Source: Candidatus Pelagibacter sp. IMCC9063
GTDB lineage: Bacteria > Pseudomonadota > Alphaproteobacteria > Pelagibacterales > Pelagibacteraceae
Reading direction: 5' to 3'
DNA: 64,000 nucleotides
Assembly (NCBI RefSeq): GCF_000195085.1
Contig: NC_015380.1
Coordinates: forward strand, 1-64,000
Under the pieces are notes generated by a model. That model saw only the letters and a program-made list of their open reading frames with translations. It searched no databases and was not told where the DNA came from. Below are positions 1 through 64,000 of this stretch, one piece after another (positions within the stretch are counted from its first letter, which is position 1; every line of letters begins with the position of its first letter). Made by a program: the position numbers and the translations under genes.

Positions 1-410
1 ACATCAGGTGTAAATTTTTTTGCATACTCAACGCTAAATTTAATTAAGTCTAGAACTTCTTCACGTGTTTTTTGCAACTTGTGCTTCATGTGAAGATCAC
101 TGGTAGCAATAAAAGTATGAATTCTAAAATGCTTAGAGTGCTTTAATGACTCGTAACATTTGTCTAAATCATTTTTTAAAGATCTTGCCAAACCACAGGG
201 AATCGTTTTTGTTAAAATTTTACTAATTTCTGAAACAGCTTCAAAGTCTCCTTGTGAAGCTGCTGGAAATCCAGCTTCCATAACATCCACACCCAAATCT
301 TGAAATGCTTTTGCAATCTGAACCTTTTCTTCTAAGCTCATAGAAGCTCCCGGAGATTGCTCTCCGTCTCTAAGAGTGGTGTCGAATATAATAATCTGGT
401 TTTTGTCCAT
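1..410 (-). CDS. leuA: 2-isopropylmalate synthase, N-terminal part (cut by window edge)
   Basis: The visible N-terminal 136 codons encode the start of LeuA, which condenses acetyl-CoA with 2-oxoisovalerate in the first committed step of leucine synthesis. The opening MDKNQIIIFDTTLRDGEQSP is the metal-binding DTTLRDGEQ signature of the DRE-TIM metallolyase family, and a later VMEAGFPAAS stretch is also typical of LeuA. I start it at the ATG ending at 410; no better start lies upstream. The gene follows ilvC on the same strand after about 105 bases, so leucine synthesis sits directly after the shared valine/isoleucine genes. The C-terminal catalytic and regulatory domains are outside the window. 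Homocitrate synthase is a family relative but less likely beside ilv genes. Confidence 0.93.
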   Translation of the reverse strand, partial: MDKNQIIIFDTTLRDGEQSPGASMSLEEKVQIAKAFQDLGVDVMEAGFPAASQGDFEAVSEISKILTKTIPCGLARSLKNDLDKCYESLKHSKHFRIHTFIATSDLHMKHKLQKTREEVLDLIKFSVEYAKKFTPD

Positions 411-515
411 GGCCACAATGTAATAAAGCTTTACGAAAAAATCTACTTTTAACGTATAAATTGTATTATGATATTACATCTTAGGTACCAAAAAATAAAG
501 AAAAACCAGCTTATT

Positions 516-2094
<1,579 letters not shown>

Positions 2095-2095
<1 letters not shown>

Positions 2096-3855
2096 TAAAC
2101 TAAGACCTTACCTTCTTCGGTGACTCCCTCTTCATCTTCCGCTCCTAAAATCATTTCATTGTGAGCTTTTCCCGAAGGTATCATCGGGTAGCAATTCTCT
2201 TCTTTGGTAACACGACAGTCAAAAATCACTGGTTTGTCTACGTTAATCATTTCCTTAATCTTTTCGTCCAATTCAGATGGTTTATTAGCTCTTATGCCAA
2301 TAGCTCCGTAAGCCTCCGCTAGTTTTACAAAATCAGGAAGTGCTTCCGAATAACTCTCAGAATAATTTTTATCGTGTAACAGTTCTTGCCACTGCCTAAC
2401 CATACCCATGTATTCATTGTTTAAAATAAATATTTTTATAGGTAGTCTATATTGAACAGCTGTTGAAAGTTCTTGTATACACATAAGAATAGAAGCCTCC
2501 CCAGCTATATCTATCACTAATCTTTTAGGGTGAGCAACTTGAACACCTATTGCAGCTGGCAAACCATACCCCATTGTACCTAAGCCACCAGAAGTCATCC
2601 ACCTATTAGGTTTGCTAAATTTATAATGTTGTGCTGCCCACATCTGATGTTGACCAACCTCTGTAGTAATAAAAGTATCTTGATGTTTAGTTAATTCATA
2701 AAGTCTCTGAACTGCATATTGGGGTAAAATAACAGACTTATCATCTCTAAAAGAGAGTGAATTTTTCTCTCTCCATATTTCAATTTGTTTCCACCAATCA
2801 CTGATCTTTTCCTTGTTAGAATTTTTAAATCCAGGATATTTTTTCTTAATTATATCTACCATAGAACCCATTACGCTTTGAGCATCACCCACAATTCCAA
2901 CATCTACTTTAACAACTTTGTTGATAGAAGATGCATCTATATCAATATGAATTTTTTTTGATCCTGGCGAAAATTTACTTACCATTCCAGTTATACGGTC
3001 ATCAAATCTTGCGCCGATATTAATCATTAAATCACAATCATGCATTGCATGGTTCGCTTCGTAAGTTCCATGCATTCCTAACATTCCTAAAAATTGAGAA
3101 TCTTCTCCCGGATAACATCCAAGGCCTTGCAAAGTAGAAGTAATAGGAAATCCAGTCGCTGAAACTAACTCGCGCAAAGTTTCGGATGCTTTTTCTCCTG
3201 CATTAATAACTCCTCCACCTGTATAAAAAATTGGTTTTTTTGCCTGAGCAATTAACTCAATTGCTTTTTCAATTTTGTTGGCATCTCCTTTGTAGTTAGG
3301 TTGATAGCTATCGATTTCAATTTTTTCATTAGATTTATAAATTCCTTTTTTAAACTGAATGTCTTTTGGAATATCAATCAACACAGGTCCTGGCCTACCA
3401 GTTGTAGCAATACGAAAAGCTTTATGAATTGTTTCTGCTAGTTGATTGACATCTTTCACTAACCAGTTGTGTTTTGTGCATGGTCTAGTAATTCCTGTAG
3501 TGTCACATTCTTGAAATGCATCTGTACCAATTAAATGAGAAGGAACTTGTCCAGTAATACAAACTAAAGGAATGGAATCCATATAAGCATCCGTTAAAGC
3601 AGTAACCATATTGGTTGCGCCCGGACCCGAAGTCACCAGAACAATCCCTGGTTTTCCTGTGGATCTCGCATACCCCTCCGCTGCATGGCCAGCTCCTTGT
3701 TCGTGCCTTACTAAAATATGTTTTATTTTTTTTTGCTTAGATAGCTGATCATATAGTGGAAGCACAGCTCCTCCTGGATAGCCAAAAATATATTCAACCT
3801 GATGATCAGCCAGAGCCTTAAAAACGATCTCTGCGCCGGTCAGTTCCGTACTCAT
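2095..3855 (-). CDS. ilvB: acetolactate synthase large (catalytic) subunit
   Basis: This thiamin-diphosphate enzyme condenses pyruvate with pyruvate or 2-oxobutyrate. The 586 residues contain the three expected domains. The N-terminal cofactor domain has FGYPGGAVLPLYDQL and the catalytic glutamate in VRHEQGAGHAAEGYAR. The central domain resembles the FAD-binding family form. The C-terminal domain has the ThDP/Mg site IAGEASILM...NNEYMGMVRQW. The DIAGEAS form, rather than GDG, is usual in alphaproteobacteria. The ATG at 3855 has a GGAG ribosome-binding site just upstream. miaA lies 43 bases upstream on the same strand. The gene contains a run of nine T near 3726-3734 and is nevertheless intact. 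Confidence 0.97.
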
Positions 3856-3898
3856 AAAAATCTCCTAAAAATTGAATTTATCTTTCTAAAACTTTTGG

Positions 3899-4816
3899 TC
3901 AAGTTTTAGATAGTAATATTGAAACTTTCTTTAATAATTTTGAATAATTAACTTCCTCAAATCGATTCCAGTCCTGCATTTGACCTCTTTGCCATGTAAA
4001 TTGTCTTTTAGCGTACTGTCTAGTGCGAACAATAACTCTTTCATGCAAAATTTCTTTGGTAATTTTATTTTGCAAATAGTCATTTATTTCATTAATTCCA
4101 ATAATAAAATTAGCTGGAAGTCTTTTATTCACTTTAAGTTTAGAAAATTTTTTTACCTCTAAAATAGATTTTGGATTAACTATTTGTATAGAACGTCTAA
4201 TAATCTCATTGTGCAAATACTGCCTATCTGGATTCAATGCTATTTTAATAAATGCTTCTTTTGCATATTTGGATTTCGTTTCTTTTTGCCACTGGTAAAA
4301 AGATTTCTTTGTTTTTAAAAAAACTTCATAAGCCCTGATCATTCTTTGTGGATCTGAAGGTTTAAGATATTTTTTACATTCTGGATCTAAAGATATTAAT
4401 TTTTTATAAAAAGAATGATTACCAAGCTTGGAATGAATTTTCATAACTTGCTCTCTGGTAGTTTTGGATATAACTGGTATTTTTGCCATACCATTTATCA
4501 ATGATTTAAAGTAAAGACCAGTTCCACCCACAATGATTGGTATTTTCTTTTTTTTAAGTATTCCTTGAATTTTTTTATCCACTAATTTTAACCAATGACC
4601 TGTAGAGAATTTTTTTTTGACACTTACAAATCCATATAAATGATGTTTAATTTTTTTAGTATCAGTTGGTCGGGCTGATAAAATTTTAATTTCTTTATAG
4701 ACTTGCATACTATCCGCATTCACAACCTCTCCTTTAAATTTTTTTGCAACGTCGATAGCTAGTTTAGACTTTCCAGAAGCGGTAGGACCCGAGATTAAAA
4801 TTATTTTAGGATGCAT
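3899..4816 (-). CDS. miaA: tRNA dimethylallyltransferase
   Basis: MiaA transfers a dimethylallyl group to A37 of tRNAs that read codons starting with U. The P-loop GPTASGKS sits at residues 10-17. It is followed by the DSMQVY segment that contacts the substrate base, VGGTGLYFKSL, and a C-terminal TRQYAKRQFTWQRGQ that is highly typical of the family. At 305 residues it has normal length. It lies between the degP-like gene (10-base gap) and ilvB, both on the same strand, so it is probably transcribed with them. In many alphaproteobacteria miaA also sits between degP and ilv genes. Confidence 0.96.
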   Translation of the reverse strand: MHPKIILISGPTASGKSKLAIDVAKKFKGEVVNADSMQVYKEIKILSARPTDTKKIKHHLYGFVSVKKKFSTGHWLKLVDKKIQGILKKKKIPIIVGGTGLYFKSLINGMAKIPVISKTTREQVMKIHSKLGNHSFYKKLISLDPECKKYLKPSDPQRMIRAYEVFLKTKKSFYQWQKETKSKYAKEAFIKIALNPDRQYLHNEIIRRSIQIVNPKSILEVKKFSKLKVNKRLPANFIIGINEINDYLQNKITKEILHERVIVRTRQYAKRQFTWQRGQMQDWNRFEEVNYSKLLKKVSILLSKT

Positions 4817-4826
4817 GAAGTGTGAA

Positions 4827-6296
4827 TTATTTAATTTTCACACCAACAAATCTGCTTCTATTTTGAGAGTCTATAATCGTTAATAAAACAGAAATATTTT
4901 TAGATTTTTTCAATTTTTTTAATTTACTTTCAAGATCGGATACATTTTTTACTTTCTCATTTTGTAATCCAATAATAATATTTCCTACTTGAATGGGTGA
5001 ATCAGATAAAGCACCCTCTGTTTTAATTTCCAGAATAACAACTCCATTAATACCAGTAGTCAATTTTCGACTAGTAACATCCTTACTAGTTACGTCACGA
5101 ACTTTAATTCCTAAAGCTTTTAATAAAGTATTTTCTTCTTTATTTTCTTTTTTTTTAGGCTTAGATTTTTTCTTAAATTGCTCTGCATCTTCTAGTCTTC
5201 CTAGTACAATTTTTTTAGTTAGAATTTTTTTATTTCTCCAAATTTTTAAAGTCGCCGTTTTTCCAACTGGAGCTTCTCCCACTACTTTAGGAAGCACTCT
5301 CATGGAATCTATTTTAATTCCATTGAATTCAATAATAACATCTCCATTTTGAATTCCGGATTTTTTAGCTGGTCCTTTCTCGTTTACATCTGCAACTAAA
5401 GCTCCTATCGCCTCTTTCATTCCTAAGCTGTCAGCAATTTCTTTGGTAACTTCTTGAATTCTAACACCTAACCAACCTCGTCTTGTTTCTCCGTATTCCC
5501 TTAGTTGTTTCACTACATTTTTTGCAAAGCTAGATGGAATAGCAAATCCGATTCCAACTGAACCTCCTGAGTTTGAAAAAATTGCTGTATTAATTCCAAC
5601 TACTTTGCCATCCATGTTAAATAAAGGTCCACCGGAATTTCCTTGGTTAATAGAAGCATCAGTTTGAATAAAATTATCGTATCTACCTATATTAATATCT
5701 CTATTAATTGCAGAAATAATTCCTGCTGTAACTGTACCACCAAGACCAAAAGGGTTTCCAATAGCAAGCACCCAATCACCTACTCTTGCTTTGCTTGAAT
5801 CTGCGAGCGTTACTGGTTTAAATTTTTCTTTAGATTGTATTTGCAAAACTGCAATATCACTTACAGGATCTGTTCCAATTAATTTTGCATTGTACTCTTT
5901 TTTATTGGTAAATCTGACTATAATACCTTCAGACCCTTGAATAACGTGGTTGTTGGTAATTACAATACCATCTTCGCTAATCACAAATCCAGACCCAAGT
6001 GCTGTTGATTTTCTTTTTTGGGGTGTTTTCTGTTGTTCATTATATTCTTTAAAAAAATCTTCAAAAGGTGATCCTGGTGGAAACTGGAAAGGAAATGGCT
6101 GTTGTGATTGTGGTCTTGTTTCTACTACTCTCGTTGCAGATATATTCACAACTGAAGGCATTAATTTTTCTGCTAAATTTGCAAAACTGGAAGGTGCATC
6201 TTTTGCAAAAGAGTGATTGCTAAAAAATAAAATTGATAAGAATAAAAAAACAAAACCAAAAGTAAATTTTTTATTAATTAAATAATTTTTTATCAT
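4827..6296 (-). CDS. degP: Do-family periplasmic serine protease (DegP/HtrA)
   Basis: A 489-residue secreted protease and chaperone for misfolded envelope proteins. An N-terminal signal sequence spans about residues 1-31. The trypsin-like domain has the full triad: His117 in TNNHVIQ, Asp147 in DPVSDIAVL and Ser221 in GNSGGP. Two PDZ domains follow (about 275-370 and 395-485), separated by a lysine-rich linker. The proline-rich stretch before the protease domain (about 60-80) is a loop seen in other alphaproteobacterial DegP proteins. It is downstream of hflK-hflC-DUF2065 with gaps of only a few bases, forming a membrane and periplasm quality-control operon. DegQ or MucD would be equally valid names. 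Confidence 0.94.
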   Translation of the reverse strand: MIKNYLINKKFTFGFVFLFLSILFFSNHSFAKDAPSSFANLAEKLMPSVVNISATRVVETRPQSQQPFPFQFPPGSPFEDFFKEYNEQQKTPQKRKSTALGSGFVISEDGIVITNNHVIQGSEGIIVRFTNKKEYNAKLIGTDPVSDIAVLQIQSKEKFKPVTLADSSKARVGDWVLAIGNPFGLGGTVTAGIISAINRDINIGRYDNFIQTDASINQGNSGGPLFNMDGKVVGINTAIFSNSGGSVGIGFAIPSSFAKNVVKQLREYGETRRGWLGVRIQEVTKEIADSLGMKEAIGALVADVNEKGPAKKSGIQNGDVIIEFNGIKIDSMRVLPKVVGEAPVGKTATLKIWRNKKILTKKIVLGRLEDAEQFKKKSKPKKKENKEENTLLKALGIKVRDVTSKDVTSRKLTTGINGVVILEIKTEGALSDSPIQVGNIIIGLQNEKVKNVSDLESKLKKLKKSKNISVLLTIIDSQNRSRFVGVKIK

Positions 6297-6299
6297 AAT

Positions 6300-6485
6300 T
6301 TATTTTTTTATATACCAGACTATAATAAATCCTAATAAGGCAAAAATAAGCCCGCCAGATCTAAGTTTAGGAACGGGCAAATCCTTCATGGAATTTAACA
6401 TGCTTTTCATTGCGCTTGGAAACATGGCATACAATAATCCTTCAATCATTAAAAGCAGACCAATAGCTATTCCAAACTCTTTCAT
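6300..6485 (-). CDS. DUF2065 family small membrane protein
   Basis: A 61-residue protein with two membrane segments (about residues 1-20 and 44-59). The spacing and the central basic/proline stretch (MKDLPVPKLRSGG) match the DUF2065 family (YjeT in E. coli). The biochemical role of that family is not known to me. It lies between hflC and degP, separated by 9 and 3 bases, and this hflK-hflC-DUF2065-degP order recurs in alphaproteobacteria. The context suggests a link to the HflKC complex that modulates FtsH, but this is inference. Confidence 0.85.
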   Translation of the reverse strand: MKEFGIAIGLLLMIEGLLYAMFPSAMKSMLNSMKDLPVPKLRSGGLIFALLGFIIVWYIKK

Positions 6486-6494
6486 ACTAAGAGA

Positions 6495-7376
6495 TTACTT
6501 TTTGATAAGACTTAATCCTGATTTTCCAAAAAATCTAAAGAACTCACTATCAGGAGATAATATTAAAGAGGTTTCACCACCAATAAGTGATTTTTCATAA
6601 GATTGCATTGCTCGGTAAAAACTAAAAAAATTAGGATCTTTTCCAAAAGCATCTGCAAATATTTTATTTCTTTTTCCGTCACCTTCTCCTTTTAAGATTT
6701 CAGATTTTTTGTTAGCTTCTGCCAAAATGATAGTAACTTCTTTGTCTGCAGTAGACCTTACAGTTTGGGCGATTTCAGCTCCTTCTGCTCTAAATTCTTT
6801 TGCTTCTCTTAAACGTTCTGTTTGCATTCTTCGGTAAACAGCTTCACTATTTTGTTGAGGAAGGTCTGCTCTTTTAATTCTTACATCAATAATTTCTATA
6901 CCAAGCTTAGATGCTTCCGCATTTACATCTTGTGTAATCTTGTCCATCAATCTTCCTCGTTCTTTGGAGACCAAAGTTGCAAGTTCTTCATTACCCAAAA
7001 CACCTCTTATTCTAGAGTTAATAATAGTCGATAACCTTGATCTAGCTACCCGTTCGTTTCCAACTGAAATATAAAATTTTAAAGGATCTTTAATTTTAAA
7101 TCTTGCAAACGCATCTACAATTAGTCTTTTTTGGTCTGATGCAATAATTTCTTCTGATGGAGCATCTAGGTTTAAAATTCTCTTATCAAGCAATACAACG
7201 TTTTGAACAAAAGGAATTTTAAAGTTAAGTCCTGCTTTTTGAATAACTCTTTTTGGATCACCGAATTGCAAAATAATGCCTTGTTGAATTTCATTAACCG
7301 TAAACATCGTCGTATAACTAATAAAAGCAAGTACTCCGATAATAGGTAATAGTATTTTTAATTTTTTTTCACTCAT
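6495..7376 (-). CDS. hflC: HflC, membrane protease modulator
   Basis: HflC is one of the two SPFH-domain proteins of the HflKC complex, which surrounds and restrains the FtsH membrane protease. One N-terminal membrane anchor (about residues 7-25) is followed by the SPFH domain. That domain contains the family phrases IILQFGDP, LNFKIPFVQNV and LDAPSEEIIASDQKRLIVDA. Then comes a long coiled-coil region (AEGAEIAQTVRSTADKEV) typical of HflC. The 293 residues are a normal length. The stop of hflK and the start of hflC share base 7376, indicating coupling. Confidence 0.95.
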   Translation of the reverse strand: MSEKKLKILLPIIGVLAFISYTTMFTVNEIQQGIILQFGDPKRVIQKAGLNFKIPFVQNVVLLDKRILNLDAPSEEIIASDQKRLIVDAFARFKIKDPLKFYISVGNERVARSRLSTIINSRIRGVLGNEELATLVSKERGRLMDKITQDVNAEASKLGIEIIDVRIKRADLPQQNSEAVYRRMQTERLREAKEFRAEGAEIAQTVRSTADKEVTIILAEANKKSEILKGEGDGKRNKIFADAFGKDPNFFSFYRAMQSYEKSLIGGETSLILSPDSEFFRFFGKSGLSLIKK

Positions 7377-8491
7377 TATTTTTTCTCACTTCTCTTTTTT
7401 CTAAGTTCTGGCAAAGGTAAATAAGGAACCACACCACCGCTTGATTTTTGGTCTATAATAATTTTATCAATTCCCGCTAATACTTTTTCCATAGTTTCTA
7501 GGTACATACGCTCTTGAGTTACTGCTTTTGCATTTTTATACTCACTATAAATTGCAAGAAATCTGCTTGCTTCACCTTCTGCAGAAGCAACTACTTGTCG
7601 TTTATAACCTTCAGCTTGCTGAACGACCTGCGCAGCTTCTCCTCGAGCTCTCGGTATAACATCATTTGCGTAAGCATCAGCTTCGTTTTGTAGTCTTTCT
7701 TTATCTGCTTTAGCAGCTTGAACATCTCTAAATGAATCTATCACTTCTTTAGGTGGATCTGCTTTTTGTGTTTGAACTTGAGTAATTTGAATTCCAGATT
7801 CATAAAAGTCTAAAATTTCTTGCATAATTTTTTGTGTGTCAATTTCAATTCGAGCTCTTCCGCCAGTTAAAACTGTTTGAATTGGGTTTCTTGCAACTAC
7901 TTCTCTCATTGCAGTTTCGGCAACACTTTTTACTGTTTCTTCTGGATCCTGAATATTAAAAAGAAATTTTCCCCCGTCTTTAATTAACCAAAAAACAGAA
8001 TAGTTTATATCGACTATATTTTCGTCACCCGTTAACATTAAACTTTCTTCTGGGACATCTGCAATGCCGGTAGCTCGTCCAGTATCTGATGCTGATCTGA
8101 AGCCCACATCAATTCTATTTACTCTAGTAACTTTTGGAGTAAGTGCTGTCTCTACCGGAAAGGGTAAGTGATAATTTAAACCTGGTTGAGTTAAATTAAC
8201 AAACTTTCCAAATCTTAAAACCACACCCTGCTCATCGGGAAGTACTCTGTAAAATCCACTTCCAAGCCATAAGGCTATTGCAATGATAACAAATAATCCG
8301 ATTGGCTTTTTTCCTCCAGGAACATTTGCTCCTCCTGGAAACATTTTTTTTATTGAGTTTTGAAATTGATCGGCCAAATCATCAATGCTAGGCGGTCTTT
8401 GTCCACCACCTCCAGAACCCTGTCTGGGACCATCGTTATTTCCGCCATTGCCCCAAGGAGATTGAACCATATTTAAAATATTTTTAATCAT
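7376..8491 (-). CDS. hflK: HflK, membrane protease modulator
   Basis: HflK is the partner of HflC in the periplasm-facing SPFH complex that modulates FtsH. A glycine-rich cytoplasmic N-terminus (PWGNGGNNDGPRQGSGGGG) precedes one membrane segment at about residues 65-83. The SPFH domain has VLRFGKFVNLTQPGLNYHLP and MLTGDENIVDINYSVFW. Its C-terminal half is rich in coiled coil. The length of 371 residues is typical. It is the first gene of the hflK-hflC-DUF2065-degP run. The 73-base gap to the divergent mrp gene should hold promoters for both directions. Confidence 0.95.
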   Translation of the reverse strand: MIKNILNMVQSPWGNGGNNDGPRQGSGGGGQRPPSIDDLADQFQNSIKKMFPGGANVPGGKKPIGLFVIIAIALWLGSGFYRVLPDEQGVVLRFGKFVNLTQPGLNYHLPFPVETALTPKVTRVNRIDVGFRSASDTGRATGIADVPEESLMLTGDENIVDINYSVFWLIKDGGKFLFNIQDPEETVKSVAETAMREVVARNPIQTVLTGGRARIEIDTQKIMQEILDFYESGIQITQVQTQKADPPKEVIDSFRDVQAAKADKERLQNEADAYANDVIPRARGEAAQVVQQAEGYKRQVVASAEGEASRFLAIYSEYKNAKAVTQERMYLETMEKVLAGIDKIIIDQKSSGGVVPYLPLPELRKKRSEKK

Positions 8492-8564
8492 TGATAAATT
8501 TAAAATTTATTTACACAACTAATATAGTAAAAGATAGTTACTTAAAATAAAATTACAAGGGCAA

Positions 8565-9395
8565 ATGGACGCAAAATCAGTAAATTTGAGTAAGGAGTTT
8601 GTAGATAAGATTTCTCCCGGTTCAAAAAAATTAAAACTACCTATTAATGGTGTTAAAAAGATTATTGCAATTTCAAGTGCTAAAGGTGGCGTAGGAAAAT
8701 CCACCATCGCAGTTAATTTAGCTATTGCTTTAAAAAAATTAAATTACAAAGTTGGGATATTAGATGCGGATATTTATGGCCCTTCCCTTCCACAAATGCT
8801 TGGAATCTCTGACAAGCCAAAAAGCGAAGACGGGAAGAGTTTAATTCCCATTTCCAAATATGGTCTTCAATGCATGTCTATTGGATTCATGGTCGATCAA
8901 GATACGGCTATGATTTGGAGAGGACCCATGGTCATCAGCGCTATCAAAACTTTCACCACCAATGTTCTTTGGGATAATTTAGATTTTTTAGTTATTGATT
9001 TACCTCCTGGAACTGGAGATGCCTTGTTAACTTTTTCTCAAGAAATTCAAATTGATGGCGCAGTAGTAATTTCTACCCCTCAGGAAGTTGCACTATTAGA
9101 TGCAAACCGTGGAATTAAAATGTTTCAAAAAACTAACGTTAATATTTTAGGAATTATTGAAAATATGAGCAGTTTTACTTCGGATGATGGAAAAGAACAT
9201 TTTATTTTTGGTGAAAGTGGAGCACAAGAAATGTCAAAAAATTTAAATATTGATTTGCTTGGAACTATTCCTATTGAAATAGGCTTAAGAGAAGGTGCTG
9301 ATAAAGGTGAGCCTTATATGGAGTTTGTTAACGACAGCCTAACATCAAACAAAATACTTGAAATTGCCAAAAAGATTTCAGAAAAAATTAAATGA
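8565..9395 (+). CDS. mrp: Mrp/NBP35-family P-loop ATPase (iron-sulfur cluster carrier)
   Basis: Mrp/ApbC proteins carry or deliver Fe-S clusters using a deviant Walker P-loop. The motif [10 protein letters not shown] is at residues 38-47, followed by [15 protein letters not shown] and [13 protein letters not shown], all diagnostic of Mrp. At 276 residues it is shorter than the roughly 370-residue enterobacterial form because the N-terminal MIP18/DUF59 domain is absent. A CxxC cluster-binding pair usual near the C-terminus of Mrp proteins is not evident, which is worth noting. It is divergent from hflK and converges on thyX, overlapping its 3' end by 8 bases. Confidence 0.9.
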
Positions 9396-10335
9396 GCTTA
9401 TCTTTAAGCTCAAGAGTTTCCATTAATTCATTCCACTCTCTTTTTCCTAGACCAGATTCTTCGTAAGAAACTTGTTTTCCGCCAATCATAGATTTTACAA
9501 TTTTTAGTCCTTTTGAGGAAACGTGCGCTGCTCCTACTCTATAATCTAAAAATGCAGAGTGTGTGATGGGAACCCACTTTTTGACTGTCTCCAACATAGC
9601 TTCTGCATAAACTCTGATTTCATATTGGGCATGACTATCTGCTCTTAGAAATAAAAAATTTAACAGATTTAACAAGTCTGTTTTCCAGTACCACTGAGTA
9701 TATGAATTTAAAGTTAAGTTCATTCTTGCAAGCTCTCTTGCTAAACCAGATTTTCCTTCATCAATAATTGTTCCATCAAATCTTTCATTCAACATTTTTT
9801 CATAATTGTCGTACGTTCGTATAGAATCGTCCTTTAAAATTTTAAGAACTTCATCGGCCTGATCTCCTGTGATCAAATCACCTCTTCCTTGCCTATTGTT
9901 AGTCGCCTGTGCAGATAGTTGTTCTTTTTCAGGAATGTAAAATTCTTTATCTAGAATGGAATATCTTGCAGAATATTCATTAACATTTGCAGTTCTATGT
10001 CTAATCCATTGTCTTGCTATAAAAATTGGAAGTTTTACATGATATTTAATTTCACACATCTCAAAAGGTGTGCTGTGCCAATGTCTCATTAAATATTTAA
10101 TTAACCCTTCGTCAGTTGATACTTTTTTGGTTCCTTTGCCGTACGAAACTCTAGCTGACTGAACAATAGAACTATCATCACCCATATAATCTACCACTCT
10201 TACAAAACCATGATCTAATATAGGAATCGCATCATAAAGAATTTTTTCTAACTCTGGAGAGGTAACTCTTTTGGTTGGATATTCTTGGGCTTTTTGATCA
10301 GCTATTTCTTGATTTTGTTGCTCTGTTAATTTCAT
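9388..10335 (-). CDS. thyX: FAD-dependent thymidylate synthase
   Basis: ThyX makes dTMP from dUMP using methylenetetrahydrofolate with FAD and NADPH, replacing classical ThyA. The signature [14 protein letters not shown] lies at residues 112-125, preceded by [19 protein letters not shown], which fits the family closely. The 315 residues are normal for alphaproteobacteria, where an N-terminal extension is common. The 3' end overlaps the convergent mrp gene by 8 bases. The tmRNA gene starts about 50 bases upstream on the other strand, so the gap between them must serve two divergent promoters. Confidence 0.96.
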
Positions 10336-10348
10336 TTACGATTTGTCT

Positions 10349-10376
10349 TTGAATCAGTTTCAGAAAGTTTTATATT
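10349..10376 (+). promoter_or_regulatory. putative promoter of the tmRNA gene
   Basis: A TTGAAT box at 10349-10354 and a TATATT box at 10371-10376 are separated by 16 bases. This is close to the housekeeping sigma-factor consensus, and it lies about 8-20 bases before the inferred 5' end of the tmRNA. The match is by eye in AT-rich DNA, so chance is a real possibility. Confidence 0.4.
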
Positions 10377-10384
10377 ATTGATGT

Positions 10385-10645
10385 TGGTTTTCCAACTATA
10401 ACGATAAACGAAATTCGTAATAAACATTTTGGACCAGGGGGCGGTACCCTGCACCTCCACCATTTACAACTCATGGGGGTGAAATAGGCTCGACAGATGT
10501 CTAAAAGCTTTTCTTTCGTTCAGTATTGTTCCGCTGTGACGGGCTACATTTTAAATGCTAACGAAAGTTACGCTATTGCTGCTTAATTAACTTCGGTTAA
10601 TTAAAAAGCAGGGGTCCGGGGCACCTTGCAACAGAACGCCCCACT
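10385..10645 (+). ncRNA. ssrA: transfer-messenger RNA, circularly permuted two-piece type
   Basis: The 3' acceptor piece comes first. It has a T-arm with stem CAGGG/CCCTG around a GGCGGTA loop, then CACCTCC plus ACCA ending near 10470. A short intervening loop follows, and then the coding piece starts with GGGGGTG, which pairs with CACCTCC. A second long helix forms between GTCTAAAA near 10500 and TTTTGGAC at about 10428-10435. The tag reading frame runs GCT at 10557 to TAA at 10584-10586 and encodes ANESYAIAA after the charged alanine. The ...AIAA end is a ClpXP/ClpAP-type degradation signal. A pseudoknot-like GGGGC...GCCCC closes the coding piece near 10642. The exact 5' and 3' ends are estimates. 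Confidence 0.93.
10630..10645 (+). repeat. tmRNA 3'-end repeat, copy 1 (native, inside ssrA)
   Basis: AACAGAACGCCCCACT forms the end of the coding piece of ssrA. The same 16 bases recur exactly at 13445-13460, and the first 13 recur at 12313-12325. Integrating elements often target the 3' end of ssrA and leave such duplications, so this is read as the native attachment core. Confidence 0.7.
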
Positions 10646-10723
10646 CATTTGTTAATTTAGTTTGCGGCATCAACGTTATTCAAAAGATACAACCAAGTTG
10701 ATTGTAAGAACGAGGAACCAGGT

Positions 10724-11845
10724 TCAGGGTTTCTTTAACTTCAGAACTTCAAATAAATTTTTATCGGGTACACGAGGATAATTTTGATACTTTTTTGAGC
10801 TTTGTCTCAAATATGGTGTATTATAATCCCCCAACGCCCACCATGTAAGTCCACACTCATTACAAGCATCCATATATTTTACAATAGTATTTTTGACAAA
10901 ATCTGTTCGCAAATTTAAATCCACGCCACCTGTACCTTTTAGAAATCCAGTCATTCCAAATTCTGTAACGCTTACTGGAACTTTATATCGTTCACCATAT
11001 TTAATAACGCTTTTTAATGCCTTCCATCCATTTGAATATTCACTTTTATTAATTTTTTTCACAACAATTTTTGGATTGTTTTCAGACTCTGGCCCTGCAT
11101 TATTTGTTAAATAATAATGGAAACCATAAATAATTTTATCTCTATCCACTGGTTTACCCATAACACCTCTCGCAGTCCAATCTCTGGCAATTAGTGATTT
11201 ATTTATACCTTCTAGAATAATCCAACGATTTGGAGAAATTTCTCGGATAGCATCAATAGCTTCTAGTGATAATTTACGCCATTTTTTTTTACCTTTAGAT
11301 ATCTTGTGCCATTCAGGCTCATTCATTATAGTGAAGACAACCCGATCCATATCTTTAAATTCATTGGCAACAAAACGCCACCATTTTAAATATTCTTTTT
11401 GTAACTCTGGTGAGTCTTCTATACGTTTATATAATATTGCTTGTGGTCTACCTTTTACATCCCATCCATATTTTCCAGTTCCACCAACAGGTTTATATCC
11501 TTTAAAACTTATTCCAAAAGCGATATTAGGATACTTTTTTAATAATATTTCAATTTGTGTTCTAAGGTTCTTAATTCTAATATCAAAACCTGTTTTTTTA
11601 AACTTATCATTTGGAAAATCCTTATGTCCGCAAAGGATAATGTTTATATGTCGCCAACCATCATTAATTACTTGCTCATACTCTTCAATCTTAGCTTCTG
11701 GAATTGGACCAGTTTTACAACTTGACCATTCTCTGATTGAATTAATCCCAACATCTAAAAAGGCTTTTTTAGTTGTGTCTGCTTTTAAAGTTGAGAATGA
11801 TAAAAGAATTAATAACAAACTTAACTTTATAGTTTTATATTTCAT
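10724..11845 (-). CDS. secreted glycoside hydrolase, family 5-like (cellulase fold)
   Basis: This looks like an exported beta-glycosidase. The ATG at 11845 gives a clean signal peptide (MKYKTIKLSLLLILLSFS, cut near KA-DT); an in-frame ATG at 11863 would only add six residues. The TIM-barrel family 5 landmarks are present: TIMNEPEWH carries the acid/base glutamate after the conserved Asn, FHYY follows, and SVTEFGMTG carries the nucleophile glutamate. The substrate cannot be told. It is the only gene of the first segment between ssrA and the tmRNA-end repeat at 12313, has no operon partner, and is unusual for SAR11, which carries few polysaccharide hydrolases. I infer acquisition by insertion at ssrA. 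Confidence 0.8.
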   Translation of the reverse strand: MKYKTIKLSLLLILLSFSTLKADTTKKAFLDVGINSIREWSSCKTGPIPEAKIEEYEQVINDGWRHINIILCGHKDFPNDKFKKTGFDIRIKNLRTQIEILLKKYPNIAFGISFKGYKPVGGTGKYGWDVKGRPQAILYKRIEDSPELQKEYLKWWRFVANEFKDMDRVVFTIMNEPEWHKISKGKKKWRKLSLEAIDAIREISPNRWIILEGINKSLIARDWTARGVMGKPVDRDKIIYGFHYYLTNNAGPESENNPKIVVKKINKSEYSNGWKALKSVIKYGERYKVPVSVTEFGMTGFLKGTGGVDLNLRTDFVKNTIVKYMDACNECGLTWWALGDYNTPYLRQSSKKYQNYPRVPDKNLFEVLKLKKP

Positions 11846-12117
11846 GTTCCATGATCTTAGCATAAGCTTGTTTAGAGCTGGAACGGAATTTTAATCAAAG
11901 TTTTAAATTTTTAACAATTGCAAATGGCGTATAATAAATAATTTACTTTTCATTAAATTATCTTACCTAATTTATCTCTCTTTGCACAAGTCTTGTACAA
12001 GTTCACACAAATAAATTTGCATTGATTTCTAACATTAATTGAAGGGTTAAATAAGAAAGTTAGGATTGATAATGTTTTGAGACTATCAGAGATAGTTAGT
12101 AATGTGAATCTCCCGCC

Positions 12118-12156
12118 TTTTAAGTCCTTTGTGTCTACCAATTTCACCACGAGGGC
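12118..12156 (-). pseudogene. tRNA-Leu(UAA) 5' half, broken at the anticodon loop
   Basis: From 12156 the minus strand reads GCCCTCG, TG, the leucine-type D-arm GTGAAATTGGTAGACAC, the 5' anticodon stem AAAGGA and the loop CTTAAAA (anticodon UAA). A functional tRNA would continue with a strand pairing with AAGGA and end in CGAGGGC plus CCA. Instead it continues GGCGGGAGATTC and no CGAGGGC occurs in the next 250 bases. The match is therefore lost exactly at the end of the anticodon loop. This is most likely a recombination or integration remnant, not a working tRNA. Confidence 0.75.
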
Positions 12157-12301
12157 ACTGTGTTATTTTTATTGTTATTGTTAATATATTAATACATTAG
12201 AGTTTTAAAGTTTCAAAAATAATTAATTTATCTCTCTGTCCACCAGTCGTCATTCAGTCTTCCTATATTTTATAGGACAATAAGTTAGGTTTATTTATCT
12301 T

Positions 12302-12325
12302 GGACACCTGGTAACAGAACGCCCC
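12302..12325 (+). repeat. tmRNA 3'-end repeat, copy 2 (diverged)
   Basis: ACACCTGGTAACAGAACGCCCC resembles the end of the tmRNA coding piece at about 10621-10642 over some 22 bases. The last 13 bases are exact (12313-12325) and about four mismatches lie before them. No tRNA-like or tag sequence accompanies it. I read it as an attachment-site remnant between two insertions, possibly donated by a relative with a slightly different ssrA. Confidence 0.6.
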
Positions 12326-12464
12326 GTGTTAATTAAAACTGCTAATCCAAATCAAATACAAAAAAAAGGTACTACACGAAGTCTGAAGTCAATAATTTGA
12401 ACCGTTATAGTCCTATTTGCGCGTAGAACAATTCTAACTTTATTTTTTTTTATAAATTAAAAAA

Positions 12465-13292
12465 TTACTTTTTTGAGACCATTGCTATAAATTTTCTTGT
12501 ATTTTCTATACAATTATGTGCAGCACTCAATCTTTTATATACCAATCTAAAGTTAATTAAATCCTGTTTTTTTAATTCATTTAATGTTTCGTAAGTAGCG
12601 ATTGAACTATAAATTGTGTCTGAATTGCTTTGATTTAATTTTAAATAGACATCATCACATAAAATTAAACCATTTTCTTTTAAAATATGAAGTGAGTTAA
12701 TAATATCAATACAAACCACTGGGTATCCGTGAGCACCATCAATCCAAATTAAATCATATTTTTTTTTATAATTTAATAATTTTAATGAGTTAAGAGGATA
12801 AAAATTAATATTTTTATTTTTAGATAAAATAATATTCCTGTCTTGAATAAATTTATTAATATTATCTTTCCTATTATAAGAATTTACAAAGTCATCTTCA
12901 GTTTCAGATAAGTCAATAGTATCAATATTAGAATTAGGAAACAAATTTGATAATAGTAAAGAGTTAAAACCATCAAAGGTACCTATTTCTAATATGTCGG
13001 TAAATGATTTATTTTTACTTAAAGAAAGACTTGAAAAAATAATCTCGTGTTCTGAACTCATCTCACTATCTCTTAATTTTAAATCAAGGTTTTTTTTTAC
13101 AGATGTTAATTTTTTAATTCCTTCTTGTCTATTTAAACCAAAATGTTCAAATATTTTGTTTTGCTCTTCCTCGAAAAAATTTTGATTATATTTTTTGTAA
13201 CTAAAGTAATAGTTTAACTTATTTAATATTTTTTTTGGTATTTTGTGAGGTCTTGCTAAATTATTGAGTATTTTCATAAACAAGTTATTCAT
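12465..13292 (-). CDS. class I SAM-dependent methyltransferase (Methyltransf_24-like)
   Basis: A 275-residue protein with a SAM-binding Rossmann core. EIGTFDGFNSLLL is motif I, DTIDLSE follows, YDLIWIDGAHGYPVVCIDI is in the middle, and GLILCDDVY comes later, the pattern of the Methyltransf_24 family. The substrate is unknown; relatives are common in polysaccharide and glycolipid loci. The N-terminal roughly 80 residues are basic and unlike the core. It stands alone between the second and third tmRNA-end repeats and is very AT-rich, so I take it as cargo of a second insertion. An internal Met at residue 6 is an alternative start. Confidence 0.72.
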   Translation of the reverse strand: MNNLFMKILNNLARPHKIPKKILNKLNYYFSYKKYNQNFFEEEQNKIFEHFGLNRQEGIKKLTSVKKNLDLKLRDSEMSSEHEIIFSSLSLSKNKSFTDILEIGTFDGFNSLLLSNLFPNSNIDTIDLSETEDDFVNSYNRKDNINKFIQDRNIILSKNKNINFYPLNSLKLLNYKKKYDLIWIDGAHGYPVVCIDIINSLHILKENGLILCDDVYLKLNQSNSDTIYSSIATYETLNELKKQDLINFRLVYKRLSAAHNCIENTRKFIAMVSKK

Positions 13293-13444
13293 AAATTGAA
13301 TTTAACACGTTAAGTTTAACTAAAATATTATTATAAGACCAATACACAAAGTTGAAAGTCAAAAAATCATCAAAATGAGAAATCTACTATACGAAGTTTT
13401 TGAAAAAGTGTTTAATTATGTGTATAATCAATCAAGCGACGAGA

Positions 13445-13460
13445 AACAGAACGCCCCACT
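13445..13460 (+). repeat. tmRNA 3'-end repeat, copy 3
   Basis: AACAGAACGCCCCACT is identical over 16 bases to the end of ssrA at 10630-10645 and ends 6 bases before the dmlA stop codon. It marks the far boundary of the accessory patch, consistent with a target-site duplication left by integration at ssrA. Confidence 0.65.
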
Positions 13461-13466
13461 TAAAAT

Positions 13467-14531
13467 TTATAAATTTGCTAAAACTGAGTCAGCACACTGT
13501 ACTGTATTGCTGCTTCCCTTAAGGTCTTTAGTTCGAGACTCGTTGTTAGATAAGGTTTTCTCAATTGCTTTAACAATATTATCTGCAGCTTCTTTTTCTC
13601 CCAAATAATCTAACATCATTGCACCAGACCAAATTTGTCCTATTGGGTTAGCAATTCCTTTTCCTGCAATATCAGGGGCAGAACCGTGAACTGGCTCAAA
13701 CAGAGATGGAAATTTTTTCTCTGGATTGATATTTGCAGAGGCTGCAATCCCTATAGTTCCTGTGCAAGCTGGGCCAAGATCTGAAAGAATGTCTCCAAAT
13801 AAATTTGAAGCGACTACTACATCGAACCATTCTGGAGTTAATACAAATCTAGCTGCTAAAATATCAATATGAAATTCATCTGTTTTTACGTCGGGATATT
13901 TTGTTTTCATTTCTTTAAATCTTTCATCCCAAAAGGGCATGGTGATGGAAATACCATTTGATTTAGTTGCACTTGTAAGTTTTTTTCTCTTAGTGGTTTT
14001 CGCAAGTTCAAATGCATATTTCATAACTCTATCAATGCCTTGTGCTGACATAATAGTTTCTTGAATAGCAATTTCTCTATCCGTCCCTTTGTACATTCTA
14101 CCGCCTACAGAAGAATACTCACCTTCTGTATTTTCTCTGACAATAAGCATATCAATGTCCCCTGGTTTTTTGTTTGCTAGTGGACAAGGTACTCCCGGCA
14201 TTAATTTTACAGGTCTTAAATTGATGTACTGATCAAATTCCCTTCTGAACTTAAGTAAGGATCCCCATAAAGAAATGTGGTCTGGTAACTGATCTGGCAT
14301 TCCCACGGCTCCAAAAAATATAGCATCATGTTTCCCGATCTGATCTTTCCAATTGTCTGGTAGCATTTTTCCATGTTTCTCATGATAATCACACGAAGCA
14401 AAATCAAATTCATCAAAGTGAATTTTGAACTGGTGTTGCTCAGCTACTTTTTTTAAAATTCGAATTCCTTCAGGAGTAACTTCTTTTCCTATTCCATCTC
14501 CTGCAATAGATGCTATTTTGTATTCTTTCAT
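13467..14531 (-). CDS. dmlA: D-malate/tartrate dehydrogenase (decarboxylating)
   Basis: This 354-residue protein belongs to the isocitrate/isopropylmalate dehydrogenase family. The sequence matches the DmlA/TtuC branch: AGDGIGKEV at the N-terminus, then HISLWGSLLKFRREFDQYIN and NLRPVKL, IVRENTEGEYSS, LTSATKSNGISITMPFWDER, and NLFGDILSDLGPACTGTIG. It oxidises D-malate or tartrate to the keto acid with CO2 release, using NAD and a divalent metal. Those phrases and the low similarity to LeuB argue against 3-isopropylmalate dehydrogenase. It is followed by an accessory patch and preceded (30 bases) by a MazG-like gene on the same strand. Confidence 0.9.
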   Translation of the reverse strand: MKEYKIASIAGDGIGKEVTPEGIRILKKVAEQHQFKIHFDEFDFASCDYHEKHGKMLPDNWKDQIGKHDAIFFGAVGMPDQLPDHISLWGSLLKFRREFDQYINLRPVKLMPGVPCPLANKKPGDIDMLIVRENTEGEYSSVGGRMYKGTDREIAIQETIMSAQGIDRVMKYAFELAKTTKRKKLTSATKSNGISITMPFWDERFKEMKTKYPDVKTDEFHIDILAARFVLTPEWFDVVVASNLFGDILSDLGPACTGTIGIAASANINPEKKFPSLFEPVHGSAPDIAGKGIANPIGQIWSGAMMLDYLGEKEAADNIVKAIEKTLSNNESRTKDLKGSSNTVQCADSVLANL

Positions 14532-14560
14532 AAGACTGCCTTTCTAAATGTTATAATTAT

Positions 14561-14932
14561 TTAATCAATAAACTTTTTAAGATTTGGTTTAAAATAATTA
14601 GGACCTTTCATTACTTTTCCAGCTTCATTATAAATAGGCTTGCCATTTTCTCCTAATTTACTCATATTTGATGTCTGAACCTCTTCAAAGCATTTATCCA
14701 AATTAATACCAAATGCATGGCCAGCTCCATAAGTAACATAAAGAATATCTGTTAAGGCATCTGCAACTTCTTTCAAATTTTTTTCTTCCAAGGCAACTTT
14801 TAGTTCCTCCAGCTCTTCTCTAATAAGCTCATATCTTAAATCTTGTATTTTTTGGTCTGGAAAAGAAGGTTTGGTTTCTACTTTTTGGCCAAATGTTTCC
14901 ATAAATATTTTGACTTTATTAAAATTGTTCAT
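14561..14932 (-). CDS. MazG-like nucleoside triphosphate pyrophosphohydrolase
   Basis: A 123-residue all-alpha NTP pyrophosphatase of the MazG/HisE/dUTPase superfamily, which removes pyrophosphate from (d)NTPs or similar nucleotides, often as housecleaning. The metal-binding pattern EELEELKVAL...EVADALTDILYVTYG carries the ExxE and ExxD acidic residues. The C-terminal SKLGENGKPIYNEAGKVMKGPNY is typical of stand-alone HisE-like proteins. The true substrate cannot be told. Its start lies 15 bases from that of the divergent SUMF1-like gene on the plus strand. Confidence 0.8.
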   Translation of the reverse strand: MNNFNKVKIFMETFGQKVETKPSFPDQKIQDLRYELIREELEELKVALEEKNLKEVADALTDILYVTYGAGHAFGINLDKCFEEVQTSNMSKLGENGKPIYNEAGKVMKGPNYFKPNLKKFID

Positions 14933-14947
14933 AATTATTATATATAT

Positions 14948-15637
14948 ATGAAAATTTTTTTTATTTTTTTATTTATTATATCTTTATCCACAGAGGGAAA
15001 CTCTTTTGAAAATCCAAAAATTAAAATAAAAAATTTTTTTATTAACAAGTATGAGGTTACGATTAAAGAATTCGAACAATTTGCTAAGAAAAATAATTAT
15101 ATAACATTGGCAGAAAAAAATGGTGGTGGATATGAATGGGGTGCTGGATGGGAAAAGAGAGATGGCTGGAACTACAAGAGTCCCTACGGAAGTGCGCCTA
15201 AAAGCTTATTAGAGCCAGCTGTTCACATCAATAGATTTGAAGCTGAAAAATATTGCCAGTCAATCAGTGGAAGATTGCCAACTTTTAAAGAGTGGAAGAT
15301 ATCTGCCTACAAACAAATTTTATCCTCTAAACTATTTAAAATAAACAAAATCTATAAATATCCAAGCGGTGATGAGCCCAAGAATATGAACTCTCAGGGT
15401 GTACTTGATTACAACAAGCATGTTGACGTAACTACTTTGCCAGAAGGAATTAATGGACTGGTGGCTATGGGAGGCAATGTTTGGGAATGGGTTGCTAATG
15501 CCAAAGGAGACAAATCCTTAACTGCAGGTGCATCTTGGTGGTATGAAGCAAGTATGACAAAAGTAACAGGCGCTCAATACAAGCCCTCCAAATTTTATGC
15601 AATTTATGTTGGTTTTAGATGTGCATTTGATAAATAA
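14948..15637 (+). CDS. secreted SUMF1/formylglycine-generating-enzyme-fold protein
   Basis: I start it at the ATG at 14948, which gives a signal peptide (MKIFFIFLFIISLSTEGNSF); a longer frame upstream is hydrophobically odd and overlaps the divergent gene. The body has the FGE-sulfatase fold pattern: INKYEVTIKEFEQFAKK, WNYKSPYGSAP, GRLPTFKEWKISAY, MGGNVWEWVA, ASWWYEAS and GFRCAF. The paired active-site cysteines of true FGE, usually in the final third, are not present. Only the Cys in AEKYCQS and GFRC are seen. It may therefore not make formylglycine. It is followed by glutaredoxin and CcdA genes, hinting at a periplasmic thiol or oxidation role, but that is inference. Confidence 0.78.
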   Translation: MKIFFIFLFIISLSTEGNSFENPKIKIKNFFINKYEVTIKEFEQFAKKNNYITLAEKNGGGYEWGAGWEKRDGWNYKSPYGSAPKSLLEPAVHINRFEAEKYCQSISGRLPTFKEWKISAYKQILSSKLFKINKIYKYPSGDEPKNMNSQGVLDYNKHVDVTTLPEGINGLVAMGGNVWEWVANAKGDKSLTAGASWWYEASMTKVTGAQYKPSKFYAIYVGFRCAFDK

Positions 15638-15642
15638 AGAAA

Positions 15643-15900
15643 ATGAACAAAATAACTATTTATACAAAAGACTACTGTCCATTTTGTACAAAAGCGAAAT
15701 CTTTGCTTACATTAAAAAAAATTCAGTTTGTAGAAATTAATCTTAATCAAAACCCAGATAAATTTAATGAGATGTTAGAAAAATCTGATGGGGCAAGAAC
15801 TGTTCCCCAAATATTTGCAGGTGATAATTATATTGGTGATTGTGATAAAATTTACCAATTAGATTCGGAAAATCAGTTAAATAAATTACTAGGGATTTAA
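15643..15900 (+). CDS. grxC: glutaredoxin (GrxC type)
   Basis: An 85-residue thioredoxin-fold protein that reduces disulfides with glutathione. The dithiol active site CPFC is at residues 12-15 in YTKDYCPFCTKAK. The cis-proline loop RTVPQIF and the glutathione-contacting GDNYIGDCDKI follow, all standard for class I glutaredoxin 3. It lies 5 bases after the SUMF1-like gene and 3 bases before ccdA, all on the plus strand, so the three probably form an operon. Confidence 0.93.
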   Translation: MNKITIYTKDYCPFCTKAKSLLTLKKIQFVEINLNQNPDKFNEMLEKSDGARTVPQIFAGDNYIGDCDKIYQLDSENQLNKLLGI

Positions 15901-15903
15901 GCA

Positions 15904-16617
15904 GTGTCTCTTCTGTTTTTAAGTTTTGTTGCAGGTATTGTGAGTTTTTTATCTCCCTGCGTGCTTCCATTAATACCCGGATATTTATCCTTTATTTGTG
16001 GCACTGATTTAGAAAAACTTCAAAAAAAATCAAAATATTTTATATTAGAAAAATCTTTACTTTTTGTACTTGGCTTTTCTATTGTTTTTATTCTTTTAGG
16101 TGCATCTTCTACTTTTTTTGGGTCTTTTCTTTTGGATAAATCACATATATTTTCTAATGTAATTGCAATTATCATTATTTTTTTTGGTTTGTATCTGATT
16201 GGTATTGTAAAATTTAATTTTTTAAACAATGAATTTAAATTTTATATATCGAAATATTCAAATAGCTTTTTCTTTCCTCTCATCGTGGGAATGGGATTTG
16301 CTTTTGGGTGGACCCCGTGTATTGGACCTATTCTAGGGTCTATTTTAGCTTTAGCTTCTTTAGAAAATACTTTAATTCAAGGAATATTTCTTTTAATCAC
16401 TTATTCCATTGGGCTAGGAATTCCTTTTGTTCTTGCTGGATATTATATGGGAAACTTTCTCATATTTTCCAAAAAGGCTAGAAAATTTATTTCTAACATT
16501 CAAAAGATTTCTGGGCTGATTTTAATAGTTACCGGCATTTTAATCCTGACTTCTAAACTTCAGTCTATTGGCTTTTATTTGTTAGAAGCTTTGCCATTTC
16601 TTGGAAAATTAGGCTAA
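15904..16617 (+). CDS. ccdA: CcdA-type cytochrome c biogenesis/thiol-disulfide transporter
   Basis: CcdA moves reducing equivalents from cytoplasmic thioredoxin across the membrane for cytochrome c maturation and periplasmic thiol reduction. The 237-residue protein has six predicted membrane segments. It has the conserved cysteine motif SFLSPCVLPLIPGYL near the N-terminus and GWTPCIGPILG in the fourth segment, the two redox cysteines. It starts with GTG, 3 bases after grxC. The 3' end abuts the convergent azlD gene with no gap. Confidence 0.93.
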   Translation: MSLLFLSFVAGIVSFLSPCVLPLIPGYLSFICGTDLEKLQKKSKYFILEKSLLFVLGFSIVFILLGASSTFFGSFLLDKSHIFSNVIAIIIIFFGLYLIGIVKFNFLNNEFKFYISKYSNSFFFPLIVGMGFAFGWTPCIGPILGSILALASLENTLIQGIFLLITYSIGLGIPFVLAGYYMGNFLIFSKKARKFISNIQKISGLILIVTGILILTSKLQSIGFYLLEALPFLGKLG

Positions 16618-16929
16618 TCAAAATAAATAAGTAAAAATCCAAAAGCTAAGCAAACCGGAAACTATAGTTAAAATAATATTATTAAAAAGATACCCAAATA
16701 TTACTGCAATCAAAAATCCCCAAATTTGTGGACTATTGCTATTTAGAAAATAACCTTCTTGATCTAAAAAAATTGCAGGAAAAATTATAGCTGGAAATAC
16801 AGCAGAAGGAACATACTTTAATACTTCTTTAGATGTCTTGCTTAATGTTTTTGGATTTACGAAAGTTATCATAGAGTATCTTGTTAAAAAAGTAACTACT
16901 CCAGCTAATAAAACCCAAAACCAAATCAT
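16618..16929 (-). CDS. azlD: AzlD-type branched-chain amino acid exporter subunit
   Basis: A 103-residue membrane protein with about four segments, matching AzlD by size and by the N-terminal pattern GVVTFLTRYSMITF followed by LKYVPSAVFPAIIFPAIF. AzlC and AzlD together export branched-chain amino acids or azaleucine in other bacteria. Its ATG overlaps the azlC stop by four bases, supporting a two-subunit operon. Substrate preference here is not shown by the sequence. Confidence 0.9.
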   Translation of the reverse strand: MIWFWVLLAGVVTFLTRYSMITFVNPKTLSKTSKEVLKYVPSAVFPAIIFPAIFLDQEGYFLNSNSPQIWGFLIAVIFGYLFNNIILTIVSGLLSFWIFTYLF

Positions 16930-17621
16930 ATTAAAAATTTTTTAAATTTAGTAATTAAAACATAAGAAACTCCCAAAGATAAAAAGGCAGAAACAATAAT
17001 ATAAATTTTAAAAGGAAAATCATAAAGAGCGAGAGAAGATAGGCCTGATACTGCAATGACAATTAAATGATCTTTTTTTCTTAATTCAGAAATGATTAAA
17101 GATAAAAAAGTTAAAGGTATTGCAAATGTTAAACCTAGTTGCTCAGGAACTATATTTCCTAAAATAATTCCACCCAAAGTCGATAACTGCCATAAAAACC
17201 AAAGGGTAAAGCCAGACCCAAGCATATGAAAATGAGCATTTTTTTTCTTATAATTCTTTTTAAAATACGAAAGAGAAACACTAAAAGCTTGATCTGTCAT
17301 TAGGTAGGCCAAAAGAATCTTCCAATAACAATTTAATTTATTCAAATACTGCGAAAGAACTGCCCCATAAAGAAAGTGTCTTGAATTAATAACTGCAACA
17401 GAGCTAACCATAACCAAGGGAGAAGCTCCTGCAGATAAAAGTTGAGAGAAAGCAATTTGTGAGGATCCAGCAAAGATAATAAATGACATGCAAAATGCCA
17501 CTAGGGGGCTTAAGCCAATTTCAATGGCTATCACTCCATAAATAATTCCAAAAGGTACTACTGGAATGGTAAGGGGTATTACGTCTAAAAAACCTTTTTT
17601 TAAAATCTGTAATTTTTTCAC
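16926..17621 (-). CDS. azlC: AzlC-type branched-chain amino acid exporter subunit
   Basis: A 231-residue membrane protein with around six segments. The AzlC family pattern is clear: GFLDVIPLTIPVVPFGIIYG, then MSFIIFAGSSQIAFSQLL and NSRHFLYGAVLSQYL. It is the larger partner of AzlD in amino acid efflux. azlD follows with a 4-base overlap. Both sit between convergent ccdA and msrA without any regulator gene nearby. Confidence 0.92.
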   Translation of the reverse strand: MKKLQILKKGFLDVIPLTIPVVPFGIIYGVIAIEIGLSPLVAFCMSFIIFAGSSQIAFSQLLSAGASPLVMVSSVAVINSRHFLYGAVLSQYLNKLNCYWKILLAYLMTDQAFSVSLSYFKKNYKKKNAHFHMLGSGFTLWFLWQLSTLGGIILGNIVPEQLGLTFAIPLTFLSLIISELRKKDHLIVIAVSGLSSLALYDFPFKIYIIVSAFLSLGVSYVLITKFKKFLI

Positions 17622-17677
17622 CAGATTAGATTATTCTTACCTCATACTGATGAATGGATAAAATTAAATAGTACAAA

Positions 17678-18253
17678 TTAATTATTCCATAGTTCATTTA
17701 ATCTTTCCTCTCTTTTGCACGCTTTTTTATAAGCCAAATATCGAAAGAAATTTTTCTCATAAAAATCTTGGTGATAATTTTCAGCTTTATAAAATTCATT
17801 AAATTTTTTTAAAATAATAAAAGTTTTTCTTTTAAATTTAGTTTCAATTTCTAGAATTTTTCTATCAATGATTTTTTTTTGTTTTAAATCCTGATAAAGA
17901 ATACCTGAACGATAGCTGTAACCTTTGTCACAAAACTGTCCCTCAGAATCAAAAGGGTCTATACTTTTAAAATAGGCATCTACTAATGTTATGTATGTTA
18001 TCACATTAGAATCATAAACTACCTCTACCGATTCTAGATGCCCAGTATTTTCCTGGATTACTTGTTTGTAAGTTGGGTTTTTCACATGACCTCCAGAATA
18101 TCCTGAGGTTGTTACCTGCACTCCGTTCACTTTGTCAAAAGATTCTTCCATACACCAAAAACATCCTCCCGCAAAATATGCTTTCTTCAAATTCTCAGAA
18201 AAAGAATTTGTGGAAAAGCACAAACAAATAAAAAAGATAAATAATTTTTTCAT
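17678..18253 (-). CDS. msrA: peptide methionine sulfoxide reductase A, exported
   Basis: MsrA reduces the S-epimer of methionine sulfoxide in oxidised proteins. The catalytic motif GGCFWCMEE puts the nucleophile Cys at residue 31, and SGYSGG, GHLESVEVVYD and FDSEGQFCDKGYSYRS follow as usual. Residues 1-19 form a signal peptide (MKKLFIFFICLCFSTNSFS), so the enzyme likely works in the periplasm. The 191-residue length fits. The start overlaps the stop of the broken EamA gene as TAATG, implying co-transcription. Confidence 0.93.
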   Translation of the reverse strand: MKKLFIFFICLCFSTNSFSENLKKAYFAGGCFWCMEESFDKVNGVQVTTSGYSGGHVKNPTYKQVIQENTGHLESVEVVYDSNVITYITLVDAYFKSIDPFDSEGQFCDKGYSYRSGILYQDLKQKKIIDRKILEIETKFKRKTFIILKKFNEFYKAENYHQDFYEKNFFRYLAYKKACKREERLNELWNN

Positions 18254-19148
18254 TAGGATTTTTTTCTAGAAGATAAAAATATTCCAGTCACTATAAAAAG
18301 AGCCCCAACAAAATGAAATTTTGCAAAAGACTCTCCTAATAGTCCAATTGCCATTATGGAACTAAATACTGGCATCAAGTGTAAAAAAACTCCTGATCTA
18401 TTCGGTCCAATAGTCATCACTGCTTTATTCCAAAAAATATATGCTCCAATTCCCGCAAATAGAACAACGTATGCTATTGTTAAAAAAACTGGGATATTGA
18501 GAGGAATATGGTTTCCGGATGAAATTTCTAAAAAATAAAAAGGGATTAATATAATGACACCAAATGTTATTAAAGTTTGCAATAAAATAAATGGTTTAAG
18601 GTTAATTTTTTTTCTTTTATAACAATGGAATAAATAGACCACGATAACATAGCTACTAAAATCCAAAGATCTCCCTTATTAAGCTGAAAATTCAAAAGCC
18701 TCTGAAGTTCCATTTTGGTAATTATTATTACTACTCCTGTCAAAGATACTAAGACTCCTAATATTTGAAAAATATTTATTTTTTCTGTTTTAAAAATCGA
18801 AGAAATCAAAATAATTAAAACAGGTATAGTAGATATCATCAAAACTCCATTGAGGACCTGTGTGTAGTTTAGTCCATAGTAAACTGCTGAATTAAAAACA
18901 GATATACTAGTAAAAGACATTATTAGTATAGCAAATATGTTTTTTTTAATGATTGATTTATTTAAAATCACTTGCCTCATAGTAAATGGCGCTAATACAA
19001 TCCAAGCAAAAAACCATCTATAAAAGTTTAAAGAGATTGGAGGTATTTCAAAAAGAGTTGCAACTTTTCCAACAATGAAATTGCCTGCCCAAAAAGAAGT
19101 GGCAAGAATCAACATTATATAGGCCTTTATTTCACTCTTATTGTTCAT
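18253..19148 (-). pseudogene. EamA/DMT-family permease, frameshifted
   Basis: Two overlapping frames together encode one drug/metabolite transporter of about ten membrane segments. The N-terminal part (19148 down to about 18620) has MLILATSFWAGNFIVGKVA and GLNYTQVLNGVLMISTIPVL, the first EamA repeat. The C-terminal part (to 18253) has YVVLFAGIGAYIFWNKAV and GPNRSGVFLHLMPVFSSIMA, the second repeat. The break maps to a run of eight T at 18606-18613, where one added or lost base restores a single frame. The substrate is unknown. This is the only frameshift seen in the core part of the window, and a sequencing error is possible. Confidence 0.82.
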
Positions 19149-19154
19149 AAGGTT

Positions 19155-20276
19155 TTAAAGATTATGATCTTTGTGAATTTTAGCACTCATAACCAGCCCT
19201 AATGAAAACATAGTAGTAAGCATAGCAGTACCTCCGTAAGAAACAATGGGCAATGGAACCCCAACTACTGGAAGTAACCCAGTGACCATTCCAAGATTAA
19301 CTGCGAGATAAACAAATATATTAAATCCCACCCCAAAACATACCAGTCTAGAAAAATTATTTTGAGACTTTAAAGAAATGTTAAGAATTCTTAAAATAAT
19401 AGTAAAAAAGAGTAATATCAAGAGGATAGATCCAAAGAACCCAAATTGCTCTGAAAAGACAGTAAATATAAAGTCTGTATGTTTTTCTGGCAAAAATTCC
19501 AAATTACTTTGTGTTCCTTGCTTAAATCCTTTTCCGAAAAATCCTCCTGATCCAATTGCAATTTTAGATTGAACAATATGATAGCCCGATCCAAGAGGAT
19601 CATTTTCCGGATTTAAAAAAGTTAATATTCTTTCCTTCTGGTAAGGTTTTAAAAAAAAAGCAATAGAAAAAGGAGTTAGGATTAATAAAGAAAAAAAACC
19701 AGTTATAAAAATTTTTAAACTAAGTCCTGCTAGCCAAAGCATTCCCAGGCATACTATGAAAATAAATAGTCCTGTTCCTAAATCTGGCTGACTAGTTACT
19801 AAAAAAAATGGGATAAAAATAATGAAAACTGGGATAATTAATTTAGAAAAATTATCAATTTCTTCTAATTTAATATATTGATAATATCTCGCTAATGCTA
19901 AAATTACTGCTACTTTCATTAATTCTGAAGGCTGAATATTAAAAAAATAAAGACTGATCCATCTCTTTGCTCCAAACGCAGACAAACCAAAAAAGTCTAC
20001 GTAGATAAGTAGCACCACAATCCCAATATAAAAAACATATGCAAACCGGTACCAAAACTTAATATTAATAAATGCGACGATCAAAAACAAGACAAGAGAA
20101 ATAACAATTCTTACAAAATGCTTAAATAAATAATTACTAGTAGAATTATCTATTGTATGAATAGTTAACAGACCAACACAAATTAGAATACAGATAAGAA
20201 TAAAAAAAAACCAGTCGAACTGAATAATTTTTTCCCAAGCTTGTTCAAAAATATTTTTTTTAATAGATCTATACAT
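19155..20276 (-). CDS. mrdB: RodA, SEDS-family peptidoglycan polymerase of cell elongation
   Basis: RodA polymerises glycan strands together with PBP2 during lateral wall growth. The 373 residues form about ten membrane segments. SEDS landmarks are visible: FGAKRWISLYFFNIQPSELMK, QPDLGTG, AIGSGGFFGKGFKQGTQSNL, LPEKHTDFIFTVFSEQFGF and a C-terminal PIVSYGGTAML. It overlaps the mrdA 3' end by 8 bases, the usual PBP2-RodA pairing. Confidence 0.95.
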   Translation of the reverse strand: MYRSIKKNIFEQAWEKIIQFDWFFFILICILICVGLLTIHTIDNSTSNYLFKHFVRIVISLVLFLIVAFINIKFWYRFAYVFYIGIVVLLIYVDFFGLSAFGAKRWISLYFFNIQPSELMKVAVILALARYYQYIKLEEIDNFSKLIIPVFIIFIPFFLVTSQPDLGTGLFIFIVCLGMLWLAGLSLKIFITGFFSLLILTPFSIAFFLKPYQKERILTFLNPENDPLGSGYHIVQSKIAIGSGGFFGKGFKQGTQSNLEFLPEKHTDFIFTVFSEQFGFFGSILLILLFFTIILRILNISLKSQNNFSRLVCFGVGFNIFVYLAVNLGMVTGLLPVVGVPLPIVSYGGTAMLTTMFSLGLVMSAKIHKDHNL

Positions 20277-22104
20277 TGTTTAATTTTCTTTCTTTTTCAA
20301 AAATTTTTCTCATTACATTCCTTGCAATAGGTGCAGCAACTGCAGATCCTGAACCTCCGTGTTCAATAACAACTGAGATGGCATATTTGGGATTATTCGC
20401 TGGACCGTACCCAGTAAACAATGAATGATCCCTGAATTTCCAGGGCAAGTCTTTGTTTTTTAAATCTTGTTCTCTTTGAGATTCTGATATTTTTCTGACC
20501 TGCGCTGTACCTGTTTTTCCTGCAAGCTTCATTGTTCCAGCGATTCTTGAGCGATAAGATGTTCCACCTGGATGATTGGTTGCTTCAAATAAACTCTTTA
20601 AAATAAGCTCAATATGCTCATCGTCCTCAATAATCTTTTTTCCCAGAGCTAAATCGCCAGAATCTAAAAAACTTGCATTAATTTGATAGCCACCATTGGC
20701 AAATTGGGCAATCATTTTACAAAGCTGAACATTAGTAGTTTTAATATAACCCTGCCCTATTCCAGAAATCATAGTTTCTCCCAAATACCAGGATTTACCC
20801 AAAGCCTCTCTCTTCCATAATGTGGATGGAACTAGACCTCTCGCTTCTTCAAAGAAATTCTGGAATACATAATTGCCCAATCCAAATTTAATAGCTGTTT
20901 TTTGCAAGCGGTCAATTCCTAGTAATCTTGCAACTTCATAAAAATAAATATCGCACGATTCTTTAATTGCTCTTTTTAAATTTACACGTCCATGGCCTTT
21001 ATCTTTCCAACAATGATATCTCTGCTCATAAAGATCTACTTTTCCTTTGCAGGTATGTTTAAAATTTTTAGTAATAATTTTATTCTCTAGAGCTGATAAA
21101 GCTACTATCATTTTAAATGTAGATGCTGGAGGATAGGTGGTTGTCATGGCTTTATTAACCAATGGTTTCTTTTCATTGTTTTTTAATACATCATAATCTT
21201 TATAACTTATTCCATATGTAAATTTATTCGGGTCGTAAGATGGGCTAGAGACGCAACACAAAACACTTCCATACATATTCATCACAACCACAGACCCTGA
21301 TTTTTCTTTTAGCTGTTGGTAAGCATAAATTTGAATGTCTTTATCAATAGAAGTTTTTATTCTACTTCCATTAGTTCCATCTATCTTTTTTATATTTTTT
21401 ACTCTTTTGCCAAATGCATTTACTTCATAAATAGCAGATCCGGGGGTACCCAAAAGACTTTTATTAGAATTTTTTTCTAATCCAATTTTTCCAACTTTTA
21501 AATTAGGAACATCTATATAACTTGCATCTAACTGGTTTAGATCTTTTTGGTTAGGTGTGCTGACATATCCTAAAATATGAGCAAATTCATTTGGGTGTAT
21601 GTAAGTTCTTTCGTATGACATAAAGGGTTGTGCACCTTGCACATTATGGATAACATAATTTAATTTTGAAAAAGCAGTCCAATTTAAATTTTTATCTAAA
21701 ACAAAAGGTAAATTTTTATTGTGAACTCTATATTTTTTTTTATAATAAGAAATTTCATTACTAGTAATTGGTAATATTTTAGAAAAGGATGATAAAAAAT
21801 TATCTATGGATCTAATTTCCCTTGGAATGAAAGCAATTTTAAAAACTTGAAAATTATCTGCAATAATATTATTATTTTTATCAAGAATTAAGCCTCGCGA
21901 AGGTGTTAACTTCCATTTTCTAAATCTGTTTTTGTCTGCTTTGATAATAAATTCATCTCGTTTGATAATCTGGAGATAAAATAAACGGGACACAATCGTT
22001 GCCAGGAAAACAAATTTAAATGAGGTTAGTGCAAATGCCCTTCTGGATATAACTTTAGCTTTGCTTTCTGATCCTTTTTTTGGGCTTGGGATAAAATATT
22101 CCAT
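20269..22104 (-). CDS. mrdA: penicillin-binding protein 2 (elongation transpeptidase)
   Basis: PBP2 cross-links the strands made by RodA. The 611-residue class B protein has an N-terminal membrane anchor at about 24-44, a dimerisation/pedestal domain with RGLILDKNN, and a transpeptidase domain. The catalytic Ser328 and Lys331 are in PPASTFKM, an SCD-type motif lies in ESCDIY, and KTGTAQV is near the C-terminus. mrdB follows with an 8-base overlap. mreBCD genes, often adjacent elsewhere, are not in the window; upstream is the divergent rpsU. Confidence 0.95.
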   Translation of the reverse strand: MEYFIPSPKKGSESKAKVISRRAFALTSFKFVFLATIVSRLFYLQIIKRDEFIIKADKNRFRKWKLTPSRGLILDKNNNIIADNFQVFKIAFIPREIRSIDNFLSSFSKILPITSNEISYYKKKYRVHNKNLPFVLDKNLNWTAFSKLNYVIHNVQGAQPFMSYERTYIHPNEFAHILGYVSTPNQKDLNQLDASYIDVPNLKVGKIGLEKNSNKSLLGTPGSAIYEVNAFGKRVKNIKKIDGTNGSRIKTSIDKDIQIYAYQQLKEKSGSVVVMNMYGSVLCCVSSPSYDPNKFTYGISYKDYDVLKNNEKKPLVNKAMTTTYPPASTFKMIVALSALENKIITKNFKHTCKGKVDLYEQRYHCWKDKGHGRVNLKRAIKESCDIYFYEVARLLGIDRLQKTAIKFGLGNYVFQNFFEEARGLVPSTLWKREALGKSWYLGETMISGIGQGYIKTTNVQLCKMIAQFANGGYQINASFLDSGDLALGKKIIEDDEHIELILKSLFEATNHPGGTSYRSRIAGTMKLAGKTGTAQVRKISESQREQDLKNKDLPWKFRDHSLFTGYGPANNPKYAISVVIEHGGSGSAVAAPIARNVMRKIFEKERKLNNV

Positions 22105-22175
22105 ATAAATTACAATATAACTGTGGACTTTTTTTTTGCAAAATGTTAATTCAGCCGCTTAATTGGAGGTAGGTT

Positions 22176-22370
22176 ATTAAAATAGAAGTTAAAAACGACA
22201 ACCTGGAACAAGCACTGAGGGTTCTTAAAAAGAAACTTCAGCGTGAAGGTACGTTTCGCCTACTAAAAATCAAAAGTACATACGAAAAGCCATCTGAAAG
22301 AAAAAAGAGAGAACTAGAGGACAGCATGGCAAGAGTGAAGAAATTACGAAAACTTAAAGCTAGATTTTAA
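22176..22370 (+). CDS. rpsU: ribosomal protein S21, apparent AUU start
   Basis: The 64-codon frame encodes S21 of the small ribosomal subunit: IKIEVKNDNLEQALRVLKKK, then LQREGTFRLLKIK, YEKPSERKKRE and a basic C-terminus. An in-frame TAG lies at 22170-22172. Between it and the conserved body there is no ATG, GTG or TTG. The only candidate at the right place is ATT at 22176-22178, aligning with the family's first Met (M-K-x-x-V). A perfect GGAGGT stands at 22165-22170, exactly 5 bases before ATT. AUU starts are known for infC and serve autoregulation; the same is inferred here. Divergent from mrdA, followed by tRNA-fMet. Confidence 0.9.
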   Translation: MKIEVKNDNLEQALRVLKKKLQREGTFRLLKIKSTYEKPSERKKRELEDSMARVKKLRKLKARF

Positions 22371-22394
22371 TTTTTTTTACTATTACACTTATAT

Positions 22395-22471
<77 letters not shown>

Positions 22472-22491
22472 ACACATACTGTATTTAAGAT

Positions 22492-22567
22492 TGGTGGAAC
22501 TGGTGGGTAACGCTCCCACTACCCCTCCGATGTCAACGGAGTACTCTACTTTTGAGCTACAGTTCCA
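22492..22567 (-). tRNA. tRNA-Val (GAC)
   Basis: On the minus strand a 76-base cloverleaf runs from TGGAACT to AGTTCCA plus CCA. The anticodon stem CTCCG/CGGAG encloses TTGACAT, giving anticodon GAC for valine. It begins only four bases after the pntB stop codon, so it is probably transcribed and processed from the pnt messenger. Confidence 0.95.
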
Positions 22568-22571
22568 AAAA

Positions 22572-23981
22572 TTAATCTAAGGCTTTGGAAATTTCCTCAA
22601 CCATTTTTTTTGCATCAGCAAATAACATCAGAGTATTATCTCTATAAAACAACTCATTATCAACACCCGCGTAACCTGCCGACAATCCTCGTTTTACAAA
22701 AAGCACAGATTTAGATTTCTCCACATCAAGGATTGGCATTCCATAAATTGGACTAGTTTTATCTGTTTTTGCAGCAGGATTGGTTACATCATTGGCACCA
22801 ATCACAAAACTTACATCTGTATTAGCAAAATCATTATTAATATTTTCTAATTCAAAAACCTCATCGTAAGGTACATTTGCTTCTGCTAATAGTACGTTCA
22901 TGTGACCAGGCATTCTTCCTGCAACTGGATGGATTGCATAAGAAACTTTAACTCCATTTTCTTTTAATTTATCAACCATCTCTCTTAGTGCATGCTGAGC
23001 TTGAGCAACTGCCATTCCATAACCTGGTACAATTATAACTGATGAGGCATTTTTCATTAAAAAAGCAGCGTCCTCTGCTCCAGCCTGCTTAACTGGTTTT
23101 CTAGGTTTGTTGTCTGAGGAGCCTTCATTTGCATCTCCTCCAAATCCTCCTAAAATTACATTAAACAAAGATCTATTCATTCCTTTGCACATTATATAAG
23201 AAAGAATTGCACCAGACGATCCGACTAACGCACCAGTAATAATAAGAGCTGTATTTTCTAATGTAAAACCTATTCCTGCTGCTGCCCACCCAGAATACGA
23301 ATTTAGCATGGAAACAACTACTGGCATGTCTGCTCCGCCAATTGGTATGATAATTAAAAATCCTACTAAGATTGATAAAATTGTAATGAACCAAAATAAT
23401 TGCTCTGATTGCTCAACACACAAAAAAAATATTAAGGCAACAATTGAAATTCCTATAAGCAGGTTAAGAATATGCTGCCCTTTAAAAGTTATGGGCGAAC
23501 CAGACATAAGACCTTGTAGTTTTAAAAAAGCAATACAGGATCCTGAAAATGTAATTGCGCCAATAGAAACACCTAAAGACATTTCGATAAGTGATGCTAA
23601 TTTAATATCTCCAGCATTACCTATGCCAAAGGATGAAGGATTGTAAAAAGCAGCTATTGCTATTAAGACAGCACTTAATCCTACTAGACTATGAAAACCA
23701 GCAACCAGTTGTGGCATTGCTGTCATAGCAATTCTTGCAGCAATAAAAGCACCTATCAAACCACCAAGAGCAATAGGCCCGAGAATAAACAGGGAATTGT
23801 TAATTAAAATACTTGTATCTTTTAAAGATAAAAGAGTGACCACAACTGCAATGGCCATTCCTGCAATTCCAAAAAAATTTCCTTTTCTTGAAGTTTCGGG
23901 AGAACTTAGGCCTCTTAGGGCAAGAATAAAGAATATACCTGAAACTAAATATAAAGAAGCAGTTAAATTAGAAGAAATCAT
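22572..23981 (-). CDS. pntB: NAD(P) transhydrogenase subunit beta
   Basis: PntB carries the NADP-binding domain and most of the proton channel of the transhydrogenase, which makes NADPH from NADH using the proton gradient. The 469-residue protein has about nine membrane segments in the N-terminal half ([26 protein letters not shown] is the conserved core, here in two overlapping parts). The C-terminal NADP domain has [32 protein letters not shown] and [12 protein letters not shown]. It is the last gene of the pntAA-pntAB-pntB run, and tRNA-Val follows at four bases. Confidence 0.96.
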
Positions 23982-23983
23982 AA

Positions 23984-24286
23984 CTATTTCTTTTTTCCTT
24001 TTTTATACATTTTGAGCATTCTAGCTGTAACTAAAAATCCACCAAAAATATTAATTGCAGCTAAGAAAATACCAACAACACCAAACCATAAAGAAATAGA
24101 TGAGCTTTCAGCGCTTGAAACAGCAACAGCAATCAGTGCTCCCACAATTATGACGGATGAAATAGCATTAGTTACTGACATTAAAGGAGTATGCAAAGCA
24201 GGCGTAACACTCCAAACAACGTAATAACCAACAAAGATAGATAATACAAAAATTGCAAATCTAAATACAAAAGGATCAATTTCCAT
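23984..24286 (-). CDS. pntAB: NAD(P) transhydrogenase subunit alpha, membrane part
   Basis: A 100-residue protein with three membrane segments. It corresponds to the C-terminal membrane part of E. coli PntA, encoded separately in alphaproteobacteria. The family phrase [20 protein letters not shown] is present. It joins PntB to form the proton channel. It overlaps the pntAA stop at base 24286 and precedes pntB by two bases. Confidence 0.94.
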
Positions 24287-25380
24287 TAACTAGATTCTCC
24301 CAAACAAGTATTTTTGATGATTTCATCTTCCATATCTATTTTTATAGATTTGCTTTCTTTGTCATAAATCAATTCAAGAAAATTATAAATATTTTTGGCA
24401 AGCAAAGTTGATGCGGATTCAGAAATGCGGGATGCAAAATTACTATACCCTATGATCTTAATATTGTTCTTTTCTATAATTTTATCTGATTCTGAAAATG
24501 CAGAATTGCCACCCTGTGGAGCAGCAAGATCGCATATTATAGATCCTGGTTTTATCGATAAAACCATTTCTTCAGTAATAATTCTCGGTGCCTTCTTACC
24601 TGGAATGAGTGCTGTGCAAATAATAATATCTTGATTTTTAATCGTTTGTTTAATTAGTTCTTCTTGCTTCTTTTTAAAATCTTCACTTGCCTCTTTTGCA
24701 TAACCACCTTCTGTTTCTAAATTTTCACTATTCTCTACAAACACAAATTTTGCACCTAAACTTTCTACTTGTTCTTTAGATGCTGCCCTAACATCTGTTG
24801 CAGAAACTACTCCTCCCAATCTTTTGGCAGTAGCAATTGCCTGTAAACCAGCAACCCCAGTTCCAATGATAAAAAATTTTGCAGGTGTGACTGTACCGGC
24901 TGCTGTCATCATCATAGGTATTGCTTTATTAAATTCGTAAACAGAATCAATGACAGCTTTATAGCCAGCTAAATTTGCCTGAGACGAAAGGATATCCATT
25001 GATTGTGCTCTTGTAATTCTTGGTAATAAATCTAGGGAAAAAATATTTATACTTTTGTTCTTCAGGGAGGAAACAAGTTCCTTATTGTCTTTATTAAAAT
25101 GGTTAACTACTAAGTAGCAATTTTTTTTTAATAGTTTAGCTGCCTCAAGGTCTTCAAAGCCAATCTGAACAATAACATCACTACTGCTATAAATTTTTTC
25201 TACACTCTCTACTTGGGCTCCTGCATCAACAAAATGCTGATCGCTAATGTTAGAATTTTTTCCATAGTCTTTGTTAATAAGAACTTGAATGTTCTCTTTA
25301 TTCAATTTTTTTACTATTTCAGGAGTGAGAGAAATTCTTTTTTCTACTTTGTCAGTTTGTGTAACGTAACCAAATATCAT
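24286..25380 (-). CDS. pntAA: NAD(P) transhydrogenase subunit alpha, NAD-binding part
   Basis: This soluble subunit binds NADH and passes hydride to PntB. The 364 residues resemble alanine dehydrogenase: KVEKRISLTPEIVKKL at the N-terminus, FFIIGTGVAGLQAIATAKRLG as the Rossmann motif, VSATDVRAASKEQVESLGA, and IITEEMVLSIKPGSIICDLA. It heads the split pnt operon. The small oxidase gene lies 31 bases upstream on the same strand. Confidence 0.95.
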   Translation of the reverse strand: MIFGYVTQTDKVEKRISLTPEIVKKLNKENIQVLINKDYGKNSNISDQHFVDAGAQVESVEKIYSSSDVIVQIGFEDLEAAKLLKKNCYLVVNHFNKDNKELVSSLKNKSINIFSLDLLPRITRAQSMDILSSQANLAGYKAVIDSVYEFNKAIPMMMTAAGTVTPAKFFIIGTGVAGLQAIATAKRLGGVVSATDVRAASKEQVESLGAKFVFVENSENLETEGGYAKEASEDFKKKQEELIKQTIKNQDIIICTALIPGKKAPRIITEEMVLSIKPGSIICDLAAPQGGNSAFSESDKIIEKNNIKIIGYSNFASRISESASTLLAKNIYNFLELIYDKESKSIKIDMEDEIIKNTCLGESS

Positions 25381-25411
25381 TTGTAAAAGTTATAATGATC
25401 TAAAGAATTAT

Positions 25412-25522
25412 TTAAAGAAGAAAAATTGCCATGAGGACAAGTATGAGCACAATTGCTAAGGATCCGAAAAGACTTAGCCTAGTAAAGTTTGACCAAGTTT
25501 TTTTTTGCTCTTCTATATCCAT
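25412..25522 (-). CDS. aa3-type cytochrome c oxidase subunit IV, 36 residues
   Basis: A tiny frame starting at the ATG at 25522 encodes MDIEEQKKTWSNFTRLSLFG followed by one hydrophobic helix (about residues 19-36). This fits the bacterial aa3-type oxidase subunit IV family, whose members have an EEQKKT-like N-terminus and one membrane helix. It would sit in the inner membrane with the main oxidase subunits, which are not in the window. It lies 8 bases after rpmJ and 31 before pntAA on the same strand. The short length lowers certainty. Confidence 0.72.
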   Translation of the reverse strand: MDIEEQKKTWSNFTRLSLFGSLAIVLILVLMAIFLL

Positions 25523-25530
25523 TGGGATAA

Positions 25531-25656
25531 TTAACCCTGTCTTGCCTTCATTCTAGGGTTTTTTTTATTAATCACGTAGAGCTTTCCTCTTCTCTTAACA
25601 AGCTTGTTGTTAAGGTCTCTTTTTTTTAATGATTTTAATGAACTTACAACTTTCAT
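25531..25656 (-). CDS. rpmJ: ribosomal protein L36, cysteine-free form
   Basis: The 41-residue protein reads [20 protein letters not shown] followed by [21 protein letters not shown], a clear L36 C-terminus. It contains none of the Cys/His zinc ligands of the classical L36 and so is the zinc-independent form usual in alphaproteobacteria. The start ATG at 25656 is preceded by GGGGGAT-like purines near 25661-25666. It lies between the galE-like gene and the small oxidase gene, all on the minus strand. Confidence 0.93.
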
Positions 25657-25676
25657 AATATGAGGGGGATATATAA

Positions 25677-26576
25677 TTAATTCTTTCTTGTAAAGCGGTG
25701 TTTTTCTAAAAATTCTTTTACGTATGCTTTTAAGCTAGTTTGTCCAAATCTTTTATTAATTTTATTGTTTAAATTCATGCTATTTAAGGCAGAAGCATAT
25801 CTTTCTCCACCTCTTTTTGGAAGGTAGATTGTTTTTGATTTAAACATTTTGGCTAACTGAATAATAGAGTAACTATTTTTACTGGCTATAGAATAGTGTC
25901 TATTTTTATTTAACTTCCAAGACTCAAAGCAAATTTTAATAGTATCTTCAATATGGGTAAACCTTCTGGTTTGTGTCCCTGGCTTTACAACGGGCAGTTT
26001 TTTATTTCTTAAATAATAATCTTCAAATATTCCAATAACTGTCGCCATATTTCCTTTGCAAATTTGTCTCGGTCCATAAACATTATAAAAATAAACAACT
26101 TCGTATTTAAATTTAAACCATTTTTTTAAATTTTCTAATAACTCTAAATTTCTAGATTTTGAGAGTGCGTAGGGAGACAAATTCTTATCCTCCCCTCCAT
26201 TTCCTAAAGTCGCTGATGTTGCTGAATAAATTAATTTAATTTTATTCTCCAAACAAAATTTAAAAACAGCATTGGAGCCTATAGAATTAGATTCAAAGCA
26301 GTCATTAAATTTTAAAAAACTTTGATAAATTCTTGCAAATTCCCCAAAGTGAAATACGGCATTTATTTTTTTTTTATATTTGTTTAATACGATCTCTATT
26401 TTTTTTGTATTTGATTTTATATATTTAACCCTACTGTTCTTAATGTGGTTTTTTACAGTACCACTAGAATAATTATCCAAACTGATAATTTTTAATTTAG
26501 TTTTATTTATAAAGTATTCTATTAAATTTGACCCAACGAAACCAGCTCCACCAGTAATAACAATTATATTTTTCAT
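25677..26576 (-). CDS. NAD-dependent epimerase/dehydratase (GalE-like)
   Basis: An extended short-chain dehydrogenase of 299 residues, probably acting on a nucleotide sugar. The NAD-binding [14 protein letters not shown] starts at residue 9, [10 protein letters not shown] replaces the usual [15 protein letters not shown] provides the Ser/Thr and SPYALSKS the Tyr-x3-Lys pair. YNVYGPRQ and [12 protein letters not shown] are typical GalE-family phrases. Specific activity (UDP-glucose 4-epimerase or another epimerase) cannot be fixed. It lies immediately after the 5S gene and thus just outside the hypervariable block, although its AT content and role resemble that block. Confidence 0.8.
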
Positions 26577-26601
26577 GGGAATAATTTATATTTTTTTTAA
26601 A

Positions 26602-26717
26602 GCCTGGCAACGACCTACTCTCCCATACCTTAAGGCAAAGTACCATCGGCGCTGAAGAGCTTGACTTCCGAGTTCGGAATGGGATCGGGTATTACCTCTT
26701 CGCAATAATTACCAGGC
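26602..26717 (-). rRNA. rrf: 5S ribosomal RNA, separated from 23S
   Basis: On the minus strand a 116-base segment runs from GCCTGG to CCAGGC, which pair as the terminal helix. The conserved CCGATCCCATTCCGAACTCG and GAAGTCAAGCTCTTCAGCGC stretches of 5S rRNA lie inside. No 23S sequence lies upstream; instead a polysaccharide region of over 37 kb begins. In Pelagibacter the 23S and 5S genes are known to be separated by hypervariable region 2, so 16S-23S is expected beyond 64,000 on the same strand. Confidence 0.95.
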
Positions 26718-26722
26718 AAAGC

Positions 26723-26751
26723 TTAGTATTATTAATTAACCTCTTTGTAAA
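26723..26751 (-). promoter_or_regulatory. putative promoter dedicated to the 5S gene
   Basis: On the minus strand TTTACA (26751-26746) and TACTAA (26728-26723) are separated by exactly 17 bases, and the 5S 5' end follows five bases later. That is the right geometry for a sigma-70-type promoter. A 5S gene cut off from its operon needs its own promoter, which supports the reading. The remaining spacer, 26752-26914, shows nothing else I can identify. Confidence 0.5.
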
Positions 26752-26914
26752 TGATTAAATCTTCAATAAATCCTTAATTATTTGTTATTATTTGGAATAA
26801 AGATAAAAATTAGTTAAGTGGAATAAAAAAATGTCCTAAACTTGATTTAAACAGATACCTTAAAGTTTATGGCCCTATTTTCCAAAACATAAATAAATTG
26901 CTAAATTAATAAAG

Positions 26915-28309
26915 ATGAAAAAATTAAAATTTGAATATCTGAAAGGATCTTTTTTCTATTCATTACCTGGAATCTTATCAATTTTTTTGTCACTTATCTC
27001 TATTCCAATTTTTCTTCAACTTTTAAGCAATACAGAGTTTGCTGACTATTTAATGCAGCATTTTATACTAACATTTTCGATAATATTAAATTGTAATTTT
27101 GGAAAAATTGTATGCATTAATATTTCTAAAAAAATTTCAGAAAAAGACAACTATATATATACAGTATTAATCCTAAATATATTTACAACTATACTTTTTT
27201 CAACACTATTCTTCTTAGCCTTAAAACAAATAATTACTTACTTTAATTTAGTAAATTTAAATGTGCTGAAAGGCAGTAGTATACTGTTTGGCTTAATGAT
27301 AAGTAATTTTTATCTAACTTTAGAAGGAATATATAAGGGAGCTTTAAAATACAAATCACTTAGTTTATTTAATTTTTTATTTTATAGCCTGTCTATGTCA
27401 CTTCCAGCATTGCTTCTAATAATTGACAGGTCTGAGCAGACTCCGTTCACCATTTCTTTAATTATTAAATTTTTAAGTGTTTTAATCATGACTATTTATA
27501 TTTTTCCCAGAGCAATAAATCAGTTAAAAATTTCCAAACAATTGATTAAGGATTTAAAAAAACTATCTGGATGGATAACAATCAATACAACGGTTCATCA
27601 AATTTATAACTATTTTGATAAATATATAATAAAAGCTTTTTTTAATAATCAATTATTTATTTTCTATTCAATATCACAGCAAATTTCCTCGAAAATTGCC
27701 GTTCCATTAAATGCTTATAATAATATTTATATTGCAAAATTATCAAAAAATTACAAAAATAAAAAAGCACAAGAGCATTTAAGTAATTCATTATTAACTT
27801 ATGCCCTTTTCATGTTTTTCTTTATTTTACTTTTTTTTCCATTCTTAGAGCAGTTATTGCAGCTATGGCTAACAAGCTCTTATAGTAAAGAATATCATAA
27901 CTTACTAAAAATTTTTTTCATGATTGTTATGTTTTCATCTTTATCTAACTTGCTCATTGATCATTATGACATAAACTCAAGATCTAAGATTAGCAGTTTC
28001 TATGAGATATGCTTCATGCCTATTTTTTTAATCTTGGCATACTACGCTATTGTAAATAAAAATATTTACATGTTTGCATTATCAATACTTTCAAAAGATA
28101 TTCTTTTATTTTTAATTAGAGCGTTGAATGCAAAACAAGAAATTTTTGATAAAAAAATAATTTTTTTTAGCTTATTCTTGAGTACTCTGACATGCATCTT
28201 GTCATTCTATTCAATAAACTATTATTACTACTCAATTCTTTTTCAATTAATTGTATTAATCAAAATACTTCCTATAAAAAAACTTATTAAATTTTACAAA
28301 CAAAACTAA
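26915..28309 (+). CDS. polysaccharide flippase, Wzx/MATE-like
   Basis: A 464-residue protein with about 12-14 membrane helices, in the size and style of Wzx proteins that flip lipid-linked oligosaccharide units to the periplasm. The N-terminal SFFYSLPGILSIFLSLISIP and FAVPLNAY-like segment (KIAVPLNAYNNIYIAKLSKN) resemble the polysaccharide biosynthesis family (MVF/MATE superfamily). No catalytic residues apply. It is the first gene of the hypervariable block, and a GT2 gene follows one base after its stop. Wzx assignment is from topology and context more than from specific motifs. Confidence 0.75.
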   Translation: MKKLKFEYLKGSFFYSLPGILSIFLSLISIPIFLQLLSNTEFADYLMQHFILTFSIILNCNFGKIVCINISKKISEKDNYIYTVLILNIFTTILFSTLFFLALKQIITYFNLVNLNVLKGSSILFGLMISNFYLTLEGIYKGALKYKSLSLFNFLFYSLSMSLPALLLIIDRSEQTPFTISLIIKFLSVLIMTIYIFPRAINQLKISKQLIKDLKKLSGWITINTTVHQIYNYFDKYIIKAFFNNQLFIFYSISQQISSKIAVPLNAYNNIYIAKLSKNYKNKKAQEHLSNSLLTYALFMFFFILLFFPFLEQLLQLWLTSSYSKEYHNLLKIFFMIVMFSSLSNLLIDHYDINSRSKISSFYEICFMPIFLILAYYAIVNKNIYMFALSILSKDILLFLIRALNAKQEIFDKKIIFFSLFLSTLTCILSFYSINYYYYSILFQLIVLIKILPIKKLIKFYKQN

Positions 28310-28310
28310 A

Positions 28311-29225
28311 ATGAAAATTTCAATTATAATTCCTACAAAAGATAGGTTTGAATATTTAAAGGAGACATTTAATTTTTTATCGAAAAACAAATTTTTTTTT
28401 ACTGAAGTAATAGTGGTTGATAGCTCTATCAGACAGGGTATAAAAATTAGAAAGTTGTGTAACGAGGCAAAATTCAAAACAAAGCTTTTGCGCTCAAAGG
28501 CTTCGATTGCCTATCAAAGAAATATTGGTTTAAAAAATTTAAACAAAAAAACTGATTTTGTTATGTTTTTAGACGATGATATTACATTTCAAAAAGATGC
28601 ATTACATAAAATGAAATTGGCTATTTTAGAATCGGATAAAAACATAGCAGGATTTGGTTTTAACCTACAATTAAATAAAAGGATAAATTTTTTAGATAAA
28701 TTAAAAAAAATAGATATTGTAAAACAATTGGGAATTTATAATTCAAAGATGGGAGTAGTAACGCCTTCTGGATGGCAAACAATAGCTTATAATTTTAAAA
28801 AGAATACTGAAGTATCTTGGTTGTCTACTCAGGCGAGTATTTTTAAATACAAGGCTATTAAAAATATTTATTTTGATATTTTTTTTGAGGATTATAGCTA
28901 CCTAGAAGATTTGGATTTTAGCTACCGGACAAGCAAACTGGGGAAGCTTTTGTTGATACATAAAGCTAAATACCAACACCCAAATGAAATAGAAAGATCT
29001 GGATATTTTTTTGGTAAGAAGGAAATACTAAATAGGTATTATTTTGTTAAAAAAAATAAATTACGATTTGTAAATTTTTTATTAGGAGCAATTGTGAAAT
29101 CTGGCATGAATTTAACAAGACTAAAATTAAGTTTTTTTTTAAGATTTGTTGGAAATATTAATTCTTTAATAAGAATAATTTTTATTTTTAGCTTTACTGG
29201 CATTGGTGATAATAAGAAACACTAG
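28311..29225 (+). CDS. family 2 glycosyltransferase
   Basis: A 304-residue GT-A fold enzyme. SIIIPTKDRFEYLKETFNFL at the N-terminus, VIVVDSS, IAYQRNIGLKN and the metal-binding MFLDDDITF are GT2 landmarks. LEDLDFSYR later provides the ED catalytic pair. It transfers a sugar from a nucleotide donor on the cytoplasmic face; donor and acceptor are unknown. It follows the flippase by one base and is likely co-translated with it. A C-terminal amphipathic helix may tether it to the membrane. Confidence 0.85.
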   Translation: MKISIIIPTKDRFEYLKETFNFLSKNKFFFTEVIVVDSSIRQGIKIRKLCNEAKFKTKLLRSKASIAYQRNIGLKNLNKKTDFVMFLDDDITFQKDALHKMKLAILESDKNIAGFGFNLQLNKRINFLDKLKKIDIVKQLGIYNSKMGVVTPSGWQTIAYNFKKNTEVSWLSTQASIFKYKAIKNIYFDIFFEDYSYLEDLDFSYRTSKLGKLLLIHKAKYQHPNEIERSGYFFGKKEILNRYYFVKKNKLRFVNFLLGAIVKSGMNLTRLKLSFFLRFVGNINSLIRIIFIFSFTGIGDNKKH

Positions 29226-29321
29226 ATTTTCACTTTCACAATGCAGATGTAAGACCTCTACCAAACCATACCCTTAATTAATAAATTATAATAAAGTGTT
29301 TAATAAAAAAGTCTGTTAATT

Positions 29322-29369
29322 TGTAAGGCTTGTAAATTTAAGTTCTTTGGCTTAAATCTAAGCTAGGCA
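29322..29369 (+). other. possible degraded tRNA 3' half
   Basis: The segment contains a T-arm-like TTTGG-CTTAAAT-CTAAG that still pairs (with G-U) and is preceded by a TTGTAAA anticodon-loop-like stretch. It resembles the 3' half of the tRNA-fMet at 22395 in roughly 27 of 43 positions. No acceptor stem or CCA is seen. This is weak evidence for a tRNA relic in the 145-base gap between convergent genes. Confidence 0.25.
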
Positions 29370-29370
29370 A

Positions 29371-30333
29371 TTAATAAATAGAAATAATTTTTCTAATAGC
29401 ATTAAATGAATGGATTCGCTTTTTATAATCAATCAAAGAAATAAATTTGTTTTTTAAGAATCGGTTTGGTGCAGATTGTTTGTCGCATACAATGCAAGTT
29501 TTACACATGATACAATCCATCAAAAAAAAAGTGTAAAAGTTTTCACCACTGTTAATAGCAACCTTAGACTCAGATATTAGCTTTAATGCAATTTTGCTTT
29601 CAATGGCCCCATAATTTGCAACACCAGCTATATTAAGTCTATCTCCAAAAGATATAACTTTATATCCAGAATTAACAAAAAATCTTGCTGCATTGATAGC
29701 AAATGCATTATTCTTATTATTGTGATTTCTAAAATAAATGACGATATCAAATACTTTTTTTACTTGATTTTTATTTGATAAAAAATTTTCATTATTCTTG
29801 ATATAATTTAAACAGTAGTTAAATTCACTTTTCTTCCTCAGACTAAGACTAGTAAATTTTTTTAAATTTTCAGTTGCAAATATTATTTTTTTAAATCTAA
29901 ATTTTAGAATTAGGCAAGATATTCTATAAAGAATGGGAATAAAATATTTCCTGAAATAGCCTGATGAAAACACATGAGAACCTGTAATGGGACCGAGTAT
30001 TGTATGGGGTGCTAAAAAAAGAAATAAAAAAACATTCCATAAAGGAATGTAATTTAAGTAAGTAAATTTTTTTTTCTTAAAGAAAAAAAACCAAGAATAA
30101 TAACATCCAATAAAAGGACTGATATATTTGTGATAAAAATTATTATAGTTAACTTTTTTTTTAACAATTCTATTCTCAAAATTGTCAATAATAAATTTTC
30201 CAGAATTGGTTAATAACAAAATATTTTCTTTGGATTGTCTCAATTCGTTTTCAAGAAATAGTCTCGCTAATTTACCTTCGCCTGAGCTTCTTTGATAATC
30301 ACAAGCCCATCCAAAAAAATTATTATTTTTCAT
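29371..30333 (-). CDS. putative GT-B-fold glycosyltransferase
   Basis: A 320-residue protein of the general type found in polysaccharide loci. The C-terminal half has an alternating pattern with FDIVIYFRNHNNKNNAF, YKVISFGDRL and SESKVAINSGENFYTFFLMD, reminiscent of the donor-binding domain of GT-B transferases. The N-terminal half has several hydrophobic stretches that could touch the membrane. I do not recognise a specific family. Its start overlaps the end of the WecG-like fragment by 11 bases, on the same strand, so both were probably once co-transcribed. Confidence 0.5.
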   Translation of the reverse strand: MKNNNFFGWACDYQRSSGEGKLARLFLENELRQSKENILLLTNSGKFIIDNFENRIVKKKVNYNNFYHKYISPFIGCYYSWFFFFKKKKFTYLNYIPLWNVFLFLFLAPHTILGPITGSHVFSSGYFRKYFIPILYRISCLILKFRFKKIIFATENLKKFTSLSLRKKSEFNYCLNYIKNNENFLSNKNQVKKVFDIVIYFRNHNNKNNAFAINAARFFVNSGYKVISFGDRLNIAGVANYGAIESKIALKLISESKVAINSGENFYTFFLMDCIMCKTCIVCDKQSAPNRFLKNKFISLIDYKKRIHSFNAIRKIISIY

Positions 30334-30739
30334 TTTTTATATTTAGCTCATAAAATTCACCACTAAAATAATTTTTTATCAAAAATATACAGCTAAGAAC
30401 TAGTCTATAAGATCTTCTCCGAAAATCATTTCGAAGTCTCCAAAGAAACTCTAGTTTAGAAGAAAAAATTGGTAATGGTTTACTGATGTTTCCACTTAAG
30501 TAATCCAATGCACCTCCTGCACACACAACTTTTGCATTGTCAAATCTATTCATTATGAAAGATCCTAAAATCTCTTGTTTGGGTGTTGGTATCGCAATTA
30601 AAAATAAAGTTTTATTATCAACGTGTACTTTAAATTTACTAAATCTTTTTATAATAGAATCCGTATTTGCAAAAGGAAGATCTAATTGAATAATAGTTGC
30701 TGTGTTTTTAAACTTTTTAATTACATATTCAAAATTTTT
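30323..30739 (-). pseudogene. WecG/TagA/CpsF glycosyltransferase, C-terminal remnant
   Basis: The open frame (138 codons) gives LDLPFANTDSIIKRFSKF, LIAIPTPKQEI, VVCAGGALDYLSGNISKPLP and LEFLWRLRNDFRRRSYR, the second half of a WecG/TagA/CpsF transferase. These enzymes are normally about 240 residues, so the N-terminal nucleotide-binding half is missing. The frame opens after a stop at 30740-30742, inside the end of the upstream GT2 gene. It has no ATG until NRFDN at 30553. I therefore read it as a 5'-deleted fragment, probably left when the GT2 gene was imported. A short product from 30553 is conceivable but unlikely to work. Confidence 0.65.
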
Positions 30740-31794
30740 TTATTTTTTTTCGACAAAAGATAAATTTTATTTATTTTTTTACTGGGATGTAATTTAGCAA
30801 GAAGATCTCTCCCTGGTAATTTTTTAATATGTGTATTAAAAGGAAACATTCCATCTTGCCAAAATATAATGTCTTTTCTCAAAACGTTCAATTTGTTAAT
30901 TACTAAAGAGTAAAATGCTAAATTTCTAGCACATAAAAAAAATTTTTTTCTTTGAAGTATTTTTTTTATGTTATCAATTATAAAAATGGATGGAGTGTAA
31001 TTTTCTTTTATATATTGACTATATTTATATTTAAATTCAAATTTGCCTTTTAAGAGTTGAGGAATTTTAATTAAATTTTTAAAAAAAATAGTAATTATAT
31101 AAATATTACCAAGATGGTTTTTTGCTATTAACAAATCTTCTTTTGTTTTTTTAAAAATAAATTTATTACTGACTCCACCTAACCGCATAATTACAGAAAC
31201 ATAATTTGTATAAACAATATTACTAGCCTTCTTAAAAATTCTTAAAATATAATCATAGTCTCCAGAAATTGGATAGCAAGTTCGATACGCTATGTTTTTA
31301 TATTTTTTTGAAATAAAAATCGATACGTGCGGCGGCATCCATCCTAGTTGCATTTTTTTAAAATTATAATTACTAGAAATCCAAGCTCTTCTAATTGCTA
31401 ATAAATTATTTCTTAAACAAAATTTAATATCACTATAAGAAATATCAAAATTAGTTTCTTGATATATTTTGGCAACGTTAGACAGGACTTTGGTCGATGC
31501 AAAAATATCATCAGAGTGCAATAATCCAATTATGTCACCCGTTGTATTTTGTAACCCAACGTTGAGCGCACCAAATTTATTTTTACTCCTCTTGTCAATT
31601 ATTAATCTAGTAATGTGTTTTTGTTTTTTCAGGAATGTGTAAGTTCGGTCTTGTGAGTTTGAATACACGACTATCAATTCTTTATTTTTGTAATCTTGGA
31701 TTTGGTAAGATTTGATGCAATCTTCCAAATAGGGCATTCCATTTTTAACTACTGTAACAATGCTAACCTTGATATTTTTTATACTCATGTTCAA
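30721..31794 (-). CDS. family 2 glycosyltransferase
   Basis: A 357-residue transferase with a typical GT2 N-terminus: VSIVTVVKNGMPYLEDCIKS, ELIVVYSNSQDRT, LNVGLQNTTGDIIGLLHSDD (metal-binding SDD) and YPISGDYDYILRIF in the acceptor region. The C-terminal 120 residues are basic and rich in Lys. The sequence resembles transferases of WcaA/colanic-acid type, but the substrate cannot be named. It overlaps the upstream polymerase-like gene by 32 bases, a strong coupling, and its end overlaps the WecG remnant. Confidence 0.85.
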   Translation of the reverse strand: MNMSIKNIKVSIVTVVKNGMPYLEDCIKSYQIQDYKNKELIVVYSNSQDRTYTFLKKQKHITRLIIDKRSKNKFGALNVGLQNTTGDIIGLLHSDDIFASTKVLSNVAKIYQETNFDISYSDIKFCLRNNLLAIRRAWISSNYNFKKMQLGWMPPHVSIFISKKYKNIAYRTCYPISGDYDYILRIFKKASNIVYTNYVSVIMRLGGVSNKFIFKKTKEDLLIAKNHLGNIYIITIFFKNLIKIPQLLKGKFEFKYKYSQYIKENYTPSIFIIDNIKKILQRKKFFLCARNLAFYSLVINKLNVLRKDIIFWQDGMFPFNTHIKKLPGRDLLAKLHPSKKINKIYLLSKKNKKILNM

Positions 31795-33166
31795 TATTAT
31801 ATATAGCTAATGCAAATAAAATAAAATCTATTCCAAAAACTGCAAAAGAACTTTCGAATATAGACCTTAAAAAGAAAACAATCAAAATAATGTACGAAAA
31901 TAAAAAAACTGAACTGCTGCTAGGAAAAACTTTTATGCTTTTTAAAAAAATATAGAAATATCTTAAATATATAAAAAGAATAGACAGTAATCCGAAAATT
32001 CCAGCTGAGGAATATGCATAAAGTAAAGCATTGGAGGCAGTCTGCTGTATAAGAAACCTATCGGCCTGAGTACCGTATCCAAATAAAAAATTTTGATTTG
32101 TTAAAATAGCAATATTTTTCCAATCCCGAAATCTTTGAGAGGAAAATGACTTATTGTCATTTGTCCTCAAAAGTTTCATCTTATTTGTTTTTGTTTTATT
32201 AACTTTAGTTTTTGCATAGTGTTTAATATACTGCTCATCCTCAAGATTAATTATTTTTCTCAGATCTTTACTAGGAATTATCTTGGTAATAGTAAATAAA
32301 TATATTTTTGAATCAGTATACTGTGAAAGAATATTTTTATAAAAAAAATTAGAAGAAATAAAAATTAAGATAGTAAAAAAAGAAGGTAATAATAAATAGT
32401 AAAATAACTGATTTAAATAAAATTTATAAGATCTATTTTTTTTTAATAATTCTAAAACAAATATTATTAACAATATAATAATAAAAATTGCTAAAATAGT
32501 TCTTGATTGATTTAAAAAAATTGAGGGTATAAACAATATAGAAGAAAAAAATATAGATAATTTCTTCATTTTTTTAATTAAAAAAAAATGGCTAAACACA
32601 AATAAACACAAGCCTATTCTCGCAATTCCAGAACTTCTAGGGGCATTGTCAACAAAAAAGACGGTAGATTCATAGTAACCGTATGGATGAACACCTAATG
32701 CAAACATTTTGATTATTGTGATAAAATGAAAAACTAAAAATAAAAAGAAGAGAATTGAGAAGGAAAATACTAATAAATTTTTAATTTTATTCTGGCAGTG
32801 GGTTAAATAAATATTTAAGAATAATAGAACATTTAAAGAATGAACGTTATAGATAATATTAGAATTGTTATTTTCTGAAAAGAGTAATGAAAAAATTTGA
32901 ACTAATTGGTAGCAGATAAAAATTATTACGGATAAATAAAAATTTTTACCAATTGTCTTGTTTGTTATAGTTGCTCCTAGCAAAAAGAAAAAGACAGAAA
33001 TGGATAAATAAAGTCGAATAGGGTTAAGATTGTCTTTTAATTTACCTTGATTAAAAAGCGTTTCAATGGACACTAAATGATCTATGTTTGTATTGATAGA
33101 CAGAATAATTAAAAACCACAACAGTATTAAAAATAATTTATTTGAGAAAAATTTACTTAGAATCAT
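31763..33166 (-). CDS. O-antigen polymerase/ligase-like membrane protein
   Basis: A 467-residue protein with around ten to twelve membrane helices and one large loop (about 300-390). The loop ends with SSQRFRDWKNIAILTNQNFL, GYGTQADR and ASNALLYAYSSAGIFGLLS, a pattern typical of Wzy/WaaL (O-antigen ligase family) proteins. It would polymerise repeat units or ligate glycan to a lipid carrier in the periplasm. It begins one base before the end of the neighbouring GT-C-like gene and overlaps the following GT2 gene, so the three are one transcription unit. Wzy and ligase cannot be told apart from sequence. Confidence 0.72.
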   Translation of the reverse strand: MILSKFFSNKLFLILLWFLIILSINTNIDHLVSIETLFNQGKLKDNLNPIRLYLSISVFFFLLGATITNKTIGKNFYLSVIIFICYQLVQIFSLLFSENNNSNIIYNVHSLNVLLFLNIYLTHCQNKIKNLLVFSFSILFFLFLVFHFITIIKMFALGVHPYGYYESTVFFVDNAPRSSGIARIGLCLFVFSHFFLIKKMKKLSIFFSSILFIPSIFLNQSRTILAIFIIILLIIFVLELLKKNRSYKFYLNQLFYYLLLPSFFTILIFISSNFFYKNILSQYTDSKIYLFTITKIIPSKDLRKIINLEDEQYIKHYAKTKVNKTKTNKMKLLRTNDNKSFSSQRFRDWKNIAILTNQNFLFGYGTQADRFLIQQTASNALLYAYSSAGIFGLLSILFIYLRYFYIFLKSIKVFPSSSSVFLFSYIILIVFFLRSIFESSFAVFGIDFILFALAIYNIEHEYKKYQG

Positions 33167-34405
33167 TTATTTGTAAGATTCTAAGATTCTAATAATTTTT
33201 TGGGAAATAAATGGTACAAAAAAAGCAGAACACATCAACATATACCTATCTGACGAGTTAGATAAAAACCATTTTATATCCCCTGCTAATGAAAGGTAAA
33301 TGAAGATATAGCTTGCACATAAAATAAGGAATAAATATCTGAAACAGTTATCGTTTTTATTTTTAATAAAAAAAAGAAAGAAAATAATCAAAACCCATAT
33401 GGGGTGCTTAAAGGAGTTGACGATAAAATAAAAAACAATCTGAACTATATTTTGTAAAAAGTTTTGATAAATTAAAAAGTTTAAAGACATTCCTTCGCTT
33501 GCTCCAATACTTTTGTAAAAAAGATAATGCTTCAACAAAAGTAAAAATACTGCAGATAGAGTTAATATAATGTTAAATCGAAAACTAAATTTATTATAAT
33601 AATATGAGAAAAAAATAATTATGAAACCAAATAACACACCTTCATTTTTGATCCAAATTAATGAATTAAATATAAGTAATAATAATATTAAAAAGTAGGT
33701 ATTTTGCTTTGGCTGATTCATTATAAAAAAAATTGCTGCTACAATAATGCTAAAGATTAAATACTCTTGGTATCCTAAAAAATAATCGATTTTAAATGTA
33801 GCGATTATGATAATCAACAGAGTTAATAGAGCATTCAAATTAAAAGAATTCTTTGGCTTAATTGCCATAAACAAAGCTGCCAAATATAAAAAAATATAAA
33901 ATAGCCTTCCAAAATATTCATGCTGTAAATATGAATATTTCCAAAAGAAAAACCATGGCAAAGTTCCAGCAAATGGATAGCTAGGAAAGGAAGTGTCTTT
34001 CAAGTCCCAAAAATTTTTTTTATAAAAAAAATTTTGTACTTTTAAATTCCAAACCTCTTGGGCGTCCCACCCCAACTCAACTTGGCTTGCAATCATAATA
34101 AAAAATACCGATGTTATAAATATAAAGCAAAAAACAAAACTATTAAAAAATTTAAATTGTTTTATAATTTGTATAAAATTGAATGATGCAATGAGAATTA
34201 ATATTATTAAAACGAATAGATAGTTTATTTGAAAAAAAGATAAAAATAACAACAGATTAATAAATAAAATGCAACTGATACAAATATTAACGATAAAATA
34301 ATTTTTATCCCCTATTGAAAAGTTACCTATATGCATTCTTGGGAAATTACTAAATGCACATATAAAAAATAATAACTGCAGAAATATAAAAAAAAATTCA
34401 ATCAT
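33167..34405 (-). CDS. large membrane protein, possible GT-C glycosyltransferase
   Basis: A 412-residue protein with about eleven membrane segments. After the third or fourth helix comes a loop with VELGWDAQEVWNLKVQNFFY (Asp114, Glu117). The acidic residues in an early outward loop are in the place where GT-C transferases such as ArnT and PMT carry catalytic acids. That makes a lipid-phosphosugar-dependent transferase plausible. No family match is certain. The ATG shares ATGA with the stop of the upstream frameshifted gene and precedes the polymerase-like gene directly. Confidence 0.5.
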   Translation of the reverse strand: MIEFFFIFLQLLFFICAFSNFPRMHIGNFSIGDKNYFIVNICISCILFINLLLFLSFFQINYLFVLIILILIASFNFIQIIKQFKFFNSFVFCFIFITSVFFIMIASQVELGWDAQEVWNLKVQNFFYKKNFWDLKDTSFPSYPFAGTLPWFFFWKYSYLQHEYFGRLFYIFLYLAALFMAIKPKNSFNLNALLTLLIIIIATFKIDYFLGYQEYLIFSIIVAAIFFIMNQPKQNTYFLILLLLIFNSLIWIKNEGVLFGFIIIFFSYYYNKFSFRFNIILTLSAVFLLLLKHYLFYKSIGASEGMSLNFLIYQNFLQNIVQIVFYFIVNSFKHPIWVLIIFFLFFIKNKNDNCFRYLFLILCASYIFIYLSLAGDIKWFLSNSSDRYMLMCSAFFVPFISQKIIRILESYK

Positions 34406-34790
34406 TTTTGCAAGTATTCACAATTTTGAAATTGATCTATCAATTGATAATTATCAAAATTATTTTTAGTTTTTTTAAGATGTTTATTAATTATAATAAC
34501 ATTGTTCATCTTTTTATGGTCATTATTAATAGATAAAAAGAGCTTTTCTCCCAAAGGGAAATCATTAGAGTAGTTAATTAGAGTTACATTAGATGGATTG
34601 AAGTTTTTTTTATTTTTTTAATATATCCATATCCTTGTTTGTCACAAAACCCATAGCTACTTATTAATCTTGATTCATAATTATTTTTAATGATTAAATA
34701 AGAATTTAAAAAGACATCTGAAAAAATTGAAAAAACAAACAATATTAAGGAAATTTTGATAAAGTAATTTTTAAAAAATTTATTTTTCAT
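34402..34790 (-). pseudogene. small membrane-anchored protein of unknown function, frameshifted
   Basis: The ATG at 34790 starts a basic N-terminus (MKNKFFKNYFIKI) and one helix (about 12-30), followed by a polar stretch. The frame breaks at a run of eight T at 34604-34611. The next frame continues NFNPSNVTLINYSNDFP and ends with QNCEYLQK and a TGA that overlaps the next start as ATGA. That neat overlap supports the merged reading of about 129 residues: a single-pass protein with a soluble tail. I recognise no family. The divergent wecA-like gene starts 51 bases away. Confidence 0.55.
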
Positions 34791-34841
34791 GCAAAACTTA
34801 TATACCAAGATTAAATATTCATTTAAACAGAACAAACAACA

Positions 34842-35861
34842 ATGATTGAATTACATAGGATATTTGATGGAATAAATAGTATTAGTATTTACGTCTTCCT
34901 ATTTTGTGCCACCCTTTCTTTTTTTAGAAAAAATATTAGTGATTTATTCAATTTGTATGACCGGCCAGATACTATCCGAAAACTTCACAAAAATACCACA
35001 TCAACTTTTAATGGATTTTTGATTATTTCTTTGGTGCTAACCTATTCTTTATTAGATTTCTTTTTTTTTAAAGAATTTAATCTTAATTTTAATATTACAT
35101 TATCAATAATCACTTTGAGTTTTTACCTAATTGGCTTGTATGATGATAAAAAAAACTTATCCCCTACACACAAAACGTTTTTAATTTTTTTATTATTGCT
35201 TATGATAATGCCTCTGAACCAAAACTTTATTATCAAGACACTTGATTTTAAAAACCTTTTTAATTTTCCAATAATTTTAAATCAAGCATCAATATTTGTT
35301 ACTATTTTTTTTATTTACATTTTTTACAATCTCCTAAACTTTGCGGATGGTAAAAATGGAGTTGCTTTAATAGTTGCGATTATATTTATTGTAATTTTAG
35401 CAATTGAAAAGAATGGAGTTACCAACCTTGATTTTTTAATATTAACTACTCTGTTAATTTGTCTGTACTTAAATTTAAAAAATTTATCTTTCTTGGGCAA
35501 TTCTGGCTCTGCTGCTCTATCAGTTTTTATTTCTTTAAATTATATTTTTGAATATAATTCACAATCAACATTAAAATGTGATGAAATTTTTCTAATTTTT
35601 TTAATACCAGGAATGGACATGACAAGATTGGTAATAGAAAGAATCTCTAAGGGAAAATCTATATCGAGTGGGGACCTTAATCATTTGCATCATCATATTG
35701 GATCTATATGCAACGATAAATATATATTTATAATATATGGAATTGTAACTTTAATTCCCTACATTACATCTTTTTTAATAGACAGTTACCTTGTGCTTAT
35801 TTTGGGAAATATTTTATTTTATCTTAGTGTTTTTATTTTTTTAAAAAAAATTATTTTTTAA
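34842..35861 (+). CDS. WecA/MraY-family polyprenyl-phosphate sugar-1-phosphate transferase
   Basis: This 339-residue integral membrane enzyme would start a glycan by moving a sugar-1-phosphate from a UDP-sugar to undecaprenyl phosphate. About ten helices are seen. Family motifs are present in order: DRPDTIRKLHKN, LIGLYDDKKNLSP (Asp-Asp), NLLNFADGKNGVA (usually NxxDGxDG; the second Asp is Asn here), FLGNSGSAAL and the C-terminal LNHLHHHIG. PGMDMTRLVIERI lies between them. The DGKNG variation is unusual but tolerated in some relatives. It is alone on the plus strand between two minus-strand units. The 3' end overlaps the convergent ligase gene by 11 bases. Confidence 0.85.
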   Translation: MIELHRIFDGINSISIYVFLFCATLSFFRKNISDLFNLYDRPDTIRKLHKNTTSTFNGFLIISLVLTYSLLDFFFFKEFNLNFNITLSIITLSFYLIGLYDDKKNLSPTHKTFLIFLLLLMIMPLNQNFIIKTLDFKNLFNFPIILNQASIFVTIFFIYIFYNLLNFADGKNGVALIVAIIFIVILAIEKNGVTNLDFLILTTLLICLYLNLKNLSFLGNSGSAALSVFISLNYIFEYNSQSTLKCDEIFLIFLIPGMDMTRLVIERISKGKSISSGDLNHLHHHIGSICNDKYIFIIYGIVTLIPYITSFLIDSYLVLILGNILFYLSVFIFLKKIIF

Positions 35862-37118
35862 GTAATTTCATATTATTAGATAAAAAAATAATTGCCAATC
35901 CTATAAAATAAAAAACTCCATTAAATGTTGAAAAAAGAGAGCCCGTAGTTTGAATTGGCCAAAACAATACAAAGTAAAGACATATACTTGCTACCGTTAT
36001 AGGATTTTTATCTTTGATATATTTTTGGAATAATCGGATCAACATAGTTCCAATAAATATAATAAATGAAATAAAAAACACACCTCCAAATTCTGATAGA
36101 ATTTCTAAATAAAAGTTATGTGGATGAGTGTTACATCTTGCAAATGAATATTTGGACTTTATATTTTTATATTTCTTATTTTCACAAACTTTTCTAAAAG
36201 TCTTAATGCCCGATCCTATAATATAATGGTCTTTAAAAATCTCATAAGAGGTTAAAAAATGTGCACCGTATCTGCTATCAAGAAAACTACTGTACTTAAA
36301 TTTTTTCTTGTCATTCACTTGATGCAATTTTTCACCAAACCCAAATTCATGCATTGTATGATCAATATATTTCTTTTTAAATCCTGGGTTGCTCATTAAA
36401 AGAATGAAACCTAGAGAAATAACAACACAAATAATAATAAATTTAAAACGAATAGATGCTCTAAACAGGACTAGCAATCCAAATAAAGACAAAATACTTA
36501 TATAAAAAGCAGACCTTTCATTTGTTAAAAAAATAATTCCAACTATCCAAATTAAATATAAAAAAATATAGATTTTTTTTTGGGTATTTAGGCAAATGGC
36601 AATGAAGCCAATGTAGAGCAATTTAGACAAATAAGCCCCGACGACATACTCTGTACCAAAAGGTCCCGATAAACGGTAGCCGTGGCTATCTTGCACAATA
36701 GATCCGGTGATACTAGTGCCAAAAATATACTGAACAAGCGTATCAATACTTACAGCCAAAACCGTATATAAAATTATTTTGTAAAAGACATTTCTGTGAA
36801 TGGAGTTTCGTTCGAAAAAAGTAACTAGGGCCAAAAATAACAAGATATGCTTAATTAGACCAGCGCTTCCCCTTAGTGAAAGATCACTGTGCAATGAAAA
36901 TAAATTATTAATTAATAAAAATAAAAATATAAAAATCAAAGCTTTTTTTACTATTTTTTCTAAATCAATTTTTTTAAAAAAAAAAATATTAAAAATAAAA
37001 TATCTATTAAAACTATATTAATATTAATCGCTGCACTTCCAATTACTAGACTAATCGGTAAAAAAAAAATCAGGTATTTTTGAATATTTGTAAAATTAGC
37101 ATGGTTTTTAAAATTCAT
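35851..37118 (-). pseudogene. O-antigen ligase/polymerase family protein, frameshifted
   Basis: From the ATG at 37118 a first helix (IQKYLIFFLPISLVIGSAAI) is read, then the frame breaks at A11 (36976-36986) beside T7. The continuing frame from about 36970 gives the rest of an O-antigen ligase family protein. It has the large loop with HQVNDKKKF, IIGSGIKTFRKVCE and the hallmark NTHPHNFYLEILSEFG, in about ten helices. The conserved His residues in THPHN are the family's functional site. If the break is real, a shorter protein from 36939 lacks only the first helices. It is the second ligase/polymerase-type gene in the region. Confidence 0.75.
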
Positions 37119-37120
37119 AT

Positions 37121-37465
37121 TTATCTAATTTTTCTTTTAATTTTTTTAATAGAATCGGTCATAAGCAACTTATTAAGTTTTTTTTCTAATATTTTTGTTT
37201 TTAAATAATTAAAATAAGTAAAAATAACGAGAACTGCTATACTAATAATGTTTACTATATAAAAAATACTAAGATTAAAATTCGTTATAAAAAAATGATC
37301 CACAGATGATGGTCTCACTGATAAAAAAATTACTATGAACCAGCATAAAAACCAAAAAAATAATTCTGGTTTATTAAAATATTTATTCTTATAATTTAAA
37401 TGAGTAATGTAAATCATCAAAACAGAAATAAAGATTGAAATTGAAGATAGTAAAAATTTAATCAT
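37121..37465 (-). CDS. DUF2304-like small membrane protein
   Basis: A 114-residue protein with three membrane helices and a basic coiled tail (EKKLNKLLMTDSIKKIKRKI). Size, topology and the phrase FWFLCWFIVIFLSVRPS fit the DUF2304 family. Its members usually lie next to a dolichol-phosphate-sugar-synthase-like GT2, as here (two bases after that gene). I infer it helps that transferase or flips its lipid product. The function is not established. Confidence 0.65.
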   Translation of the reverse strand: MIKFLLSSISIFISVLMIYITHLNYKNKYFNKPELFFWFLCWFIVIFLSVRPSSVDHFFITNFNLSIFYIVNIISIAVLVIFTYFNYLKTKILEKKLNKLLMTDSIKKIKRKIR

Positions 37466-37467
37466 AA

Positions 37468-38139
37468 TTATCTAAATCTCCAAACTAAAAGCATTGTTAA
37501 TAATAAAAGACCTTGCAATAAATTCATGCCTTTGTATTTTTCGCTTGCAATCGTGTCAATAGGAAGCTGGGCAATTTTACATTTTCTCAAGCATAGCAAG
37601 CATGTTATTTCGGCATCTGCAAAATAATGAGTTATTCCTGAAGAAGTCCAATCTATTTTTTTAGAAATTTTAGTATTAATAACTCTTAGTCCAGACTGAA
37701 TATCTTTAATAGATTTTTTGTATAAAAAGCTAAAAAAAAACTCTAACAATCTTGTCCCATGTTTTTTTTTAACATTTAAGTTATTTAAATTTTTTCTATA
37801 TCCCAAAACTGCATCGTAATTTTTCTTTTTGACCATAAAGCATATTTTTTCTAGATCTTGAACCTTATGCTGACCATCCGCATCAAGATAAGCAACATAT
37901 TTTTTCTTTTTAATGAGAGCAAAGTTCATGCCTGTTTTCATGGAAAGCGATTTGCCCAGATTGTATTTGTGTTTTGCACAAAAAACTGGAAATTTTTCAA
38001 CCTCTTCAACTGTTTTATCTTGTGAATTATTATCAACTACTAAAATATTTTTAAACTTAGGAACAAGTTTTGATAGGAGCTTAGCAATATTTTTTTCTTC
38101 ATTGTATGCTGGAACTACAATAAGAAAATCCTGATACAT
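37468..38139 (-). CDS. family 2 glycosyltransferase, DPM1-like
   Basis: A 223-residue short GT2 with LIVVPAYNEEKNIAKLLSKL, ILVVDNNSQDKT, KHKYNLGKSLSMKTGMNFAL, VAYLDADGQHKVQD (the DxD) and a later IQSGLRVINTKI. These are the marks of polyprenyl-phosphate mannosyl/glucosyl synthases. The product would be a lipid-linked monosaccharide used by GT-C enzymes outside. The adjacent DUF2304 gene and several GT-C-like genes in the region fit that plan. It contains a run of nine A near 37742 without being broken. Confidence 0.85.
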   Translation of the reverse strand: MYQDFLIVVPAYNEEKNIAKLLSKLVPKFKNILVVDNNSQDKTVEEVEKFPVFCAKHKYNLGKSLSMKTGMNFALIKKKKYVAYLDADGQHKVQDLEKICFMVKKKNYDAVLGYRKNLNNLNVKKKHGTRLLEFFFSFLYKKSIKDIQSGLRVINTKISKKIDWTSSGITHYFADAEITCLLCLRKCKIAQLPIDTIASEKYKGMNLLQGLLLLTMLLVWRFR

Positions 38140-38142
38140 AAT

Positions 38143-38814
38143 TTATAGATTTTTTTTAAATAAATTTAATTGGTTTACACTGTCTATTGTGAACCATTTT
38201 TTTGGTACTACTTTAGATACATGTAATTTTTTTTGAGCCATGAGTCTTTTCCAAAGAATGTTAAAATCTTGTGTTTTTTTAATTAATTGATTAATTTTTT
38301 TAGGATTAATAATTTGAATTCCCGAACAATAAATATCGCTATATTTTGTTCTGGATAGGGAGTTGACTTTGTCGTTTTGTTTATGAATAAAATCTCCATC
38401 CAATCCTTCGACTGGCTTAACAGGAACTAGCATGCAGGGTGGGCATTTTTGTCTAAGGTAATCTTTTTCAATTAATTCAAAATTAACACTTGTGATATTA
38501 TCGCAAGTTAATACGACTATTGGCTCGTCCATTATATTAAAGGGGAAGTTAAATATCCACCAGGCATTACCTTTGCCGTTAGTGTTAATAACAGAACTAA
38601 CATTATTTTGAATAACATGTTGGGCTATTGCACTTCCTTTATAACCTACAGTTATATGAATATTTTGTATAAATTTTTTTACTTTTTTTATACCCCCAAG
38701 AATTAAGGTTTCATCCTTAACCTTGATCAGAGCCTTTGGTATTTTTTTGGTTAATGGCATCATCCTAACCCCCCTGCCGGCAGCTAGTATAACTGCATGC
38801 TTAAATACTTGCAT
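38143..38814 (-). CDS. sugar nucleotidyltransferase
   Basis: A 223-residue NTP-transferase fold protein that makes or senses NDP-sugars. The start is placed at the ATG at 38814, which overlaps the previous stop as TAATG. VILAAGRGVRMMPLTKKIPK is the nucleotide-binding signature of sugar-1-phosphate nucleotidyltransferases. Asp in VVLTCDNITS would bind the metal. The C-terminal half (CPPCMLVPVKPVEGLDGDF) resembles that of HddC/RmlA relatives. The sugar is unknown. It couples to a 4,6-dehydratase-like gene and a DPM-like transferase. Confidence 0.8.
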   Translation of the reverse strand: MQVFKHAVILAAGRGVRMMPLTKKIPKALIKVKDETLILGGIKKVKKFIQNIHITVGYKGSAIAQHVIQNNVSSVINTNGKGNAWWIFNFPFNIMDEPIVVLTCDNITSVNFELIEKDYLRQKCPPCMLVPVKPVEGLDGDFIHKQNDKVNSLSRTKYSDIYCSGIQIINPKKINQLIKKTQDFNILWKRLMAQKKLHVSKVVPKKWFTIDSVNQLNLFKKNL

Positions 38815-39755
38815 TAATATTTTAAATCTAACAATTGCGATATTTCTTTTTCTGAAAGCTTTTGGCAATTTTCCGAGGTTACTGTTTGTCTAATTGCATT
38901 TTTAATTTTTTTAGAAAAATCAATCACATAATATTTCTTTTTTTTATGATAAAAATTTTTTGTAAAATCTTTTTCATTTTCGGCTATAAGATATTCGTCT
39001 AATCTATCACCATCCCTTTTATTTATGATTTTATACTTCCCTCCAAATTTTTTCACCCAAACTTTTAATATATCAATCATTTTTGAAGATTTCATTTCAG
39101 GGCAGAGAATCTTTCCAGCTATTTTTTTAGAATTTTCTAATGCAGCAATAACTAAATCTACTGCGTCATCTGCTGTAAAAAAGAATCTTCTCATATAAGG
39201 ACCCGTGGTTAAGATGGTCTTATTTTTTTTAAACATTTCTTTCCATATAGGTAAAACAGATCCTGTAGACCAAGCAACATTTCCATATCGTACACATAAA
39301 AATTTAGTTTTACTAAGCTTATTAGATAGTAAAAAAATTTTTTCCATTGCAGCCTTGCTCATTCCATAAAAGTTTTGAATCGGCTGTGTTGCTTTATCTG
39401 TTGAAATCCCAATCACCAATTTTACCCCTTTATCAATAGCTGTCCTTGCTATATTGCAAGAGCCCATAATGTTAACATCGGCACATTCAAAAGGTTGCGT
39501 TTCTGACAATCCAACAAATTTAGTTGCTCCAGCGTGGATAATGATATCAGGTTTACAAAAATTGATTGCATCTCTAACTGAATTTATATTAGTAATGTCT
39601 AAAGGAAATGTTTTGCAATTAGTCTTTTTTTCAACCAAAAAATTATTCTTATTATTTCTTGAGCCAAGGATAATATTAAAATTTTTTTTAAGTCTTTGGG
39701 CAAGATGCAGTCCAAGGAAACCATTCCCCCCAGTAATTAAAATTTTTTTTTTCAT
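38814..39755 (-). CDS. SDR-family nucleotide-sugar 4,6-dehydratase (PseB/CapE-like)
   Basis: A 313-residue extended SDR of the polysaccharide-synthesis type. NAD motif GGNGFLGLHLAQRL, then IIIHAGATKFVGLSETQP, ISTDKATQPIQNFYGMSKAA (Tyr-x3-Lys pair) and RYGNVAWSTGSVLPIW, which match UDP-GlcNAc 4,6-dehydratases (PseB, FlaA1, CapE). The product would be a 6-deoxy-4-keto sugar. The stop overlaps the next gene as TAATG. Its own ATG is only two bases from the start of the divergent membrane-protein gene, leaving no promoter space between them. Confidence 0.82.
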   Translation of the reverse strand: MKKKILITGGNGFLGLHLAQRLKKNFNIILGSRNNKNNFLVEKKTNCKTFPLDITNINSVRDAINFCKPDIIIHAGATKFVGLSETQPFECADVNIMGSCNIARTAIDKGVKLVIGISTDKATQPIQNFYGMSKAAMEKIFLLSNKLSKTKFLCVRYGNVAWSTGSVLPIWKEMFKKNKTILTTGPYMRRFFFTADDAVDLVIAALENSKKIAGKILCPEMKSSKMIDILKVWVKKFGGKYKIINKRDGDRLDEYLIAENEKDFTKNFYHKKKKYYVIDFSKKIKNAIRQTVTSENCQKLSEKEISQLLDLKY

Positions 39756-39757
39756 AT

Positions 39758-41070
39758 ATGCTTAATAATACAACTAATCATAAAAAAATACATATTATTT
39801 TACTAATATTTTCATTAGTTTTTATTTTTTATAAAATTCACTTCAAATCAAGTGTAGGAATTCTAGGAGATGAATTAAATTCAATATTGGTTTACTCCAC
39901 AAATATATACACTCTATTTTTGAAAAATTTTCCTGGCAATGTTACATTTTTTCATTCGATAGGCTGGATTGGATCAAAAGTTCTTGGTTATGATTTAATA
40001 AATTTTAGAACAATTACTTTTTTACTTTTTGCAGGGACCGTATATGTATTCTACTTGCAGTTTAGATCGATCAATTTTCTATACATACTAATTTTACTTT
40101 CTTTATCTAGTTATTTAATTCTTTATGCAGGTTTTTATTTGGGCTATATTTTTTCATCTTTACTATTTGTTTTAATTTTTTATTTTATATTAAAAAACGA
40201 TGATAATACAAAAAGTAAAATAATTTTTTTTTTATTGTTTCTGCAGCTCTACAATCATCTGGTAAATTTATACTTATGTTTGCCAATATTACTGTATTTG
40301 TTTATTTGCAATAAACGACATTTTAGAAATAATCTAAAATATTTTATAGTATATTTTTGCGTACCTCTCTCGGTTTTTTATATGCTCTCTATTATTTTAA
40401 CAGGTCTGTCTCTAGCAAAACTGTCAAACTATTCTCTAATAACAGCCTTTGATTATTTAAATAATAATTTTTTGGATATTTTTTTTTCAGGATCTAATAG
40501 AATTTTTTTTTATGAAGCCTATGCTGATGCTAAAAATTTTTCTATAACTATTTTATTTAAAAATATTTTCTTCTTTGATAAAATTTTTCTATTTACGATT
40601 GCAATTTTGATTGTATTTCTTTTGGTAAATATAAAAACTAAAAAAATCCCAAAAAAAATAGTTTTTATTATGTGGATTCATTTTTTGATGTTTTTTTTAA
40701 TCAACAAAGATCCGGCCCCAAGAATATTTAATGGTTTTTTTTAAGTTATTTATTTATAATTTTTATATATCTGTCAAAAATTACTTTGCTACAGAAAGAG
40801 AAAATATTTTTATGGATTGGGATATTTTGGGCTATAGTTTTATATTCTCATATTTATCTTTTTAATTTTAATAAAAGATTATTAGACACTATATTTGTGC
40901 AAGATACTCTAGATAATAAAGCAATTATAAAAGATATTTACCTATCTAAGTGTATGTTGAATAATAAGAATTATAATGAAATGAATAAGAAACTTTACTA
41001 TTTTAATTATTTAAATATCTGCAAGCAAAAATTCAATTTAAATAAATTCAGAAAATTCTACAAAAACTAA
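39758..41070 (+). pseudogene. large membrane protein, possible GT-C glycosyltransferase, frameshifted
   Basis: About nine helices are read from 39758; an outward loop after the first helix has SSVGILGDELNS (Asp38, Glu39), the position of catalytic acids in GT-C enzymes. The frame ends at 40744 right after INKDPAPRIFNG. It continues after a run of eight T (40735-40742) in another frame: SYLFIIFIYLSKITLL and a Lys-rich C-terminus ending at 41070. The merged protein is about 436 residues. Function is unproven. The divergent start is two bases from the neighbour's start. Confidence 0.55.
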
Positions 41071-41080
41071 ATTCATTTTA

Positions 41081-42221
41081 TTATTTGTGACCACCATAAT
41101 ATCTGAGGTATAGAATCTTTGGAACAAATCCTAATTTGGTAGCAAAATTGACTGGATGTTTTAAATATTTAAATAGGTTGTAATAAGTTTGAAAGTTTTT
41201 AAAGTTTTTATTTTTTTGACTCATTATTTGCTGATATTGTTCTTTGCTAAGGTCAAGTTTTTCCAAAATATATTTGGTTAACTTTTCTTTATCTTCAATT
41301 TTAGGTTTTTCAGCTAAAATTTTTTCTGCCTCTTTTTTATCAATTGTCTTAGATCTGACCATGGCTGCCAAACCAGTCATTCTTCTATCTATATTAAATT
41401 TCTCAGGAAGGTATACGGAGACAATAAACTTTGTAAGCAATGACTCATGGTGGTGACCGCCATAATATTTCCATTTTAATTCTTCTTGTAAGATTCTATC
41501 TACATTAGCATGATCATACTCAATATAATTAAGTGGTAATATAGTTTTTATTCCCATTAATATTTTATATTTAATTAGATCCGTAATATAAAAATTGTCA
41601 AAATTATTTAAATCTCCGTCACCAAAATTACTATGAATGGTTTTAATATATTTTCCATCCATGTATGTCCAATCCAAAGGCTCTATCCCCTCCGTTCTAA
41701 ATGAGTGTCCATTAAATACATATTTAATATTTTCTTTATAAGCAGTCTCGTACATAGTTTTAAAAATACCTACATCCGTTGGAGTATCAGGATCGGAGAC
41801 TCCTGCTAAAAAAAAAGATCTCGTAATTTTTTTTAAATACGTCCCAATTGGCAACTTTAGTTTCCAAATCTACGTTTAGTGTGTTGCAAATATTTAAAAT
41901 ATTTGAAACTGAAGTGTCGGAATCAAATCCGTTATCGTAATGGACGGCAAGTGGATTTAGGCCCATTTTTTTTTTTAAAAAGTACAAAAGATAAGAGCTA
42001 TCTCGTCCACCACTTACACCAACTATACAGTCATGGCTTTTGTTTTTTCCATCTTTTTTTATTTGTTCTGCGATTTGATATATTCTGTCAGTTTCTTTTA
42101 GGCTCGAAGGATACTCTAGCTCCATTTCATCATGGATCTTACAAAACTGACAGACTAAATTTTTATCGAGCGATATAGAAGGAACTGTTTCATTTACTAC
42201 GCATCTACTACATGTTTTCAT
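41081..42221 (-). pseudogene. N-acetyl sugar amidotransferase (WbpG-like), frameshifted
   Basis: WbpG-type enzymes amidate an N-acetyl sugar to an acetamidino sugar, using ammonia channelled by HisF2/HisH2 partners. The N-terminus has a zinc-ribbon-like CSRCVV...CQFCKIHDE and the PP-loop VGVSGGRDSSYLLYFL for ATP. The frame breaks at A9 (41808-41816). The second frame continues LAGVSDPDTPTDVGIF, VFNGHSFRTEG, PLDWTYMDGKY and WKYYGGHHHESLLTKF, all family features. The merged length of about 380 residues is normal. Its partners are hisF- and hisH-like genes 1-2 kb upstream on the same strand. Confidence 0.85.
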
Positions 42222-43166
42222 TTATTTTTTTATAAAATTTGATATTAAAAAATACATTGGTGCTATAATCAAACTTACTAAAATTATACCAATTCTAAAA
42301 GAATTAATTGCTATAATTATTTCAATTATTTTTAAACTTGTACCCCTAGTTCCAAAATATGCAAATGTTTCAGAAATGCCTAGTGAAAAAGGAGTTAGGT
42401 TTACAATAAAAGATAGGTCTACTAGTGAGGCAGTTAATAAAGAATTGTAAAAATAATTTTCATTACTAAAAAATTTTAAAATAATCACAAATAAAATTGC
42501 AACTACAATATATTGAATACTAAAAATAGTTAATTGCTTTAAATGGAATAATAATAGATTCTTTTCTTTAATAAAGAAAAGAAATTCAATTAATTTATCA
42601 ACTAATTTTAAATTAAAATTTTTAGTTAGTAATTTTAAATTTTCTATAAAATAAATTAATAAAAATAAATAGATAAAACTTGATAGTGCAATAAATGCAA
42701 AGATTAATTTTATATCTTTTGAAATTAATGTAACCCCTGCTATTAAATCAATTAAAAAAGTCGTAGCTAATCCAAAAAATGAAAATATGAACAATTCGCA
42801 AAAAATTGAAGAAATAGATAAAAATAAAAAACTTTTGATATTAATCGATTTTTTTTCTTTTAAATAGGTAACTCTAAAACCCAATCCAGACAATTGAACA
42901 AAACTGTTAAGGAGGTAGGTAGAAGTCATTAAGGCCAAGCTCTCCACTAAAGTAATATTCTTCTTAAAGAAAATAACAATATTTCTTAATACTAAAGCTT
43001 CTGTAATTAAATAAAGAAAGCACAAAAAAATAATTGCACTGATTATATCAAAGGTAAATTTATCGAAAAAATCAATTTCTTTAAAATCATTTTTAAAAAA
43101 GAAAAAAATAGATAAAGAAAATAAGATAGTTAAAATTAATGGATAAAACTTTTTAATGATCTTCAT
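42222..43166 (-). CDS. membrane protein, UPF0104/LPG-synthase transmembrane-domain type
   Basis: A 314-residue protein with about eight helices and short loops. TSTYLLNSFVQLSGLGFRVTYL and SLVDLSFIVNLTPFSLGISETFAYFG resemble the flippase-like domain of lysylphosphatidylglycerol synthases (UPF0104). Members occur in glycan and lipid-modification loci, but their substrate is usually unknown. It overlaps the hisF2-like gene by 14 bases and abuts wbpG, so it is embedded in the amidination unit and may move its product across the membrane. That role is inference. Confidence 0.65.
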   Translation of the reverse strand: MKIIKKFYPLILTILFSLSIFFFFKNDFKEIDFFDKFTFDIISAIIFLCFLYLITEALVLRNIVIFFKKNITLVESLALMTSTYLLNSFVQLSGLGFRVTYLKEKKSINIKSFLFLSISSIFCELFIFSFFGLATTFLIDLIAGVTLISKDIKLIFAFIALSSFIYLFLLIYFIENLKLLTKNFNLKLVDKLIEFLFFIKEKNLLLFHLKQLTIFSIQYIVVAILFVIILKFFSNENYFYNSLLTASLVDLSFIVNLTPFSLGISETFAYFGTRGTSLKIIEIIIAINSFRIGIILVSLIIAPMYFLISNFIKK

Positions 43167-43926
43167 AATGCTCCATTAAGCTAACTATTGTTTCTTTGTC
43201 AGGATAATTTATTAGAACTGCTTTTCTAGATCCATAATATACAAAATTATTACCAGCGGCAGCGGCTGATAATTTGGTTTTATCAAAAACTTCCCTCATG
43301 CTATTTAAGTCTTTGCCTCCCCCAGATGCAATTATTGGAATTTTAACTAAATTTTCTGCAATCTTATAAAGATCAATATCATAGCCTAATCCAGTTCCTT
43401 CTCTGTGTACCGCTGTCAAAATAATTTCTCCCGCTCCTGCACTCTCACAATTTTTAATAAATTTCACCATATCCAAATTAATCGTTTTCTTTAAAAGATG
43501 AGAATAGATCAGGTATTTATTATTATTTTTAACAACATCAACACTAACCGTCGAACTCTGGCTGCCAAATTTAGATGCTACCCGATTCACCAAATCAAGA
43601 TTGGCCAAGGTTGACGCATTTACAATTGTCTTTTCAACACCTTCGTTAATTATTCTAGATGCAGAATCAATATCGTTAATTCCACCGCCTACACATAGTG
43701 GAACAAAAGTTTCTTGTCTAATTTTTTTAATAAGGTCAAGATCTATCAATTTTTTATTTTTTCTTGCTCCTATATCTAAAAGGATAATTTCATGGGCTTT
43801 TTTTTCAGAAAAAATTTTAAGTGCGTTAAAAACATCCCCTACATAATTGTGATGATCAAAATTTGTTCCCTTAAAAAGATTATTATCTTTAAGCAATAAG
43901 CTCGGAATAATTCTAATTAATTTCAT
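43153..43926 (-). CDS. HisF-like synthase subunit for sugar amidination (WbuZ/HisF2)
   Basis: A 257-residue TIM barrel of the HisF family. True HisF has a catalytic Asp at position 11; here the segment IRIIPSLLLKDNNLF has Leu there, as WbuZ/HisF2 proteins do. That argues against histidine synthesis. The second Asp (SVDVVKNN) is kept, and IPIIASGGGKDLN is a phosphate-binding loop. It would pass ammonia from the HisH-like glutaminase to WbpG. Both partners flank it on the same strand. Confidence 0.85.
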   Translation of the reverse strand: MKLIRIIPSLLLKDNNLFKGTNFDHHNYVGDVFNALKIFSEKKAHEIILLDIGARKNKKLIDLDLIKKIRQETFVPLCVGGGINDIDSASRIINEGVEKTIVNASTLANLDLVNRVASKFGSQSSTVSVDVVKNNNKYLIYSHLLKKTINLDMVKFIKNCESAGAGEIILTAVHREGTGLGYDIDLYKIAENLVKIPIIASGGGKDLNSMREVFDKTKLSAAAAGNNFVYYGSRKAVLINYPDKETIVSLMEHYEDH

Positions 43927-43932
43927 ATAAAT

Positions 43933-44543
43933 TTAAAAACTATTTAAAAAATTTTGTATTAATTTTTTTCCAACATCTTGACTTTTTTCTGGGTGGAATT
44001 GCACACCAAAGATATTTTTGTAAGAAAAGCTACTACAAAAAAAATTTCCATACTTTGTTTTTGAAGTAACTATTTTATAGTTCTCTGTATCAGGCTCAAA
44101 AAAGTAAGAATGGCAAAAATAAAATCTTTCCTCACTATCAATATTTTTAAAAAGATCATTGTTGTTAGCTTGAATTTTATTCCAACCAATGTGTGGAACT
44201 CGCAAAATTAAATCTTCGGGAAATTTTTTTATTTTTCCATTAACAAAATTTAATCCATTTACATGTCCTTCTTCGCTTGAAGTGCACAATATTTGCATGC
44301 CTGAGCAAATTCCAAGAACAGGTTTTTTTTTTCTATTATCTCTACCTCTAGCACTTTATCCAGACCTAGCTTAATAATATTATTCATGGAATGGCTAAAA
44401 TTAGATACTCCAGGTAGAATAATCCTTGTTGAATTTTTTATTTTATTTTTGTCTCTTGTGATGCAAAATTCTATATTTAAATCTTCCAAAAGATTAGCCA
44501 GAGAATTAATATTACCAACATCATAATCAATTAATGAAATCAT
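43933..44543 (-). pseudogene. HisH-like glutamine amidotransferase (WbuY/HisH2), frameshifted
   Basis: A class I glutaminase of about 203 residues that would supply ammonia to the HisF2/WbpG pair. The first frame gives SLIDYDVGNINSLANLL and RIILPGVSNF. A run of ten T at 44323-44332 breaks it. The next frame supplies LGICSGMQIL with the nucleophile Cys, then VQFHPEKSQDVG with the His and Glu of the triad. All catalytic residues are therefore present once the frame is joined. It lies between the hisF2-like gene and an acyltransferase gene (overlap of one base). Confidence 0.82.
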
Positions 44544-44998
44544 TAATTTTTTTTTTGCTTGGCTGGATTTCCCATGTATACGCCTTTGTTTTTTTTACAA
44601 TCTTTTGTCACAACACTACCAGCTCCGATGACAATATTATTTTTTATTGCCACTGGTAAGATTGTGGAATTACTGCCAATTAAAACATTATTGCCCACAA
44701 GCGTGTTTAATAATTTTTTTTTATCTTTTGTAAGTTTGTTTTTTAAGAATTTGTCATTTACAAATTTTACTCCATGACCTATGAAGCAATTCTTTCCAAT
44801 TTTAACTTTGCTACATATGAATGAATGACTCTGGATACGAGTATTGTCTCCAATAATAGATCCTTCTTGAATCTCGACAAAAGGTCCGATGAAACAATTA
44901 TTGCCGATCTTGCAATTGTAAAGATTTACCGGTTCAATAATTGTTACATTTTTTCCAAAAGATACATTTTTGATTGATATTTTTTTTTTAATAGTCAT
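44543..44998 (-). CDS. left-handed beta-helix acyltransferase (WbpD-like)
   Basis: A hexapeptide-repeat protein of 151 residues when started at the ATG at 44998 (a TTG at 45010 would add four residues). The repeats run through NCKIGNNCFIGPFVEI, IIGDNTRIQSHSFI, VKIGKNCFIGHGVKF, then TLVGNNVLIGSNSTI and IVIGAGSVVTKD, ending GNPAKQ. This matches WbpD/WlbB-type N-acetyltransferases that acetylate the 3-amino group of UDP-sugars. The adjacent aminotransferase would make that amino group. Confidence 0.82.
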   Translation of the reverse strand: MTIKKKISIKNVSFGKNVTIIEPVNLYNCKIGNNCFIGPFVEIQEGSIIGDNTRIQSHSFICSKVKIGKNCFIGHGVKFVNDKFLKNKLTKDKKKLLNTLVGNNVLIGSNSTILPVAIKNNIVIGAGSVVTKDCKKNKGVYMGNPAKQKKN

Positions 44999-45009
44999 AA
45001 GATAATTCA

Positions 45010-46134
45010 ATGATTGAATTTTTTAACATCTATAAACAAGATTATAAATCTTTAAATAAGATTTTAAGAGCAATTAAACAAACAATTAAAAAAAATAGCT
45101 ATATAAAAGGTCAAGCAGTAACGGATTTTGAAAATAAATTTGCTAGGTACTGCAATGCTAAAAGTGCAATATCTTGCAACAGTGGTTCTGATGCACTGTT
45201 TCTTGCTTTAAAATCTTTAAATTTATCCAAAAAATCAGAAGTTATTCTTCCTGCAATGACATACTGTGCAACAGTATTTGCTGTGTTGAGAGCTAACTTA
45301 GTACCAGTATTAGTTGATATAAAAAAAAATTCTTCAACGATCGACCCTACACAGTTAGAAAAGAAAATATCTAAAAAAACGAAGGCTATAATTTTAGTTC
45401 ATCTTTATGGTGATTGCTGCGATATCAAAAATATAAAAAAAATAATTGGTAATAAAAAAATTATTATTATTGAGGATGCTGCTCAGGCTCACGGATCAAG
45501 AGATTGTTCATCTTGTGAAAAAAATTTAAAAAAATGCTGTGAAAAAGGTAAACTTGCAGGATCAATTGGGAACTATGGTTGTTTTAGTTTTTACCCCGGT
45601 AAGAATTTAGGCGCATATGGAGATGGGGGTATAGTTACCTGCAAAAGCAGAGTCGATAGAAATAAAATTGCAAAATTGGCAAATTTAGGTGGTATTAAAA
45701 AATTTGAACACCAGTACGTAGGATACAATTCTCGCCTTGATACAATTCAGGCCAATGTGCTTAATGTTAAACTAGATAATCTTGATAAAAATAATCATAA
45801 GAGAAAAATTATAGCTAATTATTACAATAAACATATTAAAAATAAATTTATTAAAAAATTAAGCTACTACCCCGGTTGTGTTTTTCATCAGTACGTAATT
45901 ATATCAAAAAAAATCAATCAATTAGCATCTTTGCTAAAAAAAAATAAAATACAATTTGGAAAACACTACCCTGAACCTATACATAAAATTAAAGCAGTAT
46001 CAAAATTATTTAAAAATCAAAATTTTCCTAATGCTGAAAATGTTGCAAAATATGGAATTAGCATTCCAATTGATCCAAACTTAAAAAAAAGTGAAATAGA
46101 TTTTGTTTGCAAAACACTTAATCAATTAAGGTAA
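45010..46134 (+). CDS. DegT/DnrJ/EryC1/StrS-family sugar aminotransferase (WbpE-like)
   Basis: A 374-residue PLP enzyme that aminates a keto sugar nucleotide. SCNSGSDALFLALKSL, LPAMTYCATVFAVLRAN and VHLYGDCCDI are family blocks. The PLP ring Asp is in IIEDAAQAHGSR and the Schiff-base Lys in FSFYPGKNLGAYGDGG. A Cys-rich insertion (SSCEKNLKKCCEKGKLAG) just before the Lys segment is unusual. It is transcribed oppositely to its likely partners, the acyltransferase (ATG 12 bases away) and the Gfo/Idh oxidoreductase (3' ends overlap by 9 bases). Confidence 0.9.
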   Translation: MIEFFNIYKQDYKSLNKILRAIKQTIKKNSYIKGQAVTDFENKFARYCNAKSAISCNSGSDALFLALKSLNLSKKSEVILPAMTYCATVFAVLRANLVPVLVDIKKNSSTIDPTQLEKKISKKTKAIILVHLYGDCCDIKNIKKIIGNKKIIIIEDAAQAHGSRDCSSCEKNLKKCCEKGKLAGSIGNYGCFSFYPGKNLGAYGDGGIVTCKSRVDRNKIAKLANLGGIKKFEHQYVGYNSRLDTIQANVLNVKLDNLDKNNHKRKIIANYYNKHIKNKFIKKLSYYPGCVFHQYVIISKKINQLASLLKKNKIQFGKHYPEPIHKIKAVSKLFKNQNFPNAENVAKYGISIPIDPNLKKSEIDFVCKTLNQLR

Positions 46135-47114
46135 GTTTTTATCTACCTGCTCCAATAAATTATGAACTTTAAGAGCATGGGCTGAATTGCTTTTGGTATT
46201 TTTTATCTTACCTGAAATTAATTTTATAAAATAAGACAATTCAGACTTCAAAGGAGATGTGAATTTAATTTTAGGACTGAAAGTTTTTCCATAATATATA
46301 TTTGCTTTAGGAGTGAAAAAAGATTTGTCAAATTTGCTAATTTTTGGATAACTTGCGTACTGATTGTAAATTGTAATAGGATTGATTGAGTTCATTTCAT
46401 CAAAAAGCAACATTTTTTTGGATCCTATTACAACAATTTTTCTAACTTTTTCTGGGTTAAGCCAACTTGATTTTATTTCAACTTTAATACCTTGGAGGTC
46501 TAAAAAAATAGTTCCCATGTCAAAGATGTTTTTTTTTAAAAAACAAAAAGCATTTACTTTAGTAACTTTTGGGTTTGCGTTAGTTAGGTAAATCAAGGAA
46601 GACAAATCATGGGAGCTCAGATCCCAAAAACATGAATTGTCATTCCTAACTGGTCCCAAATTTAATCTTTGAAAAGATAGGTACTTTATTTTCCCTAAAG
46701 CTTTATTAGTTATAATTTTTTTAATATAATTAACATAAGTATTAAAATTATATATATAGCCAATCATAAGTATTTTATTATTAGTTTCACTTAACTTATG
46801 TAGCTCTTTTAAATGAAAGCTTTTTAGCGTTGCTGGCTTTTCCAAAAATACATTAAGGTTTTTATTTAGGCATTTTTTTGCAATTTTGTAATGCGTGCTT
46901 GGAGGCGTCACTATTATGACATTTTTAATATTAAAAAAAAAATATTTTCATTAGTTTCAACATTAACGGTTTTAAATTTTTTTTTTATTTGGGCTAATTT
47001 GGTTTTGTCATTGTCATAAACATAAACATTTTTGATGTTCATTTCTTCAAGAGTTTTGATGATATTTGTTGCCCAATAGCCAGCTCCAATGATACCAAGT
47101 GCGTTTTTATTCAA
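46126..47114 (-). pseudogene. Gfo/Idh/MocA-family oxidoreductase (WbpB-like), frameshifted
   Basis: An NAD-dependent sugar dehydrogenase of about 330 residues. The N-terminal frame starts at TTG (47114) with LGIIGAGYWATNIIKTL, the Rossmann motif, and stops after NIFFLILKMS. A run of ten A at 46933-46942 accounts for the break. The other frame continues VIIVTPPSTHYKIAKKCL and FLEKPATLKSF (catalytic EKP), then the C-terminal substrate domain. In the WbpB/WlbA route this enzyme oxidises C3 of a UDP-HexNAcA before amination, which fits the neighbours. Specificity is inferred from context. Confidence 0.8.
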
Positions 47115-47134
47115 AATATAATATATAAAAATTT

Positions 47135-47856
47135 ATGAAATCAATTTGTATAATACCTATTTATAACGAATATGACAAATTAAATAAATTGTTGTCTAGA
47201 ATTAAAAAATACAATCACAAAAAACTTAATTTAACTTATCTCGCAATTAATAACGGTTCAACTGATGGATCATTAGATTTAATAAAAAAAAGTAAGATAA
47301 AATATATAAACTTAAAAAAGAATTATGGAGTTGGTTATGCGCTGATGGTTGGTTATCAGTATGCAAAAAAAGAAGCATTTGATTGCATTGTTCATTTGGC
47401 GGGTAATGGAAAAATGAACCCTGCCCAAATTAAATATTTTTTAGTAAAAATATATAAAGAAAAATATGATTTTGTTTCTGGAAGTAGATTTTTAAAAAAT
47501 GGATTCTACTCTAACAACCCAATATATAGAATAGTTTTAATAAAAATTTTTAGCTTAATTGTATCATTCCTATTCCAAAAAAAAATCACAGATTGCTCCT
47601 GTGGCTTTAGGGCTTTTAGAGTCAATTTATTTAAAAATTTTAAAAAAATTTTTTTAAAAGAAATCTATTTACTTATGGTTATGAATATTACAGCTATGGT
47701 GCAATGTTAAAACAGCCTGAAATTAAATTTTTAGAAATCTCAGTATCAATGGATTACCAAGATAAAAAAAATTATACAAAAATGCGTCCTTTTATTGATT
47801 GGTTTATAATGTCTAAATATTGGATAAAATCATTTTTTTTTAAAAATAAACTTTAA
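47135..47856 (+). pseudogene. family 2 glycosyltransferase, frameshifted
   Basis: A GT2 of about 240 residues. ICIIPIYNEYDKLNKLLSRI, LAINNGSTDGSLDLI, LKKNYGVGYALMVGY and IVHLAGNGKMNPAQIKYF are family blocks; the usual DxD metal site is AGNGKM here, a notable deviation. DCSCGFRAFRV follows. An A7T7 tract at 47642-47655 shifts the frame. The next frame gives FTYGYEYYSYGAMLKQ and ends at a TAATG shared with the next gene. The divergent oxidoreductase starts 20 bases upstream. Confidence 0.75.
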
Positions 47857-48967
47857 TGACCTCCACAAAAGATTTATCAATTTTTTTTTTGTTACTCTAA
47901 GTTTGCTATATATTTTTTTTACAAATACTCATTTAAATTATGAAGAAAGCTTACTGCTTGGTGGGGCAGATGGAGAAAGTTATTTTAGTATATCCTTTTA
48001 TGCACCAGAAATTTCAAAGGTTAAAATACAACCCATACACTCTGAAAGATTTATTTTCCCGTTCTTAATTGGAATAGCTTCCAACATCACTGGGATAAAA
48101 ATTTTTTTACTTTATAAAACTCTTTCAGTTTTATTATTATTTTTAATAAATTTAGTTTTTATTAAGATATCAAAAAAATTGAATTTTTCACAATTTCAAA
48201 TAGTTCTATGCTTGTGTTTAATTAATTTTAATCCTTACATTACGAGATTTTACATATCAAATCCAACTATAATAACAGATCTATTCTTTCATCTTGGTTT
48301 GCTGATTTGCATATTAGGGATTATAGAGAAGAAAAATTTTCTTCTACTAATCGGTTTAATAATTGCTATAGCGGCTCGTCAAAGCGCAATTGCCATCTTA
48401 ATTTCTATGATCTTTGTTGATCTAGTTAATAAAAATTTTATTTCAAAATTAAAAGTGAATTTGCTTTTTGTTTCAGTTTTTTTAGCAGTATTTTTATTAA
48501 ATTTATATTATTCAAGCCATACGATTTCTTATGATAATGAAAGATCGTCGCAATATATAATAACTGTATTTGGTTTATTTATCGAAAATAAAAACTTTTT
48601 GGAAATACTTCATTTTTTAATTTTTCTTCCAGCCTTAAGCTTTGGTCCTCTTTTTTTAATTTATATTTTTAAAATTCGAAAAATTAATTTTGGAAACCAA
48701 TTCAGAACTTTAAATATATTTATACTGACTTGTTCTACTATGATAATTATCCAGCCATTCTTAAGTGGTATTGATGTCACTGGCAGAAATGTAATGAGAT
48801 TGGCAACCCTAGGCTATATTCCAATTGTAATATTTTTTTTTCTAAATATGCCCGTAAATAAAATTTTTCCAAAATGGCAACTAGCCTTTCTTGCTATTCT
48901 TTTCTTTATTTGGTCTTCTCACCCTGCCTTTTCAACTTTTAGATTTTTAGAAAATTTAAAGTTTTAA
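47856..48967 (+). pseudogene. large membrane protein, possible GT-C glycosyltransferase, frameshifted
   Basis: The natural start is the ATG at 47856, overlapping the previous stop. After MTSTKDLSI a run of ten T (47881-47890) breaks the frame, and the rest is read from 47903 to 48967. About ten helices are predicted. An early outward loop has LLLGGADGESYFS with the acidic residues expected of GT-C enzymes, and NPTIITDLFFHLG follows. No family is certain. It may use a lipid-linked sugar made by the DPM-like transferase. Confidence 0.55.
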
Positions 48968-49004
48968 TTTGAAAGATTGTAAATTTAATCTATAAGGTGA
49001 TTAT

Positions 49005-49976
49005 ATGAAATACTTTGTTTGTGGAGCAGGTGGATTTATTGGCGGCCATATAGTTAAAAAATTATTAGAAACGGGTCATGAGGTTGTTGCAGCTGACATA
49101 AAGCCAAAAGAACACTGGTTTCAAATATCCAAACAAAGCCAAAATTTTTTTGAAATCGATTTGACGTTAAAAGAAAATTGCATCAAATATTCAGCTAATA
49201 CAGAAACGGTGATTAATATGGCCTGCAATATGGGTGGCATGGGTTTTATAGAGAATAATAAAGCTGAATGTATGATATCAGTTTTGATTAATACACACCT
49301 ACTTATGGCTTGCAAAATTAATAACATTAAGAATTATTTCTTTTCCTCAAGCGCATGTGCTTACAATAAAGACTTGCAGGAAAAAACTTTTATTAAAGGT
49401 TTAAAAGAATCGGATGCATACCCCGCAATGCCTGAGGATGGATACGGCTGGGAAAAATTATTTAGTGAGAGAATGTGCAGACACTTTCAAGAGGATTTTG
49501 GTATAGATACGAAAGTTGCAAGATTCCATAACATATATGGTCCAAATGGAACGTATGATGGAGGTAGAGAGAAGGCGCCAGCCGCCTTATGCAGAAAAGT
49601 AGTTCATGCTATCAGAAACTCTGAGGATAACATTGAAGTTTGGGGAGATGGAGAGCAAACAAGATCATTTCTTTACATCGATGACTGTGTTGAAGCTACT
49701 CTTAAGCTTATTAACTCTAAAGAAACAGGCCCTATTAATATAGGTAGTGAGGAACAAGTTTCTATTAATCAAATGTTAGAAAAGATTGAAACTATTGCTG
49801 AAAAAAAATTTAAGCGGGAATATTTGTTGGATAAACCAAAAGGTGTGAGGGGTAGATCTAGCGACAATACCATGGTTAAGAATAAATTGGGATGGGAACC
49901 AAAATTTACTTTAAGTCAAGGATTGGAACAGACATACTTTTGGATTAAAAAAGAGATAACTAAAAATACAGATTAA
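49005..49976 (+). CDS. GDP-mannose 3,5-epimerase-like SDR enzyme
   Basis: A 323-residue SDR strikingly like plant GDP-mannose 3,5-epimerase, which makes GDP-L-galactose. NAD motif CGAGGFIGGHIVKKLL, then NMACNMGGMGFIENN, FSSSACAY (in place of YASSACIY), EDGYGWEKLFSERMCRHF with the Tyr-x3-Lys pair, RFHNIYGPNGTYDGGREKAP, and GVRGRSSDNTM. The catalytic Cys is in SSSACAY and a base Lys in GREKAP. It is followed two bases later by a carbamoyltransferase, suggesting an L-galactose- or gulose-like sugar that is then carbamoylated. Confidence 0.86.
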   Translation: MKYFVCGAGGFIGGHIVKKLLETGHEVVAADIKPKEHWFQISKQSQNFFEIDLTLKENCIKYSANTETVINMACNMGGMGFIENNKAECMISVLINTHLLMACKINNIKNYFFSSSACAYNKDLQEKTFIKGLKESDAYPAMPEDGYGWEKLFSERMCRHFQEDFGIDTKVARFHNIYGPNGTYDGGREKAPAALCRKVVHAIRNSEDNIEVWGDGEQTRSFLYIDDCVEATLKLINSKETGPINIGSEEQVSINQMLEKIETIAEKKFKREYLLDKPKGVRGRSSDNTMVKNKLGWEPKFTLSQGLEQTYFWIKKEITKNTD

Positions 49977-49978
49977 CA

Positions 49979-51688
49979 ATGCCCATTATCTTGGGTCTTA
50001 ATATTAATCACGCAGATTCATCTGCCTGTATTATAAAAGATAATAAATTAGTATTCGCGATAGAAGAAGAAAAACTTAACAGAAAAAAACACTGGGCTGG
50101 TTTACCAATACTAGCAATAAAAGAATGCTTAAAATACGCAAATATAAAAGAAGAGCAACTCACAAACATTTCTCTTAATACAAACCCTCTATCAAATCTT
50201 CCTCAAAAATCTATTTATTTTTTAAAAAACTACATATTTGGATCCAAAAAAAGAGAGATTTTTTTAAGGCTAAAAAAAAAATTAACAATTAAAGATGAGC
50301 TATCTAGAGAGTTCAATTTTTCAAAAGAAATAAAAATAGATTATATAGATCATCACTTATCTCATATAGCCTCTTCCTACTATCCATCCAATTTTGATCA
50401 TGCAATATGTATTAGCATTGACGGTTTTGGTGATTTTGCAAGTGTGGTTATAGCGGAAGGAAAAGGAAGCAAAATTAATATTAAAGAAAAAATTTTTTTT
50501 CCAGATTCCTTAGGAATTTTTTATGAAATGATGACACAATTATTGGGATTTGAGAATTTTGGTGACGAATATAAACTAATGGGACTTTCTTCTTACGGAC
50601 AACCTACCTACAAAGAGGCAATATTAAATACACTTTTTGAAGATTCCAAAACATTTAGACTAAACAAAAAATATTTTGCTCATACAGAAAAAAACTTTTC
50701 TTACAAGTTTGATGGCATTCCTAGCCAAAATAAAATTTATAAAGACGAGATTTTTAATTTTATTACAAAAGAAGATATTGAAAATGATAAGGAAAATTTG
50801 GCAGCCTCGATACAAAGCGTTTATGAAGAATTTTTCTTCCAAATAATAAAAAGGGCCAAAGAATTGATAAAAAGTGACAATTTATGCTTAGCTGGAGGGT
50901 GCTCTCTAAATTCAGTTGCTAATGGAAAATTAGATAAAAGCCATGGAATTAATAAACTATTTATTCCTTATGCTCCTGGAGACGCTGGAGGAGCAATTGG
51001 TTCCGCTTTAGTTTCTAGCTATAAATATCAAGAACAAAAAATTGATAATTTACAAAGTCCATTTCTCGGACCTAGCTTTTCAAACGATGACATAAATAAA
51101 TTTATATCAACGATTGACCAGTCAAAAATTACTGTAAGAAAAATGAACGAAAATGAATTGTTAGAATTTGTAGCAAAAGAAATTTCAAATTCTAAGATTA
51201 TTGGATGGTACCAGGGAAAAATGGAATTTGGACAGAGAGCATTGGGCAACAGATCAATACTTGCGGACCCTAGGAATAAAAACATAAGAGACATTATTAA
51301 TCAAAAAATCAAAAGAAGAGAAAATTTTAGACCTTTTGCCCCTTCTGTTGCTGACGATTTAAAGAATGAATGGTTTGAGTTTCAAATATCCAATAATCAC
51401 TACATGGAATCCGTAATAAAGATAAAACCTAATAAAAAAGATATAGTGCCATCAGTTGTTCATGTGGATGGATCTTGTAGAGTCCAGATAGTATCTGAGA
51501 AAACAAACATTTTATTTTATAAATTAATAAACAAATTTTACCACCTAACGGGGGTGCCCATTCTCCTGAATACTTCATTCAATGAAAATGAACCTATAGT
51601 TTGCAACATTCAAGAGGCATACAATTGTTTCAATAGAACTGATATGGATGTTCTGGTTTTAAATAACTTTATATTCTTAAAAAAATAA
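49979..51688 (+). CDS. carbamoyltransferase (NodU/CmcH family)
   Basis: A 569-residue enzyme that transfers carbamoyl from carbamoyl phosphate to a hydroxyl, with ATP. The N-terminal domain has ILGLNINHADSSACII and FAIEEEKLNRKKHW, the metal-binding DHHLSHIASSYYPS, and ISIDGFGDFASV. The Sua5/YrdC-type C-terminal region has LAGGCSLNSVANGK, GWYQGKMEFGQRALGNRSIL and FRPFAPSV. Length and motifs are complete. Decoration of a surface sugar is the likely role, given the GDP-mannose epimerase two bases upstream. Its end overlaps a convergent transferase gene by 12 bases. Confidence 0.93.
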   Translation: MPIILGLNINHADSSACIIKDNKLVFAIEEEKLNRKKHWAGLPILAIKECLKYANIKEEQLTNISLNTNPLSNLPQKSIYFLKNYIFGSKKREIFLRLKKKLTIKDELSREFNFSKEIKIDYIDHHLSHIASSYYPSNFDHAICISIDGFGDFASVVIAEGKGSKINIKEKIFFPDSLGIFYEMMTQLLGFENFGDEYKLMGLSSYGQPTYKEAILNTLFEDSKTFRLNKKYFAHTEKNFSYKFDGIPSQNKIYKDEIFNFITKEDIENDKENLAASIQSVYEEFFFQIIKRAKELIKSDNLCLAGGCSLNSVANGKLDKSHGINKLFIPYAPGDAGGAIGSALVSSYKYQEQKIDNLQSPFLGPSFSNDDINKFISTIDQSKITVRKMNENELLEFVAKEISNSKIIGWYQGKMEFGQRALGNRSILADPRNKNIRDIINQKIKRRENFRPFAPSVADDLKNEWFEFQISNNHYMESVIKIKPNKKDIVPSVVHVDGSCRVQIVSEKTNILFYKLINKFYHLTGVPILLNTSFNENEPIVCNIQEAYNCFNRTDMDVLVLNNFIFLKK

Positions 51689-52657
51689 TTTTTTGTATTC
51701 TAAAATATATTGTTGAGAAATATCTTCCCAATTATAATTAGACTTTAAATATATAATCTTTTTTTTATTAAGTGATTTTGATAATAGAAATTTTTTATTT
51801 TTTTCAATATGTAAAATCTTATTTTCCAAATTATGAGTATTAAAATTTATAAAACTTGCAAAGTTATTCTTGGTTAAATCTTTCCATGGCAACGACTTAT
51901 TTAAAATTAAATACAACCCAGCATTTAATGCTTCTAAGACAACTAATCCAAAATTTTCAGATTTGGAAGGTAATATAAAAACATCATATAGAGACAAATT
52001 TAAAATTTTATTTTTTTTATTTTTCCAAGAAAAAAAATATTTTTTGTATTTTTAATAATTTTTAGTATTTTGTTAAAGTAATTAACATCATCTATTTCAC
52101 CAAAAATACTGAGTTTAAATATTCTGAGTTTTTTAGAAAGAGACCAGGCCTGAACTAGTTGAAGTAAATTCTTTATAGGATGAATTTTTGAAAAATAAAT
52201 ACAATGTATTGGGTTTCCATGTCTTTTTTTTTTGATTTTCTTCACAACAATACCATGTGATATAATGATAACGTTTTGGAATTTTACTTTTTTTTGTAAA
52301 TTGTGCTTTTCTTTTTTTGAATTTACTATAATTAAATTTGCACCCCACAAAACTATACCTTGATAAGTTAGTAAGGCGATTTTCTTTTTCCAAGCCTTAA
52401 TGGCATACGATTCTGGGTCAAGCATCCCATGTGGACTAATAATTACTTTTGTGGTTTTTAATTTTGCTATTAAAAAAAAATCTTGGATGCCAAAGCCCGT
52501 GTATATGAATAATATCTACATTGGAAAGTAAAAATTTAAAAAAGCTAATATTGGTAGATACTTCTAATTTTTTATTAATAAATGGGATTAAGTCTTTCAG
52601 CACTTGATTAATCCCGTAAACATTTATATTTTGGTATGTAAGAATTAATAATTTCAT
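51677..52657 (-). pseudogene. family 4 glycosyltransferase, two frameshifts
   Basis: Three consecutive frames make one GT-B transferase of about 326 residues. The ATG at 52657 starts MKLLILTYQNINVYGINQVL, and VDIIHIHGLWHPRFF follows. A run of nine A (52472-52480) breaks the frame, and the next frame gives VIISPHGMLDPESYAI and CIYFSKIHPIKNLLQLVQAW. A run of eight T (52011-52018) breaks it again, and the last frame gives LYDVFILPSKSENFGLVVLEAL, the E-x7-E donor site. The gene would work if both runs were one base different. The gap 52658-52801 holds nothing I recognise. Confidence 0.8.
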
Positions 52658-52801
52658 ATTAATTAATAGTATCAAAAAATCACGGATAAAAAAAATCTTT
52701 TAACAGTAAATTTTAAAAGATGTAATCTTATTCCCTTTAAAATCATTATTCCTTGTGTTAATAAAAAATTAAATAAAAATTAATAGAAAATACATAATCA
52801 A

Positions 52802-54015
52802 TTGAAAACCTACAAAAAATCATCTTGGATATTATTTTTTGGACTTATAATATTTTCTTTTGGAGTATATTTAAGTTTTTTACGAGGTCCTCATTTCTCA
52901 GATGGTGATTCATACAGTATAATAAATTCTTTTTTAATATTATTAGATACTGGCGTATACAAACCCTCAAGAGGAGCTTACGGATACCCGATACCAGAAA
53001 TTATACTTGGTTTTGTGGCTTATAATTTTGGTGTAAGCGGCTCTAATATTCTAAGTTTTGTTTTTTTCTACTTTTCTATTTTTTTTATTGCATTTTCTTT
53101 TGTTGAAAAACAAAAAATGTTATTTATTTTACTCGTTTTTTCTAATTCAATTTTATTTATTGATAATACAAATACCTTAGATTATTCCTTTTCATTATTT
53201 TTTTTTCGTTAGGTTTCTTTTTTTTACCCAAGTCAATACTAATATCGTCAATATTTTTTGCATTTTCTATAGCGTCTAGAGCTAATTTTGCGTTATTTAT
53301 TTATCCATCTTTGTTAATATATTTCTATTTCATTGAGCAAAAAGAAAATAAAGTAAAATTTAAAAGATTATTTATATCCTTTGCAATTATTACAAGCATT
53401 GGTTTAGCTTTTTATATTCCGGTATTTATAGCTAATGAATTTTCAATCTCTTTTATCAAAATACCTATTTTAACAAAAAACTCATCGCCTGGTTGGTATG
53501 GAGGACCAGAACTTTCATTTATTTCATTGTTTCCAAGATTTATTTATAAAATTTACAAAATATTAGGTGTTTTTTCTTCTATAATTATTTTTTACCTAAT
53601 AATCATAAATTTTTTTAAATTCAAATTAATTAATAAGAATAATTTAATAATATTTTTTATTATAGGCATAAATTTAATAATTTTTTTTTTCATGCCAACA
53701 AAATATCTAATAATAAATCCCTTTGTAATATTTTTGTATGCTTTTATTGCAAACTCTGTCAGTAAAAAATTTCTTAAAATTTTAATATTTTTTAACATAT
53801 TACAATGGATAGTAAGCTATAGTATTATAGAAATTAAATACAAAAACAAAACATCGTGTGATGCTCAACATGCCATCTCAGCCAAGTACACTTTTCAGGT
53901 AGATAATGGGTATCTGAGTAAATTTTTTAAAAGCCTGAATACAGCTCAGTGTTATGAAAAAAATTTAGGTAGATATTCAAATAACTTTATTAATAATTAT
54001 AAATTAAAAAATTAA
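52802..54015 (+). pseudogene. large membrane protein, possible GT-C glycosyltransferase, frameshifted
   Basis: Starts with TTG at 52802 (KTYKKSSWILFFG). The first outward loop has FLRGPHFSDGDSYSI (Asp34, Asp36), in the place of GT-C catalytic acids. The frame is broken at nine T (53198-53206) after LDYSFSLFFF. The next frame continues SLGFFFLPKSILISS and ASRANFALFIYPSLL (the RANF segment resembles other GT-C relatives) to 54015. About ten helices in some 404 residues. Identity beyond this is unknown. Neighbouring genes on both sides are convergent or divergent. Confidence 0.55.
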
Positions 54016-54094
54016 AATACAAGATTCAAAATTTACTCATTAAGAAAAATTAAATATAATTATTCTAATCAATGCGTGACCTATTATAAATTAA

Positions 54095-55921
54095 TTAATT
54101 TAAGCATGCTGGAAGAGCGTCAAAGTCAAAGTTGTAAATCGATGCATTGTAATAATTTTTTTTATTAAAAGGATTTCTACCAACATCTCTTCCTGCATTT
54201 TTTTTATAAGCAAAACGTTTTCCTAAACATTTTTTAAAAGGGAAGTGGTCAAAGGTATTTTTATAAAAAAGGATTTTATTAATTTTTTTATTTTTTAAAA
54301 AATTTAGATAAATCTTATTGTTTTTTTTTGAAAAATCTAAATTCTGAGTCATAAAAATATATGAATATGTCTGTACATTAAATAAAGATATTGATCTATG
54401 GGTAGATAGCAAAATATCTTTATCTTTCCTAAGTAGAGTATTGGTCCATTTAGCCAATGTGTAGCCATTAGCATAATTGCTCATAACACCCTCTCTAATT
54501 TTGTTATTTAAGGAACCAGGAAATAAAGTTACCGCACTGTAAAGGATTACAAAATACATTAAAAAAAATTGAGAAATTGAAAAAAATTTTAAAAAACTTA
54601 ATGTAAAAGTTTTCTTACTTGATGACATGCTAGACAAATAAACTAACCACAAAAAACCCTCTGTAAAAAGTCTAGTTAAATTTGAGGTAAAAAAGAAAAT
54701 AATTATAAAAAAACATAACGTAATTAATATAAATATTATATTATGCTTATTAACTTCTTGGAACAAAATGAAAAAGAGAATTAAAATAGAAGGTCCTAGA
54801 ATAGTAAAAAATTGACCAATACTTTTTGGGTAAAAAATTTGCATTAAGTCTATATTTCCTGAAGTTAATTGATGGTTAAAATGCTCAAAACTTTCGATAT
54901 GAAGTGGTAAATGGCTAAAAACTTGAGCAAAATAATTAGTGCCAAAGTAATCATGATTCATATTCCAATACGGAAGAATAATTAAAAAAAATACTGAAAC
55001 TAATATTATTGAAAAGTGAAAGAAAAGTTTCTTTTCAGATATCTTAACTAAACAAATAATTAATAACAAGAATGAACTTAATATAAAAGAATATTTGGCA
55101 ATATAATTTAAACTAAGTACCAAGCAAATTAGAAAAGAATAAATAATAATTTCTTTTTTCTTAGATGTAAAAAAATTATTATACAAAACATTAAAAATTA
55201 TTAATGTACTGATTGCAAAAAATAATTGGGGTTTAGGAGAACTTATCAAAAAAATAATTATTGGCGTGCTTAAAATAATTAAATAAAAATAAACTTTATC
55301 TATATTAAATCTATTTGCAAAGATGGGTATAAGGCAAATCAAGCTCGAAAACTGCAAAATGGATCCAAATTGCTCAGCTCCTATGGAAAAACCAATTGCA
55401 ATCATTATCTCTCCCAAAGAAACCAATAGACCAGTCATTGGTAGTAATTCTTTTTGAAAAGTTTCACGCTCTAATAGATCGACAGCACCAAATACGTGAT
55501 AGCCTAAAGAATCGGCATGGGTGATAGGTGATGCAGATATTAGAAACAAAGTAAGAAAATAAAGAGGTACAAAATAAGATAAAAATCCATAATTTTTAAA
55601 TGGTGATTGAAATTTTTTTATCCTTAAAAAAAATATAAATATATTTAAGATACCGAGTCCTGCAAGTGAAAGTGCTGCATATTTATAAAAATAAAAATTT
55701 ATAATTTCAAATAATGTCAAGAAATAAAATACCAACATTATAAAATACGTGCCAACAAGTATTGAATAATATTTATATTGATAATTTATTACACGATTTA
55801 ATGATTTAAAAAAAATAATCTGGAGAAAATTTCCTAGATAACTAATTCCAAATATTATTAATAAAGAAACTATTAGAGAAATGGGCTGATCTAAGAGATA
55901 GTTTTCAAAACCATTTTTCAT
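54095..55921 (-). CDS. very large membrane protein, possible GT-C glycosyltransferase
   Basis: A 608-residue protein with about fourteen helices and a soluble C-terminal tail (from about 500) rich in Lys and aromatic residues. A loop has SASPITHADSLGYHVFGAVD (Asp137), again an acidic residue in an early outward loop. Proteins of this style are annotated as DUF1420-like or unknown membrane proteins in marine alphaproteobacteria; I cannot fix the family. It overlaps the GT2 gene upstream by 17 bases, implying coupling. It is intact despite its length. Confidence 0.5.
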   Translation of the reverse strand: MKNGFENYLLDQPISLIVSLLIIFGISYLGNFLQIIFFKSLNRVINYQYKYYSILVGTYFIMLVFYFLTLFEIINFYFYKYAALSLAGLGILNIFIFFLRIKKFQSPFKNYGFLSYFVPLYFLTLFLISASPITHADSLGYHVFGAVDLLERETFQKELLPMTGLLVSLGEIMIAIGFSIGAEQFGSILQFSSLICLIPIFANRFNIDKVYFYLIILSTPIIIFLISSPKPQLFFAISTLIIFNVLYNNFFTSKKKEIIIYSFLICLVLSLNYIAKYSFILSSFLLLIICLVKISEKKLFFHFSIILVSVFFLIILPYWNMNHDYFGTNYFAQVFSHLPLHIESFEHFNHQLTSGNIDLMQIFYPKSIGQFFTILGPSILILFFILFQEVNKHNIIFILITLCFFIIIFFFTSNLTRLFTEGFLWLVYLSSMSSSKKTFTLSFLKFFSISQFFLMYFVILYSAVTLFPGSLNNKIREGVMSNYANGYTLAKWTNTLLRKDKDILLSTHRSISLFNVQTYSYIFMTQNLDFSKKNNKIYLNFLKNKKINKILFYKNTFDHFPFKKCLGKRFAYKKNAGRDVGRNPFNKKNYYNASIYNFDFDALPACLN

Positions 55922-56822
55922 ATAGATTCTTTTTTAAAAAGTTAATAAATTTGCTACTTAAAAAATAATAATAATTTATGATTAAAAATGACATCAGTTT
56001 GGCTTTGTCTAAGAAATTGTAGCATACGGTTGCATTTAAAATTTTAAGATTATCTTTATAATTAAAGTTATCCATATTTTTTTTTATTAAAGGAGCGGAA
56101 ATCCAAAATGGGGTCATTCCATTAAAAGCAACATTCGTATCAATATAATCTTTTTTAATTTTTAGTATATATGATAGAAATTTTTCCTTTGTGGAAAAAT
56201 TATTATTATCAATCCAATAATTAGTTAAAAAATCTTCTAGTTTTACAATATTAGAAGACATTGAAGAGCATTTTAGAATTAAATCAAAATCTTCCCAGCC
56301 CACTTTTTTTGGATTTTCGCTTATATAATTAACTGCATGTAGAATATTTTTATTAACATAAAGTGAAGAATTAAAAATTGGATTTCCAAATTTTAAAACA
56401 TTTAAATAAAAATTATTTTTATAGAAATTAGATTTTTTATAAATTTTTTTATTATTTTGGTAATTAATTATTGTATTATGGTAAATAATATCTGGTTTTT
56501 TTTGTATTATTTCATTCTTTAATCGGACTAATTTATTTTTTAAAAACCAATCATCGCTATCTAAAAATAAAATGTGATCACTTCTAGATTTTTTTATTCC
56601 ATAGTTTCTTGATTTTCCTATGATACCGTCATTGTGTATAGAGAAAAATCTGATTCTTGGATCGTTTAGCTCATTAATAAAAGTACTTGGACTTTGCTTT
56701 GAATGATTATCAACTAAGATCAGCTCCCAATTTGAATAACTTTGTACCAAAACAGATCGTATCGCTCTTTCTAAATAATTTGAGTTGTAGTTGGGCATAA
56801 TAATTGAAAAGAGAATGTTCAT
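55905..56822 (-). CDS. family 2 glycosyltransferase
   Basis: A 305-residue GT2: FSIIMPNYNSNYLERAIRSVL, WELILVDNHSKQ, GIIGKSRNYGIKKSRSDHIL, FLDSDDWFLKNKL (metal-binding DSDD) and VGWEDFDLILKC (ED catalytic pair). The C-terminal helix region is hydrophobic and may sit at the membrane. The substrate is unknown. It lies between the large membrane-protein gene (17-base overlap) and a CapD-like gene (5-base gap). Confidence 0.86.
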   Translation of the reverse strand: MNILFSIIMPNYNSNYLERAIRSVLVQSYSNWELILVDNHSKQSPSTFINELNDPRIRFFSIHNDGIIGKSRNYGIKKSRSDHILFLDSDDWFLKNKLVRLKNEIIQKKPDIIYHNTIINYQNNKKIYKKSNFYKNNFYLNVLKFGNPIFNSSLYVNKNILHAVNYISENPKKVGWEDFDLILKCSSMSSNIVKLEDFLTNYWIDNNNFSTKEKFLSYILKIKKDYIDTNVAFNGMTPFWISAPLIKKNMDNFNYKDNLKILNATVCYNFLDKAKLMSFLIINYYYFLSSKFINFLKKNLYEKWF

Positions 56823-56827
56823 TATCT

Positions 56828-58284
56828 TTACAATTTCTTAAAAAAACTTTTAACAAGTTGGTGAAAACCTTTATTATTAATATTTTTCATATCTTTGTTT
56901 AATTTTTCCATAAAACAAAAAGTAGACGATCTATTAAACGATTTTTCTTTAACTTTAATTATTTTGTCTACATTTGTTTTGTAAAAAATTTTAGAAGAAC
57001 TTAGGACCTCAGAAATTTTTTCATTTTTATTTTTTCCAATAATCTTGATTTTTAATTTTTGTCCATCTGTACTTAGTAATTTAAACATTTTTTTCACGAT
57101 ATTTATAATTTTAATTTGCTTACCCATTTTTAAAATTAAAATATATCCATTGGATTTGATTTGTGATGCTTCAATAACCAGACCGCACGCTTCTTTCATG
57201 CTCATAAAAAAGCGTTTCATTCTGATATCAGTAATTGTTATGGGTTTATTTGATAATATTTGATTAAAAAATATTGGTAGGGCTGATCCCGCAGATCCAA
57301 TTACATTACCAAATCTAACAATACTAAATTTAGAATTTTTATATTCATTTAGCTTAGAATAGGACTGAATAATTATTTCAGATAGTCTTTTTGTAATACC
57401 TAAAATATTTTTTGGATTTGCTGCTTTATCTGTAGAGATGAACACTACATTTATCTTCATATTTTTAATAGAATTTAACAATGAAATTGTACCAAATATA
57501 TTGTTGCTTACTGCCCCGTGAACATTATCTTCCAAATAATTTACATGCTTGTATGCCGCTGTATGAAAAATATAGTTTATTTGATGAAGTTTTATTAAAT
57601 TTGTTAAAAATTTTTCATTTTTTATATCATCTAGAATAAATTTAAATTTAGAAATATGTCCTAATAATTTTTTTTTATAAAGTTGTGCATATTTAATTCG
57701 GAATTATCTAAAATACAAATTTTATTGCATTCTGATTTTATGAGCTGCATTGCAATTTCTGAACCAATACTACCTGCACCACCTGTTATCAAAATGTTCT
57801 TATTTCTAAAACTTTTAAGAGTTTTTTTATTAATTGCAAAACTTGTTTTGTTCAAAATTTGATCAATTGATATATTTTCTATGTCTATTAATTTTATATC
57901 TTTCCTTTTAAAAAAAAATTTTCTAGGCAACGAGGATATTGTTAAAGCGTAGGGGTATAGTTTTTTTACAAGTTTACTATTTTCGCTTTCTGATAAAGAT
58001 GGAATAGCTACAATTATATTTGAAATAATATATTTTTTGGAAATAATCTTTAGCTGCTCATATGATATAACCTTTATTCCATTTATTTTAGAACCAATTT
58101 TAGATAGGTTGTCATCAATAAAACAATCTACATTTGTTTTGTTTAATTTTAATTGTGATGCAATTTTTTTCCCTGAGTACCCAGATCCATATATTGCTGT
58201 TTGAATAGAATTTTCGAAGTTCATTTTTTTAATTTTATTAAAATCACTAATCATTAGCGACTTTGTTTGAATTACTACCATCAA
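56828..58284 (-). pseudogene. CapD/FlaA1-like nucleotide-sugar dehydratase, frameshifted
   Basis: A polysaccharide-synthesis SDR of about 485 residues. The N-terminal domain has TAIYGSGYSGKKIASQL and VDCFIDDNLSKIGSKINGIK, the CoA-binding-like domain of CapD/WbpM/PglF proteins. ILITGGAGSIGSEIAMQLI starts the catalytic SDR. The frame breaks at nine T (57668-57676). The other frame continues through ISTDKAANPKNILGITKRL and VRFGNVIGSAGSALPIFF to 56828. The four N-terminal membrane helices usual in this subgroup are missing, and there are only 56 bases upstream, so the protein would be soluble. Confidence 0.8.
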
Positions 58285-58340
58285 GAATAGAATTTAAAAT
58301 TTCTAAATATGATAAAATAACTTTTGTTGTTATATTTAAA

Positions 58341-59378
58341 TTAATTAGAAACATAATTCCAAATTTTTCTACAACTACTGTTTAGGTTAAATTTTTTAAC
58401 ATTTTTAAATGCATTGTTTCTAAAAAAACTATAATTTTTTGTTATTTTTAAAATTGAATTGACAATTTCAGTCATGTTTCTATTTTTTAAAATAAATCCG
58501 TCATAACCATTTTTGATTATTAATTTAACATCACCTTTACTGCAGCAAATAACAGGTATTCCATAACTTTTAGCTTCTAAAGCGACGTAAGGAAAATTAT
58601 TTATATACGAAGTTATTATAACTATATCAGAATTCCTATAAACAATACTCTCAGGTTGCCACCCATGAAAAGTGACGTATTTTTTAAATGTTAAGAGTTT
58701 TTTCTTCATTGGACCTTCTCCAAATAAGTGAAATCTTATATTGTGTTTCTTAAAAAAATATTCTGCAAAATTGCAGAAAAAAGTAGGGTCGTTTTCACTA
58801 TTTAGTCTTCCTACAAAACTAACATTAATTTTTTTCTTATTAAATTTTTTAAAAGCTTTTTTAATGAGAATGCCATTAAATAAAACTTTATTTCTTTTTA
58901 AATACATCCAAGGAAATATACCAATCCACCATTTTCTCGCTGAATACGATCCGAATATGACTTTGTTTGAAAAAAAAAATAAAAATGAAAAAATAAAACC
59001 TGCAAAATAATGGAAATTATTGTAATTCAGAATACCGCTATGAATCGTAATACATGTTTTAATTCCTTTTTTTTTAAGAAAAATTAATAAAAAAAAATAC
59101 TTTATAAATATTATATAATTTGTGAGAAAAATTACGGTTTGCTTGTTGTTAATTTTTTTTAAAATGTCTTCTAAGCATTTTTTTGTACTAGAATAATTAT
59201 ACAATACATCTTTTTTATAAAACTCTATTTTTTTTAGAGTTTTTCTTTCAAAGTTTTTTTGTGGATTCGTGTCTATTAAAAACACTTTTTTTTTTAAATT
59301 AAAGTTTATGTGTTGTTCAAAATATTTATTGGCTCCACCTTTATATCCATTTGAAATAAAAATAATACTATCTGTCAT
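58341..59378 (-). CDS. family 4 glycosyltransferase
   Basis: A 345-residue GT-B transferase. The first domain has IIFISNGYKGGANKYFEQHI and CITIHSGILNY. The second has KINVSFVGRLNSENDPTFF, FHLFGEGPMKKKLL, VTFHGWQPESIVYRNSDIVI and FPYVALEAKSYGIPVICCSK (donor-site glutamate) followed by NGYDGFIL. The donor is unknown. It is unbroken and sits in a long minus-strand unit with CapD-like and GNAT genes. Confidence 0.85.
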   Translation of the reverse strand: MTDSIIFISNGYKGGANKYFEQHINFNLKKKVFLIDTNPQKNFERKTLKKIEFYKKDVLYNYSSTKKCLEDILKKINNKQTVIFLTNYIIFIKYFFLLIFLKKKGIKTCITIHSGILNYNNFHYFAGFIFSFLFFFSNKVIFGSYSARKWWIGIFPWMYLKRNKVLFNGILIKKAFKKFNKKKINVSFVGRLNSENDPTFFCNFAEYFFKKHNIRFHLFGEGPMKKKLLTFKKYVTFHGWQPESIVYRNSDIVIITSYINNFPYVALEAKSYGIPVICCSKGDVKLIIKNGYDGFILKNRNMTEIVNSILKITKNYSFFRNNAFKNVKKFNLNSSCRKIWNYVSN

Positions 59379-59398
59379 AAAATAATTTGCCTTTATTG

Positions 59399-59907
59399 TT
59401 ATATTTTTAAACTAAAGATTATTTTGTCGTCAAATTTATGTTTTGAAATATGAGAAATGCTAAATAATTTTCTGATTACACATTCTTTTTTAAATTTATT
59501 TTTCAATAACACCTTACGACTTGCATTATTTAATGAGTATATACCAGCATATATTTTTTTTAGTTTTAGTTTATTTTTTATAAATTGGATTACCAATTCT
59601 ATGGAATTTGATCCTAAACCCTTTCCCCAAAATTTTTTTTCTCCAATAAAATACATAATTTCACATGTATTATGATTATAATCAATTTTTCCTATTTCAA
59701 TAACTCCTACAAAAATATTATCTAGAAAAATTTTGAAGCAAATTGAATTTTTGTCTTTTAGTTTTTTTTTATAAATTTTTTTTGAGAACTTTCCGTATGT
59801 TTTGTGAATCTTTGTTCGCTAAATTTAGTTACATCCTTATCATTTAGCCATGAAACCCATTTTTTTATATGTGAATAACTTTTTAACTTTATAATTTTAA
59901 CTTTCAT
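59399..59907 (-). pseudogene. GNAT-family N-acetyltransferase, frameshifted
   Basis: The ATG at 59907 gives MKVKIIKLKSYSHIKKWVSW and LNDKDVTKFSEQRF, typical of sugar-modifying RimJ-like GNAT proteins. A run of nine T at 59762-59770 breaks the frame. The next frame continues FLDNIFVGVIEIGKIDYNHN, YFIGEKKFWGKGLGSNSIE (acetyl-CoA pyrophosphate loop, in the form KGLGS) and NASRKVLLKNKFKKE. The merged length is about 169 residues. A role in acetylating an amino sugar, as in the FdtC/QdtC route, is possible given the cupin next to it. Confidence 0.72.
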
Positions 59908-60297
59908 TTAGAGTGGATGCTTTTCAACTTCATTTTTACTATGCACTTGATTGATAAAGTTAACAATAATTGAAAAATTTGTCATAGATTCAAATTTAAA
60001 CCAAAGTTTTGGAGGTATACATAAAATTGAAGGATTAGACCTTGAAATTTTAAATACTTTTTTTTCCTTTTTACTTCTGTTCATTATTGTAAATTTAACT
60101 GTACCATGTGATACGTAAATAAGTGATTTGCACTCTTTGTGTAAATTCCAACCTTTTGTATATCCTTTTTTAATTTCGTTAAAGTACACCTCACCAAATC
60201 CCTTAAAAAAAGGTTTTTTATTATCTATATATTTTACAATACTCCCTGCAGAGCTTTTTATTTCTTTAAGTTTATAAATTTTAACCCTATTAATCAT
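59908..60297 (-). CDS. cupin-fold sugar isomerase/epimerase-like protein (WxcM/FdtA or RmlC type)
   Basis: A 129-residue double-stranded beta-helix protein. GFGEVYFNEIKKGYTKGWNL, HKECKSLIYVSHGTVKFTIM and LCIPPKLWFKFESM follow the cupin pattern of RmlC-like 3,5-epimerases and FdtA ketoisomerases. The His-Lys pair and WNLHKEC region lie where catalytic residues occur. Which of the two activities applies cannot be decided. It abuts the GNAT gene (stop next to start) and precedes a methyltransferase unit. Confidence 0.65.
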   Translation of the reverse strand: MINRVKIYKLKEIKSSAGSIVKYIDNKKPFFKGFGEVYFNEIKKGYTKGWNLHKECKSLIYVSHGTVKFTIMNRSKKEKKVFKISRSNPSILCIPPKLWFKFESMTNFSIIVNFINQVHSKNEVEKHPL

Positions 60298-60308
60298 AAA
60301 TATTCAAT

Positions 60309-61151
60309 TTACGTTTTTTGACAATCAACTACAAATGCAGATGCAAGGAAATATCCCTTCCAATCTTCAGGCTTTTCAATTTTATATGATTTTTTTTTAA
60401 ATTCAAAATTGTCAAAATTTTCAAATATTGGTGGTAAAATGTGATAATGGTAAAAATATATCCCATTTAACTTCAATCCCAACTTGTTCAAAACTTGCTT
60501 TTCAATCGTTAATGGGTTGTGGGACAATGAGTAGACTTTATAGTCATCAATATTTTTTTTAAAATTTTTATTTTTGTTAAAGCTTTTAAATATATTTAAA
60601 AAATTCTTTTTAATAGAACTATTAAATTTATCAATATTATAAAGCTTAGAAAAAAAATTTACACTATAATCATTGAATGTTGAGGAATCAAAAAGAGAAT
60701 TTCTTAGTGAAAATATCAGTCTTCCATTCTTTTTTAGCTTCTTTACCTGATTTCTTAAAGTATAATTAAATTTTTTAGAATAATAAAATGTACCCATTCC
60801 CAATATACAATCGACAGAATTATTTTTTATATGTTTTGGATTTTCAAAATCGCCTGCACATATAATATTTTCAGGAAACCTAAATATTTTTAAATTTTTT
60901 TTAGCTTCTTTAATCATATTATCTGATTTATCGTAGCCTGTAATATTAAAACCCATTTTTTTTATTTTAATCAATGGCATTCCAGTCCCACACCCTGCAT
61001 CAATAATTTTTTTTGGTTTGTAAATTTTTAATAATTTTTTAATTATTTCTAATCTTTTTACATTTGGTTCGTATAATTTTTTTTTATACATTTTATTGTA
61101 GTGATTGGTATTCTTAGATTTGTTAAAAAATTTATAGGATAATTTATTCAT
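60309..61151 (-). CDS. class I SAM-dependent methyltransferase
   Basis: A 280-residue enzyme with IIDAGCGTGMPLIKIKKMGF as SAM motif I, YDKSDNMIKEAKKN as motif II, VDCILGMGTFYYS and LKKNGRLIFSLRNS. These are those of small-molecule methyltransferases seen with CDP-sugar genes (C- or O-methylation of a keto sugar). The last third is variable. It lies between the cupin and the DUF4910 gene, spacings of 11 and 3 bases. The acceptor is unknown. Confidence 0.82.
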   Translation of the reverse strand: MNKLSYKFFNKSKNTNHYNKMYKKKLYEPNVKRLEIIKKLLKIYKPKKIIDAGCGTGMPLIKIKKMGFNITGYDKSDNMIKEAKKNLKIFRFPENIICAGDFENPKHIKNNSVDCILGMGTFYYSKKFNYTLRNQVKKLKKNGRLIFSLRNSLFDSSTFNDYSVNFFSKLYNIDKFNSSIKKNFLNIFKSFNKNKNFKKNIDDYKVYSLSHNPLTIEKQVLNKLGLKLNGIYFYHYHILPPIFENFDNFEFKKKSYKIEKPEDWKGYFLASAFVVDCQKT

Positions 61152-61154
61152 TTA

Positions 61155-62435
61155 TTAATTTTTTTTAATTAATTCTTTATAAATACTGTACCCTTTTTTA
61201 TAACTAATTTTAGATAAAACAGATATTTTTTCTAAAGAATTTTTTCCATCTGAGTATTGTAAAAAATTCATATAATCAGAAAACTTATTTTTTTTATTTT
61301 TTATAGAAAGGGTTGGGTATAATTTTCTTTTACTCATCTGGGGCTCGCATAGCAAGACTGCTTTTGGAATTTTTTTTTTAATTAATATTTCGATCGCTTT
61401 TTTTGCTACTTCAAATCCTCCTTTAATTCCCTCATGACTAACTAGATCAAAATTATCCAATGAAGTATGATATTCTGGATACTCCCAATACTTAGTTCTG
61501 AAAATTGATGCAATAGACAAATCTACTCCAGGTGAATTAAATTGTCTTTCGTCAGATCCTCTTTCTAGAAATGAGTATTCCTTAAAAGAAATCTTTAGTT
61601 TTTTGTAAGATTCAATTAACGATTCGTCCGCAATAGTATTTTTGTATTTAGTAAACATGCAAGAATGATTTTTATTATCTCCTATACAAGTAAGATTATA
61701 ACCACCTATAACATTTTTCTGAAGTTTTTTTAAATTTTTTTGGATATAGGCTATTGATCCAATCGTTTCAGGAATAAAAATAAATCTTAAACTTTTATTC
61801 AAATTAGTAATTTTTAAAAAATGGCTCATTAACGACATTGAAACAATTGGACCACTTAGCTCGTTATTTGCCATAGATGGATGGCAGACATAAGTAGAAA
61901 TCAATATTTCTTTGCTTGATTTGCCTTTTATCAAAAATTCTCCATAGTCCATCTTCCCTTTGGGGCTAAACGTAGATTTAATAACTACATTAAAATAATC
62001 TTGGGCCTTATAAGTTTTCAATATTTTTAATTTATGATTATACGAAATACAAAAGCCCCATCTTTTTTTATAGTATGAGGTAACATAGGGAATTGCGTTC
62101 GGTTGTTTCTTTAATGAGTAAATGTGCCTTAGAAGACTGTCTCTACTTATTCGTAAATCTACCGGTGCTGAGTAGCCAACGACATGTAAATTATTTTTTT
62201 TAAAATTTACTATTTCTTCACCCTTGTCATCTAGTATGAAGCCTTCTGTAATATTCCACTCTTTGGGTACAATCCAATCAAATACTTTTTTTCCAGAACC
62301 AATACTTTTGATTTTAAATTCGGGAAATTCTTTTTTTATAATATATAAAGTTTCGCGCAATCCTTTTCCTGTAATACTTCTGCATATAGGAAACAGTTTA
62401 TTTTTAGCTATATTGAAATATTTTTTTGTACTCAT
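61155..62435 (-). CDS. DUF4910 family protein (aminopeptidase-like fold)
   Basis: A 426-residue protein. The N-terminal domain has FPICRSITGKGLRETL and FDWIVPKEWNITEGFILDD. The M28-like catalytic domain has ISTYVCHPSMANNELSGPIV with the zinc-type His/Asn, FIPETIGSIAYI, LERGSDERQFNSPGVDLSI and EYHTSLDNFDLV. A C-terminal winged-helix-like part follows (about 350-426). These are the three parts of DUF4910 proteins, which are frequent in polysaccharide loci but whose true substrate is not established. Its position between a methyltransferase and an epimerase/CDP-glucose dehydratase pair suggests it acts on the sugar or its amide. Confidence 0.8.
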   Translation of the reverse strand: MSTKKYFNIAKNKLFPICRSITGKGLRETLYIIKKEFPEFKIKSIGSGKKVFDWIVPKEWNITEGFILDDKGEEIVNFKKNNLHVVGYSAPVDLRISRDSLLRHIYSLKKQPNAIPYVTSYYKKRWGFCISYNHKLKILKTYKAQDYFNVVIKSTFSPKGKMDYGEFLIKGKSSKEILISTYVCHPSMANNELSGPIVSMSLMSHFLKITNLNKSLRFIFIPETIGSIAYIQKNLKKLQKNVIGGYNLTCIGDNKNHSCMFTKYKNTIADESLIESYKKLKISFKEYSFLERGSDERQFNSPGVDLSIASIFRTKYWEYPEYHTSLDNFDLVSHEGIKGGFEVAKKAIEILIKKKIPKAVLLCEPQMSKRKLYPTLSIKNKKNKFSDYMNFLQYSDGKNSLEKISVLSKISYKKGYSIYKELIKKN

Positions 62436-62441
62436 AGATAC

Positions 62442-63237
62442 CTATTCAGCCATATAATTTATAACATTTTTAAATTTAATTCTCATATTGTATTTTTTGA
62501 AATATTCTATGCTTGCAATAGATTTTGAAACTTCTTGTATGGGTTTTTTTATATAAGTAACATTTTTATTATTTGATCTGCTTAAATTAATCAATTTTTT
62601 TACCGAAACCCCCTTTCCTGTTCCAACATCGTAAATACCAGTTAAAATTTTTTTATTTATAAATAATTTATATACCTTAGTTAAGTCATCAATATGAATA
62701 AAGTCACGTATTGATTTTCCATTATTTGCTATTCTTACTTTGATTTTTTTCTTATTTAACTTAGAAATTATAGAGAAATTTTCGTTTTTTCCGTAGACAT
62801 TAAATATTCTTAAAATATAGAAATTAATTTTTTTTTTCTTACAAAAATTATTGAGCAAATTTTCTAATGTATTTTTAACACTTGAATAAAGCTTTCTATT
62901 AAAATCATCTTCAGCTAATTCTTTTAAGAAAGAAGAATATACTGAGGAACTACTAGAAAAAATAATTTTATTAATATTTTTATAGGATTTTATAAATTCT
63001 ATTAAATCGACAATTTCTAGTAAACTTTTTGAAAAAAATTTTTTGTAGCTTTTTAAATTATTTAATTTTTTTAAGGGAAATGAAGAGTTAATAATAATAT
63101 TGAATTTTGTTTTTTCTTTTTTTTTTTAAAAACTCTTGAATAGATAATATTTTTGAGTTTGTTAATTTTTTTTTTAACTGTTTTGAAATATAGCTTCTTT
63201 TTCCTAGGATGATTGTTTGGAATTGATCTTCGTTCAT
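62442..63237 (-). pseudogene. NAD-dependent epimerase/dehydratase, frameshifted
   Basis: The ATG at 63237 starts MNEDQFQTIILGKRSYISKQ, a degenerate NAD-binding start (GKRSY instead of GxxGxxG). A run of eleven T (63117-63127) shifts the frame. The next frame continues FNIIINSSFPLKK, IIFSSSSSVYSSFL, LYSSVKNTLENLL and then FYILRIFNVYGKNENFSI, SIRDFIHIDDLTKVY and GIYDVGTGKGVSVKKL, an extended SDR of about 264 residues. Tyr-x3-Lys appears only weakly (LYSSVKN). It follows the CDP-glucose dehydratase by 14 bases and may reduce or epimerise its product. Confidence 0.72.
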
Positions 63238-63251
63238 GTGAATTCTAATTC

Positions 63252-64000
63252 TTAAAGATTGAAAAACTTGCGAATTTGATATGTTGTAAATTTATAAGGA
63301 TTTTTTTTTTCTATCAAAATAGACTTATACCATTCCGCAGTATACATAATGCTTTCTTTTATATTTAATTTAGGGTTGTATTTTAAAAGTTTTTTTGCTT
63401 TTGTTATATTTAATTGTAAATTTTTCTGTTCATAAAAATTAGATTTTTTGACATGGCAACTTCCTTTGCCCCAAAATTTAATTAAATGTTTAACAACCTC
63501 CAAAACAGAAGTTACTGTATTTGGTCTTGGTCCAAAGTTATATGCTCCTGAAAATTTTTTTGGTTTCTGATATAATTTAATACCCAACAACAAATATCCA
63601 TAAAGAGGTTCCAAAACATGCTGCCATGGTCTATTAAAATTTGGATTTCTTATTGTAATTTTCTTGTTATTTACTAGTGACTTAACAATATCAGGTATAA
63701 GTCTATTAAGTGACCAATCACCGCCACCAATTACATTACCCGCTCTTGCGCTTGCCACTCCTATATTTAACTTATCAAAATAGGTTTTGCTGTAGCTATT
63801 AATAAAAATTTCAGCAGCTGCTTTGGATGCGCTGTAAGGATCTTCTCCACCTAACTTGTCATCTTCTACAAATCCTCTAGTTGAATTGTTGCTCTTGTAG
63901 CATTTGTCAGAAGTTACACAAATTAAAGATTTTAAGCTTTTTAAGTTTTTAGAGATATCTAATATATTTAGAGTCCCCAATGAATTAACATTAATTGTTT
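63252..64000 (-). CDS. rfbG: CDP-glucose 4,6-dehydratase (N-terminus beyond window)
   Basis: The visible C-terminal 249 codons belong to an extended SDR that makes CDP-4-keto-6-deoxyglucose. LICVTSDKCYKSNNSTRGF, EDDKLGGEDPYSASKAAAEI (Tyr-x3-Lys pair), VASARAGNVIGGGDWSLNRL and IRNPNFNRPWQHVLEPLYGY are diagnostic of RfbG. The NAD-binding N-terminal 100 residues or so lie past the edge. Downstream genes (epimerase, DUF4910, methyltransferase, cupin, GNAT) read as a branched CDP-sugar pathway. Confidence 0.9.
   Translation of the reverse strand, partial: TINVNSLGTLNILDISKNLKSLKSLICVTSDKCYKSNNSTRGFVEDDKLGGEDPYSASKAAAEIFINSYSKTYFDKLNIGVASARAGNVIGGGDWSLNRLIPDIVKSLVNNKKITIRNPNFNRPWQHVLEPLYGYLLLGIKLYQKPKKFSGAYNFGPRPNTVTSVLEVVKHLIKFWGKGSCHVKKSNFYEQKNLQLNITKAKKLLKYNPKLNIKESIMYTAEWYKSILIEKKNPYKFTTYQIRKFFNL

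What the first reader, a model, noticed from the sequence alone, without database searches (positions are those of the whole stretch)
10385..13466. Copies of the tmRNA 3' end separate two one-gene insertions next to ssrA
AACAGAACGCCCCACT at the end of ssrA (10630-10645) recurs exactly at 13445-13460, beside the dmlA stop. A diverged copy (13 exact bases in a 22-base resemblance) sits at 12302-12325. The two intervals hold a secreted GH5-like enzyme plus a broken tRNA-Leu, and a lone methyltransferase, with no integrase. ssrA is a classic attachment site for phages and islands (established). Tandem, integrase-free micro-islands in a streamlined SAR11 genome suggest insertion in trans or deletion of the integrase (inference).
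Basis: partly seen in the sequence, partly recalled or inferred. Interest (0 to 1): 0.75.

Follow-up and report, generated by a model that had tools for sequence, protein, structure and literature searches.

The report
Gene cassettes stacked beside SAR11 tmRNA
Next to the tmRNA gene of this tiny-genomed ocean bacterium sit two short foreign DNA pieces, each closed off by a copy of the end of that gene, and its relatives stack many different gene-sized pieces at the same spot with no enzyme for moving them found there.

Summary
AACAGAACGCCCCACT recurs exactly at 13445-13460 and its 13-base core at 12313-12325; the genome has one further core copy, behind pnp. Two same-genus genomes have the empty site (ssrA core, then dmlA); a third, closer one holds other cargo at that junction. 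The methyltransferase insert is 92% identical in DNA to one in another SAR11 genus, where the neighbouring core DNA is 79% identical. The GH5 gene was found in 1 of 297 family genomes (this one).

The finding is larger than the window. Many SAR11 genomes carry arrays of up to eight copies of this ssrA-end sequence, separating gene-sized units (median 1.1 kb). Units with the same left end mostly carry the same right end but different cargo. No tyrosine recombinase was detected in 70 array loci. A second site lies behind pnp. Best reading: non-autonomous cassettes inserted site-specifically at the ssrA end by a recombinase acting in trans; the candidate, unproven, is the usually single resident tyrosine recombinase. 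The closest known case is the tandem ssrA islands of Dehalococcoides. New variant of a known kind.

The parts
10344..10645 (+). ssrA, permuted (two-piece) alphaproteobacterial tmRNA; target gene
   Evidence: Rfam RF01849 222.6 bits, RF04321 127.6 bits; ARAGORN
10618..10642 (+). 3' end of ssrA with the core AACAGAACGCCCC (10630-10642) and a possible stem-loop GGGGC...GCCCC; attB/attL-like site
   Evidence: fold no better than shuffles; only copy at the junction in the empty sites G001, G014, G010
10643..12312 (.). insertion 1 (1670 nt): GH5 gene, tRNA-Leu fragment; left end belongs to terminus family L2, shared with G112 and G283 (another genus)
   Evidence: left-end cluster; 10611-10697, partly ssrA, is 90.9% identical to G283 over 88 nt
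10724..11863 (-). secreted GH5-family (cellulase superfamily) protein, 379 aa; cargo
   Evidence: PF00150 E=1.9e-23; found in 1 of 297 family genomes at E<=1e-10; signal peptide judged by eye
11840..11937 (-). 5' leader and start of the GH5 gene, resembling the right end of a cassette in G045 (genus g5)
   Evidence: 79.8% over 99 nt, E=2.7e-17
12118..12158 (-). 5' fragment of a tRNA-Leu(TAA), not an exact copy of the genome's own intact gene
   Evidence: 95% over 41 nt with an indel to the own tRNA-Leu(TAA) near 1107469
12301..12325 (+). internal copy of the ssrA end (TGGACACCTGGTAACAGAACGCCCC); boundary between the two insertions
12326..13444 (.). insertion 2 (1119 nt), methyltransferase cassette, G+C 23% against 28% for the window
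   Evidence: 12447-13347 is 92.0% identical over 901 nt to the G240 array (genus g5), core flank 79.3%; G+C
12465..13292 (-). methyltransferase (Methyltransf_24), recurrent cargo of ssrA arrays
   Evidence: PF13578 E=2.2e-10; homologues in arrays of G240, G283, G019, G080
13445..13460 (+). distal exact copy AACAGAACGCCCCACT; its core ends 9 nt before the dmlA stop codon; attR-like site
   Evidence: same junction as the empty site of G001
9388..10335 (-). thyX, conserved gene on the ssrA side
   Evidence: TIGR02170; next to ssrA in 34 of 37 loci compared
13467..14531 (-). dmlA (tartrate dehydrogenase), conserved gene on the far side in this genus and g10
   Evidence: TIGR02089

Best explanation
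The ssrA-dmlA interval is an ssrA-anchored accretion site holding two site-specifically inserted, integrase-less elements (10643-12312 and 12326-13444). It is a short example of cassette arrays found in many SAR11 genomes. Each element is presumably a circular, non-autonomous unit. Its right end plus the core AACAGAACGCCCC plus its left end would form an attP-like site. Recombination with the 3' end of ssrA keeps the gene intact, puts the new unit next to ssrA and pushes older units away. The recombinase must act in trans. The best candidate is the usually single resident tyrosine recombinase of SAR11, presumably the counterpart of the integrase gene noted in hypervariable region 2 of HTCC1062. 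Shown here: repeats, empty and filled sites, variable cargo, matched termini, cross-genus cargo sharing, no tyrosine recombinase detected in the arrays. Inferred: circular intermediate, insertion order, strand exchange inside the 13-base core, identity of the recombinase (about 0.35), route between cells.
For: Empty sites: the gap from ssrA core to the aligned flank coding sequence is 6-14 nt in G001, G014 and G010 (3 of 27 loci with both flanks found); G002 is also empty, on a contig that starts inside ssrA. Filled sites whose last copy lies 4-13 nt from the aligned flank: G034, G008, G046 (copy with 2 mismatches), G082 and the window (5 of 21 loci with copies and a flank). Arrays: the exact 13-mer is in 54 of 60 family genomes; 20 of the 60 (hand count, this genome included) have two or more same-strand copies close to ssrA, up to 7 in 5.1 kb; reversed control 1 hit. 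The exact 23-mer is in 210 of 297 genomes, in 81 of them (hand count) two or more times anywhere in the genome; reversed control 0. Termini: 29 of 30 units with left end L0 have right end A against 6 of 69 others; L1-B 7 of 8 against 1 of 91; the L0 motif was in no unit interior (0 of 95). Cargo: only 2 of 171 pairs of L0 units share at least 60% of their interior. Cross-genus sharing: W2 is 92.0% identical over 901 nt to G240, thyX-ssrA 79.3%. Six SAR11 tyrosine recombinases find nothing in 70 array loci at E<=1e-3. The own genome has one PF00589 protein, far from the window; 50 of 60 family genomes have the family.
Against: No excision, circle or recombinase activity was observed. Three filled sites (G004, G026, G054) show no right-hand copy at up to 2 mismatches, G021, G044, G062 and G013 show neither copies nor a flank in about 18 kb, and in 16 of 21 array loci the last copy is 264-5370 nt from the flank gene. 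Homology of the methyltransferase block between window and G240 ends inside the cassette on both sides, so gene and termini did not travel as one intact unit there. Of nine other genomes with a methyltransferase of 43% identity or more, four have it in an ssrA array, in one it lies about 2.9 kb behind ssrA without a repeat between, and in four no core lies in the 9-15 kb fetched. The resident recombinase was not found in ten of 60 genomes, among them G083, G085 and G007, which have arrays (draft assemblies). No convincing core copy lies beside the recombinase gene. Stem-loop folding is weak. Serine recombinases were not searched genome-wide.
Confidence: 0.8

Rival explanations
1. Decayed ssrA islands (cis-mobilizable elements): ordinary integrase-bearing islands inserted at ssrA one after another, then lost their integrases by deletion in a streamlining genome. 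What is left moves rarely, in cis with active islands.
For: Known for Dehalococcoides, where 15 ssrA islands lack the integration module. The window's first insert looks rearranged.
Against: No integrase-bearing unit was seen: no tblastn hit in 70 array loci and no PF00589 hit within 100 kb of a listed ssrA on the same contig. Units of 0.2-1 kb with matched termini and, in the + oriented ones, tight gene fit do not look like leftovers.
Confidence: 0.25
2. Helper integrase in trans: the units are satellites moved by an integrase encoded on a pelagiphage or plasmid rather than by the resident recombinase.
For: Some SAR11 genomes carry further, phage-type integrases (337-446 aa).
Against: Among viral contigs the exact 21-mer occurs in 8 contigs with phage genes, where it lies at the end of an ssrA gene or, in L145, of the same kind of sequence without the motif I used to flag ssrA. 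Exact L0 and L1 terminus patterns have 0 hits in viral contigs, and an L0/A junction has no match in the phage collection.
Confidence: 0.25
3. Homologous recombination between the repeats after DNA uptake: the ssrA-end sequence is only a conserved terminator or RNA element that seeds recombination.
For: The sequence is conserved as the end of the tmRNA gene in the Rfam alphaproteobacterial model and also lies behind pnp.
Against: A 13-25-nt repeat is short for homologous recombination (general knowledge). It does not explain matched left and right termini (Fisher p 5e-18 for L0-A, units not independent).
Confidence: 0.1
4. True integron with attC sites and IntI.
For: Gene-sized units in arrays; 11 of 52 units hold one gene pointing away from ssrA, 10 of them with 9-38 nt after the gene.
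Against: No tyrosine recombinase at the array; the resident recombinase scores far below the integron-integrase cut-off (20.8 against 265 bits). In 36 of 52 units all genes read toward ssrA. No attC consensus by eye (recalled consensus). An earlier study reports no attC at SAR11 variable regions (passage).
Confidence: 0.05

Closest known systems
Dehalococcoides ssrA-specific genomic islands (vcr-GI and relatives; PMC2764846, PMC3146451)
   Same: Tandem islands next to ssrA, ended by ~20-bp copies of the ssrA 3' end (11 copies downstream of ssrA in strain VS); streamlined genome; variable cargo; some islands without an integration module, proposed to move by accretion (passages read).
   Different: There many islands carry serine recombinases DsiA/DsiB and insert in the T-loop part of ssrA; in SAR11 no unit with an integrase was seen, units are gene-sized (median 1.1 kb), the target is the end of a permuted tmRNA gene, and a second site lies behind pnp.
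Cis-mobilizable elements (CIMEs) and accretion at a tDNA
   Same: att-flanked, integrase-less segments in tandem at a tmRNA gene (term as used in PMC3146451, passages).
   Different: No parent element detected; termini conserved across units with different cargo.
Integron gene cassette arrays
   Same: Arrays of short units at one platform, a repeat after each, diverse cargo.
   Different: No integron integrase found, no attC recognised by eye, platform is a tmRNA gene, most units read toward the platform.
Tycheposons (as described in passages of PMC10872708)
   Same: Cargo-carrying islands in streamlined ocean bacteria next to RNA genes, with tyrosine recombinases.
   Different: Described there as 4-200 kbp, bordered by tRNA genes, with their own recombinase.
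Xer-exploiting elements (IMEX, for example CTX phage; recalled, no call)
   Same: Would use the host recombinase instead of an own integrase, as proposed here for the resident SAR11 recombinase.
   Different: Those insert at dif; here at the ssrA and pnp ends. Not tested.

Membership tests
tmRNA-gene (ssrA) integrative islands | direct repeat of the gene's end at the far boundary, gene left intact | tested here: met
   ssrA complete; exact 16-nt repeat at 13445-13460 beside dmlA
tmRNA-gene (ssrA) integrative islands | empty site in relatives | tested here: met
   G001, G014, G010 (3 of 27 loci with both flanks) and G002
tmRNA-gene (ssrA) integrative islands | integrase gene inside the island (required by Islander, passages of PMC4383910) | tested here: not met
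   the genome's only PF00589 protein is at 1013768; no tyrosine recombinase in 70 array loci; so 'works like', not filed as a complete member
Cis-mobilizable element (CIME) | att-flanked, no integrase, no transfer genes | tested here: met
   two inserts, each with one main gene, a GH5 and a methyltransferase, no tyrosine recombinase; short ORFs of 60-200 aa in them were not annotated
Cis-mobilizable element (CIME) | derived from an integrase-bearing parent and mobilised by accretion | tested here: inconclusive
   no parent found near ssrA in 60 genomes or in viral contigs
Dehalococcoides ssrA-GI family | DsiA/DsiB serine-recombinase integration module | tested here: inconclusive
   no recombinase among the Pfam families listed for cargo (25 of 42 shown, all 15); DsiB itself not searched
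Integron | integron integrase | tested here: not met
   own recombinase 20.8 bits against a cut-off of 265 for TIGR02249; no tyrosine recombinase at the arrays
Integron | attC sites | not tested
   only judged by eye against a recalled consensus; no attC model was run
Tycheposon | own tyrosine recombinase and tRNA border | tested here: not met
   no tyrosine recombinase in the inserts; the border gene is ssrA

The most novel reading that the evidence does not exclude
SAR11 runs an integron-like gene-exchange system without integrons. The end of ssrA (and a twin behind pnp) is the landing platform. Gene-sized circular cassettes with a few families of matched termini circulate among SAR11 genera. 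The resident tyrosine recombinase moves them in trans, so that a minimal genome can sample single genes (secreted proteins, methyltransferases, defence-type nucleases) at almost no upkeep.
Probability: 0.35. Interest if true: 0.92.

Novelty: new variant of a known kind. Interest (0 to 1): 0.78.

Why it matters
SAR11 is named in an abstract seen here as the most abundant group of surface marine bacterioplankton (PMC10504331, start of abstract in the listing), and its genomes are streamlined. How such cells gain genes is an open question. A 2007 study looked for integron signatures at SAR11 variable regions and reported no attC sites (PMC2217521, passages). A defined landing site, defined unit ends and one candidate recombinase make the question testable in vitro and in single-cell genomes. 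The terminus sequences also give probes for harvesting the cassette pool from ocean data.

Tried and rejected
Phage origin: the exact 21-mer CACCTGGCAACAGAACGCCCC in viral contigs gave 8 hits. In 7 an upstream ssrA motif was found; in L145 it was not, but the surrounding sequence is of the same kind. By eye all look like T4-like phage contigs whose ssrA-type gene ends in the sequence, not attachment sites. Exact L0 and L1 terminus patterns gave 0 hits in viral contigs, and an L0/A junction gave no match among phage records.

Copy of the own tRNA-Leu: rejected. The 25-base pattern with up to 3 mismatches is found only at the fragment; the own gene differs by an indel.

Core copies next to the resident recombinase gene (an attI-like site): none convincing; only matches with 2-3 mismatches in 30 loci.

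Arrays in other Alphaproteobacteria: the exact 17-mer GGCACCTGGCAACAGAA occurs in 42 of 386 class genomes, and two or more times on one contig only in G008, a SAR11 genome; G502 has two on different contigs. Diverged forms would be missed; even this genome's own ssrA is missed by that pattern.

Stem-loop as the recognised feature: not supported by folding. Z-scores of the four copies in this genome are -0.39, -0.74, -1.84 and +0.07.

Right-end clustering at E<=1e-4 was uninformative because the shared GGCACCTGGC arm links the sequences; it was replaced by motif classes without the arm for A and B (class C still includes part of it). In one search only the strand with more core copies was read for each locus. 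In one search the SAG loci had been chosen by their L0 left end, and the 20 regions were chosen because one search showed several or remote copies, so these must not be used for prevalence; prevalence comes. In one search the BLAST database also took in rows of protein alignment A1 by oversight (warnings printed); the hits quoted are all to DNA loci.

Literature: nine searches showed no paper on ssrA cassette arrays in SAR11 in the listings seen (12 to 20 rows at most; several searches matched more papers than were listed). The library lacks most subscription papers and preprints, so absence from print is not claimed. Papers of which passages were seen: PMC9004378, PMC10504331, PMC2217521, PMC10872708, PMC12416821, PMC11915505, PMC4383910, PMC3478194, PMC2764846, PMC3146451; none was read whole. 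A 2003 paper on traffic at the tmRNA gene (recalled) is not held.
Full report
OBSERVATION. Shuffles of the window never gave three matches (0 of 100). The whole genome (1,284,727 bases, one contig; the size fits strain IMCC9063, a name I recall and no call gave) holds four copies of the core: these three and one between the convergent 3' ends of msrB and pnp. The repeat is the last part of ssrA, a permuted tmRNA gene. GGGGCACCTTGCAACAGAACGCCCC (10618-10642) can form a stem-loop, and by eye the Rfam consensus keeps the loop with another stem. But the fold is no better than shuffles and the distal copy does not form it, so I treat the sequence, not the fold, as the site.

EMPTY AND FILLED SITES. 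In G001 (same genus) the ssrA core is followed after 14 nt by the aligned dmlA coding sequence, in G014 (another genus) after 6 nt; G002 (same genus) is also empty, on a contig that begins inside ssrA; in G010 the core is followed after 9 nt by grxC. In the window the distal core ends 9 nt before the dmlA stop codon, where the empty site has its only copy. G046 is the filled partner of G010, with a 1.2-kb insert ending in a core copy (2 mismatches) 9 nt from grxC. G004, whose DNA next to ssrA is 94.8% identical to the window, has 4.2 kb of other genes there (by eye a glycosyltransferase, an epimerase, an aminotransferase and a membrane protein). Of 37 loci compared, 34 have ssrA anchored by thyX. 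Of these 24 have further copies downstream and 10 have none; 27 have a conserved far flank in reach. In 5 of the 21 loci with copies and a flank the last copy is 4-13 nt from the aligned flank; in the other 16 it is 264-5370 nt away. Twenty fetched regions were chosen for their copies (see Tried and rejected).

THE TWO INSERTS ARE FOREIGN. The GH5 protein matches 1 of 297 family genomes, its own, at E<=1e-10. The methyltransferase matches 15 of 297. Nine other genomes have it at 43% identity or more. In four of them (G240, G283, G019, G080; three other genera) it lies in an ssrA array; in G290 it lies about 2.9 kb behind ssrA with no repeat between; in four (G144, G045, G188, G246) no core lies in the 9-15 kb fetched. 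The block 12447-13347 is 92.0% identical over 901 nt to G240, while thyX-ssrA is 79.3% identical between the two genomes and 86.1% between the window and same-genus G001. The insert's G+C is 23%, the window's 28%. The first insert's left end is shared with G283 (90.9% over 88 nt, part of it ssrA) and G112, both of another genus.

A FAMILY-WIDE ARRAY. In 60 family genomes the exact core occurs in 54; 20 (hand count, this one included) have two or more same-strand copies close to ssrA, up to 7 in 5.1 kb in G035. The reversed pattern gives 1 hit. In 297 genomes the exact 23-mer GGCACCTGGCAACAGAACGCCCC occurs in 210, in 81 of them (hand count) two or more times, some on different contigs; the reversed pattern gives 0. 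One single-cell genome locus shows 8 copies (up to 2 mismatches) in 4.5 kb (L187). An exact pattern for the L0 left end finds 27 stretches in the GTDB species collection, all in records titled Pelagibacteraceae. In 386 alphaproteobacterial genomes the exact 17-mer occurs in 42, and more than once on one contig only in a SAR11 genome.

UNIT STRUCTURE. The 99 unique intervals of at least 100 nt have a median length of 1077 nt (quartiles 548-1522). Left ends fall into families: L0 11 units in 9 genomes, L1 8 in 7, L2 the window plus two, and one pair within G007; middles of the same 54 units gave only two pairs. Left and right ends are matched: 29 of 30 L0 units end in type A, against 6 of 69 others; 7 of 8 L1 units end in type B, against 1 of 91. 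These are related sequences, so the p-values (5e-18, 4e-9) are not strict. Only 2 of 171 pairs of L0 units share 60% or more of their interior, although 73 pairs share some shorter stretch. Of 52 units with ORFs listed, 11 hold one gene pointing away from ssrA, with 7-121 nt before it and, in 10 of the 11, 9-38 nt after it; in 36 all genes read toward ssrA, with 33-241 nt before the first gene; 2 are mixed and 3 have no ORF of 60 aa. Cargo is very diverse: 42 Pfam families among 94 ORFs, none in more than 3 (25 of the 42 shown), and 15 families among 55 further ORFs. It includes DUF805 membrane proteins, inverse autotransporters, methyltransferases, HNH and Mrr-type nucleases and a C5 DNA methylase. 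Some ORFs match defence-candidate models (PDC-S11, TmtA, pVip). A leader peptide close to MKKLLAIVVLGL occurs within the first 40 residues of 15 of 94 and 11 of 55 ORFs.

SECOND SITE. Behind pnp the sequence occurs in the window's genome and, with changed bases, in G004. In G051 the region behind pnp holds two core copies with a gene between them, followed by another gene and, by eye, fabI; a further pair lies near msrB, and G082 has copies at a third locus (L101). No tmRNA gene reached Rfam's threshold in these regions (L005, L098, L099, L101). L104 of G055 contains mazG and is more likely the broken-off end of that genome's ssrA array. So sequence, not the tmRNA as such, seems to be the target.

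RECOMBINASE. The window's genome has one Phage_integrase-family protein, 306 aa, distantly similar to XerA/XerD. Of 60 family genomes 50 have the family; most have one copy of about 310-325 aa, by eye often next to ogt and glycosyltransferase genes. PMC2217521 lists a probable phage integrase among HTCC1062 variable-region genes and says hypervariable region 2 includes an integrase gene (passages); that it is the same gene is inferred. No hit lies within 100 kb of a listed ssrA on the same contig, and six SAR11 tyrosine recombinases find nothing in 70 array loci at E<=1e-3. Genomes without a hit include G001 (empty site) but also G083, G085 and G007 (arrays) and G004 (filled), so presence does not cleanly track arrays.

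MECHANISM. Shown: precise sites, empty and filled pairs, matched termini with exchanged cargo, sharing between genera, and no detected tyrosine recombinase in the arrays. Inferred: a circular unit recombines at the 13-base core with the ssrA end; ssrA stays whole because the unit starts right after the core; the newest unit lies next to ssrA; the enzyme acts in trans. Right ends lacking the GGCACCTGGC arm (types D and E, judged by eye) are the last in their locus in 7 of 8 cases, the exception being in G035; this fits older units lying further out.

KNOWN KINDS. Dehalococcoides ssrA islands (passages of PMC2764846 and PMC3146451) are the nearest precedent: tandem, ssrA-derived repeats, some units without integration genes. 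SAR11 differs in that no integrase-bearing unit was seen here, in the gene-sized units, the permuted tmRNA gene and the second site. Islander requires an integrase gene for each island (passages of PMC4383910), so such arrays would be missed by design. Verdict: new variant of a known kind.

Noticed in passing
L005:6714-6726 region (G000:C1:305713-305725), L011, L098, L099: The ssrA-end sequence also sits behind pnp in the window's genome and, changed, in G004; in G051 cassettes lie between copies behind pnp and near msrB: a second landing site.
   Followed up: partly
L101: G082 has further core copies with HNH-type cargo at a third locus away from ssrA and pnp.
   Followed up: no
L139-L146: Eight viral contigs with T4-like phage genes carry a SAR11-like ssrA-type sequence that ends in the same motif.
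   Followed up: partly
L063:1126-2046 and L114-L138: A usually single-copy tyrosine recombinase of about 310-325 aa, often beside ogt and glycosyltransferase genes, in most SAR11 genomes searched.
   Followed up: partly
cassette ORFs of L061, L090-L097, L185-L211: 26 of 149 cassette ORFs share one leader peptide (MKKLLAIVVLGL-like) in front of different mature parts; some units hold two or three such genes in a row.
   Followed up: partly
window 11968-11996 and 12222-12250: A short direct repeat (TAATTTATCTCTCT...) seems, by eye, to flank the tRNA-Leu fragment, perhaps a trace of a separate rearrangement.
   Followed up: no
L044:2927-7130 (G004): The closest relative compared has a 4.2-kb surface-sugar-type gene cluster at ssrA without a detectable right-hand repeat copy.
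   Followed up: no
L092, L094, L108: The same inverse-autotransporter gene pair occurs in three genomes at different array positions.
   Followed up: partly
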